In this document: positions 1 through 46,460 of the stretch, piece after piece
Numbering within the stretch: the stretch's first letter is position 1
How the letters are laid out: each line of letters opens with the position of its first letter
Source: an uncultured Alphaproteobacteria bacterium
GTDB taxonomy: Bacteria > Pseudomonadota > Alphaproteobacteria > UBA7985 > CAJQQZ01
DNA length: 46,460 nucleotides
Direction of reading: 5' to 3'
Assembly (NCBI GenBank): GCA_905480575.1
Contig: CAJQQZ010000033.1
Coordinates: 1-46,460, forward strand
Translations under genes and position numbers: made by a program
The notes under the pieces: generated by a model
Seen by the model: only the letters and a program-made list of their open reading frames with translations
The model's database searches: none
What the model was told of the DNA's origin: nothing

Positions 1-1
1 C

Positions 2-124
2 CTGAGAAGAATTGGAGCAAGAACTTTTACCGAAGTCTTCAAGGCAATTGGAGATATCTGCTACATGTTCGAACCAGATGAATGTTTCAACTATTTCAAA
101 GCCGCTGGATATCAATCAAATTAA
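2..124 (+). CDS. IS630-family transposase, C-terminal fragment (runs off left edge)
   Basis: An open frame enters from the left edge and ends at TAA 122-124, giving 40 residues. The tail, with its AIGDICYMF segment followed by EPDECFNYFKAAGY, has the typical ending of IS630-type transposases (a short helix, then a P-x-E-C-x-N-Y-F-x-x-x-G-Y tail). The DDE catalytic residues lie outside the window, so it cannot be told whether the element is intact. The right inverted repeat should lie within a few tens of bases after the stop, but I could not identify it without the left end. The family assignment is from memory of the C-terminal pattern. Confidence 0.7.
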   Translation: MRRIGARTFTEVFKAIGDICYMFEPDECFNYFKAAGYQSN

Positions 125-152
125 AACCGAAATGCTTTAAGGTGCTGGCCGC

Positions 153-302
153 CTAGCGGAATGCGCGTGGCATCACGAGCTTTTTCTGAACGAATTTACC
201 GGTAGATTCTAAATCCTTAGCTGCTCCATAGATCGTATAGCAGCCAGAAAGCAAAGAAAGTCCGAACAGAAGTGTAGCGATTGTAGAAATCTTACGTAAC
301 AT
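153..302 (-). CDS. Entericidin-like small lipoprotein
   Basis: A 49-residue product beginning MLRKIS, with a short basic n-region, a hydrophobic stretch and the lipobox LLSGC (Cys at about residue 21), followed by a short tail that includes GAAKDLESTG. That tail matches the G-x-G-K-D-hydrophobic pattern of entericidin A/B family toxin/antitoxin-like lipoproteins. An upstream in-frame start at 389 would bury the signal peptide 29 residues inside, so the internal ATG at 302 is chosen. The gene ends 29 bases from the transposase stop and is divergent from the BrkB gene. The family is small and poorly understood; export and lipidation are the secure part of this call. Confidence 0.6.
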   Translation of the reverse strand: MLRKISTIATLLFGLSLLSGCYTIYGAAKDLESTGKFVQKKLVMPRAFR

Positions 303-433
303 CGATTTACTCAAATGAAGTAATCCCAAATAAAAAGGGGATTGGTTGAAATATTCACCTAATATAGTGCTTTGTACGAATCGAATCAATAACTACTATT
401 GCTACAGACCTTAAGTTCAGAGATTATTGTGCA

Positions 434-1294
434 TTGAGCAAGAGACTAAAACTAACACTGCGCCGAATTTGGGACGTTATTTCTAACTCTTTCTACCGTC
501 TGGTTATGGAGGGCGGGTTAGAACTATCCGGCCACATGTCCTTCACTACTCTTCTGTCTCTGATGCCGTTCTTGGTGGTCATTGTCGCCGTGGTTGGCTT
601 CTTGGGAGATGAGTCTTCTGCGGCTTGGGTCGTGAATTGGATGGGGGAACTATTCCCGGCTTACGTCGCGGAAACCCTGGCACCTGTTGCGTCTGATGTC
701 CTTACCGTCCGCCGTGCCGATGCATTGACACTGGGTTTGATCGCATCTCTTTGGATTGCCTCAAGTGCTGTAGAAGCTCTTCGGCATGGTCTGAATACAG
801 CCTATGGGGTCAGGGAAATGCGATCGTTTGTCTGGCGCAGGATTCAAGCGTTGGCCTTCGTTGTCGGTACTGGCGTTGTGGTCTTTTCTGTTTCATTTCT
901 TCTTTTGGCTCTACCTGCGGCCATCGACTTTGTTGAAGACAAGTTGAAAACCGACTTCCCCAGTGTTCGGAGATTATCCGAACTTCGCTACTTCTTTGCT
1001 TTTGGCTTTATCTTCATCGTCACTTTATTCCTCCATCACTTTCTGCCCTTTTTCAGGACTAAGTGGCGTGTGATATGGCCGGGCGCCTTACTGTCGACAA
1101 ATGGCTCGATTTTGATGATCGATCTGTTTTCCTACTATGTGAAAACAAGCCTTTCTAACTATTCCGCGATCTACGGTGGTTTGGCTGGCATTATTGTGAC
1201 TCTTCTGTTTTTCTATGTTGGTACCGTCATCTTCCTCTATGGAGCCTTCTTCAATGCCGCTCTCTATAAAACTTTCAAAGGCAGAAACATCTAA
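434..1294 (+). CDS. YihY/BrkB-family inner-membrane protein
   Basis: 286 residues, the usual family length. The N-terminal part contains the hallmark GHMSFTTLLSLMPFLVV segment, followed by about six hydrophobic helices and the family pattern W-hydrophobic-ASSAVEALRHGLNTAYG near the middle. The conserved late segment YSAIYGGLAGIIVTLLFFY is also present. The family (formerly annotated ribonuclease BN) is an integral membrane group of uncertain function. The start is TTG at 434; no ATG or GTG lies between it and the conserved N-terminal helix, and a weak GAG lies upstream. The 3' end overlaps the next gene by 41 bases, which suggests co-translation with the rhodanese. Confidence 0.85.
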   Translation: MSKRLKLTLRRIWDVISNSFYRLVMEGGLELSGHMSFTTLLSLMPFLVVIVAVVGFLGDESSAAWVVNWMGELFPAYVAETLAPVASDVLTVRRADALTLGLIASLWIASSAVEALRHGLNTAYGVREMRSFVWRRIQALAFVVGTGVVVFSVSFLLLALPAAIDFVEDKLKTDFPSVRRLSELRYFFAFGFIFIVTLFLHHFLPFFRTKWRVIWPGALLSTNGSILMIDLFSYYVKTSLSNYSAIYGGLAGIIVTLLFFYVGTVIFLYGAFFNAALYKTFKGRNI

Positions 1295-1829
1295 GCTGAT
1301 CATTGGCTTTGTAAGCTTGCTTGCTTGTACTTTGTTTGCCATTTCAACTGCCTTTGCTGACAAATTACAAGCCGTTGAAGTTGAAGTGACCCAAGACTAT
1401 CCCTCCGTAAATCATATCCTGAGCCGTGATCTTCGTTCTTATCAGAAAGATGATGTTCTCTTGTTCGATGTCAGAGAGGAGGATGAGTTTGCGGTGAGTC
1501 ACCTGCCCGGTGCCATCCAGGTAGATCCGGCTTTGTCTGGCATGGAGTTTTTGGGAAAGTACGGCGATTTGATTGCAAGTAAACCGCACAGCGTTTTCTA
1601 TTGTTCGGTTGGCGTCAGAAGCTCTGAAATGGCGATGAGGGTTCGAGAAGCTTTAACTGATCAACCGGCCCCGAGCTTGCACAATTTGCAAGGCGGAATA
1701 TTCAGGTGGCACAATGAAAGTTTACCACTCAGGAGAGGCCAAGCTAAGACGGACTTTGTGCATCCTTACAATTGGCGTTGGGGGAGATTGGTTAACCGAC
1801 GTGATCTTACCCGCTATGAGCCTGAATAA
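1254..1829 (+). CDS. Exported rhodanese-domain protein
   Basis: 191 residues if translation starts at ATG 1254, which has GGAG about 9 bases upstream. Upstream in-frame starts at 1215 and 1239 lie deeper inside the BrkB gene and would add a Ser/Pro stretch before the signal. Residues about 13-36 form a hydrophobic signal segment ending AFA, so the protein is predicted periplasmic or membrane-anchored. The rhodanese domain has the FDVREEDEF entry strand, SHLPGAIQV, and an active-site loop CSVGVR with Cys117. The catalytic Cys implies sulfurtransferase or thiol chemistry; the substrate is unknown. It overlaps brkB by 41 bases. Confidence 0.8.
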   Translation: MPLSIKLSKAETSKLIIGFVSLLACTLFAISTAFADKLQAVEVEVTQDYPSVNHILSRDLRSYQKDDVLLFDVREEDEFAVSHLPGAIQVDPALSGMEFLGKYGDLIASKPHSVFYCSVGVRSSEMAMRVREALTDQPAPSLHNLQGGIFRWHNESLPLRRGQAKTDFVHPYNWRWGRLVNRRDLTRYEPE

Positions 1830-1844
1830 ACCTGCTCATCCTAT

Positions 1845-3122
1845 TTAGGCGTAGCCTCTGTAACGTTTAACCAAGTACTTGTATTTCCTCGGCCATGTCC
1901 GATTGGGGCCAGTGTCCATATGGACAAAGTTGGCCCCTGGGTAGTAACCAACACCGCCGAGATCCAAAATGACAGCGTTCCTATGTAGTTCTTTGAGACT
2001 ACGGTTGGAGAGATAGAAATCCACAGCCTGGCCCGTGATGTGGTAAGAATTCTTGGCGACACCTTTACTTCTTCGACGCAGTCGAGCGTTGGTTTTCTTT
2101 GTTCGGTAGCCGGAAATAAGTTTGATTTCTGTCTGTCCGTCGCCAGCACGTGAAACCAACTCAAAGAGGCTGTCATAGAGGTGAGGGTCCATCTTCCTGA
2201 CAGATCCAGTGTGTCGGTCTCTGAAAATATAGTTGAGCTCTCTCAAGCCGCGTTCATCATAGCGGCCATTTTTGGCGAAAGTAACAGTTTCACGTTCATT
2301 GAGGTTAACGGCATGAACACTCAAGCGTCTTGTCCCCGCGCTCGGGATGTGTAGTTTGGGAGCAGAAGCCGTAAAAATCTTGTTTTCGGGCTTCTTGCCA
2401 GAAGGCGCGGTTTTAGGAACAGCAACTGTAAATTTCAGCTTAGGTTTGATACGAGGCAGAATTGGCTCAACAGGTGCTTCCGGCTTCACTTTTGGAACGG
2501 GAGGCAGCACCAGCTTAGCAATCGTCTCCGGCTTCACGTCCGGGGTCGGTAAAACAGGTGAAAGAGCTTCTGGCAGGTCTACTTCTATGAGATCCTGGCC
2601 GCTAACAACTTGCTCAATTGGGGCCGCACCCAATTGTTTAGTCGATGTTAGAGCCCCAACGTGATTGTCTTCTGACTCGAGGGGGCTCGCGGTCTCTTTG
2701 GATTCAAGTCTCGTGAATTCTTCCGGCTGGGTGGGACGGCGCAGTAAAGAATGAAACCTCTGAACTTCACTCTCGCTGTCATCATACTCGAGCGCTTCAG
2801 CGGCTTCCATGTCATCGAAATCAACCAGCTTCTCGTCATCACCCAATTGGCTGTGTTCATAGTTTGCAAGCAAACGCAGCTCGTCAAGCGACGGAATTGA
2901 TTCATCAATGTCCGCAGCAGTTCGATAAGACGCCAGAGATAGGTTTTGGGTAACAGAAGGCTTCAGAGCTGAGTACGCGACAAGCCCCAAGCCGCCAAAG
3001 TACAAACCTTTCATGGCCTGCCTTCGACTAACTTTATCAATGCCTCTTTCAACACTGTCAGTTAACCCTGCTAAGATTTCCGACAGCTGTATGTCTGATT
3101 TACTAAATGGAGGTTTGTCCAT
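1845..3122 (-). CDS. DUF882 / YcbK-like M15-type murein peptidase with long linker
   Basis: 425 residues. Residues 32-50 show a twin-arginine-like signal (SRRQAMKG followed by a hydrophobic stretch), preceded by an unusually long n-region. Residues about 85-270 are a Pro/Glu/Lys-rich, low-complexity linker. The C-terminal domain (about 270-425) is the DUF882 fold: SGYRT, SYHITGQAVDF and HMD supply the putative zinc ligands His361, Asp368 and His401. Relatives such as E. coli MepK cut peptidoglycan cross-links. It lies 92 bases downstream of the L,D-transpeptidase on the same strand, so the pair plausibly makes and cuts 3-3 cross-links. Function is inferred from the family; Tat export is likely but not certain. 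Confidence 0.8.
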   Translation of the reverse strand: MDKPPFSKSDIQLSEILAGLTDSVERGIDKVSRRQAMKGLYFGGLGLVAYSALKPSVTQNLSLASYRTAADIDESIPSLDELRLLANYEHSQLGDDEKLVDFDDMEAAEALEYDDSESEVQRFHSLLRRPTQPEEFTRLESKETASPLESEDNHVGALTSTKQLGAAPIEQVVSGQDLIEVDLPEALSPVLPTPDVKPETIAKLVLPPVPKVKPEAPVEPILPRIKPKLKFTVAVPKTAPSGKKPENKIFTASAPKLHIPSAGTRRLSVHAVNLNERETVTFAKNGRYDERGLRELNYIFRDRHTGSVRKMDPHLYDSLFELVSRAGDGQTEIKLISGYRTKKTNARLRRRSKGVAKNSYHITGQAVDFYLSNRSLKELHRNAVILDLGGVGYYPGANFVHMDTGPNRTWPRKYKYLVKRYRGYA

Positions 3123-3214
3123 GAATTTTGTGTAACAATCTTCTCTGCGTTCGCACGACCAATCTATTCCCTAAATAGATAAGCGTCAATTTAAGCAGAA
3201 CAATGCGACAAAGT

Positions 3215-4957
3215 TTAGCCCATTCTGGCTATTAGATCTTCATCAAGGCCATAAATATCAGGTCTGAACTGTAAAACCCCAAAATCGTCGATCCAGGCTG
3301 TCAAATAGGAAAGCGAAACCGATACCGGTTCCTTCAAAGATTTGTACTTGGTGTTTCCTGAAGTCATGGCATTCCTGATCTTGTCTGAACTCCATCCCTC
3401 CTGGTTAAGAAGGTATTGGGCAAGTGCGGGTGCATCGCCGACGCGCACACAACCGGAACTCACCGCGCGAAAATTCTTTTTGAACACGCCCTTACCGGGA
3501 GTGTCGTGTAGATAAATGAACTGGTCATTCGTTAAACTGAAGCGAACGCCACCTAGAGGGGCGTTTGGACCCGGTGGTTGACTAACGGAAACAGATTTTG
3601 GATTAACCGAATACCAATCAATCAAGTACCCTGGAGTACTTTGACCATAGTGCTCTACCGGCCAACCCAATTCCTCGAAATAGAAAGGGTTTTCCTGCAG
3701 CTTAGGCATATAGTCTTTTTCGATGATCGTTGGCGGTATTGTCCAATCAGGGCTGAATTTCAGGTTAATGATTTTGTCATTGAGGACAGGCGTTGGTCGT
3801 TTTTGCCGACCGACAACTACGGGCATCTCTAGAACTTGTTCGCCATTCTCAAAGGCTTTCAGCCAGAAAGCTGCAATGTTGACATGGACATACCGCTTTG
3901 CATCTTCGTTCTTTTGCCATCTCAAGCGTTCAAGGTTTGCTTTGATTTGTCTAAGGCGAAAATTAGGCGCCATGTTTAAGTGTTCGACAGTTTGGCGTCC
4001 AATTATGCCATCAACGTCGAGGCCGTGGCGTGACTGAAAAATCATGACAGCGCGAACCAGATCCTGATCATAGTAGTTCGGATCATTGATTGTGGCATCT
4101 TCACTGAGCTGTATGCCGTGGGGCATGCGGGTGGATTTTTGAATGTCCGCGTCCCAATCACCCAACCGGTAAAGCTGTTCCCTGATAACTGCTATTTTCG
4201 AAGTTTTGGATTTAGGTCTTATTGATTTGTTAATCGACAGAGTTGGCCAACTTTCATCGCGCGCTAGGGCTTGGTAAAGTGGGAGATAGGATCTGAGTTG
4301 TTGGTATGAAGGCTTTTGTGGCGGAAGCTCCCTTAGCCAATCCTCGAAACTATCCGCAGTGAGACCAAGTTTCAAAACCTCCCGCGGTTTCAGTTCTCGA
4401 ACTTCAGCGTATCGACCTTCTTTGACGTCGATCGCGTAATGCATCAGAGCAGCCGTTTGTAGTATGTCGAGCACGGCGATCATAACTGGCTGTAAGTCAG
4501 TGTTGTTTCTGAAGTCTTCCCGCAATTTCGCTGGCAAATAGTGATCTGGGTTCAGGCCTTCCTGGTCAGATGCTTCAATCACGCTGAGCAGAGCTTCTGA
4601 TTTTTCATCCCAACCGTTCTGACCATACCAAAGAGGGTTGTAATCACGCGCTTTGTAAAACTTCAGGACGTCGCGGGCGTTTCTTTCGAATATTTCGCCG
4701 GGTTTTGCCGCAGATGAAGTCCAGCCTTTGATCACAGTTTCTATTGATTGAACAATGACTGGATCGACAATTTGCTCGATAGGAGTGTTTGACGCGTCAA
4801 CGCTATCAGAGTTGCTTTTTGTATCGTCCGCGAACACTGGCGCAGAAACGATGACCCCGGCAATCGCATAGACAAGGGCTAGCAAAAATGCGGCTTTGAT
4901 AAAGCGAGAGAAGTGGGACTTATTTAAAAACATAGCCTTCTTTTTCAGCTTTGGCAT
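3215..4957 (-). CDS. YcbB-type murein L,D-transpeptidase
   Basis: 580 residues, the size of the large YcbB/LdtD class. A membrane/signal segment spans about 16-43 (ending VFA). A peptidoglycan-binding helical domain lies at about 296-330 (MIFQSRHGLDVDGIIG). The YkuD catalytic domain spans about 357-530 with HDTPGKG (His484) and the nucleophile motif SSGCVRVGD (Cys503, Arg505). It forms 3-3 cross-links or attaches partners to meso-diaminopimelate in the periplasm. The ATG at 4957 is used; an internal ATG at 4933 has AAGG only 2 bases upstream, which is too close. It is followed on the same strand by the DUF882 peptidase. Confidence 0.92.
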   Translation of the reverse strand: MPKLKKKAMFLNKSHFSRFIKAAFLLALVYAIAGVIVSAPVFADDTKSNSDSVDASNTPIEQIVDPVIVQSIETVIKGWTSSAAKPGEIFERNARDVLKFYKARDYNPLWYGQNGWDEKSEALLSVIEASDQEGLNPDHYLPAKLREDFRNNTDLQPVMIAVLDILQTAALMHYAIDVKEGRYAEVRELKPREVLKLGLTADSFEDWLRELPPQKPSYQQLRSYLPLYQALARDESWPTLSINKSIRPKSKTSKIAVIREQLYRLGDWDADIQKSTRMPHGIQLSEDATINDPNYYDQDLVRAVMIFQSRHGLDVDGIIGRQTVEHLNMAPNFRLRQIKANLERLRWQKNEDAKRYVHVNIAAFWLKAFENGEQVLEMPVVVGRQKRPTPVLNDKIINLKFSPDWTIPPTIIEKDYMPKLQENPFYFEELGWPVEHYGQSTPGYLIDWYSVNPKSVSVSQPPGPNAPLGGVRFSLTNDQFIYLHDTPGKGVFKKNFRAVSSGCVRVGDAPALAQYLLNQEGWSSDKIRNAMTSGNTKYKSLKEPVSVSLSYLTAWIDDFGVLQFRPDIYGLDEDLIARMG

Positions 4958-5022
4958 TCTGCGTCAATTCAAAAGCCGATGTATGTCTTCAAAGTGTTGT
5001 GAACAGGTGATGATTGGGTCAC

Positions 5023-5361
5023 TCAAGAGGAAAAATATTCACCCAGAGAGCTCGGTTGGCAGTTTTTGCGGTAGACAAAAAGCAATTCCTGACGTTCACG
5101 GCTCAGGTGGCTCTCACGAGTCGTTTGCTTTAAGGCTTGGCCGCTTACACCAAGTATTGTGCCTGCGGGCCTTGAATAGGCTATCCATTGTTGCTTGCGG
5201 TTGTGTGCTAACCTATGCTTCAGTTGTTCGCATTGCGCTAAGTAGCGTTGATGGTCGTTGGCTGGGATTTTAGAAGGGGAGACGGCGATGGGTGTGCTGC
5301 AGGCAGACAACATTGCCAATGCACCAAACAGTGAGAGGCATTTTGGGGTGTAGGTGCGCAT
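5023..5361 (-). CDS. Predicted lipoprotein, unknown family
   Basis: 112 residues starting MRTYTPKC. The signal peptide ends in lipobox LSAC (Cys at about residue 21), then comes a Ser/Pro-rich stretch and a Lys/Arg/Gln-rich helical segment. The internal ATG at 5361 is chosen over 5418 because AAAGGAG lies 11 bases upstream and because the longer start would bury the signal peptide. I do not recognise the mature part. It is divergent from the lipoprotein at 5472, and the 110-base gap should hold both promoters. Confidence 0.6.
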   Translation of the reverse strand: MRTYTPKCLSLFGALAMLSACSTPIAVSPSKIPANDHQRYLAQCEQLKHRLAHNRKQQWIAYSRPAGTILGVSGQALKQTTRESHLSRERQELLFVYRKNCQPSSLGEYFSS

Positions 5362-5471
5362 TGCCGGCGAGGCTCCTTTGTTCCGGTCAAACAGGGAAGG
5401 CTTTTTAACACTTTTCAATTTTATCTGCTATAGCAGCCTGGAATTGTATCACGAGTGTAAATCTAACCATC

Positions 5472-5888
5472 ATGCTTCGATCATTTTTTCTAACCCCGCG
5501 CTTTTCGGTTCTACTGGTTTTCGCATCGATTGCTGTCCTTGCATTGTTAACGTCTTGCAGTCAGACCGAGGGAGTTGGAGCTGTTCGAAGCGTGACGCCA
5601 CCGACGTCAGAAGTGGAAACAAAACAGCCGCCGCTAGTACAGAAGTCCAAGCCTTTCGAAGCTGACTATCAGGTTTTCCGAGGCTTGAAAGGTCACAAGG
5701 CTTTCGCGGTGGCGCGAGAAGCAGGACCAGGAGGAAAATTTACCTGGGCCTGGTCGATTGATCACCCAAGCCAACAAATTGCTGAAAAATCAGCGCAACT
5801 TGCCTGTCAAACCTCGGTCAGAAACCTTGGAAGGCGAGGGCATTGCGCGCTCTATGCAGTCAACGAAAGAAAACTAGTCAATTTTTAG
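5472..5888 (+). CDS. Predicted lipoprotein with DUF4189-like C-terminal domain
   Basis: 138 residues. The N-terminus is a signal peptide with lipobox LLTSC (Cys at about residue 29). After a Pro/Lys/Gln-rich linker, the C-terminal half (about 73-138) reads as one compact domain with a conserved-looking AFAVAREAG strand, a helix containing LACQTS, and RGHCALYAVN. Two cysteines (in LACQT and HCALY) could form a disulfide. The layout resembles the small exported DUF4189 domains, but I cannot confirm membership. The 3' end is 50 bases before the start of the zinc peptidase gene. Confidence 0.6.
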   Translation: MLRSFFLTPRFSVLLVFASIAVLALLTSCSQTEGVGAVRSVTPPTSEVETKQPPLVQKSKPFEADYQVFRGLKGHKAFAVAREAGPGGKFTWAWSIDHPSQQIAEKSAQLACQTSVRNLGRRGHCALYAVNERKLVNF

Positions 5889-5938
5889 CTGAGCTAAAGA
5901 ACTTTAAAAAAGCGATCACGAAACCTAAATATAGATTT

Positions 5939-6619
5939 ATGCATTTTATCCTATTTCTTTTGCTTCTTTTCGCTCTCATTTATGGCCCCTCGTTGTGGGT
6001 GCAGCGGGTCATGGCTAAGCACAATTTCGAAAGGCGAGATTTTCCTGGTACCGCCGGTGAGCTCCTTTCTCATTTGATTGAAACTTTCAAAGCTAACGGT
6101 CTTCGCGTTGAAACGGACGAAAAATCAAATCACTATGACCCACGCGATCGGACAATTCGCCTTACCCAGGAGCTAATGAATGCCAAGAGCCTAACAGCGA
6201 TAGTGGCCGCCGCGCATGAGTTTGGTCACGCCATGCAGCATGCAGAAAATCATTCCCTTTTTATCTTAAGAAACAAAATGGCCTACATCATTCCTGTCTT
6301 GCAGAAGGTGGGAAGTTTCGTCATTTTTGCGGCACCCATCATGGGGATACTTACAAAAGCACCCCATTTGATGGCGCTTCAGATCGTGGGTGGTATCTGC
6401 ATTCTTGGAAGTGCCGTCATTTTCCATCTTGTGACATTGCCCGTTGAATGGGACGCGAGTTTTCAAAAGGCCATGCCTTTGCTCGTGAACGGAGGCTACA
6501 TTTCTTTGGCAGATGAACCGGCGGCGCGGCAATTGTTGACCGCGGCTGCTCTGACTTATGTGGCCGGATCCCTATCCAGCTTGCTCAACTTATTTGTTTG
6601 GTTAAGGATGTTACGATGA
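5939..6619 (+). CDS. YugP-type membrane neutral zinc metallopeptidase
   Basis: 226 residues from ATG 5939; an earlier in-frame start at 5843 would overlap the previous gene and add a hydrophilic leader before the first helix. There is an N-terminal membrane helix (about 2-20). The zincin motif HEFGH (His93, Glu94, His97) is preceded by the typical HYDPRDRTIRL strand of the Zn_peptidase_2 family, and three more hydrophobic helices follow. The VEWDAS segment probably gives the third zinc ligand region. Family members are membrane proteases of unknown substrate. The stop overlaps the start of the next gene (ATGA), so the two are translationally coupled. Confidence 0.85.
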   Translation: MHFILFLLLLFALIYGPSLWVQRVMAKHNFERRDFPGTAGELLSHLIETFKANGLRVETDEKSNHYDPRDRTIRLTQELMNAKSLTAIVAAAHEFGHAMQHAENHSLFILRNKMAYIIPVLQKVGSFVIFAAPIMGILTKAPHLMALQIVGGICILGSAVIFHLVTLPVEWDASFQKAMPLLVNGGYISLADEPAARQLLTAAALTYVAGSLSSLLNLFVWLRMLR

Positions 6620-7527
6620 GATCATTGATCCTGAGTATTCTCGCTCTTTTTGTTTCGGCTGGGGTTCTTGTTGAGCGGGCAGGCGCGGGTAATTTCAATC
6701 TGCCTGTTAAAACTTTTGGCGGTAAGCAGCTTTGGGCTGACCAGAAAGTTCTGAACGATTGGAGAATTCAACAATCGGTTGCTACTGGGCATTTCCGTTT
6801 GCTCGACCCGAACGACGTTCGAAGAGCTTGGGGCACTCTGGAAGCTGTCGAGGCCAGTTGGGAAGAGCAAAGAGAAGCGATCGGCAAAAAAAGTCGGGTC
6901 TCACTTCGTGTTCTCCTACTTCATGGGCTGGGTCGGTCGCGGGATTCGTTTTCTGGCTTGAAAGGCGCATTGCAAGACCGGGGCTTTGATGTTGAAGTGA
7001 TCCAGTACCCTAGCACCCGATTGTCGCTTGAGGATCATGCCAGGCAAGTTGGCAGTGTCATCAAAGATTGGCAGGCGGAAGAGGTGGTCATCGTTACTCA
7101 CTCTTTGGGTGGTTTGGTGACACGTAAAATGATCGAATTAGAGCTTGATTGGCGATCTAAGATTAAGCTGAAATCAATTATTATGATTGCTCCACCTAAC
7201 AAAGGCGCAGCGATCAGTGACTATTTACAGAAGTTTTCGATTTTTGGCGCGGTGATGGGGGAGGCAGGGCTAGAAACCAGAACGGTGGAAGCTGAAAAAC
7301 TGCCGGTACCGGACGTGCCGTTCGGTGTTATTGCTGGTGGGAAAGGCGATGCAAGAGGCTACAATCCTTTACTGGACGGAGATGATGACGGCGTGGTTCG
7401 GGTTGAAGAGACATCACTCCCTGGTCAAAAAGAATTCTTGCTGGTTGACGCGATCCATTCGTTCATAATGAACGATCCCAAGACTGTAGAAGCCGTTATT
7501 AGTTTCATTGAAGAAGAACGTTTCTAA
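6616..7527 (+). CDS. Exported alpha/beta hydrolase (lipase-like)
   Basis: 303 residues from ATG 6616, which overlaps the stop of the zinc peptidase as ATGA; the upstream start at 6598 is less likely. Residues 1-25 form a signal peptide (ending AGA). The hydrolase core has HGLG (about 103-106, oxyanion region), the nucleophile elbow THSLGG with Ser163, an acidic DGDDDGVV stretch and a late DAIHSF that may supply the catalytic histidine. The overall plan resembles triacylglycerol lipase/PGAP1-like hydrolases acting in the periplasm. Substrate unknown. Coupling to a membrane protease suggests a shared envelope role, which is inference. Confidence 0.8.
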   Translation: MRSLILSILALFVSAGVLVERAGAGNFNLPVKTFGGKQLWADQKVLNDWRIQQSVATGHFRLLDPNDVRRAWGTLEAVEASWEEQREAIGKKSRVSLRVLLLHGLGRSRDSFSGLKGALQDRGFDVEVIQYPSTRLSLEDHARQVGSVIKDWQAEEVVIVTHSLGGLVTRKMIELELDWRSKIKLKSIIMIAPPNKGAAISDYLQKFSIFGAVMGEAGLETRTVEAEKLPVPDVPFGVIAGGKGDARGYNPLLDGDDDGVVRVEETSLPGQKEFLLVDAIHSFIMNDPKTVEAVISFIEEERF

Positions 7528-7546
7528 CGACCCACAAAGCGCAGGG

Positions 7547-8947
7547 TTATTTCAGGAGCTTTCTAACGCTACTGGACACTGGAATGTCGCCTTTTTGTGC
7601 GAAAGTTTCATGGTTGTTTTCGATGAAATCGAGGTCGTATAAATAGTTGACCATGAAGCCTGTCGATTGCTTGAAACCCTTTTTTGACGTGTCTCCGAGC
7701 CAATTGATTTGTTGTAGTCGAGCACCATTACCGAGATGGAAACGGGCCACTGGATCAAGAGGGAGACCTCGCGCATTTTTTTGTTCGGCGAGGTAACTCG
7801 CACACAGACGCGAGAAAGGTGATTGCACGGCATCAACAATCACTTTCTTGTTTTGCCAGCCCTTTCGTTCAAACAAAGAGAGTAGCAATTCTTTGTTGCT
7901 TTCTGCCGGGCCGATTAATCGCTCAAGTAAAGTGAGTGTCTTCTCAGGCAGTTCAATCGGTGCGTCAGTCTTCTTTAGCCAGTTCATAAAACCTGGGATC
8001 GGAGACAAAGTAACAAAAGTGGAAATTCCTGGTAAATCGCGCTTTAGATCCTCAACAACCATTTTGATTAAAAAATTGCCAAAGGAGATGCCGCGCAGGC
8101 CAGCTTGGGTGTTGCTAATCGAGTAAAATACCGCCGTATCGGCTTCTGCTGCATCCATTGTCGGGGCGTTTTCATCCAGCAACGTTTGAACTGATCCAGC
8201 AATTCCCTTGACTAAAGCCACTTCGACAAAGATCAATGGTTCTTCCGGCATTCTAGGGTGGAAGAAAGCATAGCAACGGCGATCTGATTCAAGGCGGTTT
8301 TTCAGATCGGACCAGGATCTGATCTCGTGGACGGCCTCATAGGCAATCAATTTCTCCAACAGTGAAGCTGGCGACGCCCAGTTGATTGGCTCAAGTTGGA
8401 GGAAACCTAAGTCAAACCAACTCGAGAAAAGGAAGGAAAAATCACCGTCCAAAGATTTGAGAGCATCCGAGAATGAATCTTTTGTGTTTAGACGCTCCAG
8501 CAGATCGACGCGCATGTCAACTAGGGCCTTAACGCCCTTTGGAAGGGAGCCAATCAGAGTAAGCAGATCAAATCTTTTGCCGAACAGTTGGGATCGAATT
8601 TTGTTCAGCTCAACAGGACTTATTGATTCTTCTGTGGTGGCGTTTTGGATCGAGGCGTTCACTTTACCCTGATTTGGGCCAAAGTCTGTTGCTAAGCATT
8701 CCAGAAATGACGACCGTTGTTCTGATGTGAGATGATCATAAAGCTCAACTAGGGCAGCGACACGTCCCCGAGCAGCGTACTCACCGCCAGGTGTGTTCAG
8801 GCATGCCGATATGATGTCGCTCAAATCTTCCTTGTTCAGTTTTCCAGCGGCCTCAGGGCCCCTTGGAATGTCGATATCGCTGCTGCCGACGATGCCTTTG
8901 AAACGATTTCTAACGCTGGCAAATGTTCTGTCGAAGAATGAGTTCAT
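7547..8947 (-). CDS. Malonyl-CoA decarboxylase
   Basis: 466 residues, matching the MCD family. It converts malonyl-CoA to acetyl-CoA and CO2 in the cytoplasm. Family signatures visible are HPRMPEEPLIFVEVAL, FYSISNTQAGLRGI with its conserved Ser, SPIPGF, and the C-terminal FHLGNGARLQQINWLGD with His404 in the position of the catalytic histidine of the human enzyme. In rhizobia MCD is paired with malonyl-CoA synthetase (mat operon); no synthetase or transporter is adjacent here, so it may instead adjust malonyl-CoA pools. It converges with the hydrolase gene, 19 bases apart. Confidence 0.92.
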   Translation of the reverse strand: MNSFFDRTFASVRNRFKGIVGSSDIDIPRGPEAAGKLNKEDLSDIISACLNTPGGEYAARGRVAALVELYDHLTSEQRSSFLECLATDFGPNQGKVNASIQNATTEESISPVELNKIRSQLFGKRFDLLTLIGSLPKGVKALVDMRVDLLERLNTKDSFSDALKSLDGDFSFLFSSWFDLGFLQLEPINWASPASLLEKLIAYEAVHEIRSWSDLKNRLESDRRCYAFFHPRMPEEPLIFVEVALVKGIAGSVQTLLDENAPTMDAAEADTAVFYSISNTQAGLRGISFGNFLIKMVVEDLKRDLPGISTFVTLSPIPGFMNWLKKTDAPIELPEKTLTLLERLIGPAESNKELLLSLFERKGWQNKKVIVDAVQSPFSRLCASYLAEQKNARGLPLDPVARFHLGNGARLQQINWLGDTSKKGFKQSTGFMVNYLYDLDFIENNHETFAQKGDIPVSSSVRKLLK

Positions 8948-9041
8948 TTAGTGAGTCCAATTGAGGGGGAGGAGGCAGGAAGATGCCCGCCTGTTACCAG
9001 AAAGAAATAGATAAATTTCGGTAGGAAATCTAGGGGGAACT

Positions 9042-9812
9042 TTAGGCTTCGCTGGTGGTATGTAACGCTGTTGAATTGGAGCGATAGACAAGCAATGGCC
9101 AGTTTGCAATTGACGCGATGTGAGCATAAATCGGGCCCAGCCAACCTCGGTTGCGCCATTCTATGAAAGTGTCGGTTGGCAGGTTGTTGAGTTTGGATTC
9201 ATCTATAACTTTAAAGCCACCGAGCCTCAGTGTTTGTTTGTTAGGAAGGGGGAGCTCTGATGTTTCTTCAATTAACAGACCTTGCTCATCAAGAGTCTTA
9301 GCCATCGCCAAACTTGCTTCCCATTGGCGGTTGTAATCAGTACAAAAAGCCAGAGCTTGATTGAGGAAAGCACTGGGTTCGCCGTCTTCAAATAGCGGGT
9401 CGCCTTGTGATTTAGATAGGCGTTTGGCGGTTGTTTCGATCCCTAGCACCATCTTGTCAGACTTCCCGTCATTGAGCAGCAGGAAAGGGAATCGACGGAC
9501 ATAGGCAGGAATATAAGTATTTCGTTCCCACTGCCCATTCTCGTCAACAAAGAGATTGTTGCCGTTTTTAATACCTGTGATGCAGAGGGGTGAGTAGGGT
9601 GGGTTTTGAGAAAAAACAATGGGATAAGAACGAGCAGCAGAAGTGAATTCCACGGCTGCGAGAGGTAATGAACTTACGGCACCCGCAAAGTCGAAGGAAG
9701 TTGCGTTAACAAGTCTATCTTTAGCATGCGCGGTCACAGATATAGCAATCGGATCCTTGTAAAGAGGAGGTTGCTTACTGGACGAGTTCTGGGTGTCTTC
9801 TGCGTTGCTCAT
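9042..9812 (-). CDS. SapC-family protein
   Basis: 256 residues starting at ATG 9812, which has AAGGAG 7 bases upstream; the longer start at 9830 is rejected. No signal peptide. Typical SapC features are FAGAVSSLPLAAVEF, IVFSQ near the first third, YIPAYVRRFPFLL, GEPSAFLNQALAF and the C-terminal WRNRGWLGPIYAHIASIANW block. The family is named after the Campylobacter S-layer region protein but is widespread in Alphaproteobacteria, often beside TonB receptors or tryptophan halogenases. Neither is present here. Biochemical role unknown. Confidence 0.85.
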   Translation of the reverse strand: MSNAEDTQNSSSKQPPLYKDPIAISVTAHAKDRLVNATSFDFAGAVSSLPLAAVEFTSAARSYPIVFSQNPPYSPLCITGIKNGNNLFVDENGQWERNTYIPAYVRRFPFLLLNDGKSDKMVLGIETTAKRLSKSQGDPLFEDGEPSAFLNQALAFCTDYNRQWEASLAMAKTLDEQGLLIEETSELPLPNKQTLRLGGFKVIDESKLNNLPTDTFIEWRNRGWLGPIYAHIASIANWPLLVYRSNSTALHTTSEA

Positions 9813-9997
9813 GTTCGTTCTCCTTATCAACGAAAGTCGCCGATTTGGCGTAGTTGCTGATAATGGGCTTAGTTAAACTTTAACCTAATTTTCTTCTGCG
9901 TCACCCCCTTATTTGCGATGAAATAGAGCCATCGTTGGCCTTTTATGAGAATGTTCAGGGTAGAGCTGTAGAACCAGACAACACCTTTCGCTCAAAA

Positions 9998-12268
9998 CTA
10001 GTTAAACAGTTGTTGCAGAATGTTGACCGCAGGCGCTTGTTGGTTACCACTGCCCCTTGTGTTTCCTTGTTGAGGTTGGATGATCTGGTTGAGAATATTC
10101 TCAACGCCCTGACCATTTGAGTCGCCGTTTTGGTTGAGCCCTTGTAGCACCTTATTAACATCGCCGACATTCACGCCTGAGGGCAAATTCTTTTCAATCA
10201 GGTTGTTTAGTTGCTGATTCTCGCCGGAAGTGATTGTTTGAATGACTGAGCCTACCTGCTCTTCAACGTTTCCGCTCAGAAGTTTATCAACTGACAGTCC
10301 TTTTGGCAGGAGATCTTCCGGAACCAGACCTTTCGGCAATAAAGCCAAAAACTGTTGTGGGTTCTTCAAAGCATAAGCAGCAATGGCTTCTAGATCTGGA
10401 CGGATGTCGATGTTGGTCCACGGACCTTGCACTATAAGAGGTATGGTTAGCCCTTTGTCGCTTTGAACGTCGGTGTCCCAGCTGCTCCCGACTTTAGGAT
10501 AGAGTCGGTATTGCAGGCTTTGCCCGGAAAGATTGACACGGCCTTCTCCGGTCATAGCCAAGAAAGGACCGTAAAGAACGAGATCTTGGTTGGTGACCTG
10601 ACCTTGATTAACAGATCCTGTGCCTGTGAACTCGGTAAATTTGGTGTAATGCTCTTCCCCCTTGAAGACCTGAATGTTGCCAGCTTGCAGGCTTCTCAAA
10701 CTGCGTTGAATATCAATTCCTCGATAACTGCCGTCTCTTAATTGAAATCCAAGAGATCCTTGAAGGTTCTGAATGAAGGCTCTTTGCGATACCCCCCAAG
10801 AGAGCAGTTTTACTTGTGCATTGCCAACAGCAGAGAGCCGGTCAAGGTTCATAGCAGTTTGAAGAATGGGAGACGCCTGTATACCTTGCAGTTGCAGATC
10901 GCTTGACCAAGAAAGCTCACCAGGATTTCGGGCATTGAGAACAACATAGCCAGTACCAGCACCACCATAGAGAGCTGCACGATTGAGTTGAACTTGAGCG
11001 CGTCTGTTATCCAGTGACAAAGTCAGGTCACTGGCTCCGAGCTTGTAACCTAGTGCGGTTATACCTTCAGAAGTTAAACGAAGTTGACCGTTGAGGTTGC
11101 CGAGCCCGGACAAATCCAGTGGAGCATTACTCCATTCGATTGCGGTTGAACCGCCGCTACTTTGAGAAGATTGATAGCCGTCACTGGATTGGCCGGATGA
11201 GCCAAGATAGGGGGATAGATCAATGTAACCAAGGCTTAGCGCAGCATTGATGCTCGGAACCTCGTTGGCCGTATTTAGCGCGAGTTGACCGCCCCCCGAA
11301 ATTTGGTCCATTGAGAATTGAACGTCGGTGGCGTTGATTCGACTCCCTGCCACGGAGAATTGACCTGATAAGGATGTTTTCTGAAAGAGCTGGCTGTTGT
11401 TACTGATGGCTTGACCATTCACGACTTGGGCGAGACTATTGAGGGAAGGTGTAGATAGAGAGAAGAATGAGTTTAACTTAACAGTCTTCCCAATTTGAGC
11501 GGTCCCGTCAATTTGAACGGCAGCTAGATCAGACGTCAGAGAAAGTTTCGTTGCGACGGCCTGATTATCCAAGAAGCTTTCCAGGTTCCCAACGGTTGTA
11601 TTGAACTCAATATGCTGACCCTTCCAAGTCGTGTCTCCTTCAATGGTAGCGGGTCCATTGAGCTGAGAAAGGATTAGCCTGGTGTTGGTCTCGGTAAAGG
11701 CTTCTTCGAGGCCAGTGCCGTGATTCTTGAAACTCAAAGAACCGTTGACGAGTGAGAGGTCACCAAAAACGAGTTTTTCAATTGTAAAGAAACTGCCTAG
11801 CCCTTGGTCTTGTTGGTCCTCACTCGCATCAACAACGACAACACCCCGGTTTTTCTCTTCTGTGCCTAGGTCAATCTCGATCGGCCTCAAATCCCAATTG
11901 ACCTCTCCAGAACGGGCGATTTCCAAATTGATACTTGGGCGTTGGAGAACCAATCGATCAATAACGAGTTCGCGGCTGAAGAGGGGGGCGAGCTCTAACT
12001 CAAAATCCAACCGCTCCAATGAAACAAGATGGTTGCTGTTGCCCCACTCTGTATTGCCGAGTTTGACTGAATCCACACTCAGGCGGGGGTTAGGGAAAAG
12101 CTGCAGCCGCATCGGCCCTTTCATCGAGAGCGTTCGACCGGTGTTTTGGTAAACGACGTCCGCTATGTAAGGCTTTAGATTATCGAGCGGCACAAAAGGT
12201 AAGAAGAACACAAGGGCGACCGCCAAACAAATCACTGCCAAAAACACTAGAATCAGAAATCTAAACAC
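9998..12268 (-). CDS. AsmA-family protein
   Basis: 756 residues. One N-terminal membrane helix (about 2-25) is followed by the AsmA start signature (PLDNLKPYIADVV, GRTLSMKGPMRLQLFPNPRLSVDSVKLGN). The long repetitive beta-strand body is consistent with the RBG/AsmA bridge fold, and the last 100 residues are Gln/Asn/Gly-rich. AsmA-like proteins span the periplasm from the inner membrane and are linked to phospholipid transport to the outer membrane. The gene stands alone, divergent from the GTPase operon across a 324-base gap. Confidence 0.88.
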   Translation of the reverse strand: MFRFLILVFLAVICLAVALVFFLPFVPLDNLKPYIADVVYQNTGRTLSMKGPMRLQLFPNPRLSVDSVKLGNTEWGNSNHLVSLERLDFELELAPLFSRELVIDRLVLQRPSINLEIARSGEVNWDLRPIEIDLGTEEKNRGVVVVDASEDQQDQGLGSFFTIEKLVFGDLSLVNGSLSFKNHGTGLEEAFTETNTRLILSQLNGPATIEGDTTWKGQHIEFNTTVGNLESFLDNQAVATKLSLTSDLAAVQIDGTAQIGKTVKLNSFFSLSTPSLNSLAQVVNGQAISNNSQLFQKTSLSGQFSVAGSRINATDVQFSMDQISGGGQLALNTANEVPSINAALSLGYIDLSPYLGSSGQSSDGYQSSQSSGGSTAIEWSNAPLDLSGLGNLNGQLRLTSEGITALGYKLGASDLTLSLDNRRAQVQLNRAALYGGAGTGYVVLNARNPGELSWSSDLQLQGIQASPILQTAMNLDRLSAVGNAQVKLLSWGVSQRAFIQNLQGSLGFQLRDGSYRGIDIQRSLRSLQAGNIQVFKGEEHYTKFTEFTGTGSVNQGQVTNQDLVLYGPFLAMTGEGRVNLSGQSLQYRLYPKVGSSWDTDVQSDKGLTIPLIVQGPWTNIDIRPDLEAIAAYALKNPQQFLALLPKGLVPEDLLPKGLSVDKLLSGNVEEQVGSVIQTITSGENQQLNNLIEKNLPSGVNVGDVNKVLQGLNQNGDSNGQGVENILNQIIQPQQGNTRGSGNQQAPAVNILQQLFN

Positions 12269-12592
12269 TGTCTTTCTTTCTCCGTAATAGAGATGCTTTC
12301 AACAAGCATTGAAGCTGAAATTGTTTTTTGCAAATTGCAACATTATCGCAAATTTCGCAAACTTCTCTTAGTTTGGGGTATCAATCAGGCTTTTTGGTGG
12401 TTCTGAAACAGTAAGTTAACCTATCAATTGCAGGGAAGATATTAGCTAGTTCTTGAGTCGATGATGATCAATCAGGATTCATTAAGAGTCGTCTACAAAT
12501 TTCATTGAATCTTTGACACACGCGGTACGGTTATTGCATCGTTGAAATGTTTTAGAAATTCAGACTATTTTAACGGGCTACAAGGTTTTCAA
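12269..12592. other. Divergent intergenic region between asmA-like gene and GTPase operon
   Basis: 324 bases without a supportable gene. It is AT-rich and must carry promoters in both directions. Two copies of a GCAAATT element lie at 12330-12336 and 12348-12354, each followed by a GCAA, 18 bases apart, about 60-80 bases before the asmA-like start. A TTGACA hexamer lies at 12513-12518, about 75 bases before the coiled-coil gene, but I see no convincing -10 at normal spacing. No RNA gene or terminator was recognised. Confidence 0.4.
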
Positions 12593-13066
12593 ATGGCCGA
12601 AACAAAAAAAGAAGCACAAGCAGCGACAAAACAATCCTCACAGGAAACTGAAGGTCAGAGCCTTTTGCAGATCCGCGAGTTGCTTTTCGGGGAACAACAA
12701 AGGCAACATGAGCAAGGTTTTGACAAGCTGAACCAATCACTTAGCGAGCTAGAAGGGCGTCTTTCTGCCGCCAAGTCAGAGTTAGAGACTGCGCTCAAGC
12801 AAGCAAGCGAGATGGCTAGTCGCGACCTCAGTCAGGTCGAGAAAAGAGCGGAAACGTCTCTTGCCGCCCAGCAAAAATCCATGATGAGTATGCATGAGTC
12901 TCTGGACCGTGACACAGCGGGTTTAAGGGAAGATCATAATCAGGCTGTGGATAGTATCGCAGAGCAATTGTCTTTGATCAGAGATCAGCTTGAAAATGAG
13001 CAACAGAAGCGACGTCATTTGGCGAATGCTCTGAAAGCTTTAGCGGAGGGGTTGGTAGACGACTGA
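12593..13066 (+). CDS. Cytoplasmic coiled-coil protein, first gene of GTPase operon
   Basis: 157 residues from ATG 12593, with AAGG 8 bases upstream; the earlier in-frame start at 12542 lacks a site. There is no signal peptide or membrane segment. After a Gln/Ser/Thr-rich tail comes a short motif IRELLFGEQ (about 27-35), then an almost continuous predicted coiled coil (about 40-150) rich in Glu, Gln, Lys, Leu and Ala. From memory this resembles an uncharacterised family that begins with a LFG motif followed by F-x-x-L-x-x-x-L-x-x-L-E. The IRELLFG motif recurs as LRELILG near the start of the next protein. It lies 30 bases upstream of that gene, so co-transcription is likely. Function unknown; scaffold or effector of the GTPase is inference. 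Confidence 0.75.
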   Translation: MAETKKEAQAATKQSSQETEGQSLLQIRELLFGEQQRQHEQGFDKLNQSLSELEGRLSAAKSELETALKQASEMASRDLSQVEKRAETSLAAQQKSMMSMHESLDRDTAGLREDHNQAVDSIAEQLSLIRDQLENEQQKRRHLANALKALAEGLVDD

Positions 13067-13096
13067 ATTTGATCGCTGATCAGCGAAAGTCAATCT

Positions 13097-15172
13097 ATGG
13101 CAACTCAACCAACAAACCTTAGTCCTGTAGAAGAGCTCCGGGAACTGATTCTCGGGCGCGAGCGTTTGGATATCCAAACGTTGAAAGATCGATTAGGACA
13201 AGTTGAAAGTAAGTTCTCTTCCCCAGAAGCCTTTGAACACGAAGTCTCTCAGGTATTCTCAGGGGCTTTGAAGGCAGCGTCTGGCGCAGAGCGTCAGCGG
13301 TTGGTGACTATTCTTTCTGGCTTATTGTCTAGTTCTGTTCGTCAAGAAATTAAGCTAGCACAGCCCGAAATTTTGGATGCACTCTATCCAGCCGCGTCGC
13401 AATTGGTTGCAGAGGGTATCAGAGCTTCGTTTAGAGATCTCAAGAAGTCGATAGAAAAACAAATAGCAGCAAGACTGTCGATTTTTCAGGCTCTTAAAGT
13501 TAAGGCCAAAGCCATGATGACTGGCAGGTCAGAGGCCGAGATTTGGCTGGAAGTCAACCCGCCTTTTGATATCGAACAAGCCTTAGTCATTCATAAACAA
13601 TCTGGATTGTTGATCGCTAGTTATCAAAACCAATCAGACGATGAGCTTGAGGGCGGTGGAGACACCACTCACGACCCTGATTTAGTCAGCGCGATGTTGA
13701 CTGCCATCATGGGGTTTGCCAAGGACGCTATGTCAGAAGACAGCACTGGTGAACTGACGTCACTTGAGTTTGCAGATGGCGTGTTGCTTATCCAATCTTC
13801 TTCTTCGGTCATTCTGGCGTTAAAGGTAAAAGGCCACCCGTCCGAGGAATTCCGTGATTGCTTCAGTACAGAATTTCATTCTTTTGTGCGGAGTTGGAGC
13901 GGTAGCCTAGCGACATTTGACGGTGAATTGGAAAAGGAAGAAGAGACAGAGATCAACGTTGGCTTGGAAGCACTTATTGATCGGTTAGAAACAAACGTTG
14001 AACGACCTGCAGCGAGATCTGAAAAGAAGAGCAGGGGAACAATGCGATTTGTCCTCTTGGCCTTCTTGTTTGTTATGGTCGTTGTCGGCGCATTTTACAT
14101 CATACTCGATTGGTGGCGCGACCGTATCGTTGATCAGGCTCAAGAAACGATTTATTCCACTGCTTCTGTCACGGGGTATCCCCTAACCGCTAGTTACGAC
14201 GACGAATTTAATCTTATTCGCGTTATCGGTATTGTACCAACACGTTTTGTCGCCGAAGAATTACGCGAAAATCTCCGCCGGAGTTTAGGGGGGAGAGAAG
14301 TTAGCTTTAATCTGCGTGTCTTACACGATGAATTGGTTGCTCAAACGGCAAGAGAGCAAACAGCTCTCATGGTGACCAACAGCCGCGGCGTTAAGAAGTT
14401 GGAGACCGCCATTTCGCTGCTAAGACGAGAAATCCAAAAATTTGACGCTGAATTGGCTGATGGCCGATTTGAAGACGGTCTACGCAAAGGATTTGCTGAA
14501 GATTTGGCCACAATGGGTAATCGTATCGGTCAGATGGAACGTTTCATTGCAGAAGCCGACGGATTGAGAATTCCAGCGGTTGGGCCGGTACAAGTCGAGC
14601 CTGACGAGGAAACGATACCGGATCCGTTCACGGAAACAGTTTCGGTTGATAGTCTCAGTCTAGAAGAAATAAATCATCAGCTCCTCAATGCTGAGGAAGC
14701 GTCGTGCCGTGATCTTTTGACAGAGTTTGTCCAAGCCGGGCTAGACAATGCGTTTGTGCAAGCAGCTCTCAATACTACCGGGGATCAGTTCTCCTTGAGT
14801 CCGCTTGATTTTGAAGGGTTAGCGCGATGCTCCACTTTTGAGTTTGATCGTCAAGGACAGCTTTACGACGAAGCAAAAGCAAAGAAGATTATCGATGCAC
14901 TTGCGGGTAAAGCCTGGGGAGAGCTGGGTGAAAGAACCCTAGAAATCAGAGCCTACGTTCAGCTCTATCGTGAAGAGACGGAAAATCGACATTTTGCAGA
15001 ACGTATAGCAGGTGACATTCAAAAGCGCCTCCTCGCCAAGGGCATTCCAGCAGAATGGGTGAAAATCACTCCTATAATTGCTGATCAACAGCGTGTGGGG
15101 AACGGAAGTTCTTGGAGAACGTCAGATTTCGTATATTTTGGATTGATGGATAAAAACCAAGAATCTGAATAG
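13097..15172 (+). CDS. Membrane protein with Roadblock-like cytoplasmic region and OmpA-like periplasmic domain
   Basis: 691 residues. Residues 14-20 carry LRELILG. Residues about 157-248 read like a Roadblock/LC7 domain: ALVIHKQSGLLIASY, then DPDLVSAMLTAIMGFAKDA, a strand pair with GVLLIQSS, and ILALKVKG. One transmembrane helix lies at about 317-338. The periplasmic part has a BON-like stretch (about 347-410), a coiled coil (about 430-485) and an OmpA-like end (about 582-685: FEFDRQGQLYDEAKAKKI, LEIRAYVQ, ERIAGDIQKRLLAKGI), lacking some canonical peptidoglycan-binding residues. It sits 2 bases before a small GTPase. Roadblock proteins act as GTPase regulators (MglB with MglA), so a membrane regulator or receptor for the GTPase is the natural inference. 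Domain calls are by eye. Confidence 0.8.
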   Translation: MATQPTNLSPVEELRELILGRERLDIQTLKDRLGQVESKFSSPEAFEHEVSQVFSGALKAASGAERQRLVTILSGLLSSSVRQEIKLAQPEILDALYPAASQLVAEGIRASFRDLKKSIEKQIAARLSIFQALKVKAKAMMTGRSEAEIWLEVNPPFDIEQALVIHKQSGLLIASYQNQSDDELEGGGDTTHDPDLVSAMLTAIMGFAKDAMSEDSTGELTSLEFADGVLLIQSSSSVILALKVKGHPSEEFRDCFSTEFHSFVRSWSGSLATFDGELEKEEETEINVGLEALIDRLETNVERPAARSEKKSRGTMRFVLLAFLFVMVVVGAFYIILDWWRDRIVDQAQETIYSTASVTGYPLTASYDDEFNLIRVIGIVPTRFVAEELRENLRRSLGGREVSFNLRVLHDELVAQTAREQTALMVTNSRGVKKLETAISLLRREIQKFDAELADGRFEDGLRKGFAEDLATMGNRIGQMERFIAEADGLRIPAVGPVQVEPDEETIPDPFTETVSVDSLSLEEINHQLLNAEEASCRDLLTEFVQAGLDNAFVQAALNTTGDQFSLSPLDFEGLARCSTFEFDRQGQLYDEAKAKKIIDALAGKAWGELGERTLEIRAYVQLYREETENRHFAERIAGDIQKRLLAKGIPAEWVKITPIIADQQRVGNGSSWRTSDFVYFGLMDKNQESE

Positions 15173-15174
15173 CT

Positions 15175-15687
15175 TTGTCCAAAGCAAAAAAAATCTGTGT
15201 GCTCGGTGAATTTGCAGTCGGTAAGACTTCGTTAACCCGTCGCTATGTCCTAAACTCTTTCTCACCTGATTATCAAGCAACGCTTGGCGTGAGCCTCTAC
15301 AAGGCAACTGCAAACCTCCAACGGGGAGAAGAAGTTGCTTTAGTACTGTGGGATGTTGAGGGCGGAGAATATAGAGCCTCTGCACTCGACCGTTATGTTC
15401 CAGGCGCGAGTGGTGCTTTTTTGGTGAGCGATGTAACAAGGCCCAAGTCTGTCGAGGCTTTGTCCTTTTTTGCTGAACGGTTTCAAAGCCTCTCACCTGG
15501 TTGCCCGATGGTGTTTGCTGCGAACAAAGTGGATTTAGCACACCAAGAGGAGACGGTTAATCTAGCTCGAGATATCGCAAAAACGTTTGATGCATCGCTG
15601 ATGGAAACCAGTGCCGCTGACGGTACTGCGGTACCCGAAGCATTCTCAAGTCTCGCTAATGAAATTTACTTGAGAGCTGAAGGATGA
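15175..15687 (+). CDS. Rab/Ras-like small GTPase
   Basis: 170 residues, a single G domain. G1 is GEFAVGKTS (11-19), the switch I Thr lies in QATLGVS, G3 is WDVEGGE (D60 to E65), G4 is NKVD (117-120) and G5 is TSA (145-147). The Ras Gln61 position is Gly64 and the Gly12 position is Phe13, so intrinsic GTP hydrolysis should differ from Ras. There is no C-terminal prenylation Cys. The start is TTG at 15175, only 2 bases after the upstream stop, and G1 follows within 10 residues, so no other start fits. The stop overlaps the kinase start (ATGA). It is most like the bacterial Rab-type GTPases carrying GxFxVGKTSL; a role as a switch between the membrane protein and the kinase is inferred. Confidence 0.88.
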   Translation: MSKAKKICVLGEFAVGKTSLTRRYVLNSFSPDYQATLGVSLYKATANLQRGEEVALVLWDVEGGEYRASALDRYVPGASGAFLVSDVTRPKSVEALSFFAERFQSLSPGCPMVFAANKVDLAHQEETVNLARDIAKTFDASLMETSAADGTAVPEAFSSLANEIYLRAEG

Positions 15688-16829
15688 CTAAAACATCACC
15701 AGGCCCTTTAGCGACAAGTCATTTATTACTTTCGTTGGAAAGAGGTGAGTTCTCGGCATTTTCGATCAGTGAAGCGGGGTTTGTTTTATCTCGCGAAGGC
15801 CATTTGTTCCCTGGGCTAAAGATCGGTTCGTTGGCCGTTGACACGTTGTTCTTTCTGGACGGTTTAGAGATGACAATCGAAGCATTGTTGGCGAACGAGC
15901 TTGCAAGCTTCAAATTGCCCAATGTTCGCATGATGGTGTCCGAGAAGATTGAACGGGATTATACGTTTGAGCTAACCTCTTCCCCGGGAAAAGATGGCAA
16001 TCAATTCTGTGTGTACGTTTGGGATGTGACTGAAACCGCTATCGCTCAACAGGCTATTGTCCATCGACATAACAGTGTCAACTTGGAGAACGAACGCCTG
16101 GAAGAAGAAAAGGTCAACACAGAAGAGTTGATGCGCAGCCAATCGCATTTCTTGGCCAATATTAGCCATGAGTTGCGCACACCCCTTACGCTGGCATTGG
16201 GCAATTGCGATCTGTTACGGGATCAAACCGTCTATTTGGATGAACAAGCGAGGAATTCTTGTTTAACTGATATTCGTGACAACGCAGAAGAGCTGTTGGG
16301 CTTTGTGTCCGATCTACTTGACTACTCAAAAATTGATGCTGAGAACTTGGTTCTCATTGATGAAACGGTTGATGTAGGCGCCGAACTGGACCGCTTGACC
16401 CAGCAATTCCGCCGCGATGCTCTTGACCGGAGGCTGAGTTTGAAGTCGCAAGTTCCACCGACGCCAATCAAGTTGAGAGCTGAGCGGCGGCGCATTCGGC
16501 AAATTTTAACGAATTTGTTGACTAATGCCTTGAAATTCACCCCCAAGGGTGGGACCGTTTCTCTTGGTGTGACGGACAAAGAAAATGGTATAGCTTTATT
16601 TGTGAAAGACACGGGTCTCGGTTTAACAGCCGACGAAATGGCCCAAATCGGCAAACCTTTCATTAAATTTGAAAAACATCCTTTGCACAACCAGTTGGAA
16701 TCAAACGGTTTAGGACTAGCTCTGACAAAGAAACTCATAGAAGCTCATGACGGTGAAATGGTTGTGCAAAGCAATGTCGGAGAGGGAACCCATGTGACGG
16801 CTCTGTTTCCAAAAGAGAGGAGACTTTAG
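15684..16829 (+). CDS. Soluble sensor histidine kinase with PAS-like N-terminal domain
   Basis: 381 residues, no transmembrane helix. Residues about 10-115 look PAS-like (FSISEAGFVLSREG, later VYVWDVTETAIAQQA, a typical PAS exit). A helical linker leads to HisKA with FLANISHELRTPL (phospho-acceptor His162). HATPase_c has N-box RQILTNLLTNALKFTP, G1 DTGLGL, and G2 GLGLALTKKLIEAHDG. No receiver domain and no response regulator gene are seen nearby, so it is an orphan kinase genetically tied to the GTPase, whose stop it overlaps (ATGA). Input through the GTPase rather than a ligand is an attractive but untested idea. Confidence 0.9.
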   Translation: MTKTSPGPLATSHLLLSLERGEFSAFSISEAGFVLSREGHLFPGLKIGSLAVDTLFFLDGLEMTIEALLANELASFKLPNVRMMVSEKIERDYTFELTSSPGKDGNQFCVYVWDVTETAIAQQAIVHRHNSVNLENERLEEEKVNTEELMRSQSHFLANISHELRTPLTLALGNCDLLRDQTVYLDEQARNSCLTDIRDNAEELLGFVSDLLDYSKIDAENLVLIDETVDVGAELDRLTQQFRRDALDRRLSLKSQVPPTPIKLRAERRRIRQILTNLLTNALKFTPKGGTVSLGVTDKENGIALFVKDTGLGLTADEMAQIGKPFIKFEKHPLHNQLESNGLGLALTKKLIEAHDGEMVVQSNVGEGTHVTALFPKERRL

Positions 16830-16883
16830 GTCCTAACCAGATTAAACTCGATAGAGATCAAAAGCACCAAAGGAACCTGTTCC

Positions 16884-18962
16884 ATGCCTCTGGATAACAA
16901 AGCTGTCATTCGTCAGACTGCCTGTCCCCACGATTGTCCAAGTGTTTGCGCTCTGGATGTCGAAGTGTTGCCAGATGGAAAAATCGGGAAAGTCAAAGGA
17001 GCGAAGTCCAACTCCTATACCCTAGGAGTGGTCTGTGCCAAAGTTGCCCGCTATTCGGAACGAGTCCACCATCCTGATCGGTTATTGAAGCCTTTGAGAA
17101 GGGTGGGGGAAAAAGGTGTTGGCATTTCTGCTTTCGAGGAAATTTCTTGGGATGAAGCTTTAGATGCGGCGGCAGATGGATTGCTGAAAGCCGAAGAGAA
17201 ATATGGTGCTGAGACTGTCTGGCCTCACTTCTTTGCCGGCACAATGGGTTGGGTTCAAAGAGATGGTATTGAGCGTTTACGTCACGCGAAAAAGTACTCC
17301 CGCCAGCATTCATCCATTTGTACGGCCCTGCCGGATGCCGGTTGGAACGCGGGCATCGGCGACAAGCGTGGACTAGATCCAAGAGAAATGGCCTCGTCTG
17401 ATTTGATTGTTATGTGGGGCGGTAACCCGGTGGCAACACAGGTTAATGTCATGACGCACATTGCCAAAGCGCGGAAGGAGCGGGGGGCGAAACTCGTTGT
17501 CGTCGACCCTTACCGGACGGGCACAGCAGAAGCAGCGGACATCCATTTGCAGCTTAAACCCGGAACGGATGGTGCTTTGGCGGCAGCGATTGGGCACGTG
17601 CTCCTAAGGGATGGTTTATGCGACCTCGGCTATCTCTCTCGCTACACTGACTGGGATGGGGAGCTTGAAGAACACTATAGTACCTGTTCTTCTGTTTGGG
17701 CTGCCGAGATAACAGGCTTGTCTGTGGATGAGATAGAATCATTCGCGAAACTTTACGGCCAGACTAAGAGATCATTTCTTCGTCTGGGCTATGGATTTAC
17801 TCGGTCCCGAAATGGTGCTGCAAATATGCAAGCCGCGACCTGCTTGCCAGCACTTACCGGCGCTTGGCAATATGAAGGCGGCGGCGCTTTGTACAGCAAC
17901 ACTGGCATGTACAGTAACATCGATAAGACTTTGATCGCAGGTTTAGATGTATTGGACAAATCCGTCCGGCTTCTCGATCAAAGCCGGATCGGGCCGATTT
18001 TGACCGGCGACAAGCAAGATCTTGGTGACGGTCCTCCCATCACTGCCTTGTTTATTCAAAACACCAACCCCGTTGTCGTCAGCCCTGAAAGCAACAAAGT
18101 CCATGAAGGCTTCATGAGAGACGATTTATTCGTCGTTGTTCATGAACAGTTTATGACGGAGACGGCGGCGATGGCTGATATCGTTTTGCCAGCCACGACG
18201 TCAATGGAGCATGACGATATTTACAGTTCCGGCGGGCACACTCATTTCCATGTCACACAGAAAATTATCGATCCCATTGGTGGTTGTCGATCAAACCACG
18301 ATGTGAATTCAGCTTTGGCAAAGCGGCTAGGCGTTGAGCATCAAGGTTTCGACATGTCTGCCTGGCAGGTGATCGAAGAAACCTTCAAACGCTCGGGTTT
18401 AAAAGACGCCAATCAAGTATGTGAAGATCGTTGGATTGATTACGCGCTACCTTTTGAGGAGGCACATTTCTTGAACGGTTTCCCTCACCCCGATGGACGG
18501 TTCCGATTTAAGCCTGACTGGCCATCGATGGGCCCCTTGGGGCACAAGATGCCGAGATTGCCCGGCTACTTTGATTATTATGATCAGAAGTCTGAAAGAC
18601 ACCCCTACCGATTGGTGACTGCACCTGCACGGCAGTTTCTGAACACCTCTTTTACTGAAACAAAAGGCAGCATGAGTCGAGAAGGGCGGCCCCAGGCAAA
18701 AATCCACCCAGACTTGGCAGCAGACTTAGGTGTCGGCGATGGAGAGATGGTCGTTCTGGGCAATGATCAAGGGCAAGTTCGTCTTCACGCGGAAGTGTTT
18801 TCCGGCCTCCAAAAGGATACTATCGTGGTGGAATCCATCTTTCCGAACCACAAATTCATTGATGGCATGGGCATCAATGCTTTGATCTCTGCGGAAGCGG
18901 CTCCGCCCAATGGTGGTGCTGTGTTTCACGATACCGCAGTTTGGATAAAGAAGTCGAATTGA
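16884..18962 (+). CDS. Molybdopterin-dependent oxidoreductase (DMSO reductase superfamily)
   Basis: 692 residues. The N-terminal Fe4S4 motif is Cys14, Cys18, Cys22 and Cys51 (ACPHDCPSVC, then VCAK). It is followed by the Mo-bis-MGD core (WDEALD, VMWGGNPVATQ, VVVDPYRTGTAEAADIHLQLKPGTDGAL, NTNPVVVSPES) and the C-terminal molydopterin-binding domain (NTSFTE, VGDGEMVVLGND). SSICTALPDAG may carry the Mo-ligating residue (Cys). There is no Tat signal, so it is predicted cytoplasmic. No electron-transfer subunit lies nearby, so partner and substrate are unknown. AAAGGA lies 9 bases before the ATG. Confidence 0.88.
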   Translation: MPLDNKAVIRQTACPHDCPSVCALDVEVLPDGKIGKVKGAKSNSYTLGVVCAKVARYSERVHHPDRLLKPLRRVGEKGVGISAFEEISWDEALDAAADGLLKAEEKYGAETVWPHFFAGTMGWVQRDGIERLRHAKKYSRQHSSICTALPDAGWNAGIGDKRGLDPREMASSDLIVMWGGNPVATQVNVMTHIAKARKERGAKLVVVDPYRTGTAEAADIHLQLKPGTDGALAAAIGHVLLRDGLCDLGYLSRYTDWDGELEEHYSTCSSVWAAEITGLSVDEIESFAKLYGQTKRSFLRLGYGFTRSRNGAANMQAATCLPALTGAWQYEGGGALYSNTGMYSNIDKTLIAGLDVLDKSVRLLDQSRIGPILTGDKQDLGDGPPITALFIQNTNPVVVSPESNKVHEGFMRDDLFVVVHEQFMTETAAMADIVLPATTSMEHDDIYSSGGHTHFHVTQKIIDPIGGCRSNHDVNSALAKRLGVEHQGFDMSAWQVIEETFKRSGLKDANQVCEDRWIDYALPFEEAHFLNGFPHPDGRFRFKPDWPSMGPLGHKMPRLPGYFDYYDQKSERHPYRLVTAPARQFLNTSFTETKGSMSREGRPQAKIHPDLAADLGVGDGEMVVLGNDQGQVRLHAEVFSGLQKDTIVVESIFPNHKFIDGMGINALISAEAAPPNGGAVFHDTAVWIKKSN

Positions 18963-19027
18963 GCTAGGCGTGAACGTTTAGAACTTCTATATCCATAGCC
19001 AAAATCTACCAGAAAGCCCGGACCTTT

Positions 19028-20413
19028 ATGCTTGACCAACACCAGTTTGCTCCTTCCATCTTGCGCGAATATGACATCAGAGGTGTCATAGGTGAAACGC
19101 TGGGACCAGATGACGCTTATGCGATCGGACGTGGCTTCGCGACGATCGTCCGCCAACATGGTGGCAAGCGTGTTTGTGTTGGGTACGATGGTCGTTTGTC
19201 CTCGCCGGAGTTGGCTGATCGCCTAATCCAAGGGATCAAAGATGCCGGTGCAATCGCTGTTTTGATCGGTCTTGGCCCGACACCTCAACTTTATTACGCA
19301 GTTCACACCTTGGAAGCCCATGGCGGTATCATGGTTTCCGGTTCGCACAACCCGCCCAACCACAATGGCTTCAAGTTCATGCTCGGCCAGAAGTCCTTCT
19401 TCGGGGAAGATATTCAGGCTTTGGGACGGCTAGCAGCTGAAGGAGGCTTCTTATCTGGAGACGGCGGGGAGGAGATCTTTGATCTTAAAGAATCCTACAT
19501 TGACGCTTTGTTGACAGGTATTGAAAAGGCCGGTGATCGTGAGCTGAAAGTAGCCTGGGACGCAGGTAACGGTGCCGCTGGTGAAATCATGGCTTCGCTG
19601 TCGTCAAAGGTACCTGGGCAACATCATTTATTGTTTGAAGAAATAGACGGACATTTCCCTAATCATCACCCCGATCCAGCTGTATTGGCAAATTTAGTCG
19701 ACCTGCAGAACACTGTGAAAGATAAGTGCTGTGATGTTGGCCTCGCTTTTGATGGCGATGGAGACCGTGTAGGTGTTGTTGATGATAAAGGCGAGGTAAT
19801 TTGGCCAGATCAACTGATGATCCTTTATTCTCAGGCTGTTTTGAAATCAATGCCTGGCGCGACAATCATCTCTGACGTTAAAGCCAGCCAAATTCTCTTT
19901 GATGAAATCGCAGCAGCAGGCGGCGAACCTTTGATGTGGAAGACGGGCCATTCCCTCGTCAAAACAAAGATGGCGGAAACCAAAGCGCCCTTAGCGGGGG
20001 AGATGTCAGGGCACATCTTCTTTGGGGACCGGTTCTTTGGTTTTGACGACGGTTTGTACGCTGCTGTGCGATTGTTGGAACTCATGACGCAGCTTGATCA
20101 GCCTTTGAGCGAAATTCGCAAGGCTTGGCCAGTGCTTGCCAATACACCAGAAATTCGCTTTCAATGCGATGATGACAAGAAGTTCGCGGTCGTTGATGCC
20201 GTCAAATCCGCCGCCGAGAAAGAAGACTGTCAGTTGATTGCGGTTGATGGTGTGCGGGCAGTTTATCCGGAGGGGTGGTGGTTGCTGCGGGCATCGAACA
20301 CACAAGATTCTCTCGTAGCTAGAGTCGAAGCGAAAGATGAGGAAGCAGTTGTCCTGCTGAAATCGAAACTAAATGCCGTTCTGAAGGTGCATAATCTCGT
20401 TTTGCCAGATTAA
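19028..20413 (+). CDS. Phosphomannomutase/phosphoglucomutase
   Basis: 461 residues, the alpha-D-phosphohexomutase fold of the PMM/PGM (AlgC-like) type. The N-terminal REYDIRGVIGETL signature is present. The phosphoserine loop is VSGSHNPPNHNG (Ser106), the metal loop DGDGDR (Asp242, 244, 246), the sugar loop GEMSGHIFF, and the phosphate loop near the C-terminus RASNTQDSLVAR. It interconverts hexose 1- and 6-phosphates for LPS or capsule precursors in the cytoplasm. It is a different subfamily from glmM at 27544, the second member of this superfamily here. It lies about 110 bases before clpS, which has its own likely promoter. Confidence 0.92.
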   Translation: MLDQHQFAPSILREYDIRGVIGETLGPDDAYAIGRGFATIVRQHGGKRVCVGYDGRLSSPELADRLIQGIKDAGAIAVLIGLGPTPQLYYAVHTLEAHGGIMVSGSHNPPNHNGFKFMLGQKSFFGEDIQALGRLAAEGGFLSGDGGEEIFDLKESYIDALLTGIEKAGDRELKVAWDAGNGAAGEIMASLSSKVPGQHHLLFEEIDGHFPNHHPDPAVLANLVDLQNTVKDKCCDVGLAFDGDGDRVGVVDDKGEVIWPDQLMILYSQAVLKSMPGATIISDVKASQILFDEIAAAGGEPLMWKTGHSLVKTKMAETKAPLAGEMSGHIFFGDRFFGFDDGLYAAVRLLELMTQLDQPLSEIRKAWPVLANTPEIRFQCDDDKKFAVVDAVKSAAEKEDCQLIAVDGVRAVYPEGWWLLRASNTQDSLVARVEAKDEEAVVLLKSKLNAVLKVHNLVLPD

Positions 20414-20450
20414 TCGAATTGGCTAGGCCGATAATTTCTGAGTCAAGGGC

Positions 20451-20479
20451 TTGAAAATCACTCAAAGAACACTTTTTAT
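20451..20479 (+). promoter_or_regulatory. Candidate promoter for clpS-clpA
   Basis: TTGAAA (20451-20456) and TTTTAT (20474-20479) are separated by 17 bases, placing transcription start near 20486. The -35 is embedded in CTTGAAA, which also matches the -35 of alphaproteobacterial heat-shock (RpoH) promoters, though the -10 does not show the C-rich RpoH pattern. A start near 20486 leaves almost no leader before GTG 20495 but a normal leader before TTG 20528. Confidence 0.45.
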
Positions 20480-20527
20480 AGAGACCATTGATAAGTGGTT
20501 CTCGACTTTGAACCGAAAGGTAATGAA

Positions 20528-20878
20528 TTGAAGGATGCTCCTTTGATCGCGTCTAACGATCCAAGACGACTGGATGACGGTGGCATTGGTCCCGGTGTTG
20601 TGCTTGAAGCCAAGCCCAAAACCAAGAAGCCAGCCATGTACAAAGTGTTGATGTTGAATGATGACTACACCCCCATGGAGTTCGTTGTTCATGTCTTGGA
20701 AATCTTTTTCAATAAAAGTGGAGAGGATGCGGCTCGTATCATGCTGCATGTTCACCAAAAGGGTGTCGGTATTTGTGGGGTTTTTACATTCGAAGTCGCC
20801 GAGACCAAAGTTACTCAAGTTATTGATTATGCAAGGAAGCACCAGCATCCATTGCAATGTACTTTAGAAAAAGAATAG
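20528..20878 (+). CDS. clpS: ClpS, ATP-dependent Clp protease adaptor
   Basis: 116 residues from TTG 20528, which has AAAGG 7 bases upstream. GTG 20495 is in frame and would add 11 residues but lacks a good ribosome site, so the start is uncertain. The ClpS core is unmistakable: [20 protein letters not shown], then [23 protein letters not shown] and the C-terminal [14 protein letters not shown]. ClpS binds the ClpA N-domain and delivers N-degron substrates; the NDDYTPMEF segment and MLHVH form the N-end residue pocket. clpA follows 35 bases downstream. Confidence 0.93.
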
Positions 20879-20913
20879 GGGCCCTGGGTCCAATGTTCAT
20901 GGTAGAGAAATAA

Positions 20914-23199
20914 ATGTTATCTAATAATTTAGAACAAACCCTTCATAGAGCGATTGGTTACGCCGGTCAGCATGGGCATGAATTCTGTACGCTTGAGCAT
21001 TTGTTGCTCGCAATGATCGAAGATCCTGATGCCGCCGCCGTTATGCGTGCTTGCGACGTTGACTTGGGCGAACTTGGTCAGGAAGTTGCCGCCTATATCG
21101 AGTTTGAGCTCAAAGGCATTGTTTCAGAAACCGATGAGGACCCTAAGCCAACAACGTCGTTTCAGCGCGTTTTACAACGCGCCGTTATACATGTTCAGTC
21201 ATCCGGTCGCGACGAAGTAACGGGCGCCAATCTTCTGGTGGCCATGTTCCAGGAACGTGAAAGCCATGCTGTCTATTTCTTACAGCAACGAGGCATGGGG
21301 CGCTTGGATGCCGTTAATTTCCTCAGCCATGGTATTGCAAAAATCTCCGGTCTTTCTGAAGAACGGCTGGTGACTGGCGCGGACTCAGAGTTTGAAGAAG
21401 ATATGGGAGACAACGGCCAAGAAGCGCTGGATGCCTACTGTGTCAACCTTAATCAAAAGGCCCTAGACGGGAAGATAGATATACTCATAGGGCGTGAGTT
21501 TGAAGTTGAACGAACCATTCAAATTCTCTGCCGTAGAAACAAGAACAATCCGTTGTATGTCGGTGACCCTGGTGTTGGCAAAACTGCCATAGCCGAGGGA
21601 TTGGCGAAGCGCATTGTTGACGGCGATGTACCGGAGGTGTTGAACAGTACGATTATCTTCTCGCTTGATATGGGCGCTTTGTTAGCGGGCACGCGTTATC
21701 GCGGCGACTTTGAAGAACGCTTGAAGGCAGTCATCAATGAGTTGGATGAAGTTGACGGCGGCGTGTTGTTCATCGATGAGATCCACACCATTATCGGCGC
21801 TGGGGCTACCAGTGGCGGGGCGATGGACGCCTCTAACCTGCTCAAACCTGCATTAGCGAGCGGGTCGATGCGTTGTATTGGATCAACGACTTACAAAGAA
21901 TATCGCGGGCATTTTGAAAAAGATCGCGCACTGGCGCGCCGTTTCCAGAAGATTGACGTTGAAGAGCCTTCTGTCGAAGACACAATCAAGATCTTGCGCG
22001 GTCTGAAACCATACTACGAAGAGCATCACAAAGTTCGCTATACGGCTGAGGCTCTAAGAACGGCTGTGGAGCTGGCAGCGCGTTACATTACAGATCGAAA
22101 ACTGCCTGACAAAGCTATCGACGTGATTGACGAAGCCGGTGCTTCGCAAATGCTGGTGCCCGAAAACAAACGTAAAAAAACCATCAGCGTTGGGGACATC
22201 GAAATTGTTGTTTCCAAGATGGCCAAGATTCCGCCAAAAACGGTTTCAAAAGACGACGTCTCAATGCTGAAGTCTCTTGAGCGAGACCTCAAGGCATTGG
22301 TCTACGGTCAGGATAAGGCCATAACGGCCTTATCTTCGGCGATTAAACTCGCCCGCGCTGGCCTGAGAGAACCTGAAAAGCCCATTGGCTCATATCTTTT
22401 CTCAGGGCCGACCGGTGTTGGTAAAACCGAAGTAGCGAAGCAGTTAGCCCAGGCTCTCGGGGTCGATCTTGTTCGTTTCGACATGTCGGAATACATGGAG
22501 CGCCATTCCGTCAGCCGTTTGATCGGTGCGCCACCAGGCTATGTTGGTTTTGATCAAGGTGGTTTGTTGACGGATTCGGTGGATCAAAAGAAACACTGCG
22601 TCTTGCTGCTGGACGAAATCGAAAAAGCACACCCGGATCTGTTCAATATCCTGTTGCAGGTGATGGACAACGGACGTTTGACTGACAACAATGGCAAAAC
22701 TGTCGACTTCCGCAACGTTATTTTGATCATGACAACCAACGCAGGGGCTGCTGACATGGCTAGACCTGCCATGGGCTTCACTCAAGAGAAGCGAACTGGG
22801 GACGACGAAGAGGCGATCCAGAAGCTCTTTGCACCAGAATTCCGCAATCGACTTGATGCCAACATCGCATTCGCATCCCTTGAACTGCCGGTCGTTCAGC
22901 GCATTGTCGATAAGTTTATCATGGAGTTGGAAACTCAATTAGCTGACCGTAATATTGCTATTGAATTGAGTGACGCCGCGAGGAATTATTTGGCCAAGAA
23001 GGGATACGACCCGTTGTATGGAGCGCGTCCGCTTTCCCGATTGATTCAGGAAAAAGTGAAAAAGTCATTGGCAGATGAAATCCTGTTTGGGCGTCTGTCG
23101 AAAGGCGGAACAGTGCGTGTGGACGAAACGGACGGTGAAATGACGTTCACCTATCCTGATTCTGAGGCCACCAAAGAAAAGGCTGTTGAGACAGTCTAA
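20914..23199 (+). CDS. clpA: ClpA, ATPase subunit of ClpAP protease
   Basis: 761 residues. The N-domain (1-145) for ClpS binding is followed by a short acidic linker. AAA+ module 1 has Walker A GDPGVGKT (217-224), Walker B VLFIDEIH, and the arginine-finger segment [13 protein letters not shown]+ module 2 has Walker A GPTGVGKT (498-505), [10 protein letters not shown] and the C-terminal [10 protein letters not shown] sensor 2. There is no ClpB-type middle coiled coil. It unfolds substrates for ClpP (not in this window), acting with ClpS encoded just upstream. Confidence 0.96.
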
Positions 23200-23214
23200 G
23201 GTTCGTCTCGGTTC

Positions 23215-23673
23215 TTATCGGATGATATCCCAAGTGTTGTCGGGCTTCCTACAGGCTCGACCTCTTGCGGATGTTGGGTTTCCGTTCACAAAGATTGTTT
23301 GGTTGTAAGGACGACAGTAGCGTCCAGTGTTGGACTGCACGAGGGTTTCAGGATAGAAATCTCCTGACACGCCTGTCTCTGGGTTTTGCCAATTCTGAGG
23401 CCGACCGCTATTGAGGCCGCGCCGTAACGCCTGGTTTGAGTAGGCTCTATCGCTGGGCGACAACTGCTCGTCTATTTTGTTGCTAGCCAAAGCGCCGATC
23501 AAGGTTTTGGCTATGAATGCGTCGACTTTTCTGGGTTGGTCTTCGGTTTTGATCGGTGGCTCGCTAACTGTCGGGACTTCGTGAGTGACGGTTTCATTTG
23601 TTTCAGGATGTGGTGTGCAAGCAGATAGAAAAGCTATCGTCAGACAACAAAGAGATATGACGCTTTTGGACAT
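23215..23673 (-). CDS. Lipoprotein of the 17-kDa/RT0821-type surface antigen group
   Basis: 152 residues. The signal peptide has lipobox LSAC (Cys at about residue 19) and is followed by a Thr/Pro/Glu-rich spacer. The C-terminal half has the pattern DRAYSNQAL, GRPQNWQNPETGVSGDFYP, TGRYCRPYNQTIFVNG and ARGRACRKPDNTWDI. This matches the conserved domain of rickettsial/Legionella outer-membrane surface antigens found widely in Alphaproteobacteria. Two Cys (CRPY and ACRKP) may form a disulfide. It converges with clpA, 15 bases apart. Function unknown. Confidence 0.75.
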   Translation of the reverse strand: MSKSVISLCCLTIAFLSACTPHPETNETVTHEVPTVSEPPIKTEDQPRKVDAFIAKTLIGALASNKIDEQLSPSDRAYSNQALRRGLNSGRPQNWQNPETGVSGDFYPETLVQSNTGRYCRPYNQTIFVNGNPTSARGRACRKPDNTWDIIR

Positions 23674-23804
23674 TCCGGGACTCCGTTTAGCTTGGCTCGG
23701 TAATTAATTTGAGAATCTGCTACTGCTAAGCTTGCTTTATGACAGCTTTGGGGCAAATTAGGGGTGATATCACACTCGATCATAATAGTTACTCGGAGCA
23801 CAAA

Positions 23805-24230
23805 ATGAAGATCCGCTACCTCCACACGATGGTTCGCGTCAAGGACGTTGATGAATCAAAAAAGTTTTATTGCGATGGCCTTGGCCTTATTGAAACGCGT
23901 CGCTTTGATAGTGAGGCCGGACGGTTCTCTTTGATCTTCCTAGCACCGCCAGGACAAGAAGACACCGCAGTTGAGTTAACTTACAACTGGGATCCAGAAG
24001 ACTATGATGGCGGCCGGAATTTTGGACACTTGGCTTATGAGGTAGAAGACATCTACGCCATGTGTGACCACCTGCAATCAATGGGGGTGACCATCAACCG
24101 ACCACCACGGGATGGGCGTATGGCTTTCGTTCGGTCTCCTGATGGGATCTCAGTAGAGCTCCTACAAATGGGTGAGGCCCAAGCGGCTGCAGAGCCGTGG
24201 GCCTCAATGGATAATACCGGTGAATGGTAA
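23805..24230 (+). CDS. gloA: Lactoylglutathione lyase (glyoxalase I)
   Basis: 141 residues from ATG 23805, with CGGAG 6 bases upstream; a longer start at 23739 lacks this site. A VOC-superfamily protein with the metal ligands His7, Glu57, His75 and Glu118 in their usual contexts (YLHTMVRV, AVELTYNWD, FGHLAYEV, ISVELLQ). It isomerises the methylglyoxal-glutathione hemithioacetal to S-lactoylglutathione in the cytoplasm. The long C-terminal tail ending PWASMDNTGEW is typical of the alphaproteobacterial enzyme. It converges with purA, 3 bases apart. Confidence 0.93.
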   Translation: MKIRYLHTMVRVKDVDESKKFYCDGLGLIETRRFDSEAGRFSLIFLAPPGQEDTAVELTYNWDPEDYDGGRNFGHLAYEVEDIYAMCDHLQSMGVTINRPPRDGRMAFVRSPDGISVELLQMGEAQAAAEPWASMDNTGEW

Positions 24231-24233
24231 TTT

Positions 24234-25529
24234 TTAATCCGCGAATGGATCTTTCACCAAAATAGTATATTCACGTTTAGGGCTGGTTGAAAGCAGTGCT
24301 ACTGGTGTTTCAATCAGCTCTTCGATACGACGGACATACTTGACCGCTGTGGCTGGTAAATCAGACCAACTTCTAGATCCCTCTGTGCTGTCGTGCCAGC
24401 CTTCTAAAGTTTCATACAAAGGTTTGACATGTGCTTGATCGCGAGTGGATGTTGGGAAGTAATCGATGACTTCTCCGTCCAATTCGTAGCCGGTGCAAAC
24501 GTTCAGCTCATCAAACCCATCGAGCACGTCGAGCTTTGTGAGTGCGATGCCAGTGATTCCAGCGATTTTCACCGCTTGACGTACCATTACAGCGTCAAAC
24601 CAGCCGCAGCGTCTTTTCCGGCCAGTGACAGTGCCGAATTCATGGCCACGTTCACCCAAACGTTGCCCAGTTTCGTCTTCTAACTCTGTTGGGAAAGGAC
24701 CTTCGCCAACGCGCGTCGTATAGGCCTTGGTGATGCCTAGCACGTAATCAATAGCCCCAGGCCCCATGCCTGTCCCGGCGGCGGCTTGACCAGAGGAAGT
24801 ATTAGATGATGTGACGAAGGGATAGGTGCCGTGGTCAACATCAAGCATTAACCCTTGTGCGCCCTCAAACAGGATGCGGTCGCCGCGTTTTTTGGCCTGG
24901 TCAAGGATGTCCCAAACCCTGGCTGAATAGGGCAGGATTTTGTCTGCGATTTCCGCCAGTTGGCCGTGCAGTTCATCGGCATCAACTTCAGGGCGGCCCA
25001 TGCCACGTAACAGAGCGTTGTGGTGCATCAAAAGGTTGGCAATACGGCCTTTCAAGGCTTCCAAGTCAGAGAGATCACAAACTCGAATGGCGCGTCTGGC
25101 CACCTTATCTTCATAGGCAGGGCCAATGCCGCGCCCGGTGGTGCCGATCTTTTCGCCTTTTGAGCGTTCTTCTTCGCGAGCGTGATCAAGAGCGGAATGG
25201 ACTGGCAAAATCAGAGCTGCTGCTTCAGAGAGCTTCAGTCTGTCTGAGTTGACATCTAAACCTTTACTGCGTGCTGTTTCGATTTCTTTCAGTAATGCCC
25301 AAGGATCAACGACCACGCCATTGCCAATAAGAGACATCTTGCCGTCTCTAACAATACCGGAGGGCAGAAGCGACAAGGCATAGGTTACACCGTCAACAAC
25401 CAAAGTGTGGCCTGCGTTATGGCCACCCTGGAAACGCGCGACGACGTCTGCACGTTCTGAAAGCCAATCAACGATTTTGCCTTTGCCTTCGTCACCCCAT
25501 TGAGAGCCAACTACAACAACGTTTGCCAT
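24234..25529 (-). CDS. purA: Adenylosuccinate synthetase
   Basis: 431 residues, full family length. The N-terminal [17 protein letters not shown]-loop contains the catalytic Asp, and [10 protein letters not shown] follows with the catalytic His. Also present are [36 protein letters not shown] and the C-terminal base-binding segment with [10 protein letters not shown]. It joins IMP and aspartate using GTP in AMP synthesis. AGGA lies 9 bases before the ATG. It lies 55 bases downstream of hisZ on the same strand, a pairing common in Alphaproteobacteria. Confidence 0.97.
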
Positions 25530-25584
25530 GTCATTTTCCTAAACGTTTTATGAGCCTCTGCTATCGTGCAGCAAGCTTCGATTT

Positions 25585-26751
25585 CTAGTCTAGAGCTTTG
25601 ATTTCGCCATTGGCAAAAACAAAACCACAGTTGAATTTCTGGGCGAGCGTCCTGAGATCGCTATCGTCATTTTCCAATTGCTTGATCGTAATCCAGCCGT
25701 CAGCCCTTAATGTTAGGGCTTCTTCAGCTTTGGTGTTAGCAGCCAAGTAGATGGAACGAACTGGCGGATCTGCTTGAGCCACTTCTAACAGAGCATCTGA
25801 ATAGAACGTGAAGCCTGAAGCCGCTTCGCCTCTATCATCTTCTTCACCGTAGTGAACGCGGTATTCGCCGCCCGTACCCAGCTCTGCACCGGCGGAGCCA
25901 CTATAGAAAGTAAAGCCGATTCCTTCGTGGTACTGGAAACCGCGTTGTTCCACAGGATCCAATGTTACCGTCACTTCATGGTGGGCAGCTTGAATTACCG
26001 AAATCAGTTCGGCTATGTTCCCAAAATCTTGAGTGATGGACTTGGGCAAACTCATCGCATTGAGCTTTTGCAGGACTAGCTCTGCTGGACCAGCCGCTTG
26101 GACAAGGCCGATTAACAGCTCTTGATTGCCACCAGCGAGGCGATTGATTTCAGCTGTGTCTTTCTGATCAAGCGCTTTGATCAATTGAACGCGCACTTCT
26201 TCCGAATAGTCCAACTCGCTTAGCAGATATGATGTCAATTTTGGAAGAGTAAGATCAATCGACATTTTGTCAATTCCGAGCCTCTTCAGCGCTGTCAGAG
26301 CCAAATCAATTGTCTCCGTCAGAGCTGGAAAACGGCTATTGCCTTCCGCGCCGATGAGTTCCGCTCCAGCTTGTGAAAATTGCCGATTGGGCCTGATTTG
26401 GTTGCCTTGAACCCGAACAACTTGGCCAGAATAGGAAATACGTAGCGGCCTTGCTAAAGCGTCCAATCTAGTTCGGGCAATGCGGGCAATCTGAGCAGTC
26501 ATGTCGGCACGGACACCTAACATTCGTTGAGACACAGGGTCCATCAAACGAAAGGTCTGTTCGGCGACGGCAACACCAGTGCCCGAAACCAAGCTCTGTT
26601 CAAACTCTAGCAGGGGTGGCTTTACGCGCTGATAGCCATAGGAATCAAAGCTGTTTAGAAGTTGCCCAATTAGCCAAGATTCCTGCTTAGCGATGGGTGG
26701 CAGCATATCTTCAAAGCCGGCAGGCAAGAGGGCTGCTTTAACAGGTGACAT
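25585..26751 (-). CDS. hisZ: ATP phosphoribosyltransferase regulatory subunit HisZ
   Basis: 388 residues, a class II histidyl-tRNA-synthetase-like fold without the anticodon-binding domain. It opens LLPAGFEDMLPP and carries motif 2-like RADMTAQIARIA, RPLRISYSGQVVR and FSQAGAELIG, and a late YYHEG-type segment (FQYHEGIGFTFYSG). HisZ partners with the short-form HisG; hisG is not adjacent. Because the HisRS-specific C-terminal domain and histidine-binding signatures are lacking, hisZ is preferred over hisS. Confidence 0.9.
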   Translation of the reverse strand: MSPVKAALLPAGFEDMLPPIAKQESWLIGQLLNSFDSYGYQRVKPPLLEFEQSLVSGTGVAVAEQTFRLMDPVSQRMLGVRADMTAQIARIARTRLDALARPLRISYSGQVVRVQGNQIRPNRQFSQAGAELIGAEGNSRFPALTETIDLALTALKRLGIDKMSIDLTLPKLTSYLLSELDYSEEVRVQLIKALDQKDTAEINRLAGGNQELLIGLVQAAGPAELVLQKLNAMSLPKSITQDFGNIAELISVIQAAHHEVTVTLDPVEQRGFQYHEGIGFTFYSGSAGAELGTGGEYRVHYGEEDDRGEAASGFTFYSDALLEVAQADPPVRSIYLAANTKAEEALTLRADGWITIKQLENDDSDLRTLAQKFNCGFVFANGEIKALD

Positions 26752-26783
26752 GATTCCAGATTGCTCCAGGGAGGGATGATTGC

Positions 26784-26807
26784 AAAACCGGGTGATTTCT
26801 ACACCCG
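26784..26807 (-). terminator. Intrinsic terminator after alaX
   Basis: On the minus strand a 6-bp GC-rich stem, CGGGTG and CACCCG (26807 down to 26789, 7-base loop), is followed by G and four T. It lies just downstream of the alaX stop at 26818 and before hisZ, so it probably ends the glmM-alaX transcript. The T tract is short. Confidence 0.55.
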
Positions 26808-26817
26808 ATGACGCCTT

Positions 26818-27531
26818 TTACACAAGGTGAAGATTGACGCGCCGGTTCTGCTTGCCTTTTTTCTCTACCTTGCCGATGCGAACAGGGCCGATTTCTTTGG
26901 TGGATCTAACGTGTGTGCCGCCACAAGGCTGGAAATCGACTGTATTCGCCTCGATACCTATTCGAACGACACGCACTTTCCCTGAGCCCATTGGCGGTTT
27001 AACCGACATGGTGCGAACCAGGCCTGGATTCGCTTCGAGTTCAGCATCTGTTATCCAGCTGTGTGAAATGGGGTGATCTTCGTTGATGATCTTGTTGAGA
27101 CGAGCTTCCAGTGCTTCTTTTTCTGGAGCTTCTTCTAAATCGAAGTCCAATCGACCTTTTTCCTCACCAATTGAACCGCCGGTAACACCAGCGTCAACTT
27201 GGCTGCAAAGCAAATGCAAAGCGGTATGAACTCGCATAAGCCTATGACGTCTTTCCCAATTGAGAAAAAGTCTTACCTTGTCGCCGATAGTAGGCGGCGT
27301 GGCACCTTCTTCAAGAATGTGTGCGATATCACCGACTTCGTTTTTGCGAGTGTCAACGATTCGGAGCTCGGTGCCGTCTTTAAGCCTTAGGACACCACTG
27401 TCGCCCGGTTGTCCTCCACCTGTTGCATAGAAATTAGTTTGATCGCAGACCACCGCATTTTCACTAACCAGCTCTACTGTTGCCTCAACTTCGGAGAGAT
27501 AGGAGTCTTCACGGAAGAGTTCTTCGGTCAT
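26818..27531 (-). CDS. alaX: Alanyl-tRNA editing protein AlaX-M type
   Basis: 237 residues. It consists of the AlaRS editing region without the synthetase: a short beta-barrel part (TNFYATGGGQPGDSG) and the editing core with zinc ligands His102 and His106 (VHTALHLL) and Cys203 and His207 (PCGGTH). It hydrolyses Ser-tRNA(Ala) (and Gly-tRNA(Ala)) in trans. GGAG precedes the ATG and the gene lies 12 bases after glmM, so it is the operon's last gene. Its presence after glmM-folP-ftsH is a local arrangement worth noting. Confidence 0.9.
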   Translation of the reverse strand: MTEELFREDSYLSEVEATVELVSENAVVCDQTNFYATGGGQPGDSGVLRLKDGTELRIVDTRKNEVGDIAHILEEGATPPTIGDKVRLFLNWERRHRLMRVHTALHLLCSQVDAGVTGGSIGEEKGRLDFDLEEAPEKEALEARLNKIINEDHPISHSWITDAELEANPGLVRTMSVKPPMGSGKVRVVRIGIEANTVDFQPCGGTHVRSTKEIGPVRIGKVEKKGKQNRRVNLHLV

Positions 27532-27543
27532 CGTTTGATCTCC

Positions 27544-28905
27544 TTAGGCATTTACAACCTGTTCTATGGTTTCACGGATTTGGTTGGCTGCATCGACAAT
27601 CAAGTCGTTGTCCTCTCCCTCTGTCATCACTCTGATGAGTGGCTCTGTACCCGATTTTCGAATCAATACACGGCCTGTTTGAGCAAGGCGTTTTTCTTGG
27701 GCCGCTATCGAAGTCTTCACCCGTTCGTTTTCAAGAGGGGAAGGGCCGGAGAATCGAACGTTCACCAGGATTTGTGGTAGTGGTTCAAAGAGCGATGTTA
27801 GCTCGCTGGTGGTTATCTGTTTTCTGGCCAGCAGAGAAAGAACCTGAACTGCCGCAACCAAGCCGTCGCCGGTCGTGGTGAAATCAGATAAGACAATATG
27901 GCCAGACTGTTCTCCGCCCAAATTGTATCCATTGGCTCTCATGGACTCAACAACATAGCGATCACCCACGCCAGTACGTTCAACTTTCACACCAACGGTT
28001 GCAAGATAGTTTTCCATACCCAGGTTGGACATAACTGTGGCAACCAGTGTGTTCGCAGCCAGCTTCCCGGACATTGCCCAATCTTCAGCAATAAGAGCCA
28101 TGATTTGGTCACCATCGACGACTCTTCCGCCTTCATCGACGACGATCAGTCGGTCGGCGTCTCCGTCAAGAGCGATACCAATATCGGCCTGATGAATAAC
28201 AACGGCTTTACTCAAATTATGAGGAGCGGTTGCGCCACAATCGGCGTTAATATTCAACCCGTTAGGTTCTATCCCTAACGGGATAACTTCTGCCCCTAGT
28301 TCGTACAGGATCTGAGGTGCGACTTTGTAAGCAGCGCCATTCGCGCAATCGACAACAACCTTCACACCGTTGAGATTAAGATCTCTTGGGAAGGTTTGTT
28401 TAACAGCTTCAATGTAACGACCCGCTGCATCATTCAATCGACGAGCTTTGCCTAGGTCCATAGCATCAACGCGGGGTGGTTGGTGTGTATTGCCCAAGAA
28501 AGCAGAAATATCTGACTCTATCTCGGCCTCGATAGAGTCAGATAGTTTGTACCCGTCTGGTCCAAACAGCTTGATGCCGTTGTCTGTTGCAGGGTTGTGT
28601 GAGGCTGAAATCATGACACCGAGATCAGCCCTCAAAGACCGCGTTAAACTAGCGACGGCTGGAGTCGGCAGAGGGCCGAGCAGAACGGCGTCCATGCCCA
28701 TAGCCATAAAGCCGCTGGTAAGTGCGTTCTCCAACATATAGCCCGACAGTCTAGTGTCCTTGCCAATGACAACGGACGCATGCTTATCACCCCGATGAAA
28801 GCGTGAACCAGCGGCCTGAGCCAATGCCAGGGCTACTTCCGAAGTAATTGGGTAGCTATTCGCGCGACCGCGAATTCCGTCTGTTCCAAACAGATTGCGT
28901 TTCAT
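27544..28905 (-). CDS. glmM: Phosphoglucosamine mutase
   Basis: 453 residues. The start is [11 protein letters not shown], the phosphoserine loop [14 protein letters not shown] (Ser102), the metal loop DGDADR (Asp247, 249, 251), the sugar loop GGEQSGHIV and the phosphate loop [12 protein letters not shown]. It converts glucosamine-6-phosphate to glucosamine-1-phosphate for peptidoglycan and LPS. GGAGG lies 6 bases before ATG. It follows folP, the conserved bacterial folP-glmM order. Confidence 0.97.
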
Positions 28906-28949
28906 AATAATCCTCCGCCTTTTTCTTATAGCAAAGTAGCGGCAAGAGG

Positions 28950-30017
28950 CTAGAAACTATTGGATTCCAAGGCGTTAAGAATTTTCCAGGCTTGAAGATT
29001 TTCTTTGACGTCATGGACGCGCAAGATGTTGGCACCTTGACGTATGGATTCCAAGTTCGCTGCGATTGTACCGGGAATCCTGTCTTTCGCCTCGCCTGCA
29101 TCACCGAGTTTGCCAATAAAGCCCTTTCGGCTTAGTCCCATCAGGATAGCGCAGCCCAAGCCCTGGAAAGTGGAAAGGTTGTTGATGAGGCTGAGGTTGT
29201 GATCAATGGTTTTCCCGAACCCGATACCCGGATCGATGGCAATTTTCTCGCGCGGCAAACCGGCATCAAGGCAGCATTGAATACGTTGTTCCAGGAAATC
29301 ATAAACATCCAACACGACATTGTTGTAGCTCGGCGCTTCCTGCATTGTTTCTGGCGTGCCTTGCATATGCATGAGAACGACAGGTAGTTGAGAGGTTGCA
29401 ACATAGTCGAGACTTTGATCATCCCCCTGCAATGCAGAGACATCATTGATGATTTGTGCACCTGCGTTAACAGCGGCCTTCATGACTTTGGTGCGTCTTG
29501 TATCGATTGAAACCAAGTACCCTAAAGCCGAGAGTTGGCTCACGACTGATTTAACGCGTTTGATTTCTTCTGCTTCCGTCGGTTTTGAAGCACCAGGACG
29601 GGTTGATTCCCCCCCGACATCAAGGATCGCTGCTCCTTCCGAAGAAAGTTTGATGCCATGATCCACGGCTGTTTGTGCTGCCGCAAAGTCACCACCATCA
29701 GAAAAAGAGTCAGGCGTAACGTTTACAATGCCCATAATCGTTGGGTGAGACAGATCTAAACTTGCCCAACTGGTGACTGGCGACAAACAGTTTTCGAGTT
29801 GTCCTCTCAAACGAGAACAGGGGAGAGGCAGGGCCAGAATTTTCTGAAGTTCAGATTGAGTGCAAAGGAATGCTTCAACCTCAGTCGCTGACAAACGTAG
29901 GGACAACTCGAATTCACTGTCGCTGCGCCCAGATGTTAGGCTACGACAGTGGAGAGGGCGCAAATAGGTCTTTGCGCCCTGTTTCAGTTTTTCAAGGATT
30001 GTTCCTTGATCTAGCAT
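28950..30017 (-). CDS. folP: Dihydropteroate synthase
   Basis: 355 residues, about 70-80 longer at the N-terminus than E. coli FolP. The TIM-barrel enzyme starts near residue 92 with signature 1 [16 protein letters not shown] (94-109), then [34 protein letters not shown] and the sulfonamide-region GLSRKGFIG. It condenses p-aminobenzoate with the pterin diphosphate. The N-terminal extension is also seen in some alphaproteobacterial FolPs and has no recognisable motif here. It lies 23 bases after ftsH. Confidence 0.95.
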
Positions 30018-30040
30018 TCTATCGGTTTCTGAACGGCAGT

Positions 30041-31948
30041 TTAGGTAGCAGGTTCAGGCTCTGATCCAAGTGGCCCACGATTGACCGTTGGCAACGCGCC
30101 GCTGGAAGGCAGGCGAGGACCGCCGCCATGGGCATCTTCTTCTTCCGGATCAGGACGATCGATGTCTCCACCGTCTAGAACTGTCTGCACTTCTTCAGCA
30201 GTTAGAGTTTCATACTCCAACAAGGCGTCCTTCAGGCGGTGGAGACCATCCGTGTGTTTCGTCAGAATGTCACGAGCCTGTTGCATGCCATTGTCGACAA
30301 GACGGCGAATTTCTGTGTCAATCATTGCGGCTGACTCGTCAGAAATATCCTTAGCGCCCATGCCGAAGTAGCCACCATCGTCTTTGGCGTAGAATAGTGG
30401 ACCGACTTTTTCGCTGAAGCCCCATTCCTCAATCATCATACGGGCAAGGTGGGTAGCTTGGCGAATATCACTAGAAGCGCCGTTAGTGATGTGTTGCTCG
30501 CCATAGATAAGTTCTTCCGCAATACGACCACCAAACGTCATAGCTAGGACAGCTTCCATTTGGTCCTTGGTGGCAAACATGCCATCCCGTTCGGGCAGGA
30601 ACTGGGCATAACCACCAGCTTGTCCACGGGGGATGATGGTCAGCTTGTTGAGTTTATCCCTGATTGGAACATTCATACCAACGATCGCATGACCACTTTC
30701 GTGATAAGCAACCAACTCGATCTCTTCTTGGGTACGCGCTGCAGAGCGACGCTCTGGTCCCATCGTAATTTTATCTTTTGCCTGTTCGAACTCTTCCATT
30801 GTAACCACGCGTTTATTCCCGCGCGCAGCACCCAAAGCCGCTTCGTTAACCAGGTTTGCTATCTCAGCACCCGAGAAACCAGGCGTTCCTTTGGCAACTC
30901 TTTGCAGGTCAACATCAGGAGAAAGAGGTACGTTTTTCACGTGCACTTTTAGGATTTTCTCACGGCCGATTACGTCCGGCAAAGGAACTTGAACCTGTCT
31001 GTCAAAGCGTCCCGGGCGAAGGAGCGCTTTATCCAGAACGTCAGCACGGTTCGTTGCCGCTATAATGATGATGCCTTCATTGGCTTCAAAACCATCCATT
31101 TCAACCAGCAACTGATTGAGTGTCTGTTCGCGCTCTTCGTGTCCACCAGAAACACCTTGGCTACGACTGCGTCCAACGGCGTCAATCTCATCGATGAACA
31201 GAATACAAGGAGCGTTTTTCTTTGCTTGCTCAAACATGTCACGGACACGGCTTGCGCCGACACCCACAAACATCTCGACAAAGTCAGAACCAGCGATAGA
31301 GAAGAAAGGAACGTTGGCTTCACCAGCAATAGCACGGGCCAACAAGGTTTTGCCTGTGCCTGGTAAACCCACTAACAGCACACCTTTTGGGATTTTACCG
31401 CCTAGCCGTTGGAATTTTCCTGGTTCACGCAAAAACTCGACAATTTCTTCGACATCCTGCTTTGATTCATCGATGCCAGCAACATCTTCGAAGGTCACTC
31501 GGTCTTGGTTGTGCGTCAGGAGCTTAGCCTTGGATTTTCCAATCCCCAGGCCGCCGCCGCGGCCGCCTTGCATCTGCCTGAAAATAAAGATCCAGGCGCC
31601 GATCAGCAACAGGGTGGGCAACAGGTAGGTCAGCAAATCACTGATCCCCATTGAATCGTCACGAGGCTCGGCTCTAACCGTTACATTGTTTGCATCCAGT
31701 TTTTCCATCAAACGGGGATCATCAGGCATGTATGTCTGGTACTTTTGTCCGTCTTTAGTCGTAGCTGTGATGTTGCGCTCGACAATCTTGACTTCTGATA
31801 TTCTGCCACTTTCAACATGACCGATGAAGTCAGTGTAGGCCTCTTCAGACTGGGGTAGTTGCTGTTGGCTGTTGTTAAAGAAATTAAACAAAGCAAAAAG
31901 CAGTACGATTGCAACGATCCAAACGATTGCATTGCGAGAGATATTCAA
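30041..31948 (-). CDS. ftsH: ATP-dependent zinc metalloprotease FtsH
   Basis: 635 residues. Two transmembrane helices (about 7-24 and 105-123) flank a periplasmic domain. The AAA+ module has Walker A GLPGTGKT (194-201), Walker [12 protein letters not shown] (249-259) and SRH with RPGRFDRQ. The zinc protease motif is HESGH (His416, Glu417, His420). It degrades membrane proteins, RpoH and some ssrA-tagged proteins. The start is TTG, with AAGGA 8 bases upstream. It lies 88 bases downstream of tilS. Confidence 0.97.
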
Positions 31949-32036
31949 GGCTCTAATCCTTAAAAAGTCAAAAAGCGGCCAGGGTCAAACGACTAGCTGT
32001 CCAGCGGGTTGGCTGGAATGTAGTCATTACTTTTGC

Positions 32037-33365
32037 CTAAACAACCAGAAAAGTGGGTGTTAGCAGATTTGTGTTGCTCAAGAAAGTAAGTCTAGGGCCC
32101 TCTGCGACTATTTCTCTGCTGTGATGTTGCAGATTGGGAAGCTGAGGCGAAGTAAGTTGGGAGATATTCCAAAAGCAAGGGAGCGTGTAAGCCGCTTCTT
32201 TGGGCATGAGTTCCAACAACTGTTCTCTTTGTAAGTGTTCCAACTGTGACCATCCATTGGCAGTTAGGGGGGCTAACCGTGAATTCGACGCTCCAATGCC
32301 TTCGAGTAAAAAGCGCTGGTCCCATAGAAGAGAGTTTGGTTGATTAGTTGCTGAGTGGCGCAAATTTCGCTCTTCTCGACAAACAAAAATTCTCCCATGT
32401 CGGTAGGACAACAAACAACCGCCCAGTGTTAAATGCTTTGATTTAGTGTTTAGATCTGAAAGCCATTTGGCCAGTTGTTCGAGATTAGAGCCCGACAAAG
32501 GTTGATAGCTGTTCCGGATCCAAGAAATAAGCTGTGTGAAGAGGGTAGTTCGTTGAAAGGAAGGAATCCCCTTGATTGAGCGCGCTTCCAATGAGGCCCA
32601 GCCAAAACAGCTTTGAGTGACTTGTTTTTCTACGAATTCATTTACGACAGATTGTTGCTTAGACCGCCACCGTCCCAGTTCGTTTACCACGGAAATGATG
32701 GAAGCTTGGGCAATGCCTTCGCGCACGAGAGCTGCCTTGTTCTTTCGAAACCAAATACGACCATTCACAGTTTTCTGATTGGACGGATCCTCAATCCAGG
32801 TAATCTTCTGCTCACGCAGGAAATCTGCGGTTTCGGATTTGTGGAAAGGCAAAAGCGGACGCCAAATCGAGAGGTTGGGCAATTGACCGGCGATGGCTGG
32901 CATAGCTGCGAGACCCAGGAGTTGGCTTCCAGATTCTAGGCGAAGCAGAAACGTCTCGACTTGATCGTCCAAGTTATGCCCTAGCAACAGTTGTTGGATA
33001 ACATTTCGATTGCAGTAGTCTACCAGACCTTCGAACCGTGCCTTCCTGGCTTTCAACTGAAATGATCCGCTTTGCGTCTTAGCATCGCTTGCAATAACGG
33101 TCGCTCTGATGCCGAGCAATTGCAGCTGTGAAGCAGTTTCCGTGGCTTCCTGTCCAGATTCACTGCGTAACTGGTGATCCACAACCAAGGCTTCGAATTC
33201 GGCTGCTTTGGAGGCGAACCAAACTTTACACAAGACCGCAAGCGCCAAGCTGTCTGATCCGCCTGACACACCGACAGCAAACCGGTTACTTTGGCGATGT
33301 GGCCAAAGTTTCTCCATCTGTTCAAAGAAGCTGGATTGAGTGAGTTTCACCGACCCAATGACCAC
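32037..33365 (-). CDS. tilS: tRNA(Ile)-lysidine synthetase
   Basis: 442 residues. The PP-loop ATPase signature VGVSGGSDSLAL (32-41) is followed by LLGHNLDDQVETFLLRL, typical of TilS. It makes lysidine at position 34 of the AUA-reading tRNA(Ile). The C-terminal part is divergent. The start is GTG at 33365, one base after the cpoB stop, or possibly the GTG five codons later. The cpoB-tilS-ftsH order is conserved in Alphaproteobacteria. Confidence 0.93.
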   Translation of the reverse strand: MVIGSVKLTQSSFFEQMEKLWPHRQSNRFAVGVSGGSDSLALAVLCKVWFASKAAEFEALVVDHQLRSESGQEATETASQLQLLGIRATVIASDAKTQSGSFQLKARKARFEGLVDYCNRNVIQQLLLGHNLDDQVETFLLRLESGSQLLGLAAMPAIAGQLPNLSIWRPLLPFHKSETADFLREQKITWIEDPSNQKTVNGRIWFRKNKAALVREGIAQASIISVVNELGRWRSKQQSVVNEFVEKQVTQSCFGWASLEARSIKGIPSFQRTTLFTQLISWIRNSYQPLSGSNLEQLAKWLSDLNTKSKHLTLGGCLLSYRHGRIFVCREERNLRHSATNQPNSLLWDQRFLLEGIGASNSRLAPLTANGWSQLEHLQREQLLELMPKEAAYTLPCFWNISQLTSPQLPNLQHHSREIVAEGPRLTFLSNTNLLTPTFLVV

Positions 33366-33366
33366 C

Positions 33367-34242
33367 TTATGGGCAAGCCATCCGCCTTTGTTCTTTCAGA
33401 GTTCTCTCTAGGATCGAAACATTGGCGTTGGGGTAGTTATCAAGGAGCGCGTTTAGTGTCGTGCAGGCTTGGCCTTTGTCTCCTGTTTGGTGCAGGGATA
33501 GGCCTAGCTTCAAGAGATTGTCCGGTGCTTTGGGGCCGGAAGGAGCCGTTTGAAAACCTTTAGCGAAAGCGATAGATGCTTGATCCATTTGCCCGCGGGC
33601 ATAGTGGCTTTCGCCGAGCCAATAATAGGCATTGGCGGCCAGACCGTGAGCGCCGTGGTTGTCGAGAAATTGCTGGAATTCGATCTCCGCACCAGCGAAA
33701 TCCGAGCTTTGCATGAGAGCATAAGCGGCCTGGTAGCTCTCTTCTGGATCTGTCGTGCCAGTGGAAACAGTCTGCGTGGTGCCGGGCCGAGGCGTTGGAA
33801 CGGGAACCGTCACGAAGTTTAGGCTATCTCCTTGGCCACCATCAGTTTGTGTTTGAGTAGAGGTGGCCGTCGCAGATTCTTGAGTATTTGTTGCTGCTGA
33901 GACATCCGTTGTAGAGCGGGTTTCCAGGACATCAATTCTCTTTATCATGAGTCTTTGTTGATGGCCAAATTGCTCAATCAAACCTGTGAGGTTTTGTAGT
34001 TCTTTTTCGACGGCGGAAATTCTCAACTCCAAACCTGCAGAGACAGGTGAGTTTCCAGAACTCGATGCACTTTGATTATTGTAAGTTTCCTGGCGTAGGT
34101 TATAGACCTCAGTTCTCAGCTGATAGACCTCAGAACGCAATTGATTGAGTGCGCCAAGTGTATCCTGCCCCGATGCCGACGTTGGAATCAGGAGTAAAGC
34201 CAGGATCTGCAGGATAGTTAGACTGCGCACATTGGACAACAT
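33367..34242 (-). CDS. cpoB: Tol-Pal system periplasmic coordinator CpoB (YbgF)
   Basis: 291 residues. The signal peptide (1-25, ending ASG) is followed by a trimerising coiled coil (about 28-110) containing QLRSEVYQLRTEVYNLRQE, a Thr/Gln-rich linker, and a C-terminal TPR region (YQAAYALMQSSDFAGAEIEFQQFL, AYYWLGESHYARGQMDQA, LLKLGLSLHQTGDKGQAC). It links Tol activity with peptidoglycan synthesis at division. It is followed with 1 base by tilS and separated from pal by a strong terminator. Confidence 0.92.
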   Translation of the reverse strand: MLSNVRSLTILQILALLLIPTSASGQDTLGALNQLRSEVYQLRTEVYNLRQETYNNQSASSSGNSPVSAGLELRISAVEKELQNLTGLIEQFGHQQRLMIKRIDVLETRSTTDVSAATNTQESATATSTQTQTDGGQGDSLNFVTVPVPTPRPGTTQTVSTGTTDPEESYQAAYALMQSSDFAGAEIEFQQFLDNHGAHGLAANAYYWLGESHYARGQMDQASIAFAKGFQTAPSGPKAPDNLLKLGLSLHQTGDKGQACTTLNALLDNYPNANVSILERTLKEQRRMACP

Positions 34243-34271
34243 TGTTTTTTCTCAATCAGTTAGCGAAAATG

Positions 34272-34293
34272 AAAAAGGGCGGTCAAGCCGCCC
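34272..34293 (-). terminator. Strong intrinsic terminator after pal
   Basis: On the minus strand GGGCGG, CTTGA loop, CCGCCC (34293 down to 34277) is followed by TTTTT and then TCATTTT. The perfect 6-bp GC stem and T tract are directly visible. It lies 27 bases after the pal stop, so cpoB-tilS-ftsH needs its own promoter, read-through, or both. Confidence 0.88.
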
Positions 34294-34319
34294 TAGAACT
34301 TAGTTGATTTGTGCCTGCC

Positions 34320-34877
34320 TTAAAAGACGACAAAAACTGCGCGGCGGTTCTGAGACCAGGCAGCAGGAGATGAGCCAGCAGCGGCTGGGCGCTCTTTACC
34401 GTAAGACACAGTAATCAGTCGGCCTGGTGAAACACCGGCGGCTGTCATGAAGTTTTTAACGGCAGTTGCACGGCTGTTACCAAGGGCTAAGTTGAACTCG
34501 CGTGTTCCGCGTTCATCAGCATGGCCTTCAATGCGCAGTGATCTTTGTGGATGCTGGTTAAGCCAGCCTACAAGACTTTGCAAAATCGGTTGAGCTCTTG
34601 GGTCTACAGAGGATGAGTTGGTTTCGAAAAAAATACGATCACCAATCTCAGCTCTCAATTGTTCTTGCGTGCCAACACCAAATCCGGGATTTGGTGTGAT
34701 TGGCTCTTGAAAGACCGGCTGTGTTGGGACAGAGGCTGCATTGTCAGATGGCAAGCCAGAGAAAGCTCCACCGGCGCTCGGATCTGCGCTTAGTTCTGCA
34801 TTGTTATCGGCGTTTCTGTTACAGCCCGAAATAGCTAAGATGGTTACCAAAGTAGCTGCTAGAAATTTTACCCGCAT
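34320..34877 (-). CDS. pal: Peptidoglycan-associated lipoprotein Pal
   Basis: 185 residues from ATG 34877, which has GGAGG 5 bases upstream; a longer start at 34898 is rejected. The signal peptide ends in lipobox ISGC (Cys19). After a Ser/Ala/Pro-rich spacer the OmpA-like domain carries RIFFETNSSSVDPRAQ and the diaminopimelate-binding motif HADERGTREFNLALGNSRA. It anchors the outer membrane to peptidoglycan and binds TolB. It lies 226 bases downstream of tolB. Confidence 0.95.
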   Translation of the reverse strand: MRVKFLAATLVTILAISGCNRNADNNAELSADPSAGGAFSGLPSDNAASVPTQPVFQEPITPNPGFGVGTQEQLRAEIGDRIFFETNSSSVDPRAQPILQSLVGWLNQHPQRSLRIEGHADERGTREFNLALGNSRATAVKNFMTAAGVSPGRLITVSYGKERPAAAGSSPAAWSQNRRAVFVVF

Positions 34878-35103
34878 TATATCCTCCGCCACTGTCAAAG
34901 CAGGGCTCGATCAAAAATTACTAAACTAATCCCGTAGAACTACAAAAAAGTCCTGGGAGACACAAATCATTTCAACCGAAAATCTGGCGCAAATAGGGCC
35001 GACTCTCGAACTTTCTTGCCACAATTAATCAAGAATTATGACAACCATAACATTTTTGAGCTTTCTTCGCAATCAGCCGATTCTTCAGCCTCTGTGTTGA
35101 AAC
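34878..35103. other. tolB-pal intergenic region
   Basis: 225 bases with no supportable gene, long for a tolB-pal junction, and probably holding a separate pal promoter. TTAA-N7-TTAT at 35025-35039 is one base from the CtrA consensus TTAA-N7-TTAA. I saw no convincing terminator or RNA structure. Confidence 0.35.
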
Positions 35104-36495
35104 TCAAGGGTTTTTCGGTGACCAAGCAGGATCAGACGCATCTGTTGGCGTTGGGATTACCTCCTCGGTGAAAGAGAAGGTGTCAATCATGTAAAGTGTA
35201 GCCCGTCCTGCTTCATCGTTTCCGCCGGATGGTTCTTGCCCAAAGTAGGCCAACATTCTGCCGTTTGGCGACCATGTCGGGCCTTCTACCAAAAAGGCCT
35301 CTGTCAGTATCTTTTCGTCTGTACCGTCAGGGCGCATGATACCGATTGCGAACCGCCCATCTAGAATTCGGGTGAAAGCGACCCAACGGCCATCGGGCGA
35401 CCAAACGGGCGTTGCATACAATCCTTCACCGAAACTGATGCGTTGCACACCACTGCCATCGGAATTCATAACGTAGAGCTGTTGGCTGCCACCACGATCT
35501 GAATTGAAGACAATCTTTCTGGAATCGGGGGCGTACGATGGCGACGTGTCAATCGCTGGATTTGTTGTTAGCTGACGCAACTGGCGGCTCCTCAAATCCA
35601 TCACATAGACGTCGGTGTTGCCGCCGTTGGCCAAGCTCATCAAAACTTCATTCCCATTTGGTGAGAAACGAGGTGCGAAAGTCATTCCAGGAAAGTCGCC
35701 CAAAATTTCTTGCTGACCAGTGTTCAGGTTGTACAAGAAGACGCGAGGAGTGCCACCAACGTATGAAAGGTAGGTGATCTCCTGGGACGTTGGAGAGAAA
35801 CGTGGTGTTAGGACGAGATGGTTGCCATCGGTCAGATAACGTTGGTTAGCGCCATCTTGATCCATGATCGCCAGCCGTTTGACACGGTTTGTACTTGAAC
35901 CAGTTTCCGCGACATAGACGATTCGGCTGTCGAAGAAACCAGGTTCTCCGATGAGGCGTTCATAGATTGCATCGGTAATAATGTGGGCGATGCGGCGCCA
36001 GTTAGATGGAACAGTCGAGTAGGCCAAACCTTCGATCTGGGCTTGCTCTGCTACGTCCCAAAGTCGGAATTCGATCCTTAGGCGTCCATCGTCCGTGAAC
36101 ATTGATTTCCCAGCAGCAAGCGCATGGGCTCTGGTACCGCGCCAGGATTGGAAGTCGGGTGAAGTGCTGATTTCATGAGGCTGCTGTGGGTAGATTTGAG
36201 GGTTGATCGATACAAAGAGACCGGAACGGCGCAAGTTGTTGCGGATTACGTCACCGATGTCGCGTCCAATTTGATCGGAAGAGGGGTCATTACCTTCAAA
36301 ATTGGAGATCGCGATGGGTAGAGCCTGTCGGGACCCTCTAGTGATTTCGATTTCGACCTGTGCAACTGCAATGTTCGACCAGAAGGAGGCGAGCATTATT
36401 AGGAAAACGGCAGGCCAAGAAAACCAATTGTTCTTATGTGAGTTTAGTCTTTTCAACGGTGGGTTTCCTAATCGAGAGCCATTGGCCTTGATCAA
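35104..36495 (-). CDS. tolB: Tol-Pal system beta-propeller protein TolB
   Basis: Up to 463 residues. No ATG precedes the signal peptide. TTG at 36495 gives the longest form; TTG at 36453 (449 residues) has AGGAAA about 8 bases upstream and is at least as likely. A signal segment ends NIAVAQ. The N-terminal domain is VEIEITRGSRQALPIAIS, and the propeller repeats are of the type PRFSPTSQEITYLSY, PRFSPNGNEVLMSLA, PSYAPDSRKIVFNSDRGG, PVWSPDGRWVAFTR and PTWSPNGRMLAYFG. It binds Pal and TolA in the periplasm. It follows tolA. Confidence 0.95.
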   Translation of the reverse strand: MIKANGSRLGNPPLKRLNSHKNNWFSWPAVFLIMLASFWSNIAVAQVEIEITRGSRQALPIAISNFEGNDPSSDQIGRDIGDVIRNNLRRSGLFVSINPQIYPQQPHEISTSPDFQSWRGTRAHALAAGKSMFTDDGRLRIEFRLWDVAEQAQIEGLAYSTVPSNWRRIAHIITDAIYERLIGEPGFFDSRIVYVAETGSSTNRVKRLAIMDQDGANQRYLTDGNHLVLTPRFSPTSQEITYLSYVGGTPRVFLYNLNTGQQEILGDFPGMTFAPRFSPNGNEVLMSLANGGNTDVYVMDLRSRQLRQLTTNPAIDTSPSYAPDSRKIVFNSDRGGSQQLYVMNSDGSGVQRISFGEGLYATPVWSPDGRWVAFTRILDGRFAIGIMRPDGTDEKILTEAFLVEGPTWSPNGRMLAYFGQEPSGGNDEAGRATLYMIDTFSFTEEVIPTPTDASDPAWSPKNP

Positions 36496-36535
36496 TGGAT
36501 CAAACCAGTCTCTTAACTTTGAAATCTGTCCAAAA

Positions 36536-37765
36536 TTAGCCAGAAATCAACTCCTGTAAATTAAATTTCAAAATGGTCGTCTGCCAGGAGTCGTATTTTT
36601 CGGCTGGGAAGGGTAGCGGACTGGCAAGACGAACTGCACGCAGCATTGATTCGGCTGCTACTTGGAAAGTCTGATCTTGGCGAGGATCAAGGACATCAGC
36701 AACCAGTACATTGCCATCAAGATCAAGGACAAGCCTGATGCGAATAGTTGGGGCACGGTTGCCATTTAATCCCGGCGGCGTGATCCATGAGCCTTCGATT
36801 TTCCTGATGACACGGGCTATTTCATTGGATTCCAATGCGACACCACCAGATTGCCCTGCGGATTGGTCTTCAGGAGCCTCGACAGGAGCGGTGGTCTTTG
36901 TGCTGGCCGTTTCCAGTTGCTGGTCTTTGGATAGAACGGAACTGATGATCGAATCCAGCGCCTGGGATTTCTTTGGTGCAGCTTCCTTTGGATCTGCTTT
37001 AGGTTCAGCTTTTGCTTTTTCTTTAGGCTTCACTGGCAGCGGCTTGGGTTTCTTGAGTTTCGCTATCTCACGGGGCTTTGGTTTTGGAATAGGAGTCGCG
37101 ACGGGCTTTTCTTCTTTTTTCGTGTCCGTCGGATTTACGTCTGCAACGTCACCTTCACCGGTTGATTTAGATTTGACTTCTTTTTCTGACTTGGGCTCTT
37201 GCTCTTCTGTTTTGGTGTCTTCTTCCAACAGTTTGGCAATGAAGTCACCTGTGCCTTCAGTCGTCGTTAAGACCTGCTGTTTTTCTTCTGTTTCGGCTTT
37301 CTGTTTTACTTCTGTGTCCGTCGGATCGCTTTTCTTTGATTGCTTGGCGGCATCAGCTGCGCCAGTAACTTGATCATCCTTTGGTATCTCCGCGTCGGGG
37401 TCAAAGGCCATCTTCGTATCTTCTTCGGGTTCAACCTTGATCTCAGATAGGTCCGGCTTCGGCTCCGGTTCTATGACTGGCTCAGGCTCCGCGACCTTTG
37501 GGGCGGGCAGAGGGGGGAGTTTTTCCTCGACTGACAATTCCTTCTCTGGGACTTCGCTGGTCTCAGTGGCAGCTGTTTCTTCGATCAGTGATTTGATAGG
37601 ATCTTTCTGATCAGTTTTATTCTCTAACAAACCCATGCCCGAAATGAACTCGACGGCGATCGGAGCGGAGGCGTCATGCTTTCTAGCAAGTGACGGCAGG
37701 CCAAAAATGACGATCAGGCCGACGGTCAGGTGCAAAAGGGTGGAGAATAGGAGCGGTTTGTTCAC
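36536..37765 (-). CDS. tolA: TolA, Tol-Pal energy-transducing protein
   Basis: 409 residues starting at GTG. One N-terminal transmembrane helix (about 5-25, LLHLTVGLIVIFGL) is followed by a long Pro/Glu/Lys-rich rod (about 60-300) that lacks the Ala-rich helix of E. coli TolA. A C-terminal TonB-like domain follows (SWITPPGLNG, IRIRLVLDLDGNVLVADVLDP, AAESMLRAVRLASPLPFP). It couples TolQR to TolB and Pal across the periplasm. It lies 14 bases downstream of tolR. The acidic/basic rod produces a large antisense open frame that is not a gene. Confidence 0.93.
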   Translation of the reverse strand: MNKPLLFSTLLHLTVGLIVIFGLPSLARKHDASAPIAVEFISGMGLLENKTDQKDPIKSLIEETAATETSEVPEKELSVEEKLPPLPAPKVAEPEPVIEPEPKPDLSEIKVEPEEDTKMAFDPDAEIPKDDQVTGAADAAKQSKKSDPTDTEVKQKAETEEKQQVLTTTEGTGDFIAKLLEEDTKTEEQEPKSEKEVKSKSTGEGDVADVNPTDTKKEEKPVATPIPKPKPREIAKLKKPKPLPVKPKEKAKAEPKADPKEAAPKKSQALDSIISSVLSKDQQLETASTKTTAPVEAPEDQSAGQSGGVALESNEIARVIRKIEGSWITPPGLNGNRAPTIRIRLVLDLDGNVLVADVLDPRQDQTFQVAAESMLRAVRLASPLPFPAEKYDSWQTTILKFNLQELISG

Positions 37766-37779
37766 AGCGCAAACTTGCC

Positions 37780-38223
37780 TCAGCGTGTCCCGATGGGCTC
37801 GGAAACCAATGCAATTTTCGTGTAACCCGCATTGGTGATCTCGGCCATCGCTTTCACGACTTCGCCGTAAGCAACATCTTTGTCCCCGCGAATGAAGATC
37901 TTTCTTTCTAGGTCTTCGTCGGTGAGGTCAGATAATTTCTGGCGAATGAGTTCTAATTTGACTTCTTCCTCATCAACAAACAATCGACCGTCAACAGCGA
38001 CGGTGATTGATATGGGGTCTTGTGGTTGCCCGACAGCCTGTCCGTCGGCCTTTGGCAAATTCACAGGAACACCCACGGTCAACAAGGGGGCTGAAACCAT
38101 AAAGACAATCAGCAACACTAGCATAACGTCAACGAAGGGTGTTACGTTGATCTCAGCCATTGGTCTGTAAGACTGTTTTCTGGATCGTGAGACGGATGAG
38201 CCGCCGCGAAGACTAGCGCCCAT
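37780..38223 (-). CDS. tolR: TolR, Tol-Pal proton-channel subunit
   Basis: 147 residues of the ExbD/TolR family. A basic Ser-rich N-terminus leads to MAEINVTPFVDVMLVLLIVFMV, where the conserved membrane Asp of the proton path sits in FVDVML. A periplasmic domain follows (PKADGQAVGQPQDPISITV, IFIRGDKDVAYGEVVKAM). It forms the motor with TolQ, located 2 bases upstream. Confidence 0.96.
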   Translation of the reverse strand: MGASLRGGSSVSRSRKQSYRPMAEINVTPFVDVMLVLLIVFMVSAPLLTVGVPVNLPKADGQAVGQPQDPISITVAVDGRLFVDEEEVKLELIRQKLSDLTDEDLERKIFIRGDKDVAYGEVVKAMAEITNAGYTKIALVSEPIGTR

Positions 38224-38225
38224 GA

Positions 38226-38933
38226 TCAGTCCTTCGTGTCCAGTTGCCTCGAAAGAATGGTGCTGTATTCGCCAGCAAATGACTCAAGCCTGCCAGCGTA
38301 GCGGTTTAAATCGTTTGAAAACTTGTTGTAAGCGATTGTGGCGGGAATGGCGGCAACCAGTCCCAAGGCTGTCGCAAACAAGGCCTCGGCAATGCCGGGC
38401 GCGACAACCGTTAGATTTGTGTTACCTTCATTGGCGATAGCGGTGAAGGCATTCATGATGCCCCAAACCGTACCGAAAAGGCCGATGAAGGGGGAGGCGG
38501 AACTGGCAGTTGCCAGAAAATTCAAGCCTTTTTCGATACTGACCATTTCGCGCAGGATCGCAAGGTCCATCGAACGCTCAATGCGTTGCTGGAAGGAGGC
38601 TTTCAAACCGTCTTTTGTGCTGTTTGGTAAAGCAGAGCCGCGACGCCATTCCCGCATAGCAGAGACAAAAATGGTCTGCATCGGATCTGACGGACGATTG
38701 TCGATCCTGTCATAGAGGTCATCAAGCGAACCGCCGGACCAAAAGCTGTCTTCAAAGATATCAGCTTTTCTTTTTAGTCGCCCCAGCCGCAAGAATTTTT
38801 CAAAGATGATCGCCCAGCACCAAAGCGAAATTAGCACCAAAACCAGCATCACTAGTTTGACAACAAAATCAGCTTTCAAGAAGAGATCAAGGAGAGACAG
38901 GCCGCCGTCACCGGAAAGCACGTCAACTGGCAT
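38226..38933 (-). CDS. tolQ: TolQ, Tol-Pal motor subunit
   Basis: 235 residues of the ExbB/MotA/TolQ family. Three membrane segments: about 18-42, 135-160 (FLATASSASPFIGLFGTVWGIM) and 170-195 (PGIAEALFATALGLVAAIPA, with the conserved Thr/Ala pattern). It is the first gene of the tolQRAB set, 63 bases after ybgC. A short gap upstream leaves room for a promoter, but read-through from ybgC is possible. Confidence 0.96.
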   Translation of the reverse strand: MPVDVLSGDGGLSLLDLFLKADFVVKLVMLVLVLISLWCWAIIFEKFLRLGRLKRKADIFEDSFWSGGSLDDLYDRIDNRPSDPMQTIFVSAMREWRRGSALPNSTKDGLKASFQQRIERSMDLAILREMVSIEKGLNFLATASSASPFIGLFGTVWGIMNAFTAIANEGNTNLTVVAPGIAEALFATALGLVAAIPATIAYNKFSNDLNRYAGRLESFAGEYSTILSRQLDTKD

Positions 38934-38996
38934 AATAAACTACCTTCGTTTTCAAATTCGTCCACGTAAGTGGTATAAAATCAAATAATCAGAATC

Positions 38997-39425
38997 TTAT
39001 GATGATTCTGCGAATAAATAAGGCACCATCAAGGCGGATATTGCCTGAGGTATTTTTGCTATTTGGCCGTTTTCATGCAAATAGGCAAGCCGAATCGACA
39101 ATGAGGTTAAAAGTTCGTCGCCTCTAACGACTTCTTGCCGGAGAATCATTGAGGCAGAATGCAGTTTTTCAATGGAGGTATGAACGGTTAACCAATCTTC
39201 GAGTTTCGCGGGTTTACGATAATCGATATTGCAATTCTTGACGACCCAATAGTCGCGGAACTCATGCCAAATTTTTGACGGTGGCCAACCGATGTCGCGG
39301 AGAAATTCTGACCGTGCCCTCTCCACGAACTTCAAGTAGTTGGCATAGTAAACGATACCTTCTGCGTCTGTATCTTCGTAGTAAACGCTAAGACCAAAAG
39401 AATGGATAAGAGAAGACTTACTCAT
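38997..39425 (-). CDS. ybgC: YbgC-type acyl-CoA thioesterase of the Tol-Pal cluster
   Basis: 142 residues, hotdog fold. The signature [28 protein letters not shown] carries the catalytic Asp in DTDAEG. It hydrolyses acyl-CoA thioesters in the cytoplasm and is conserved beside tol genes. Its start overlaps the end of ruvB by 8 bases (ATGAGTAA), so the ruv and tol modules are linked through this gene. Confidence 0.95.
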
Positions 39426-40458
39426 CTAAGAAATCAAATTGAGCAGCTCCCAATTTGTCGTTTGATGGTGGTCGCATATCGAGATGTCGCCAGGCCTCAA
39501 CGGTTAGCAACCGACCCCTGGGCGTACGTTGTAAAAGACCCTGCTGAATGAGGTAGGGTTCAATAACTTCCTCTATGGTGTCTCGCTGCTCTGAAAGAGC
39601 GGCAGCCATTGTTTCAACACCGACCGGCCCACCACCATAGTTGACCGCCACACAGCCAAGATAACGCCGATCCATGGCATCGAGGCCGCGCTGGTCAACG
39701 TCAAGTCGGTTAAGGGCAGCATCAGCAAGTTGCGCATCTACGACTTCGACTTTTGCGACCGAAGCGTAATCTCTCACTCTTCGTAACAGACGACCAGCAA
39801 CACGCGGCGTCCCTCTGGCACGTTTGGCGATCTCTTGCGCGCCGTCTTTGGCCAAATTAAAGCCTAAGATCGACGCGCCTCGGCTAACGATCAATTCCAG
39901 TTCATCAGGTTCATAATAATTAAGCCTGAGAGGAATACCGAAACGCTCACGCAAAGGCGTGGTAATCAATCCTGATCTTGTTGTTGCAGCCACGAGGGTA
40001 AATGGAGGGAGATCAATCTTCACAGAACGGGCCGCTGGACCTTCGCCAATAATGAGGTCTAGCTCAAAGTCTTCCATTGCTGGGTAGAGGATTTCTTCGA
40101 CGGCAGGGCTAAGACGGTGGATTTCGTCGATGAACAGCACGTCTTTGGGCTGGAGATTGGTGAGGATAGCCGCAAGGTCACCAGCTTTGGATATAACTGG
40201 GCCTGAAGTTGAGCGGAAACCTACGCCGAGTTCTCGGGATATGATTTGTGACAGAGTCGTCTTGCCCAGACCTGGAGGCCCGTGAAACAACACATGATCC
40301 ATCGCTTCACCACGTTGGCGTGCGGCCTGGATGAAGATGTTTAGATTGTCACGGAGCTGCTTTTGGCCGATGAATTCACTTAAGGCTACCGGGCGAATCG
40401 ATTCGTCTGATGTATCGCCATCAATGCGTTCGCTGCTCAGAACCTGGCGCTCATTCAT
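39418..40458 (-). CDS. ruvB: RuvB Holliday junction branch-migration ATPase
   Basis: 346 residues. Walker [10 protein letters not shown] (60-68), Walker [10 protein letters not shown], sensor 1 AATTRSG, the arginine finger in [12 protein letters not shown], and a C-terminal winged-helix with [11 protein letters not shown]. It acts with RuvA on Holliday junctions. The start overlaps the ruvA stop (ATGA); the end overlaps ybgC by 8 bases. It is likely within the LexA-controlled yebC-ruvCAB unit. Confidence 0.97.
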
Positions 40459-41078
40459 CTGGCGAGCTCCATGAGCGCTTGGCGAATGAGTTGTTCGACG
40501 GTGGCTTGATTGTTGGTTTCTGTCATCACCTTGTTAACAATTATGACAGCGTCAGCACGCCGGTAACCAAGATTTTCGAGCGCTGAAAGAGCATCGCTCG
40601 CAGCGGAGCCATCAAAGCTGCCAACTTCGGTTTGCATGATGTCTGCATGGCCCACTGCTGGGGAAGCGAAAGCAATTGCCCCAACTTTGTCTTTTAATTC
40701 TGTGATGATCCGCTGAGCTACCTTCGGGCCAACCCCATTTGCTTGAGTGACAGTCGCCTTGTCCTGGCTCAAGATCGCTTGGTGTAACAGGGCAGGTGTG
40801 AGGACGCTGAGGATTGCCAGGCCGACTTTTGACCCCACGCCTTGGACGGAAGTTAGTAGCTTGTAACATTCTTTTTCTTCAGCTGAGTGGAAGCCGTAGA
40901 GATGGATGTGATCTTCACGAACATGGGTTTCGATGAGAAGAGAAACCTCACCACCTGGTTCCGGCATCAAGGAGAGCGTTTTGGAGGAACAAAAACAATG
41001 GTAGCCGACACCACCAACATTGATGATGAGCCAGTCGGTCCCTGTAGAATCTAGAAAGCCTTTGAGTTTAGCAATCAT
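40455..41078 (-). CDS. ruvA: RuvA Holliday junction DNA-binding subunit
   Basis: 207 residues from ATG 41078, the canonical [10 protein letters not shown] start. Its ATG overlaps the ruvC stop (TAATG), so the in-frame start at 41147 is rejected. The OB-fold N-domain is followed by helix-hairpin-helix regions ([35 protein letters not shown]) and the C-terminal RuvB-binding three-helix domain ([15 protein letters not shown]). Confidence 0.97.
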
Positions 41079-41599
41079 TAGCGGTACTGACTTTCGTGCT
41101 TGTCCATGCTCCAGGCAACCCGGGATGTTCGATAGTGTGCGTGGCAAATGGCGATTGCCAAAGCGTCGGCGGAATCAGCGGAGTGAAATTCAACGCCGGG
41201 AAGAAGTCGCGATACCATCATTTCCACCTGATCTTTGCTCGCATGCCCTGCACCAACAACGGATTTTTTAACTTTGTTGGCCGGATACTGTGAAACAGGA
41301 AGTGATTTTTCAGCTGGTGCTAACAGTATAACACCGCGTGCTAAGCTAAGTTTGATTGTTGTCGTAGGGTTTTTGTTTGAGAAAATTTCTTCAACGGCAG
41401 CCTCATCAGGCTTGTAAGCCTTGAGGACTTCATGCAATCCAGTGTGCAACTCTAACAAACGACTGGGCAATTCCAATTTGGCTGTTGACCGTACTGTCCC
41501 ATTGGCAACATGACGCAATCGATTGCCTTCGACATCAATGACGCCCCAACCCGTGTTCCTAAGGCCGGGGTCTATTCCAATTAAACGAATGCTTGCCAG
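41078..41599 (-). CDS. ruvC: RuvC Holliday junction resolvase, CTG start
   Basis: 173 residues if read from CTG 41599. In frame upstream of 41518 there is no ATG, GTG or TTG before a TGA stop, yet the sequence there encodes the essential N-terminal strand ([19 protein letters not shown]) with catalytic Asp10. AAAGG lies 8 bases before the CTG. Other catalytic acids lie in VEEIF and [12 protein letters not shown]. The length equals that of E. coli RuvC. A start at TTG 41518 would give 146 residues and lose the first catalytic acid. An ATT four codons into the frame is the less likely alternative start. It lies 19 bases after yebC and overlaps ruvA by one base. Confidence 0.9.
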
Positions 41600-41618
41600 A
41601 GACTTAGCCTTTCAAACG

Positions 41619-42368
41619 TTAACCTGCCAACTTTTCCATGATCTCGTCAGAGATATCAAAGTTAGCAGCAACGGATTGTACGTCATCATTATCATCGAGA
41701 ACATCGAGCAGTTTCAACATGGTTGCTGCTTTATTCTCGTCTAACTCGATAGTGTTCTGTGGACGCCAAGACAACTTTGCTTCATTGGGTTCCGGGTATT
41801 CGGCCTCCAAGGCTTTCTGAACCGTCGAGAAATCGTCGGGTGCGCAAAAAATCTCATGTTCTTCTTCGCTGGACACAACATCATCTGCACCAGCTTCTAA
41901 AGCGGCTTCGAAAATAGTGTCAGCATCAGCGACATCAGCAGGGTAGGCGATGCGGCCGACACGATCAAAGTTGAACGATACAGAGTTGGATTCACCCAAG
42001 CCACCTCCGTTTTTGTTGAAAGCCGTTCTGATTTCAGAGGCCGTTCTGTTACGGTTGTCGGTCAAGGCATCGACGATAACGGCAACACCACCTGGACCGA
42101 AACCTTCGTAGCGGACTTCATCAAAGTTAGAACCTTCACCACTGCTGGTCGCGGTCTTAATCGCGCGCTCAATGCGGTCTTTTGGCATGTTAACGGCTCT
42201 GGCGGCTTGGATAGCAGACCTTAGGCGGGCATTGTTCTCGGGGTTGGGGTCGCCAACTTTGGCAGCCACTGTGATCTCTCGTCCGACTTTTGTGAACAAC
42301 TTAGCACGTTTGGCGTCTTGGGCGCCTTTGCGATGCATGATGTTTTTGAATTTGGAATGGCCTGCCAT
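41619..42368 (-). CDS. yebC: YebC/PmpR-family protein (translation factor or regulator)
   Basis: 249 residues. The signature start [25 protein letters not shown] and family motifs ([24 protein letters not shown], and [27 protein letters not shown] near the end) are all present. Family members act as transcription regulators or as translation factors that relieve ribosome stalling; which applies here is unknown. It is the first gene of yebC-ruvC-ruvA-ruvB, with a LexA-type box about 60 bases upstream. Confidence 0.95.
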
Positions 42369-42422
42369 AATCTCCGCTCTTCAAAGGTATTTTGTTAAAA
42401 TAGCTATTCTGCTGCTGGACAT

Positions 42423-42443
42423 ATCATAGAACAGGTGCAGAAC
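42423..42443 (-). promoter_or_regulatory. LexA-type SOS operator and -10 element upstream of yebC-ruvCAB
   Basis: GAAC-N7-GAAC at 42429-42443 reads GTTC-N7-GTTC on the minus strand, the direct-repeat LexA box of Alphaproteobacteria. TATGAT (42428 down to 42423) abuts it as a likely -10, so LexA binding would block RNA polymerase. The box lies about 60 bases before the yebC start, in the 87-base gap after the YmdB-type gene. Confidence 0.7.
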
Positions 42444-42455
42444 AACAGGATAATT

Positions 42456-43292
42456 TTATTGGATTGACTCCAGTGCCCATTCTGCGGGTTGCTGTTGGCT
42501 TAGTCTACCACCAAGTCGAACCGGTTCTACCCTCGTGCTCAAACCTGTCGTGTCGTCGGTTTCGACGTAGAGACCGCAAAGTGTTGCTTCCTCGCTGGCG
42601 GGCGAAAGGCGGTCCGTTGGCAGCTTCTCTGTGAAACGTTTCACTGGTGTTTCATTATTGAAACCAATCACAGAGTTGTAGTCACCAATCATACCGAGAT
42701 CAGTTTGGTAGGCGGTGCCATACGGGAGGATTTGATGGTCGGCGGTCGGAACGTGGGTGTGGGTTCCAACGACCATGGAGACCTTGCCGTCTAGATAATG
42801 CCCCATCGCTTGACGTTCACTAGAGGCTTCGCCGTGAACGTCGACAATGACCGCGTGAATTTGGTTGCCTAATTTGTAAACGGAAACCAGCTTTGCAACA
42901 GTCGCAAAGGGATCATCGAGTGGGTCCATGAACACACGGCCCATGAGTTGGATTGTTAGGACCCTTTTTCCTGACGGCGTCTCAGTGACGTAGTACCCTC
43001 GGCCTGGCGTGCCATCTGGATAGTTGGCCGGACGAACAATGCGCCGATCTTGCTCAATATGGGAAAGCATCTCTCGCTGATCCCAGCTGTGATTTCCAAG
43101 CGTGATTGTGTCGGCTCCAGCTGCAAAGAACTGGTCCGCGATGTCCGCTGTCAAACCAAAACCGCCAGCGGCGTTCTCTCCGTTCAGCATGACATGGTCT
43201 AAAGCCACAGCTTTCCGGATCTTAGGCAGCCAAGTCAGAACTGCTTCACGACCAGACCGGCCAACGACGTCTCCCAAGGCTAAAAGCTTCAT
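42456..43292 (-). CDS. YmdB-type metallophosphoesterase (TIGR00282 family)
   Basis: 278 residues. Two-metal phosphoesterase motifs are in order: LGDVVGRSGR (first Asp), NGENAAGG, LGNHSWD, DVHGEASSE and VGTHTHVPTAD. The Bacillus relative YmdB hydrolyses 2',3'-cAMP. The role in Alphaproteobacteria is unknown. Its ATG overlaps the stop of the cyclo-ligase gene by 4 bases, so the two are translationally coupled. Confidence 0.9.
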   Translation of the reverse strand: MKLLALGDVVGRSGREAVLTWLPKIRKAVALDHVMLNGENAAGGFGLTADIADQFFAAGADTITLGNHSWDQREMLSHIEQDRRIVRPANYPDGTPGRGYYVTETPSGKRVLTIQLMGRVFMDPLDDPFATVAKLVSVYKLGNQIHAVIVDVHGEASSERQAMGHYLDGKVSMVVGTHTHVPTADHQILPYGTAYQTDLGMIGDYNSVIGFNNETPVKRFTEKLPTDRLSPASEEATLCGLYVETDDTTGLSTRVEPVRLGGRLSQQQPAEWALESIQ

Positions 43293-43864
43293 GTGAATTC
43301 CAAGATTTCTTTTTCTGTAATCAGAAAGTCAAGCTTCTGATCGGTTTTTTCAGTAGGCACGTTGTCAACTTCCTGAACTGAGTAAGCTAGGCCGGCTGTT
43401 ACAAGTGGCTTTGTGGTTTTAATTTCCTCGATGGAACGGTCATAGAAACCGCCGCCATATCCAAGGCGGTAGCCGTTTCGATCGAAAGCCAAAAGCGGTG
43501 AAAGGATGAGGTCGGGCACCAGTTGTGGGGAACTTTCAACGGGCGTCATGGCTTTGTACGCCCCCTCTAACATCTCCGTTTCTGGAGTCCACTGTCGAAA
43601 AATCAAGGGCTGAGCGTTTCCAACCACAATAGGAAGACAGATTTGGTGACCTGCCTTATAGAGCTTGTGGATCAGAGGGACGGTGTTTACTTCGGTTTGG
43701 ATGGGCCAGAAGCAGGAGATTATCTCTGCATTCTTTAAAGCGGCGCTGGAACTTACGAGCTCCATCAAATCAAACGATGCTCTTTCGCCGGACGCTTTAT
43801 GGAAATCTCGGCGAATAGCACGCATCTCTTTGCGCAGAGCCTGTTTCTCTTCAGCTAAATTCAA
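43289..43864 (-). CDS. fau: 5-formyltetrahydrofolate cyclo-ligase
   Basis: 191 residues. Family motifs are KQALRKEMRAIRRDF at the start, ISCFWPIQTEVNT, and the ATP-binding LSPLLAFDRNGYRLGYGGGFYDRS. It converts 5-formyl-THF to 5,10-methenyl-THF. The start is TTG with GGA 8 bases upstream. A 6S RNA lies directly upstream on the same strand, as in many Proteobacteria where 6S RNA and ygfA/fau are co-transcribed. Confidence 0.93.
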   Translation of the reverse strand: MNLAEEKQALRKEMRAIRRDFHKASGERASFDLMELVSSSAALKNAEIISCFWPIQTEVNTVPLIHKLYKAGHQICLPIVVGNAQPLIFRQWTPETEMLEGAYKAMTPVESSPQLVPDLILSPLLAFDRNGYRLGYGGGFYDRSIEEIKTTKPLVTAGLAYSVQEVDNVPTEKTDQKLDFLITEKEILEFT

Positions 43865-43884
43865 AGTTTCATTCCAAGTGTTTC

Positions 43885-44043
43885 GAAGAGCCAGACCGCC
43901 GTTGACGTTGATTGTCCTCCAAGGCCTGCAAAAGCAGGTGGGCGCCGCGATACTAGGACCACGATCCTAACAGAGACAGCTCCCTAGGAAATCATTATTG
44001 GCCCCGGAGACATATGCTTGCCTGACCTGCGGCCCAGCTCAAG
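43885..44043 (-). ncRNA. ssrS: 6S RNA (SsrS)
   Basis: On the minus strand a 12-bp closing stem pairs GAGCTGGGCCGC (44040-44029) with GCGGTCTGGCTC (43899-43888), counting G-U pairs. Inside, GTCTCCGGGGCC pairs with GGCCTTGGAGGAC with one bulge, leaving an open central region with small hairpins (for example CCTGC/GCAGG), the 6S architecture. The length of about 155-160 bases and position directly upstream of fau match alphaproteobacterial 6S RNA. It would bind RNA polymerase holoenzyme as a promoter mimic. Ends are estimated from the stem. Confidence 0.75.
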
Positions 44044-44088
44044 AAGTAAGAGGTGTCTTTAGCCTTTATCGCGCGAAGAAAGCAATGT

Positions 44089-45021
44089 TTATTGGTCGAG
44101 AGCGGTCATCATTTCGCGCCATTCGCGTTTTGTCATGCCTGAGTTTTCCTCTGTGACTTCTTCACCGGCGACCATGCGCTTCATAGCGTCGAGCATTTGT
44201 TTGGAGAAGGTGAAGGCACCAAGACGGTAGTCTTCGAACGCTTTGTGGGCAATGGGGACCCAAGCTTTGACTGTTTCAATCATCGCATCGGCATAAACTC
44301 TGATTTCATACTGAGCGTGTGGGTCAGCTCTCAAAGAGAGGAAATGCAACAGGTTATGAAGGTCCACTTTCCAATACCATTGGGTGTAGATATTAACCGG
44401 CAAATTCATGCGTGCCAGTTCTCTTGCCAGCCCAGCATTGCTTTCGTTAATCGTCTCACCGTCTTGGCGTTTGTTTAGCAAAGTTTCATAATGATCGTAT
44501 GAGCGTCCTGCATCGTCTTTAAGCATTCTTAATACGGCTTCGGCTTCTGCGCCTTCTAGAACGGCCCCACGTCCTTGGTTGTTGATCGCAGATTGTGCCG
44601 CAAGGTGCTCAGGTTGAGGAATATAGAATTCTCGATCTAGAACTGAATAACGTGCGGAGTATTCGTTTACATTGGCAGTGCGATGACGGATCCACTGGCG
44701 AGCGACGAAAACAGGCAGTTTGATGTGGTACTTGATTTCACACATCTCAAACGGCGTCGAATGGCGGTGGCGCATCAAATAGCGGATGAGACCAGCATCG
44801 TTGGAAACAGCTTTAGTGCCTTGACCGTAGGAGACACGGGCGGCTTGTACAATAGCGCTATCATCACCCATGTAGTCAACAACCCGGACGAAACCGTGGT
44901 CAAGAACTGGAATAGCCTTGTACAGGTAGTCTTCCAGATCCGGCGAACAAACCCGCAATGTTGGTTGCTGGTTCGACCTTTGTTGATCAATCTCGGCTTG
45001 TTGTTCCGCCTGTAGCGCCAT
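44089..45021 (-). CDS. thyX: Flavin-dependent thymidylate synthase ThyX
   Basis: 310 residues. The ThyX motif [13 protein letters not shown] (112-124) is intact, with [12 protein letters not shown] upstream and [15 protein letters not shown] near the C-terminus. It methylates dUMP using FAD and methylene-THF, and so replaces ThyA and does not produce dihydrofolate. It lies upstream of the 6S RNA and cyclo-ligase genes, a folate-related neighbourhood, and is divergent from ssrA. Confidence 0.97.
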
Positions 45022-45177
45022 GTTGTTTTCCTAGCGAATCTATATGTGCGTCCATCTAAACTAATTGCCGCTAAATGTGGAGTCTAGCTTTCCAATAGAT
45101 GCCAAAGAGATTCAAAGAGTTTTAAATTCCAAAGAATCTCCCTATATAGAAGGTGTGGGTAACCACTATGGCGATAA

Positions 45178-45460
45178 ACGGATTAGGTAATAAAGTGTAT
45201 AGGACCCGGGGGCAGTGCCCGGCGCCTCCACCATTTTCTTCTGACTATGGGGGCGAAACAGGATCGACTTGCGCTGAAAGCTTCTCTTTTTGCCCGGCAT
45301 TGTACCACCGTTATCGGGCTGTTTTTATAGTTGCAAATGATAACTATGCTCCGGTTGCTGTAGCTGCCTAACGGCGGTTCCACACCGAAACTAAATTCCT
45401 AGGCCTTAGCCGGTCTAGGTGGGGGCTTGGGGGGCACCTAGCAACAGAACGTCCCCCATA
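45178..45460 (+). ncRNA. ssrA: Circularly permuted two-piece tmRNA
   Basis: The acceptor piece comes first: T-arm CCGGG/CCCGG (45206-45222) with 7-base loop, then CGCCTCC and an encoded CCA (45231-45233). A 15-base intervening segment (45234-45248) is followed by the coding piece starting GGGGGCG (45249-45255), which pairs with CGCCTCC to rebuild the acceptor stem. Pseudoknot 1 stem is GCCCG 45292-45296 with CGGGC 45315-45319. The tag frame 45333-45371 encodes ANDNYAPVAVAA and a TAA stop. A second pseudoknot uses CTAGGTG/CACCTAG (45415-45441) and CCCCC 45453-45457. The permuted form is the alphaproteobacterial lineage. Outer ends are approximate. It rescues stalled ribosomes. Confidence 0.95.
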
Positions 45461-45497
45461 AAAAGCTGCAAAAAGCTTGATATGGGAACAGGTTAGA

Positions 45498-46052
45498 ATG
45501 TCAGACGGGGCTGGGACCGGAACACCGAATGATTTGTTGGGGTATGACGAGCTGGTAGAGAATGCTCTGCTTGCTGTTGTTAGAACTTGCCTTGAGCGGA
45601 CCGCAAAAGAGGGTCTTCCAGGCGAACATCATTTCTACATCAGCTTTGATACAGAGCATCCGGAAGTACAGTTGTCTGACGAACTACGGGAAAAGTACCA
45701 CCCGGAAATGACGATTGTTCTTCAGCACCAGTTTGAAGATTTAATCATTGACGATCAGGGTTTCTCGGTTGGCCTAAGTTTTGGTGGTTCAAACCACTTT
45801 CTTGTTATCCCATGGAGCGCTGTCACAGCCTTCCTCGATCCATCCGTTAACTTTGGCCTGCAATTTCGTTATGGTTCTGCTTCTATGGCAGAAGACGAAA
45901 CAGCCACTCTGGCTCCCGTCGAATCGGATGCGCCTCTTACTCTCGATGTGAAAGAAAACAACGTTGAGGCTATCGATGGAAATCAACCTTCAGGTGAATC
46001 GCCTGAAGATGATTCAAACATAATTGCTCTTGATCAATTCAGAAAAAAATAA
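45498..46052 (+). CDS. sspB: SspB, ClpXP adaptor for ssrA-tagged proteins (alpha type)
   Basis: 184 residues from ATG 45498, with CAGG 5 bases upstream; TTG 45477 is in frame but poor. It matches the alphaproteobacterial SspB: YDELVENALLAVVR start, HHFYISFDTEHPEVQLS, MTIVLQHQFEDL, FSVGLSFGG, IPWSAVTAFLDPSVNFGLQF, an acidic linker, and the C-terminal ClpX-binding tail IIALDQFRKK. It tethers AANDNY-type tags to ClpX. It begins about 40 bases after the tmRNA, so tag and tag-receptor are neighbours. Confidence 0.95.
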   Translation: MSDGAGTGTPNDLLGYDELVENALLAVVRTCLERTAKEGLPGEHHFYISFDTEHPEVQLSDELREKYHPEMTIVLQHQFEDLIIDDQGFSVGLSFGGSNHFLVIPWSAVTAFLDPSVNFGLQFRYGSASMAEDETATLAPVESDAPLTLDVKENNVEAIDGNQPSGESPEDDSNIIALDQFRKK

Positions 46053-46081
46053 AATCCACTGACGACTCTGATTTTTCACGC

Positions 46082-46110
46082 TGATTCACGCAATGAATCA
46101 CGGTTCTTTT
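46082..46110 (+). terminator. Weak hairpin after sspB
   Basis: TGATTCA and TGAATCA (46082-46088 and 46094-46100) form a 7-bp perfect stem with a 5-base loop, followed by CGGTTCTTTT. The stem is AT-rich and the T run is offset, so function as an intrinsic terminator is uncertain. Confidence 0.4.
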
Positions 46111-46174
46111 ACGTTGCCCAACTACTTTGGCCTTTGTGCTCAGCACTTGCTGGACGGGGTCAAAAACAAGAAGA

Positions 46175-46393
46175 ATGGAAAATCTGATGTGCAATGAATT
46201 GGAAGAATTCGTCGCTAAACTATGTGGTTTGGCAGTTGAAGCTAAGAAATTAGGACTTGAGGTCGACGAACAGTTTAACACAATCTTGTCAGCTTCTTAT
46301 CGCGAGATGCACTTGCCAACGGCATACTACCCGACTCTTTTTGATTTATCGATAGCTGGCTTTAGGATTTTCACCATCACTTCCGGGTCATAA
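46175..46393 (+). CDS. Hypothetical small protein (doubtful)
   Basis: 72 residues from ATG 46175 (or 46187). The first two thirds (NELEEFVAKLCGLAVEAKKLGLEVDEQF) read like an amphipathic helix with plausible codon use; the last part is less protein-like. Its last 67 bases overlap the 3' end of a minus-strand frame that looks more like a real gene. No family recognised and no strong ribosome site. Kept as a low-confidence gene because the gap after sspB would otherwise be empty. Confidence 0.35.
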   Translation: MENLMCNELEEFVAKLCGLAVEAKKLGLEVDEQFNTILSASYREMHLPTAYYPTLFDLSIAGFRIFTITSGS

Positions 46394-46460
46394 CGGATCA
46401 GTTTTCTGGCTTGTTCCAAAGCTGTTCTGAGCCAGGACTTGGCTGGAAAGCCGTGTCCTT
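46327..46460 (-). CDS. C-terminal end of an unrecognised protein (runs off right edge)
   Basis: A minus-strand frame enters from the right edge and ends at TAG 46329-46327, giving 43 residues including PAKSWLRTALEQARKLI and YDPEVMVKILKPAIDKS. The composition is protein-like (amphipathic helix, balanced charge). It is too short to assign to a family. It converges with the plus-strand genes. Confidence 0.45.
   Translation of the reverse strand, partial: GHGFPAKSWLRTALEQARKLIRYDPEVMVKILKPAIDKSKRVG

Follow-up and report, generated by a model that had tools for sequence, protein, structure and literature searches.

The closest described relative of the locus reported here is the 'Group 1 Rup' GTPase neighbourhood of Wuichet and Søgaard-Andersen (2014), a four-gene set in which a coiled-coil gene and a gene encoding an unknown domain, a transmembrane helix and an OmpA domain accompany a GTPase without the glutamine of the G3 motif and a kinase or GGDEF-EAL output (PMC4316618). 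Rup GTPases are the prokaryotic group closest to Rab, Ras and Rho (PMC4316618 and PMC4915359, both among the papers listed when the open-access literature was searched for the Rup name). The sections of PMC4316618 on which we draw already propose membrane signalling through these neighbourhoods and suggest that an invariant glutamine in the output protein replaces the missing G3 glutamine; they couple no Rup GTPase to MglB, and they give kinases and GGDEF-EAL proteins as typical outputs, with class III cyclases going unmentioned. The initial annotation of the DNA analysed here had stated that no defined pathway has such a composition, a statement overturned by those sections. No laboratory test of such cassettes was found in the open-access literature searched.

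A different system, the actinobacterial conservons (CvnA–D), likewise holds a GTPase, a Roadblock protein and a histidine kinase in one operon. According to the sections of PMC13343842 cited here, however, the conservon GTPase is of the MglA family, the Roadblock protein is a free-standing GAP of the MglB type and a sensor kinase provides the input, whereas our locus combines a Rup-type GTPase, a soluble kinase and a Roadblock/longin domain predicted to lie inside a membrane receptor. MglA and MglB also pair a Ras-like GTPase with a Roadblock protein, and the best fold matches of our membrane protein include MglB; yet MglB is detected by Robl_LC7 models and our protein is not. In eukaryotes, TRAPP, Mon1–Ccz1 and Fuzzy–Inturned are longin/Roadblock exchange factors for Rab proteins. 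The best 60 of the 677 PDB sequences matched by GTPases of this kind at E values up to 1e-10 are all Rab-family proteins, with Rab23 first, and the fold list of the membrane protein includes the Rab23 partner Fuzzy. Eukaryotic Rab systems, however, have neither a transmembrane receptor nor a histidine kinase, and the likeness is one of fold and family only.

The locus lies in a window of 46,460 nucleotides, the whole stretch of DNA analysed, from an uncultured alphaproteobacterium whose genome is assembled as 4.03 Mb in 189 contigs (GCA_905480575.1). Four genes on the same strand encode a coiled-coil-type protein (CC), a membrane protein (MEM), a GTPase and a histidine kinase (HK; Table 1), and we reproduced both their coordinates and their junctions as first annotated, namely gaps of 30 and then 2 bases, followed by a 4-base ATGA overlap. 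A promoter and terminator scan of the cassette gave nothing above shuffle level, which leaves gene spacing and conserved order as the only grounds for co-transcription. Across 35 genomes, 36 loci repeat this gene order, and the grouping is more than chance. The cassette is flanked on its 5′ side, on the opposite strand, by an AsmA-family gene and a SapC gene, and on its 3′ side by a molybdopterin oxidoreductase gene and a phosphomannomutase-type gene. The downstream gene order, judged by gene size, is matched in the sister genome L017 and is absent from remoter cassettes, so we regard the flanking genes as neighbours rather than cassette parts. No response regulator was found by Pfam among the scanned neighbours. 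At 20495–23199 of the window, a look at the sequence shows a ClpS-like gene and, after it, one for a ClpA-like ATPase, an ordinary pair.

Table 1 Features of the cassette in window coordinates
Feature	Position	Strand	Description
CC, first cassette gene	12593..13066	+	157 aa; soluble, coiled-coil-type; without hydrophobic stretch
CC residues 24-39	12662..12709	+	Motif LLQIRELLFGEQQRQH, common to MEM N-terminus
MEM	13097..15172	+	691 aa; helical N-terminus, predicted Roadblock/longin domain, TM helix, periplasmic part, OmpA-like end
MEM residues 11-26	13127..13174	+	Motif VEELRELILGRERLDI; CC-motif score reached by 2/1000 shuffles
MEM residues ~158-272	13568..13912	+	Predicted Roadblock/longin-type domain; secondary structure, fold matches, weak sequence matches
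MEM residues 312-341	14030..14119	+	Predicted TM helix; one strong hydrophobic stretch
MEM residues 361-408	14177..14320	+	Small beta-beta-alpha-beta periplasmic unit; secondary structure of model
MEM residues ~580-685	14834..15151	+	OmpA/Pal-like domain by fold match; without Asp/Arg pair
GTPase	15175..15687	+	170 aa, TTG start; Rab-like, Rup type, without G3 Gln
HK	15684..16829	+	381 aa; soluble kinase: N-terminal domain (~residues 1-150), HisKA, HATPase_c
HK His127	16062..16064	+	Gln in 26/30 outputs with a letter there

The window is a variant of this described signalling cassette, known here from its sequence. We assign it to Group 1 Rup by the partial published description rather than by its place in the Rup tree: the G3 aspartate is kept, the G3 glutamine is absent, and coiled-coil, DUF-TM-OmpA and output genes lie beside the GTPase. 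It departs from that description in its worn OmpA domain and in HK, where His127 stands in place of the invariant output glutamine, if, as we infer, the two sites are the same. Our survey differs from the earlier account in two further ways, in that the unknown domain is now assigned, from structural models, to the Roadblock/longin superfamily and class III cyclases often provide the output (in 13 of 37 loci).

Among relatives of the source genome, the window protein used as query found MEM in 6 of 61. Across 385 genomes of the class, the GTPase was present at E values up to 1e-20 in seven, all of which belong to the nine with a MEM match starting in the N-terminal part (at least nine of 385); most of the 255 genomes matched by MEM match in the OmpA part only. 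In a draw of 398 genomes from the phylum, the MEM cytoplasmic region was found in 50, the GTPase in 49 and both in 47, a co-occurrence inflated by the relatedness of the genomes. MEM occurred without the GTPase in G080, G419 and G619, and the GTPase without MEM in G540 and G631. For the neighbourhood survey, 26 of the 50 MEM-positive phylum genomes and nine others gave 36 MEM loci in 35 genomes, a sample chosen for MEM; with L008, where MEM is cut by the contig end, the set comprises 37 loci. A coiled-coil gene lies just upstream of MEM on the same strand in all 36 loci, partly by construction, because the gene was picked by the motif [IVL]R-x-[IVL][ILV][FVL]G in 35 of them; in L113, which has lysine in place of the arginine, it was recognized by eye. 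The GTPase lies downstream of MEM in 34 of the 36 loci, at spacings of −139 to 167 bases (the gene is broken in L118, and in L126 the end of the contig truncates it), and six-frame searches of L116 and L127 found no GTPase at the locus. No other part of the cassette is as constant as the MEM–GTPase pair. In L024 and L127, the latter lacking a GTPase in the locus, two MEM genes flank the coiled-coil gene.

The initial annotation expected a conserved neighbourhood, and the survey agrees in that the GTPase, the membrane protein and an output enzyme stay together; its expectation of a GTPase–kinase linkage was borne out for the output slot, in which a kinase is only one of several enzyme types. 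Among the 37 loci, the slot holds a class III cyclase in 13, a kinase in 12, a GGDEF-EAL protein in three and a kinase-like remnant in three, and no output enzyme was found in the other six. Eleven kinases follow the GTPase, two of them hybrids with a receiver (L119 and L123). The twelfth, in L108, is convergent: a LuxR-type response regulator is followed there by a HisKA_3 kinase that bears the cassette N-terminal domain. LuxR-type regulators convergent to the GTPase are present in both L108 (4179–6288) and L109 (8211–8873). The remnants of L018 and L019, from the window's order, have lost the Pfam kinase domain, with no Pfam match at E values up to 0.01, and retain the N-terminal domain; that of L020 is cut. 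A convergent HAMP-HisKA kinase in L019 (3958–6029) and an OmpR-type regulator in L018 (9783–11872) adjoin these remnant-kinase cassettes.

HK itself matches HisKA and HATPase_c above the Pfam cut-offs and is soluble, as annotated, but the PAS domain it was credited with was not confirmed, as no PAS model matched its N terminus. The best match of the N-terminal domain profile to PDB sequences was 3fg8_A (E = 0.16), which we take to be a PAS domain. A profile of seven kinase N termini, searched against 2295 open reading frames, matched 12 of the 13 cyclases (E = 3e-7 to 0.034), the remnants and one of the three GGDEF-EAL proteins (E = 0.003); it missed the kinase of L111 and the cyclase of L117, and gave a weak match outside the output position in L107 (E = 0.029). 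The reverse profile, made from cyclases, matched four kinases (E = 1.9e-14 to 0.049), HK not among them, and a profile of GGDEF-EAL N termini matched no kinase or cyclase. By these sequence matches, kinases and cyclases have the N-terminal domain in common, and its presence in GGDEF-EAL proteins is only suggested.

The GTPase of the window carries all five G motifs that had been read in it (G1, GEFAVGKT; G2, Thr36; G3, WDVEGG; G4, NKVD; G5, SAA), scores 100.8 bits with Pfam Ras and is the sole Ras-family match in its genome. MglA lacks the G3 aspartate, according to the sections cited of PMC4316618; the window GTPase keeps it and by that criterion is not of the MglA family. GTPases encoded beside Robl_LC7 genes scored 16.8–27.0 bits with the cassette GTPase profile, against at least 125.6 bits for complete cassette GTPases. 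In a tree of 33 GTPases, that of the window joins L017 and then alphaproteobacterial cassettes with kinases, remnants or no output. Output types require six changes on this tree, where the minimum is four and the shuffled mean 17.4, with L108, despite its convergent kinase, labelled 'none'; so few changes indicate that outputs follow GTPase descent and that few swaps are needed.

The initial annotation placed a Roadblock domain at MEM residues 157–248 and proposed profile searches and structure prediction against Roadblock/LC7 as a check. The predicted fold agrees with this assignment, with boundaries nearer 158–272, whereas Pfam and hhalign did not bear it out. The full-length AlphaFold model, built from 11 sequences, has poor overall confidence (pLDDT 61.7, pTM 0.29); in it, residues 146–272 form a helix, two strands, a helix, three strands and a helix, and Foldseek matched the model to OmpA/Pal structures as well as to TRAPP, Mon1–Ccz1, MglB and Roadblock chains. 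A domain-only model (39 sequences) has medium confidence (pLDDT 77.2, pTM 0.63) and the same order of elements. Its Foldseek E values are modest, with one match below 0.001: the best is 6u62_H (8.8e-4), and MglB 6h5b_B reached 3.0e-3. Four of the best 50 rows are axonemal-assembly chains not named in the titles, and we take the other 46 to be Roadblock proteins, MglB, Ragulator/MP1-p14, Ego3, TRAPP, AP sigma or complexes holding such subunits. VIA gave Z scores of 10.8 to Asgard Roadblock3 (2.3 Å, 101 residues aligned), 10.8 to Fuzzy and 10.4 to MglB 6hjm_Q (2.4 Å, 103 aligned); the 50 rows listed (Z = 10.8 to 8.8) are presumably all proteins or complexes holding Roadblock or longin domains.

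The domain profile, searched against PDB sequences at E values up to 10, found three matches, none significant alone: 9jue_D (Roadblock, 0.063), 7ea3_D (TRAPP BET5, 0.38) and 7f8f_A (Robl_LC7, 0.97). The Pfam model Robl_LC7 (PF03259) matched nothing in the window's genome and none of the 39 domain members at E values up to 10, other families appearing as scattered singles or pairs. Aligned by hhalign with 17 canonical Roadblock sequences (from 19 loci minus two), the domain reached a probability of 7% (E = 0.005), against 0.3% (E = 0.18) for an unrelated control. Taken together, the models make it likely that the domain belongs to the Roadblock/longin superfamily, in which Roadblock and longin proteins, both present in the fold lists, are indistinguishable as matches. 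This identity is a new and testable claim; we found no earlier notice of it in the open-access literature searched. The shared fold in itself shows no function.

We lean towards the view that the locus is a variant Group 1 Rup cassette in which MEM, as an inner-membrane receptor, would dock the Rab-like GTPase at the membrane through its cytoplasmic Roadblock/longin domain and set its nucleotide state, and the GTP-bound switch would act on the N-terminal domain of the output, a histidine kinase here and a class III cyclase or GGDEF-EAL protein elsewhere. The proposal draws on gene order, GTPase type, the fold of the MEM model, the domain common to kinases and cyclases and the motif that CC shares with MEM; from these we infer every contact, including that of the GTPase with the Roadblock/longin domain, as well as the stimulus and which way the signal travels. 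The two loci in which MEM lacks a GTPase and the six in which no output was found speak against this scheme. MglB acts by positioning the intrinsic glutamine of its GTPase. The cassette GTPases lack this glutamine, so MglB-type GAP action is less likely, and MEM may rather act by exchange or recruitment. Roadblock subunits in Ragulator, however, are a dimerization scaffold, and the best fold matches of the MEM domain include Ragulator subunits; that the domain is such a scaffold only, and does not touch the nucleotide state of the GTPase, is unlikely but the best placed of the alternatives, and it sits poorly with the constancy of the MEM–GTPase pair (34 of 36 loci).

The missing glutamine bears on a second alternative, in which the N-terminal domain of the output supplies a catalytic glutamine in trans and so regulates the GTPase, and MEM only anchors the complex. 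The residue after DxxG is not glutamine in the window GTPase or in any of the 33 readable GTPases (of 35), and among 31 outputs the best-conserved glutamine site of the N-terminal region holds glutamine in 26 (of the 30 with a letter there; one has a gap). On the other hand, histidine in the window and L017, arginine in L108 and alanine in L110 mean that glutamine is not strictly required, and the Roadblock/longin fold would be left without a role; we find this reading doubtful. Histidine may serve as a catalytic residue, as in EF-Tu. The output-glutamine idea may either fail in some lineages or allow histidine to stand in.

Beyond its single strong hydrophobic stretch, the one membrane helix that had been annotated, MEM has a unit that by eye we take to be BON-like and, towards its end, the OmpA-like domain. 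The annotated OmpA likeness stands by fold, with Pal and OmpA matches (4g4w, E = 3.7e-4), and the Pfam OmpA score of 13.0 bits is under the cut-off of 27.2. The initial annotation had this end sense the state of the cell wall by binding peptidoglycan. Asp271 and Arg286 of Acinetobacter baumannii OmpA bind diaminopimelate, according to the section cited of PMC5974059; both residues are kept in 24 of 38 MEM sequences, which together with the fold speaks for binding. They are replaced by glutamine and isoleucine in the window and L017, which makes direct peptidoglycan sensing by the window protein doubtful; an arginine lies one position off the expected site, and a shifted alignment is possible. 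Three other loci of the window's order (L018–L020) have arginine at the aspartate site and isoleucine or methionine at the arginine site. Nine further MEM sequences lack the aligned aspartate, some through an alignment gap, and its loss is not special to the window's genus. The annotated claim is weakened accordingly, and we consider peptidoglycan sensing improbable. Least probable of all is that the Roadblock match arose as an artefact of modelling and the MEM domain has some other mixed alpha/beta fold: Pfam was negative, hhalign weak and model confidence medium, but the models built on two different alignments, one of 11 and one of 39 rows, gave one element order, and the fold and PDB-sequence searches point to one superfamily.

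If MEM does regulate the GTPase as we propose, the Roadblock/longin domain in its constant neighbour is a named, testable candidate regulator of Rup GTPases, and one switch module would be coupled to kinases, cyclic-nucleotide enzymes and c-di-GMP enzymes. A wider and rather unlikely extension is that bacterial Rab relatives come with a membrane-anchored Roadblock/longin regulator in their operon, a bacterial counterpart of the Rab–longin partnership with exchangeable enzymes. If this were true, the partnership used in eukaryotic membrane traffic would have a bacterial counterpart and might share descent with it.

CC matches no Pfam family above cut-off, and its sequence reads as a putative coiled coil. 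A 16-residue profile of its motif, built from 28 distinct CC windows, placed 20 of 38 MEM N termini at or above a score that no more than 10 in 1,000 shuffles attained, and the other 18 below it. A simple reading of this sharing is that CC and MEM have a common partner or co-assemble, and in the proposed scheme CC would probably dock on the partner of MEM or assemble with MEM itself. In L025, L026, L106 and L125, a C-terminal CC motif, DR..LA.LF.E.A..L, recurs by eye near the MEM N terminus.

Follow-up and report, generated by a model that had tools for sequence, protein, structure and literature searches.

Does a bacterium that carries the gene for its tmRNA directly before the gene for the adaptor that reads the tmRNA tag transcribe the two genes as one unit? 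The question is raised by a 46,460-nt stretch of DNA from an uncultured alphaproteobacterium (contig CAJQQZ010000033.1; hereafter the window), in which a permuted ssrA gene is followed on the same strand by sspB. SspB is a ClpXP adaptor for tmRNA-tagged proteins. The arrangement contrasts with that of E. coli, where SspB likewise delivers ssrA-tagged proteins to ClpXP but is encoded in the sspA-sspB operon, with sspB following sspA and lying away from ssrA. The features of the locus are as follows.

45116-45459 (+), permuted tmRNA gene ssrA including its promoter region (Rfam RF01849 alpha_tmRNA, 252.5 bits, E 2.4e-72)
45120-45148 (+), likely ssrA promoter: TTTTAA (45120-45125), 17 nt, TATATA (45143-45148), matching in position the CTTTCAA/CTATATT of relatives
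45140-45462, permuted tmRNA as read by ARAGORN, with tag ANDNYAPVAVAA
45152-45233 (+), acceptor (tRNA-like) piece, CCA at 45231-45233, 5′ end placed by analogy with S. meliloti, whose piece measures 82 nt
45170-45371 (+), Rfam tmRNA_permuted match
45234-45248 (+), 15-nt intervening segment, flanked by CCA and by the acceptor-stem 5′ arm GGGGGCG (45249), predicted to be removed in processing
45249-45459 (+), coding (mRNA-like) piece, 5′ end from acceptor-stem pairing and 3′ end from the Rfam match
45333-45371 (+), tag frame GCA...TAA, encoding ANDNYAPVAVAA
45428-45458 (+), last tmRNA hairpin, 8 pairs with a 15-nt loop, then TAAAAAG without a U-tract
45460-45497 (+), 38-nt ssrA-sspB spacer, free of promoter-like or terminator-like sites
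45498-46052 (+), sspB, 184 amino acids, ATG at 45498 and stop ending at 46052 (Pfam PF04386, E 9.1e-43)

Both genes belong to their families by a wide score: ssrA reaches 252.5 bits against a gathering score of 50 for RF01849, and sspB 146.4 bits against 27 for PF04386. Each is single-copy, with one RF01849 match and one SspB gene in the genome, and thyX lies upstream of ssrA in divergent orientation. The order is that of a permuted gene, with the CCA 5′ of the coding piece and a tag frame that ends in AA and a stop codon. In these respects the gene resembles the two-piece tmRNAs of Caulobacter, Sinorhizobium and Orientia, with which it shares the permuted layout, the acceptor piece first, a short intervening segment and an ANDN tag. 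Cleavage of the transcript into two paired pieces has been reported for S. meliloti (PMC2873474) and Orientia, and the predicted lengths of 82 and about 211 nt are consistent with the 82- and 214-nt pieces mapped in S. meliloti (PMC2873474). Rfam, ARAGORN and Pfam thus agree with the preliminary description, which had placed a permuted ssrA directly before sspB with a gap of about 40 bases; the measured gap is 38 nt. Position 45178, where that description began, falls within the acceptor piece, ssrA and its promoter beginning some 60 bases earlier.

The SspB encoded in the window keeps 40 of 41 well-conserved alignment columns and, compared by sequence only, is about 50% identical to most members from the class. 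Relatives with a solved structure are chains 2nys, 2qas and 2qaz; these alphaproteobacterial SspB structures (2qas/2qaz, and 2nys from Agrobacterium) have the same domain and share the C-terminal LDxFRKK with the window. The SspB C-terminal tail tethers the adaptor to ClpX, and the window protein ends in ALDQFRKK, a predicted tail that is matched in 84 of 98 complete relatives.

A survey of relatives had been set beforehand as a test of the pairing. A class-wide draw of 289 Alphaproteobacteria genomes contained 275 with tmRNA and 266 with SspB, and both genes could be located, among the matches listed, in 105 genomes, a sample biased towards high-scoring matches. In 80 of them sspB follows ssrA on the same strand, with 44-297 nt from the ssrA 3′ end to the SspB domain, and in 14 further genomes the order is the same with a gap within 5 kb; the rest, again among the matches listed, comprise 4 with the genes farther off, 1 with them on opposite strands and 6 with them on different contigs. 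Spacers of adjacent loci, measured from the tmRNA end to the start codon, range from 7 to 242 nt; most Microvirga fall at 16-20 nt, and one locus (L021) has just 7 nt. The window's own taxonomic order is small; in seven of its other genomes ssrA and sspB can be placed on a single contig. The gap, taken from the tmRNA match to the SspB domain, is short (93-240 nt) in four of these and about 390-550 nt in two, of which one has a long upstream frame and the other a partial tmRNA match; in the seventh, 2.3 kb lies between the genes. The Caulobacter group also includes a case of separation, a Brevundimonas genome (L126) with about 1.3 kb between ssrA and sspB. Adjacency is thus the majority state in the class survey and is kept by most sister genomes within the order, so that one outcome named in the preliminary description as refuting, adjacency missing from relatives, did not occur. 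With the same strand, a short gap and conservation in relatives, ssrA-sspB has the gene arrangement expected of an operon. The pairing is old and widespread in Alphaproteobacteria and more than chance. Since both components are well-known families, the arrangement is conserved but ordinary for the class.

Conservation of this kind could also be no more than ancestral gene order, neutral and without regulatory meaning, with any read-through into sspB incidental. Separation of the genes in 25 of the 105 genomes (among the matches listed), with neither gene lost, fits such an account and indicates that adjacency is not essential. It is harder to reconcile with the persistence of the pair across most families while its outer neighbours vary. 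The longest open frames flanking the pair fall into many clusters on both sides, a count inflated by spurious frames, yet several large unrelated clusters recur, so that the pair outlasts the surrounding synteny. Together with the joint change of tag and adaptor described below, this leads us to regard neutral order as quite improbable.

If the two genes form one unit, a promoter should stand before ssrA rather than before sspB. Across 157 loci, the -35/-10 pattern is enriched upstream of ssrA, with a mean best score of 8.18 against 6.84 for shuffled sequence (z 18.5). The window's own ssrA promoter matches TTGACA/TATAAT weakly and is not flagged by that rule; it is assigned by comparison with relatives. 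Before sspB the pattern is absent from the 47 loci with spacers of up to 60 nt (z -1.5), and a mild excess appears in the 43 loci with spacers of 61-260 nt (z 4.0). A separate sspB promoter, which the preliminary description had named, together with a lack of read-through, among the observations that would count against it, leaves no recognisable signal in the window or in the short-spacer loci, and spacers of 7-20 nt in several species could hardly accommodate a further promoter or terminator.

The mild excess at longer spacers fits the main rival account, in which sspB is expressed mainly from its own promoter in the 3′ part of ssrA or in the junction, possibly as a leaderless or nearly leaderless message, while ssrA ends or is trimmed at its last hairpin; adjacency would then reflect inherited gene order or co-location only. 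For ZMO1504, a DUF1321 (SspB-family) gene of Zymomonas mobilis, a single predominant transcription start site is listed, with a 0-nt leader (PMC7566282, Table 3). Judged from this start site, an independent sspB promoter may exist in at least some members, which keeps the rival account alive. The T-rich tail that follows the last hairpin at several adjacent loci agrees with the same account, whereas the hairpin of the window, which has no U-tract, does not. Taken with the missing promoter signal and the very short spacers, these observations make an sspB transcribed chiefly on its own unlikely.

The last tmRNA hairpin carries the conserved CAACAGA in its loop, and its six inner pairs show covariation across 68 distinct hairpins, a result in which only the variety of pair types is informative: the hairpins were found by pairing, so the fraction paired carries no information. 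In many relatives this hairpin is followed by ACUUUU, a T-rich, terminator-like tail, which gives it the appearance of a terminator. In the window's genus UAAAAAG replaces that tail. The bases after the window hairpin are TAAAAAGCTG, with 2 T in 10, and the tail common to the window and its congener is UAAAAAGCUG; the absence of a U-tract in this genus is clear. The preliminary description had seen no evident terminator between the genes, and the generic scan, with a loop limit of 8 nt, indeed lists none. Generic terminator and promoter scans and our own terminator scan (loops of at most 8 nt) proved uninformative, the terminator searches being blind to the last hairpin because its loop is 14-15 nt.

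In their place we located the hairpin by its CAACAGA loop and counted T over the first ten bases beyond the stem. This count averages 3.48 at adjacent loci (n = 67) and 4.42 at separated ones (n = 24), and is lower at adjacent loci than at separated and SspB-less loci together (p 0.0018, computed without a tree). Family means show the same tendency (3.39 adjacent versus 4.70 separated, p 0.0006, also without a tree), but in families with both states the difference runs in the expected direction in only 3 of 6. Nor was the weaker U-tract expected with a shorter spacer found among adjacent loci (rho -0.21, p 0.10), a lack of correlation that suits neutral gene order, and in Microvirga, where sspB begins 17 nt further on, the tail is still T-rich. 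The evidence for a lower T count is moderate, and as a class-wide rule it is not established. The junction at 45454-45487 can itself fold, as CCCAUA..AAGCU-GCAAAA-AGCUU..UAUGGG near the sspB start, and this fold, for which L062 has a near-identical sequence, would compete with the last tmRNA hairpin. We do not claim a spacer hairpin, since the region reaches a z of just -1.8 and covariation could not show in a pair of near-identical sequences.

Taken together, we favour the reading, at a probability of roughly 0.6, that ssrA and sspB are one unit driven by the ssrA promoter and sharing a transcript; judged from the sequence, the two genes are probably co-transcribed. RNA polymerase would start at the ssrA promoter at about 45120-45148, and much of the transcription would run past the last tmRNA hairpin into sspB because, we propose, that hairpin has no U-tract. 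Enzymes of the tRNA-processing type would cut the precursor into acceptor and coding pieces, and trimming of the 3′ end of the coding piece would release an sspB mRNA with a short leader. The tmRNA would then add (A)ANDNYAPVAVAA to stalled proteins, and SspB would bind the ANDN end while its C-terminal tail tethers the tagged protein to ClpXP. The roles of tmRNA, SspB and ClpXP are established knowledge, and the genes, their conserved order and the link between tag and SspB are observed here; what we infer is that the two genes share a transcript, that it is processed in this way and that their dosage may be coupled. A stronger version of the two-gene unit, in which sspB lacks any dedicated promoter and its mRNA arises as a 3′ by-product of tmRNA maturation, while tag and adaptor co-evolve as one module, is more tentative, and we lean somewhat against it. 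If it holds, the supply of adaptor would be set by the amount of ssrA transcription that passes the final tmRNA hairpin.

A link between the products themselves, which the preliminary description had drawn from the AANDN part of the tag, gains from comparing tags with adaptors. The tag begins with ANDN at 132 of 135 loci in the main survey and SspB-query sets, nearly all with a clear SspB, and in only 2 of 13 tags from genomes without an SspB detectable by PF04386 (Fisher p 2e-12, not tree-corrected and drawn from about seven families). The other 11 tags from SspB-less genomes begin ANES (three times), ANQN, ANNN, AKNN, ADDN, AEDN, AKSD, AKRD and ANDD (SspB-less loci L156-L158, L220, L221, L224, L225, L230, L233, L235, L245 and L246, mostly off ANDN). 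One of the two exceptions, G157, may have lost SspB recently or merely seem to lack it, since another member of its family has a weak SspB; some genomes with a low-scoring SspB retain ANDN. It is as if the ANDN motif were kept mainly for SspB.

A second case comes from a sister family within the order to which the window belongs. Its tag is ANNYVAPR(A/V)ALAA and not ANDN (tags at L204, L206 and L207), and its SspB (L215-L218 and L207:1956-2471) keeps 19 of 41 conserved columns and alters 22, with the HHFYISF and LQHQF motifs gone and the tail LDAFRRK retained. To judge from these alignments, tag and adaptor have diverged together in this family. Correlated loss and correlated divergence thus point to a functional link between the products. 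Elsewhere, in genomes whose SspB match is weak (L240, L241 and L242 of one family, L228 and L239), ARAGORN predicts unusual basic tags, some of them 23-30 amino acids long with many R, N and K residues; the odd long tags of family f90 are likewise putative.

The preliminary description had also pointed to clpS-clpA and ftsH as other consumers of tagged or N-degron proteins. All three genes are present in the window:

20495-20878, clpS, recognised by eye from sequence
20914-23199, clpA
30041-31948, ftsH

They contribute nothing to the ssrA-sspB reading: they lie 15-25 kb away, and their presence is probably coincidental. A second pair of a stable-RNA gene and a protein gene lies nearer, 6S RNA at 43884-44043 (-) followed by 5-formyltetrahydrofolate cyclo-ligase at 43289-43864 (-). 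It resembles the E. coli 6S RNA-ygfA dicistron, in which a stable RNA gene and then a protein gene share one transcript; the E. coli 6S RNA and ygfA products are not known to act on each other's output. Our literature search, which did not extend to the key SspB paper of Lessner et al. 2007, found no report of ssrA-sspB adjacency, of co-transcription or of tag/SspB co-loss; adjacency or co-loss may already be on record in that paper.

Whether the tag receptor is made in step with the tag-writing RNA is a question that can be tested across the class, and regulatory coupling of tag and receptor supply is offered here as a testable hypothesis. Of more interest as a lead is that tag and adaptor have diverged together; such correlated changes supply natural variants for how SspB reads the tag.
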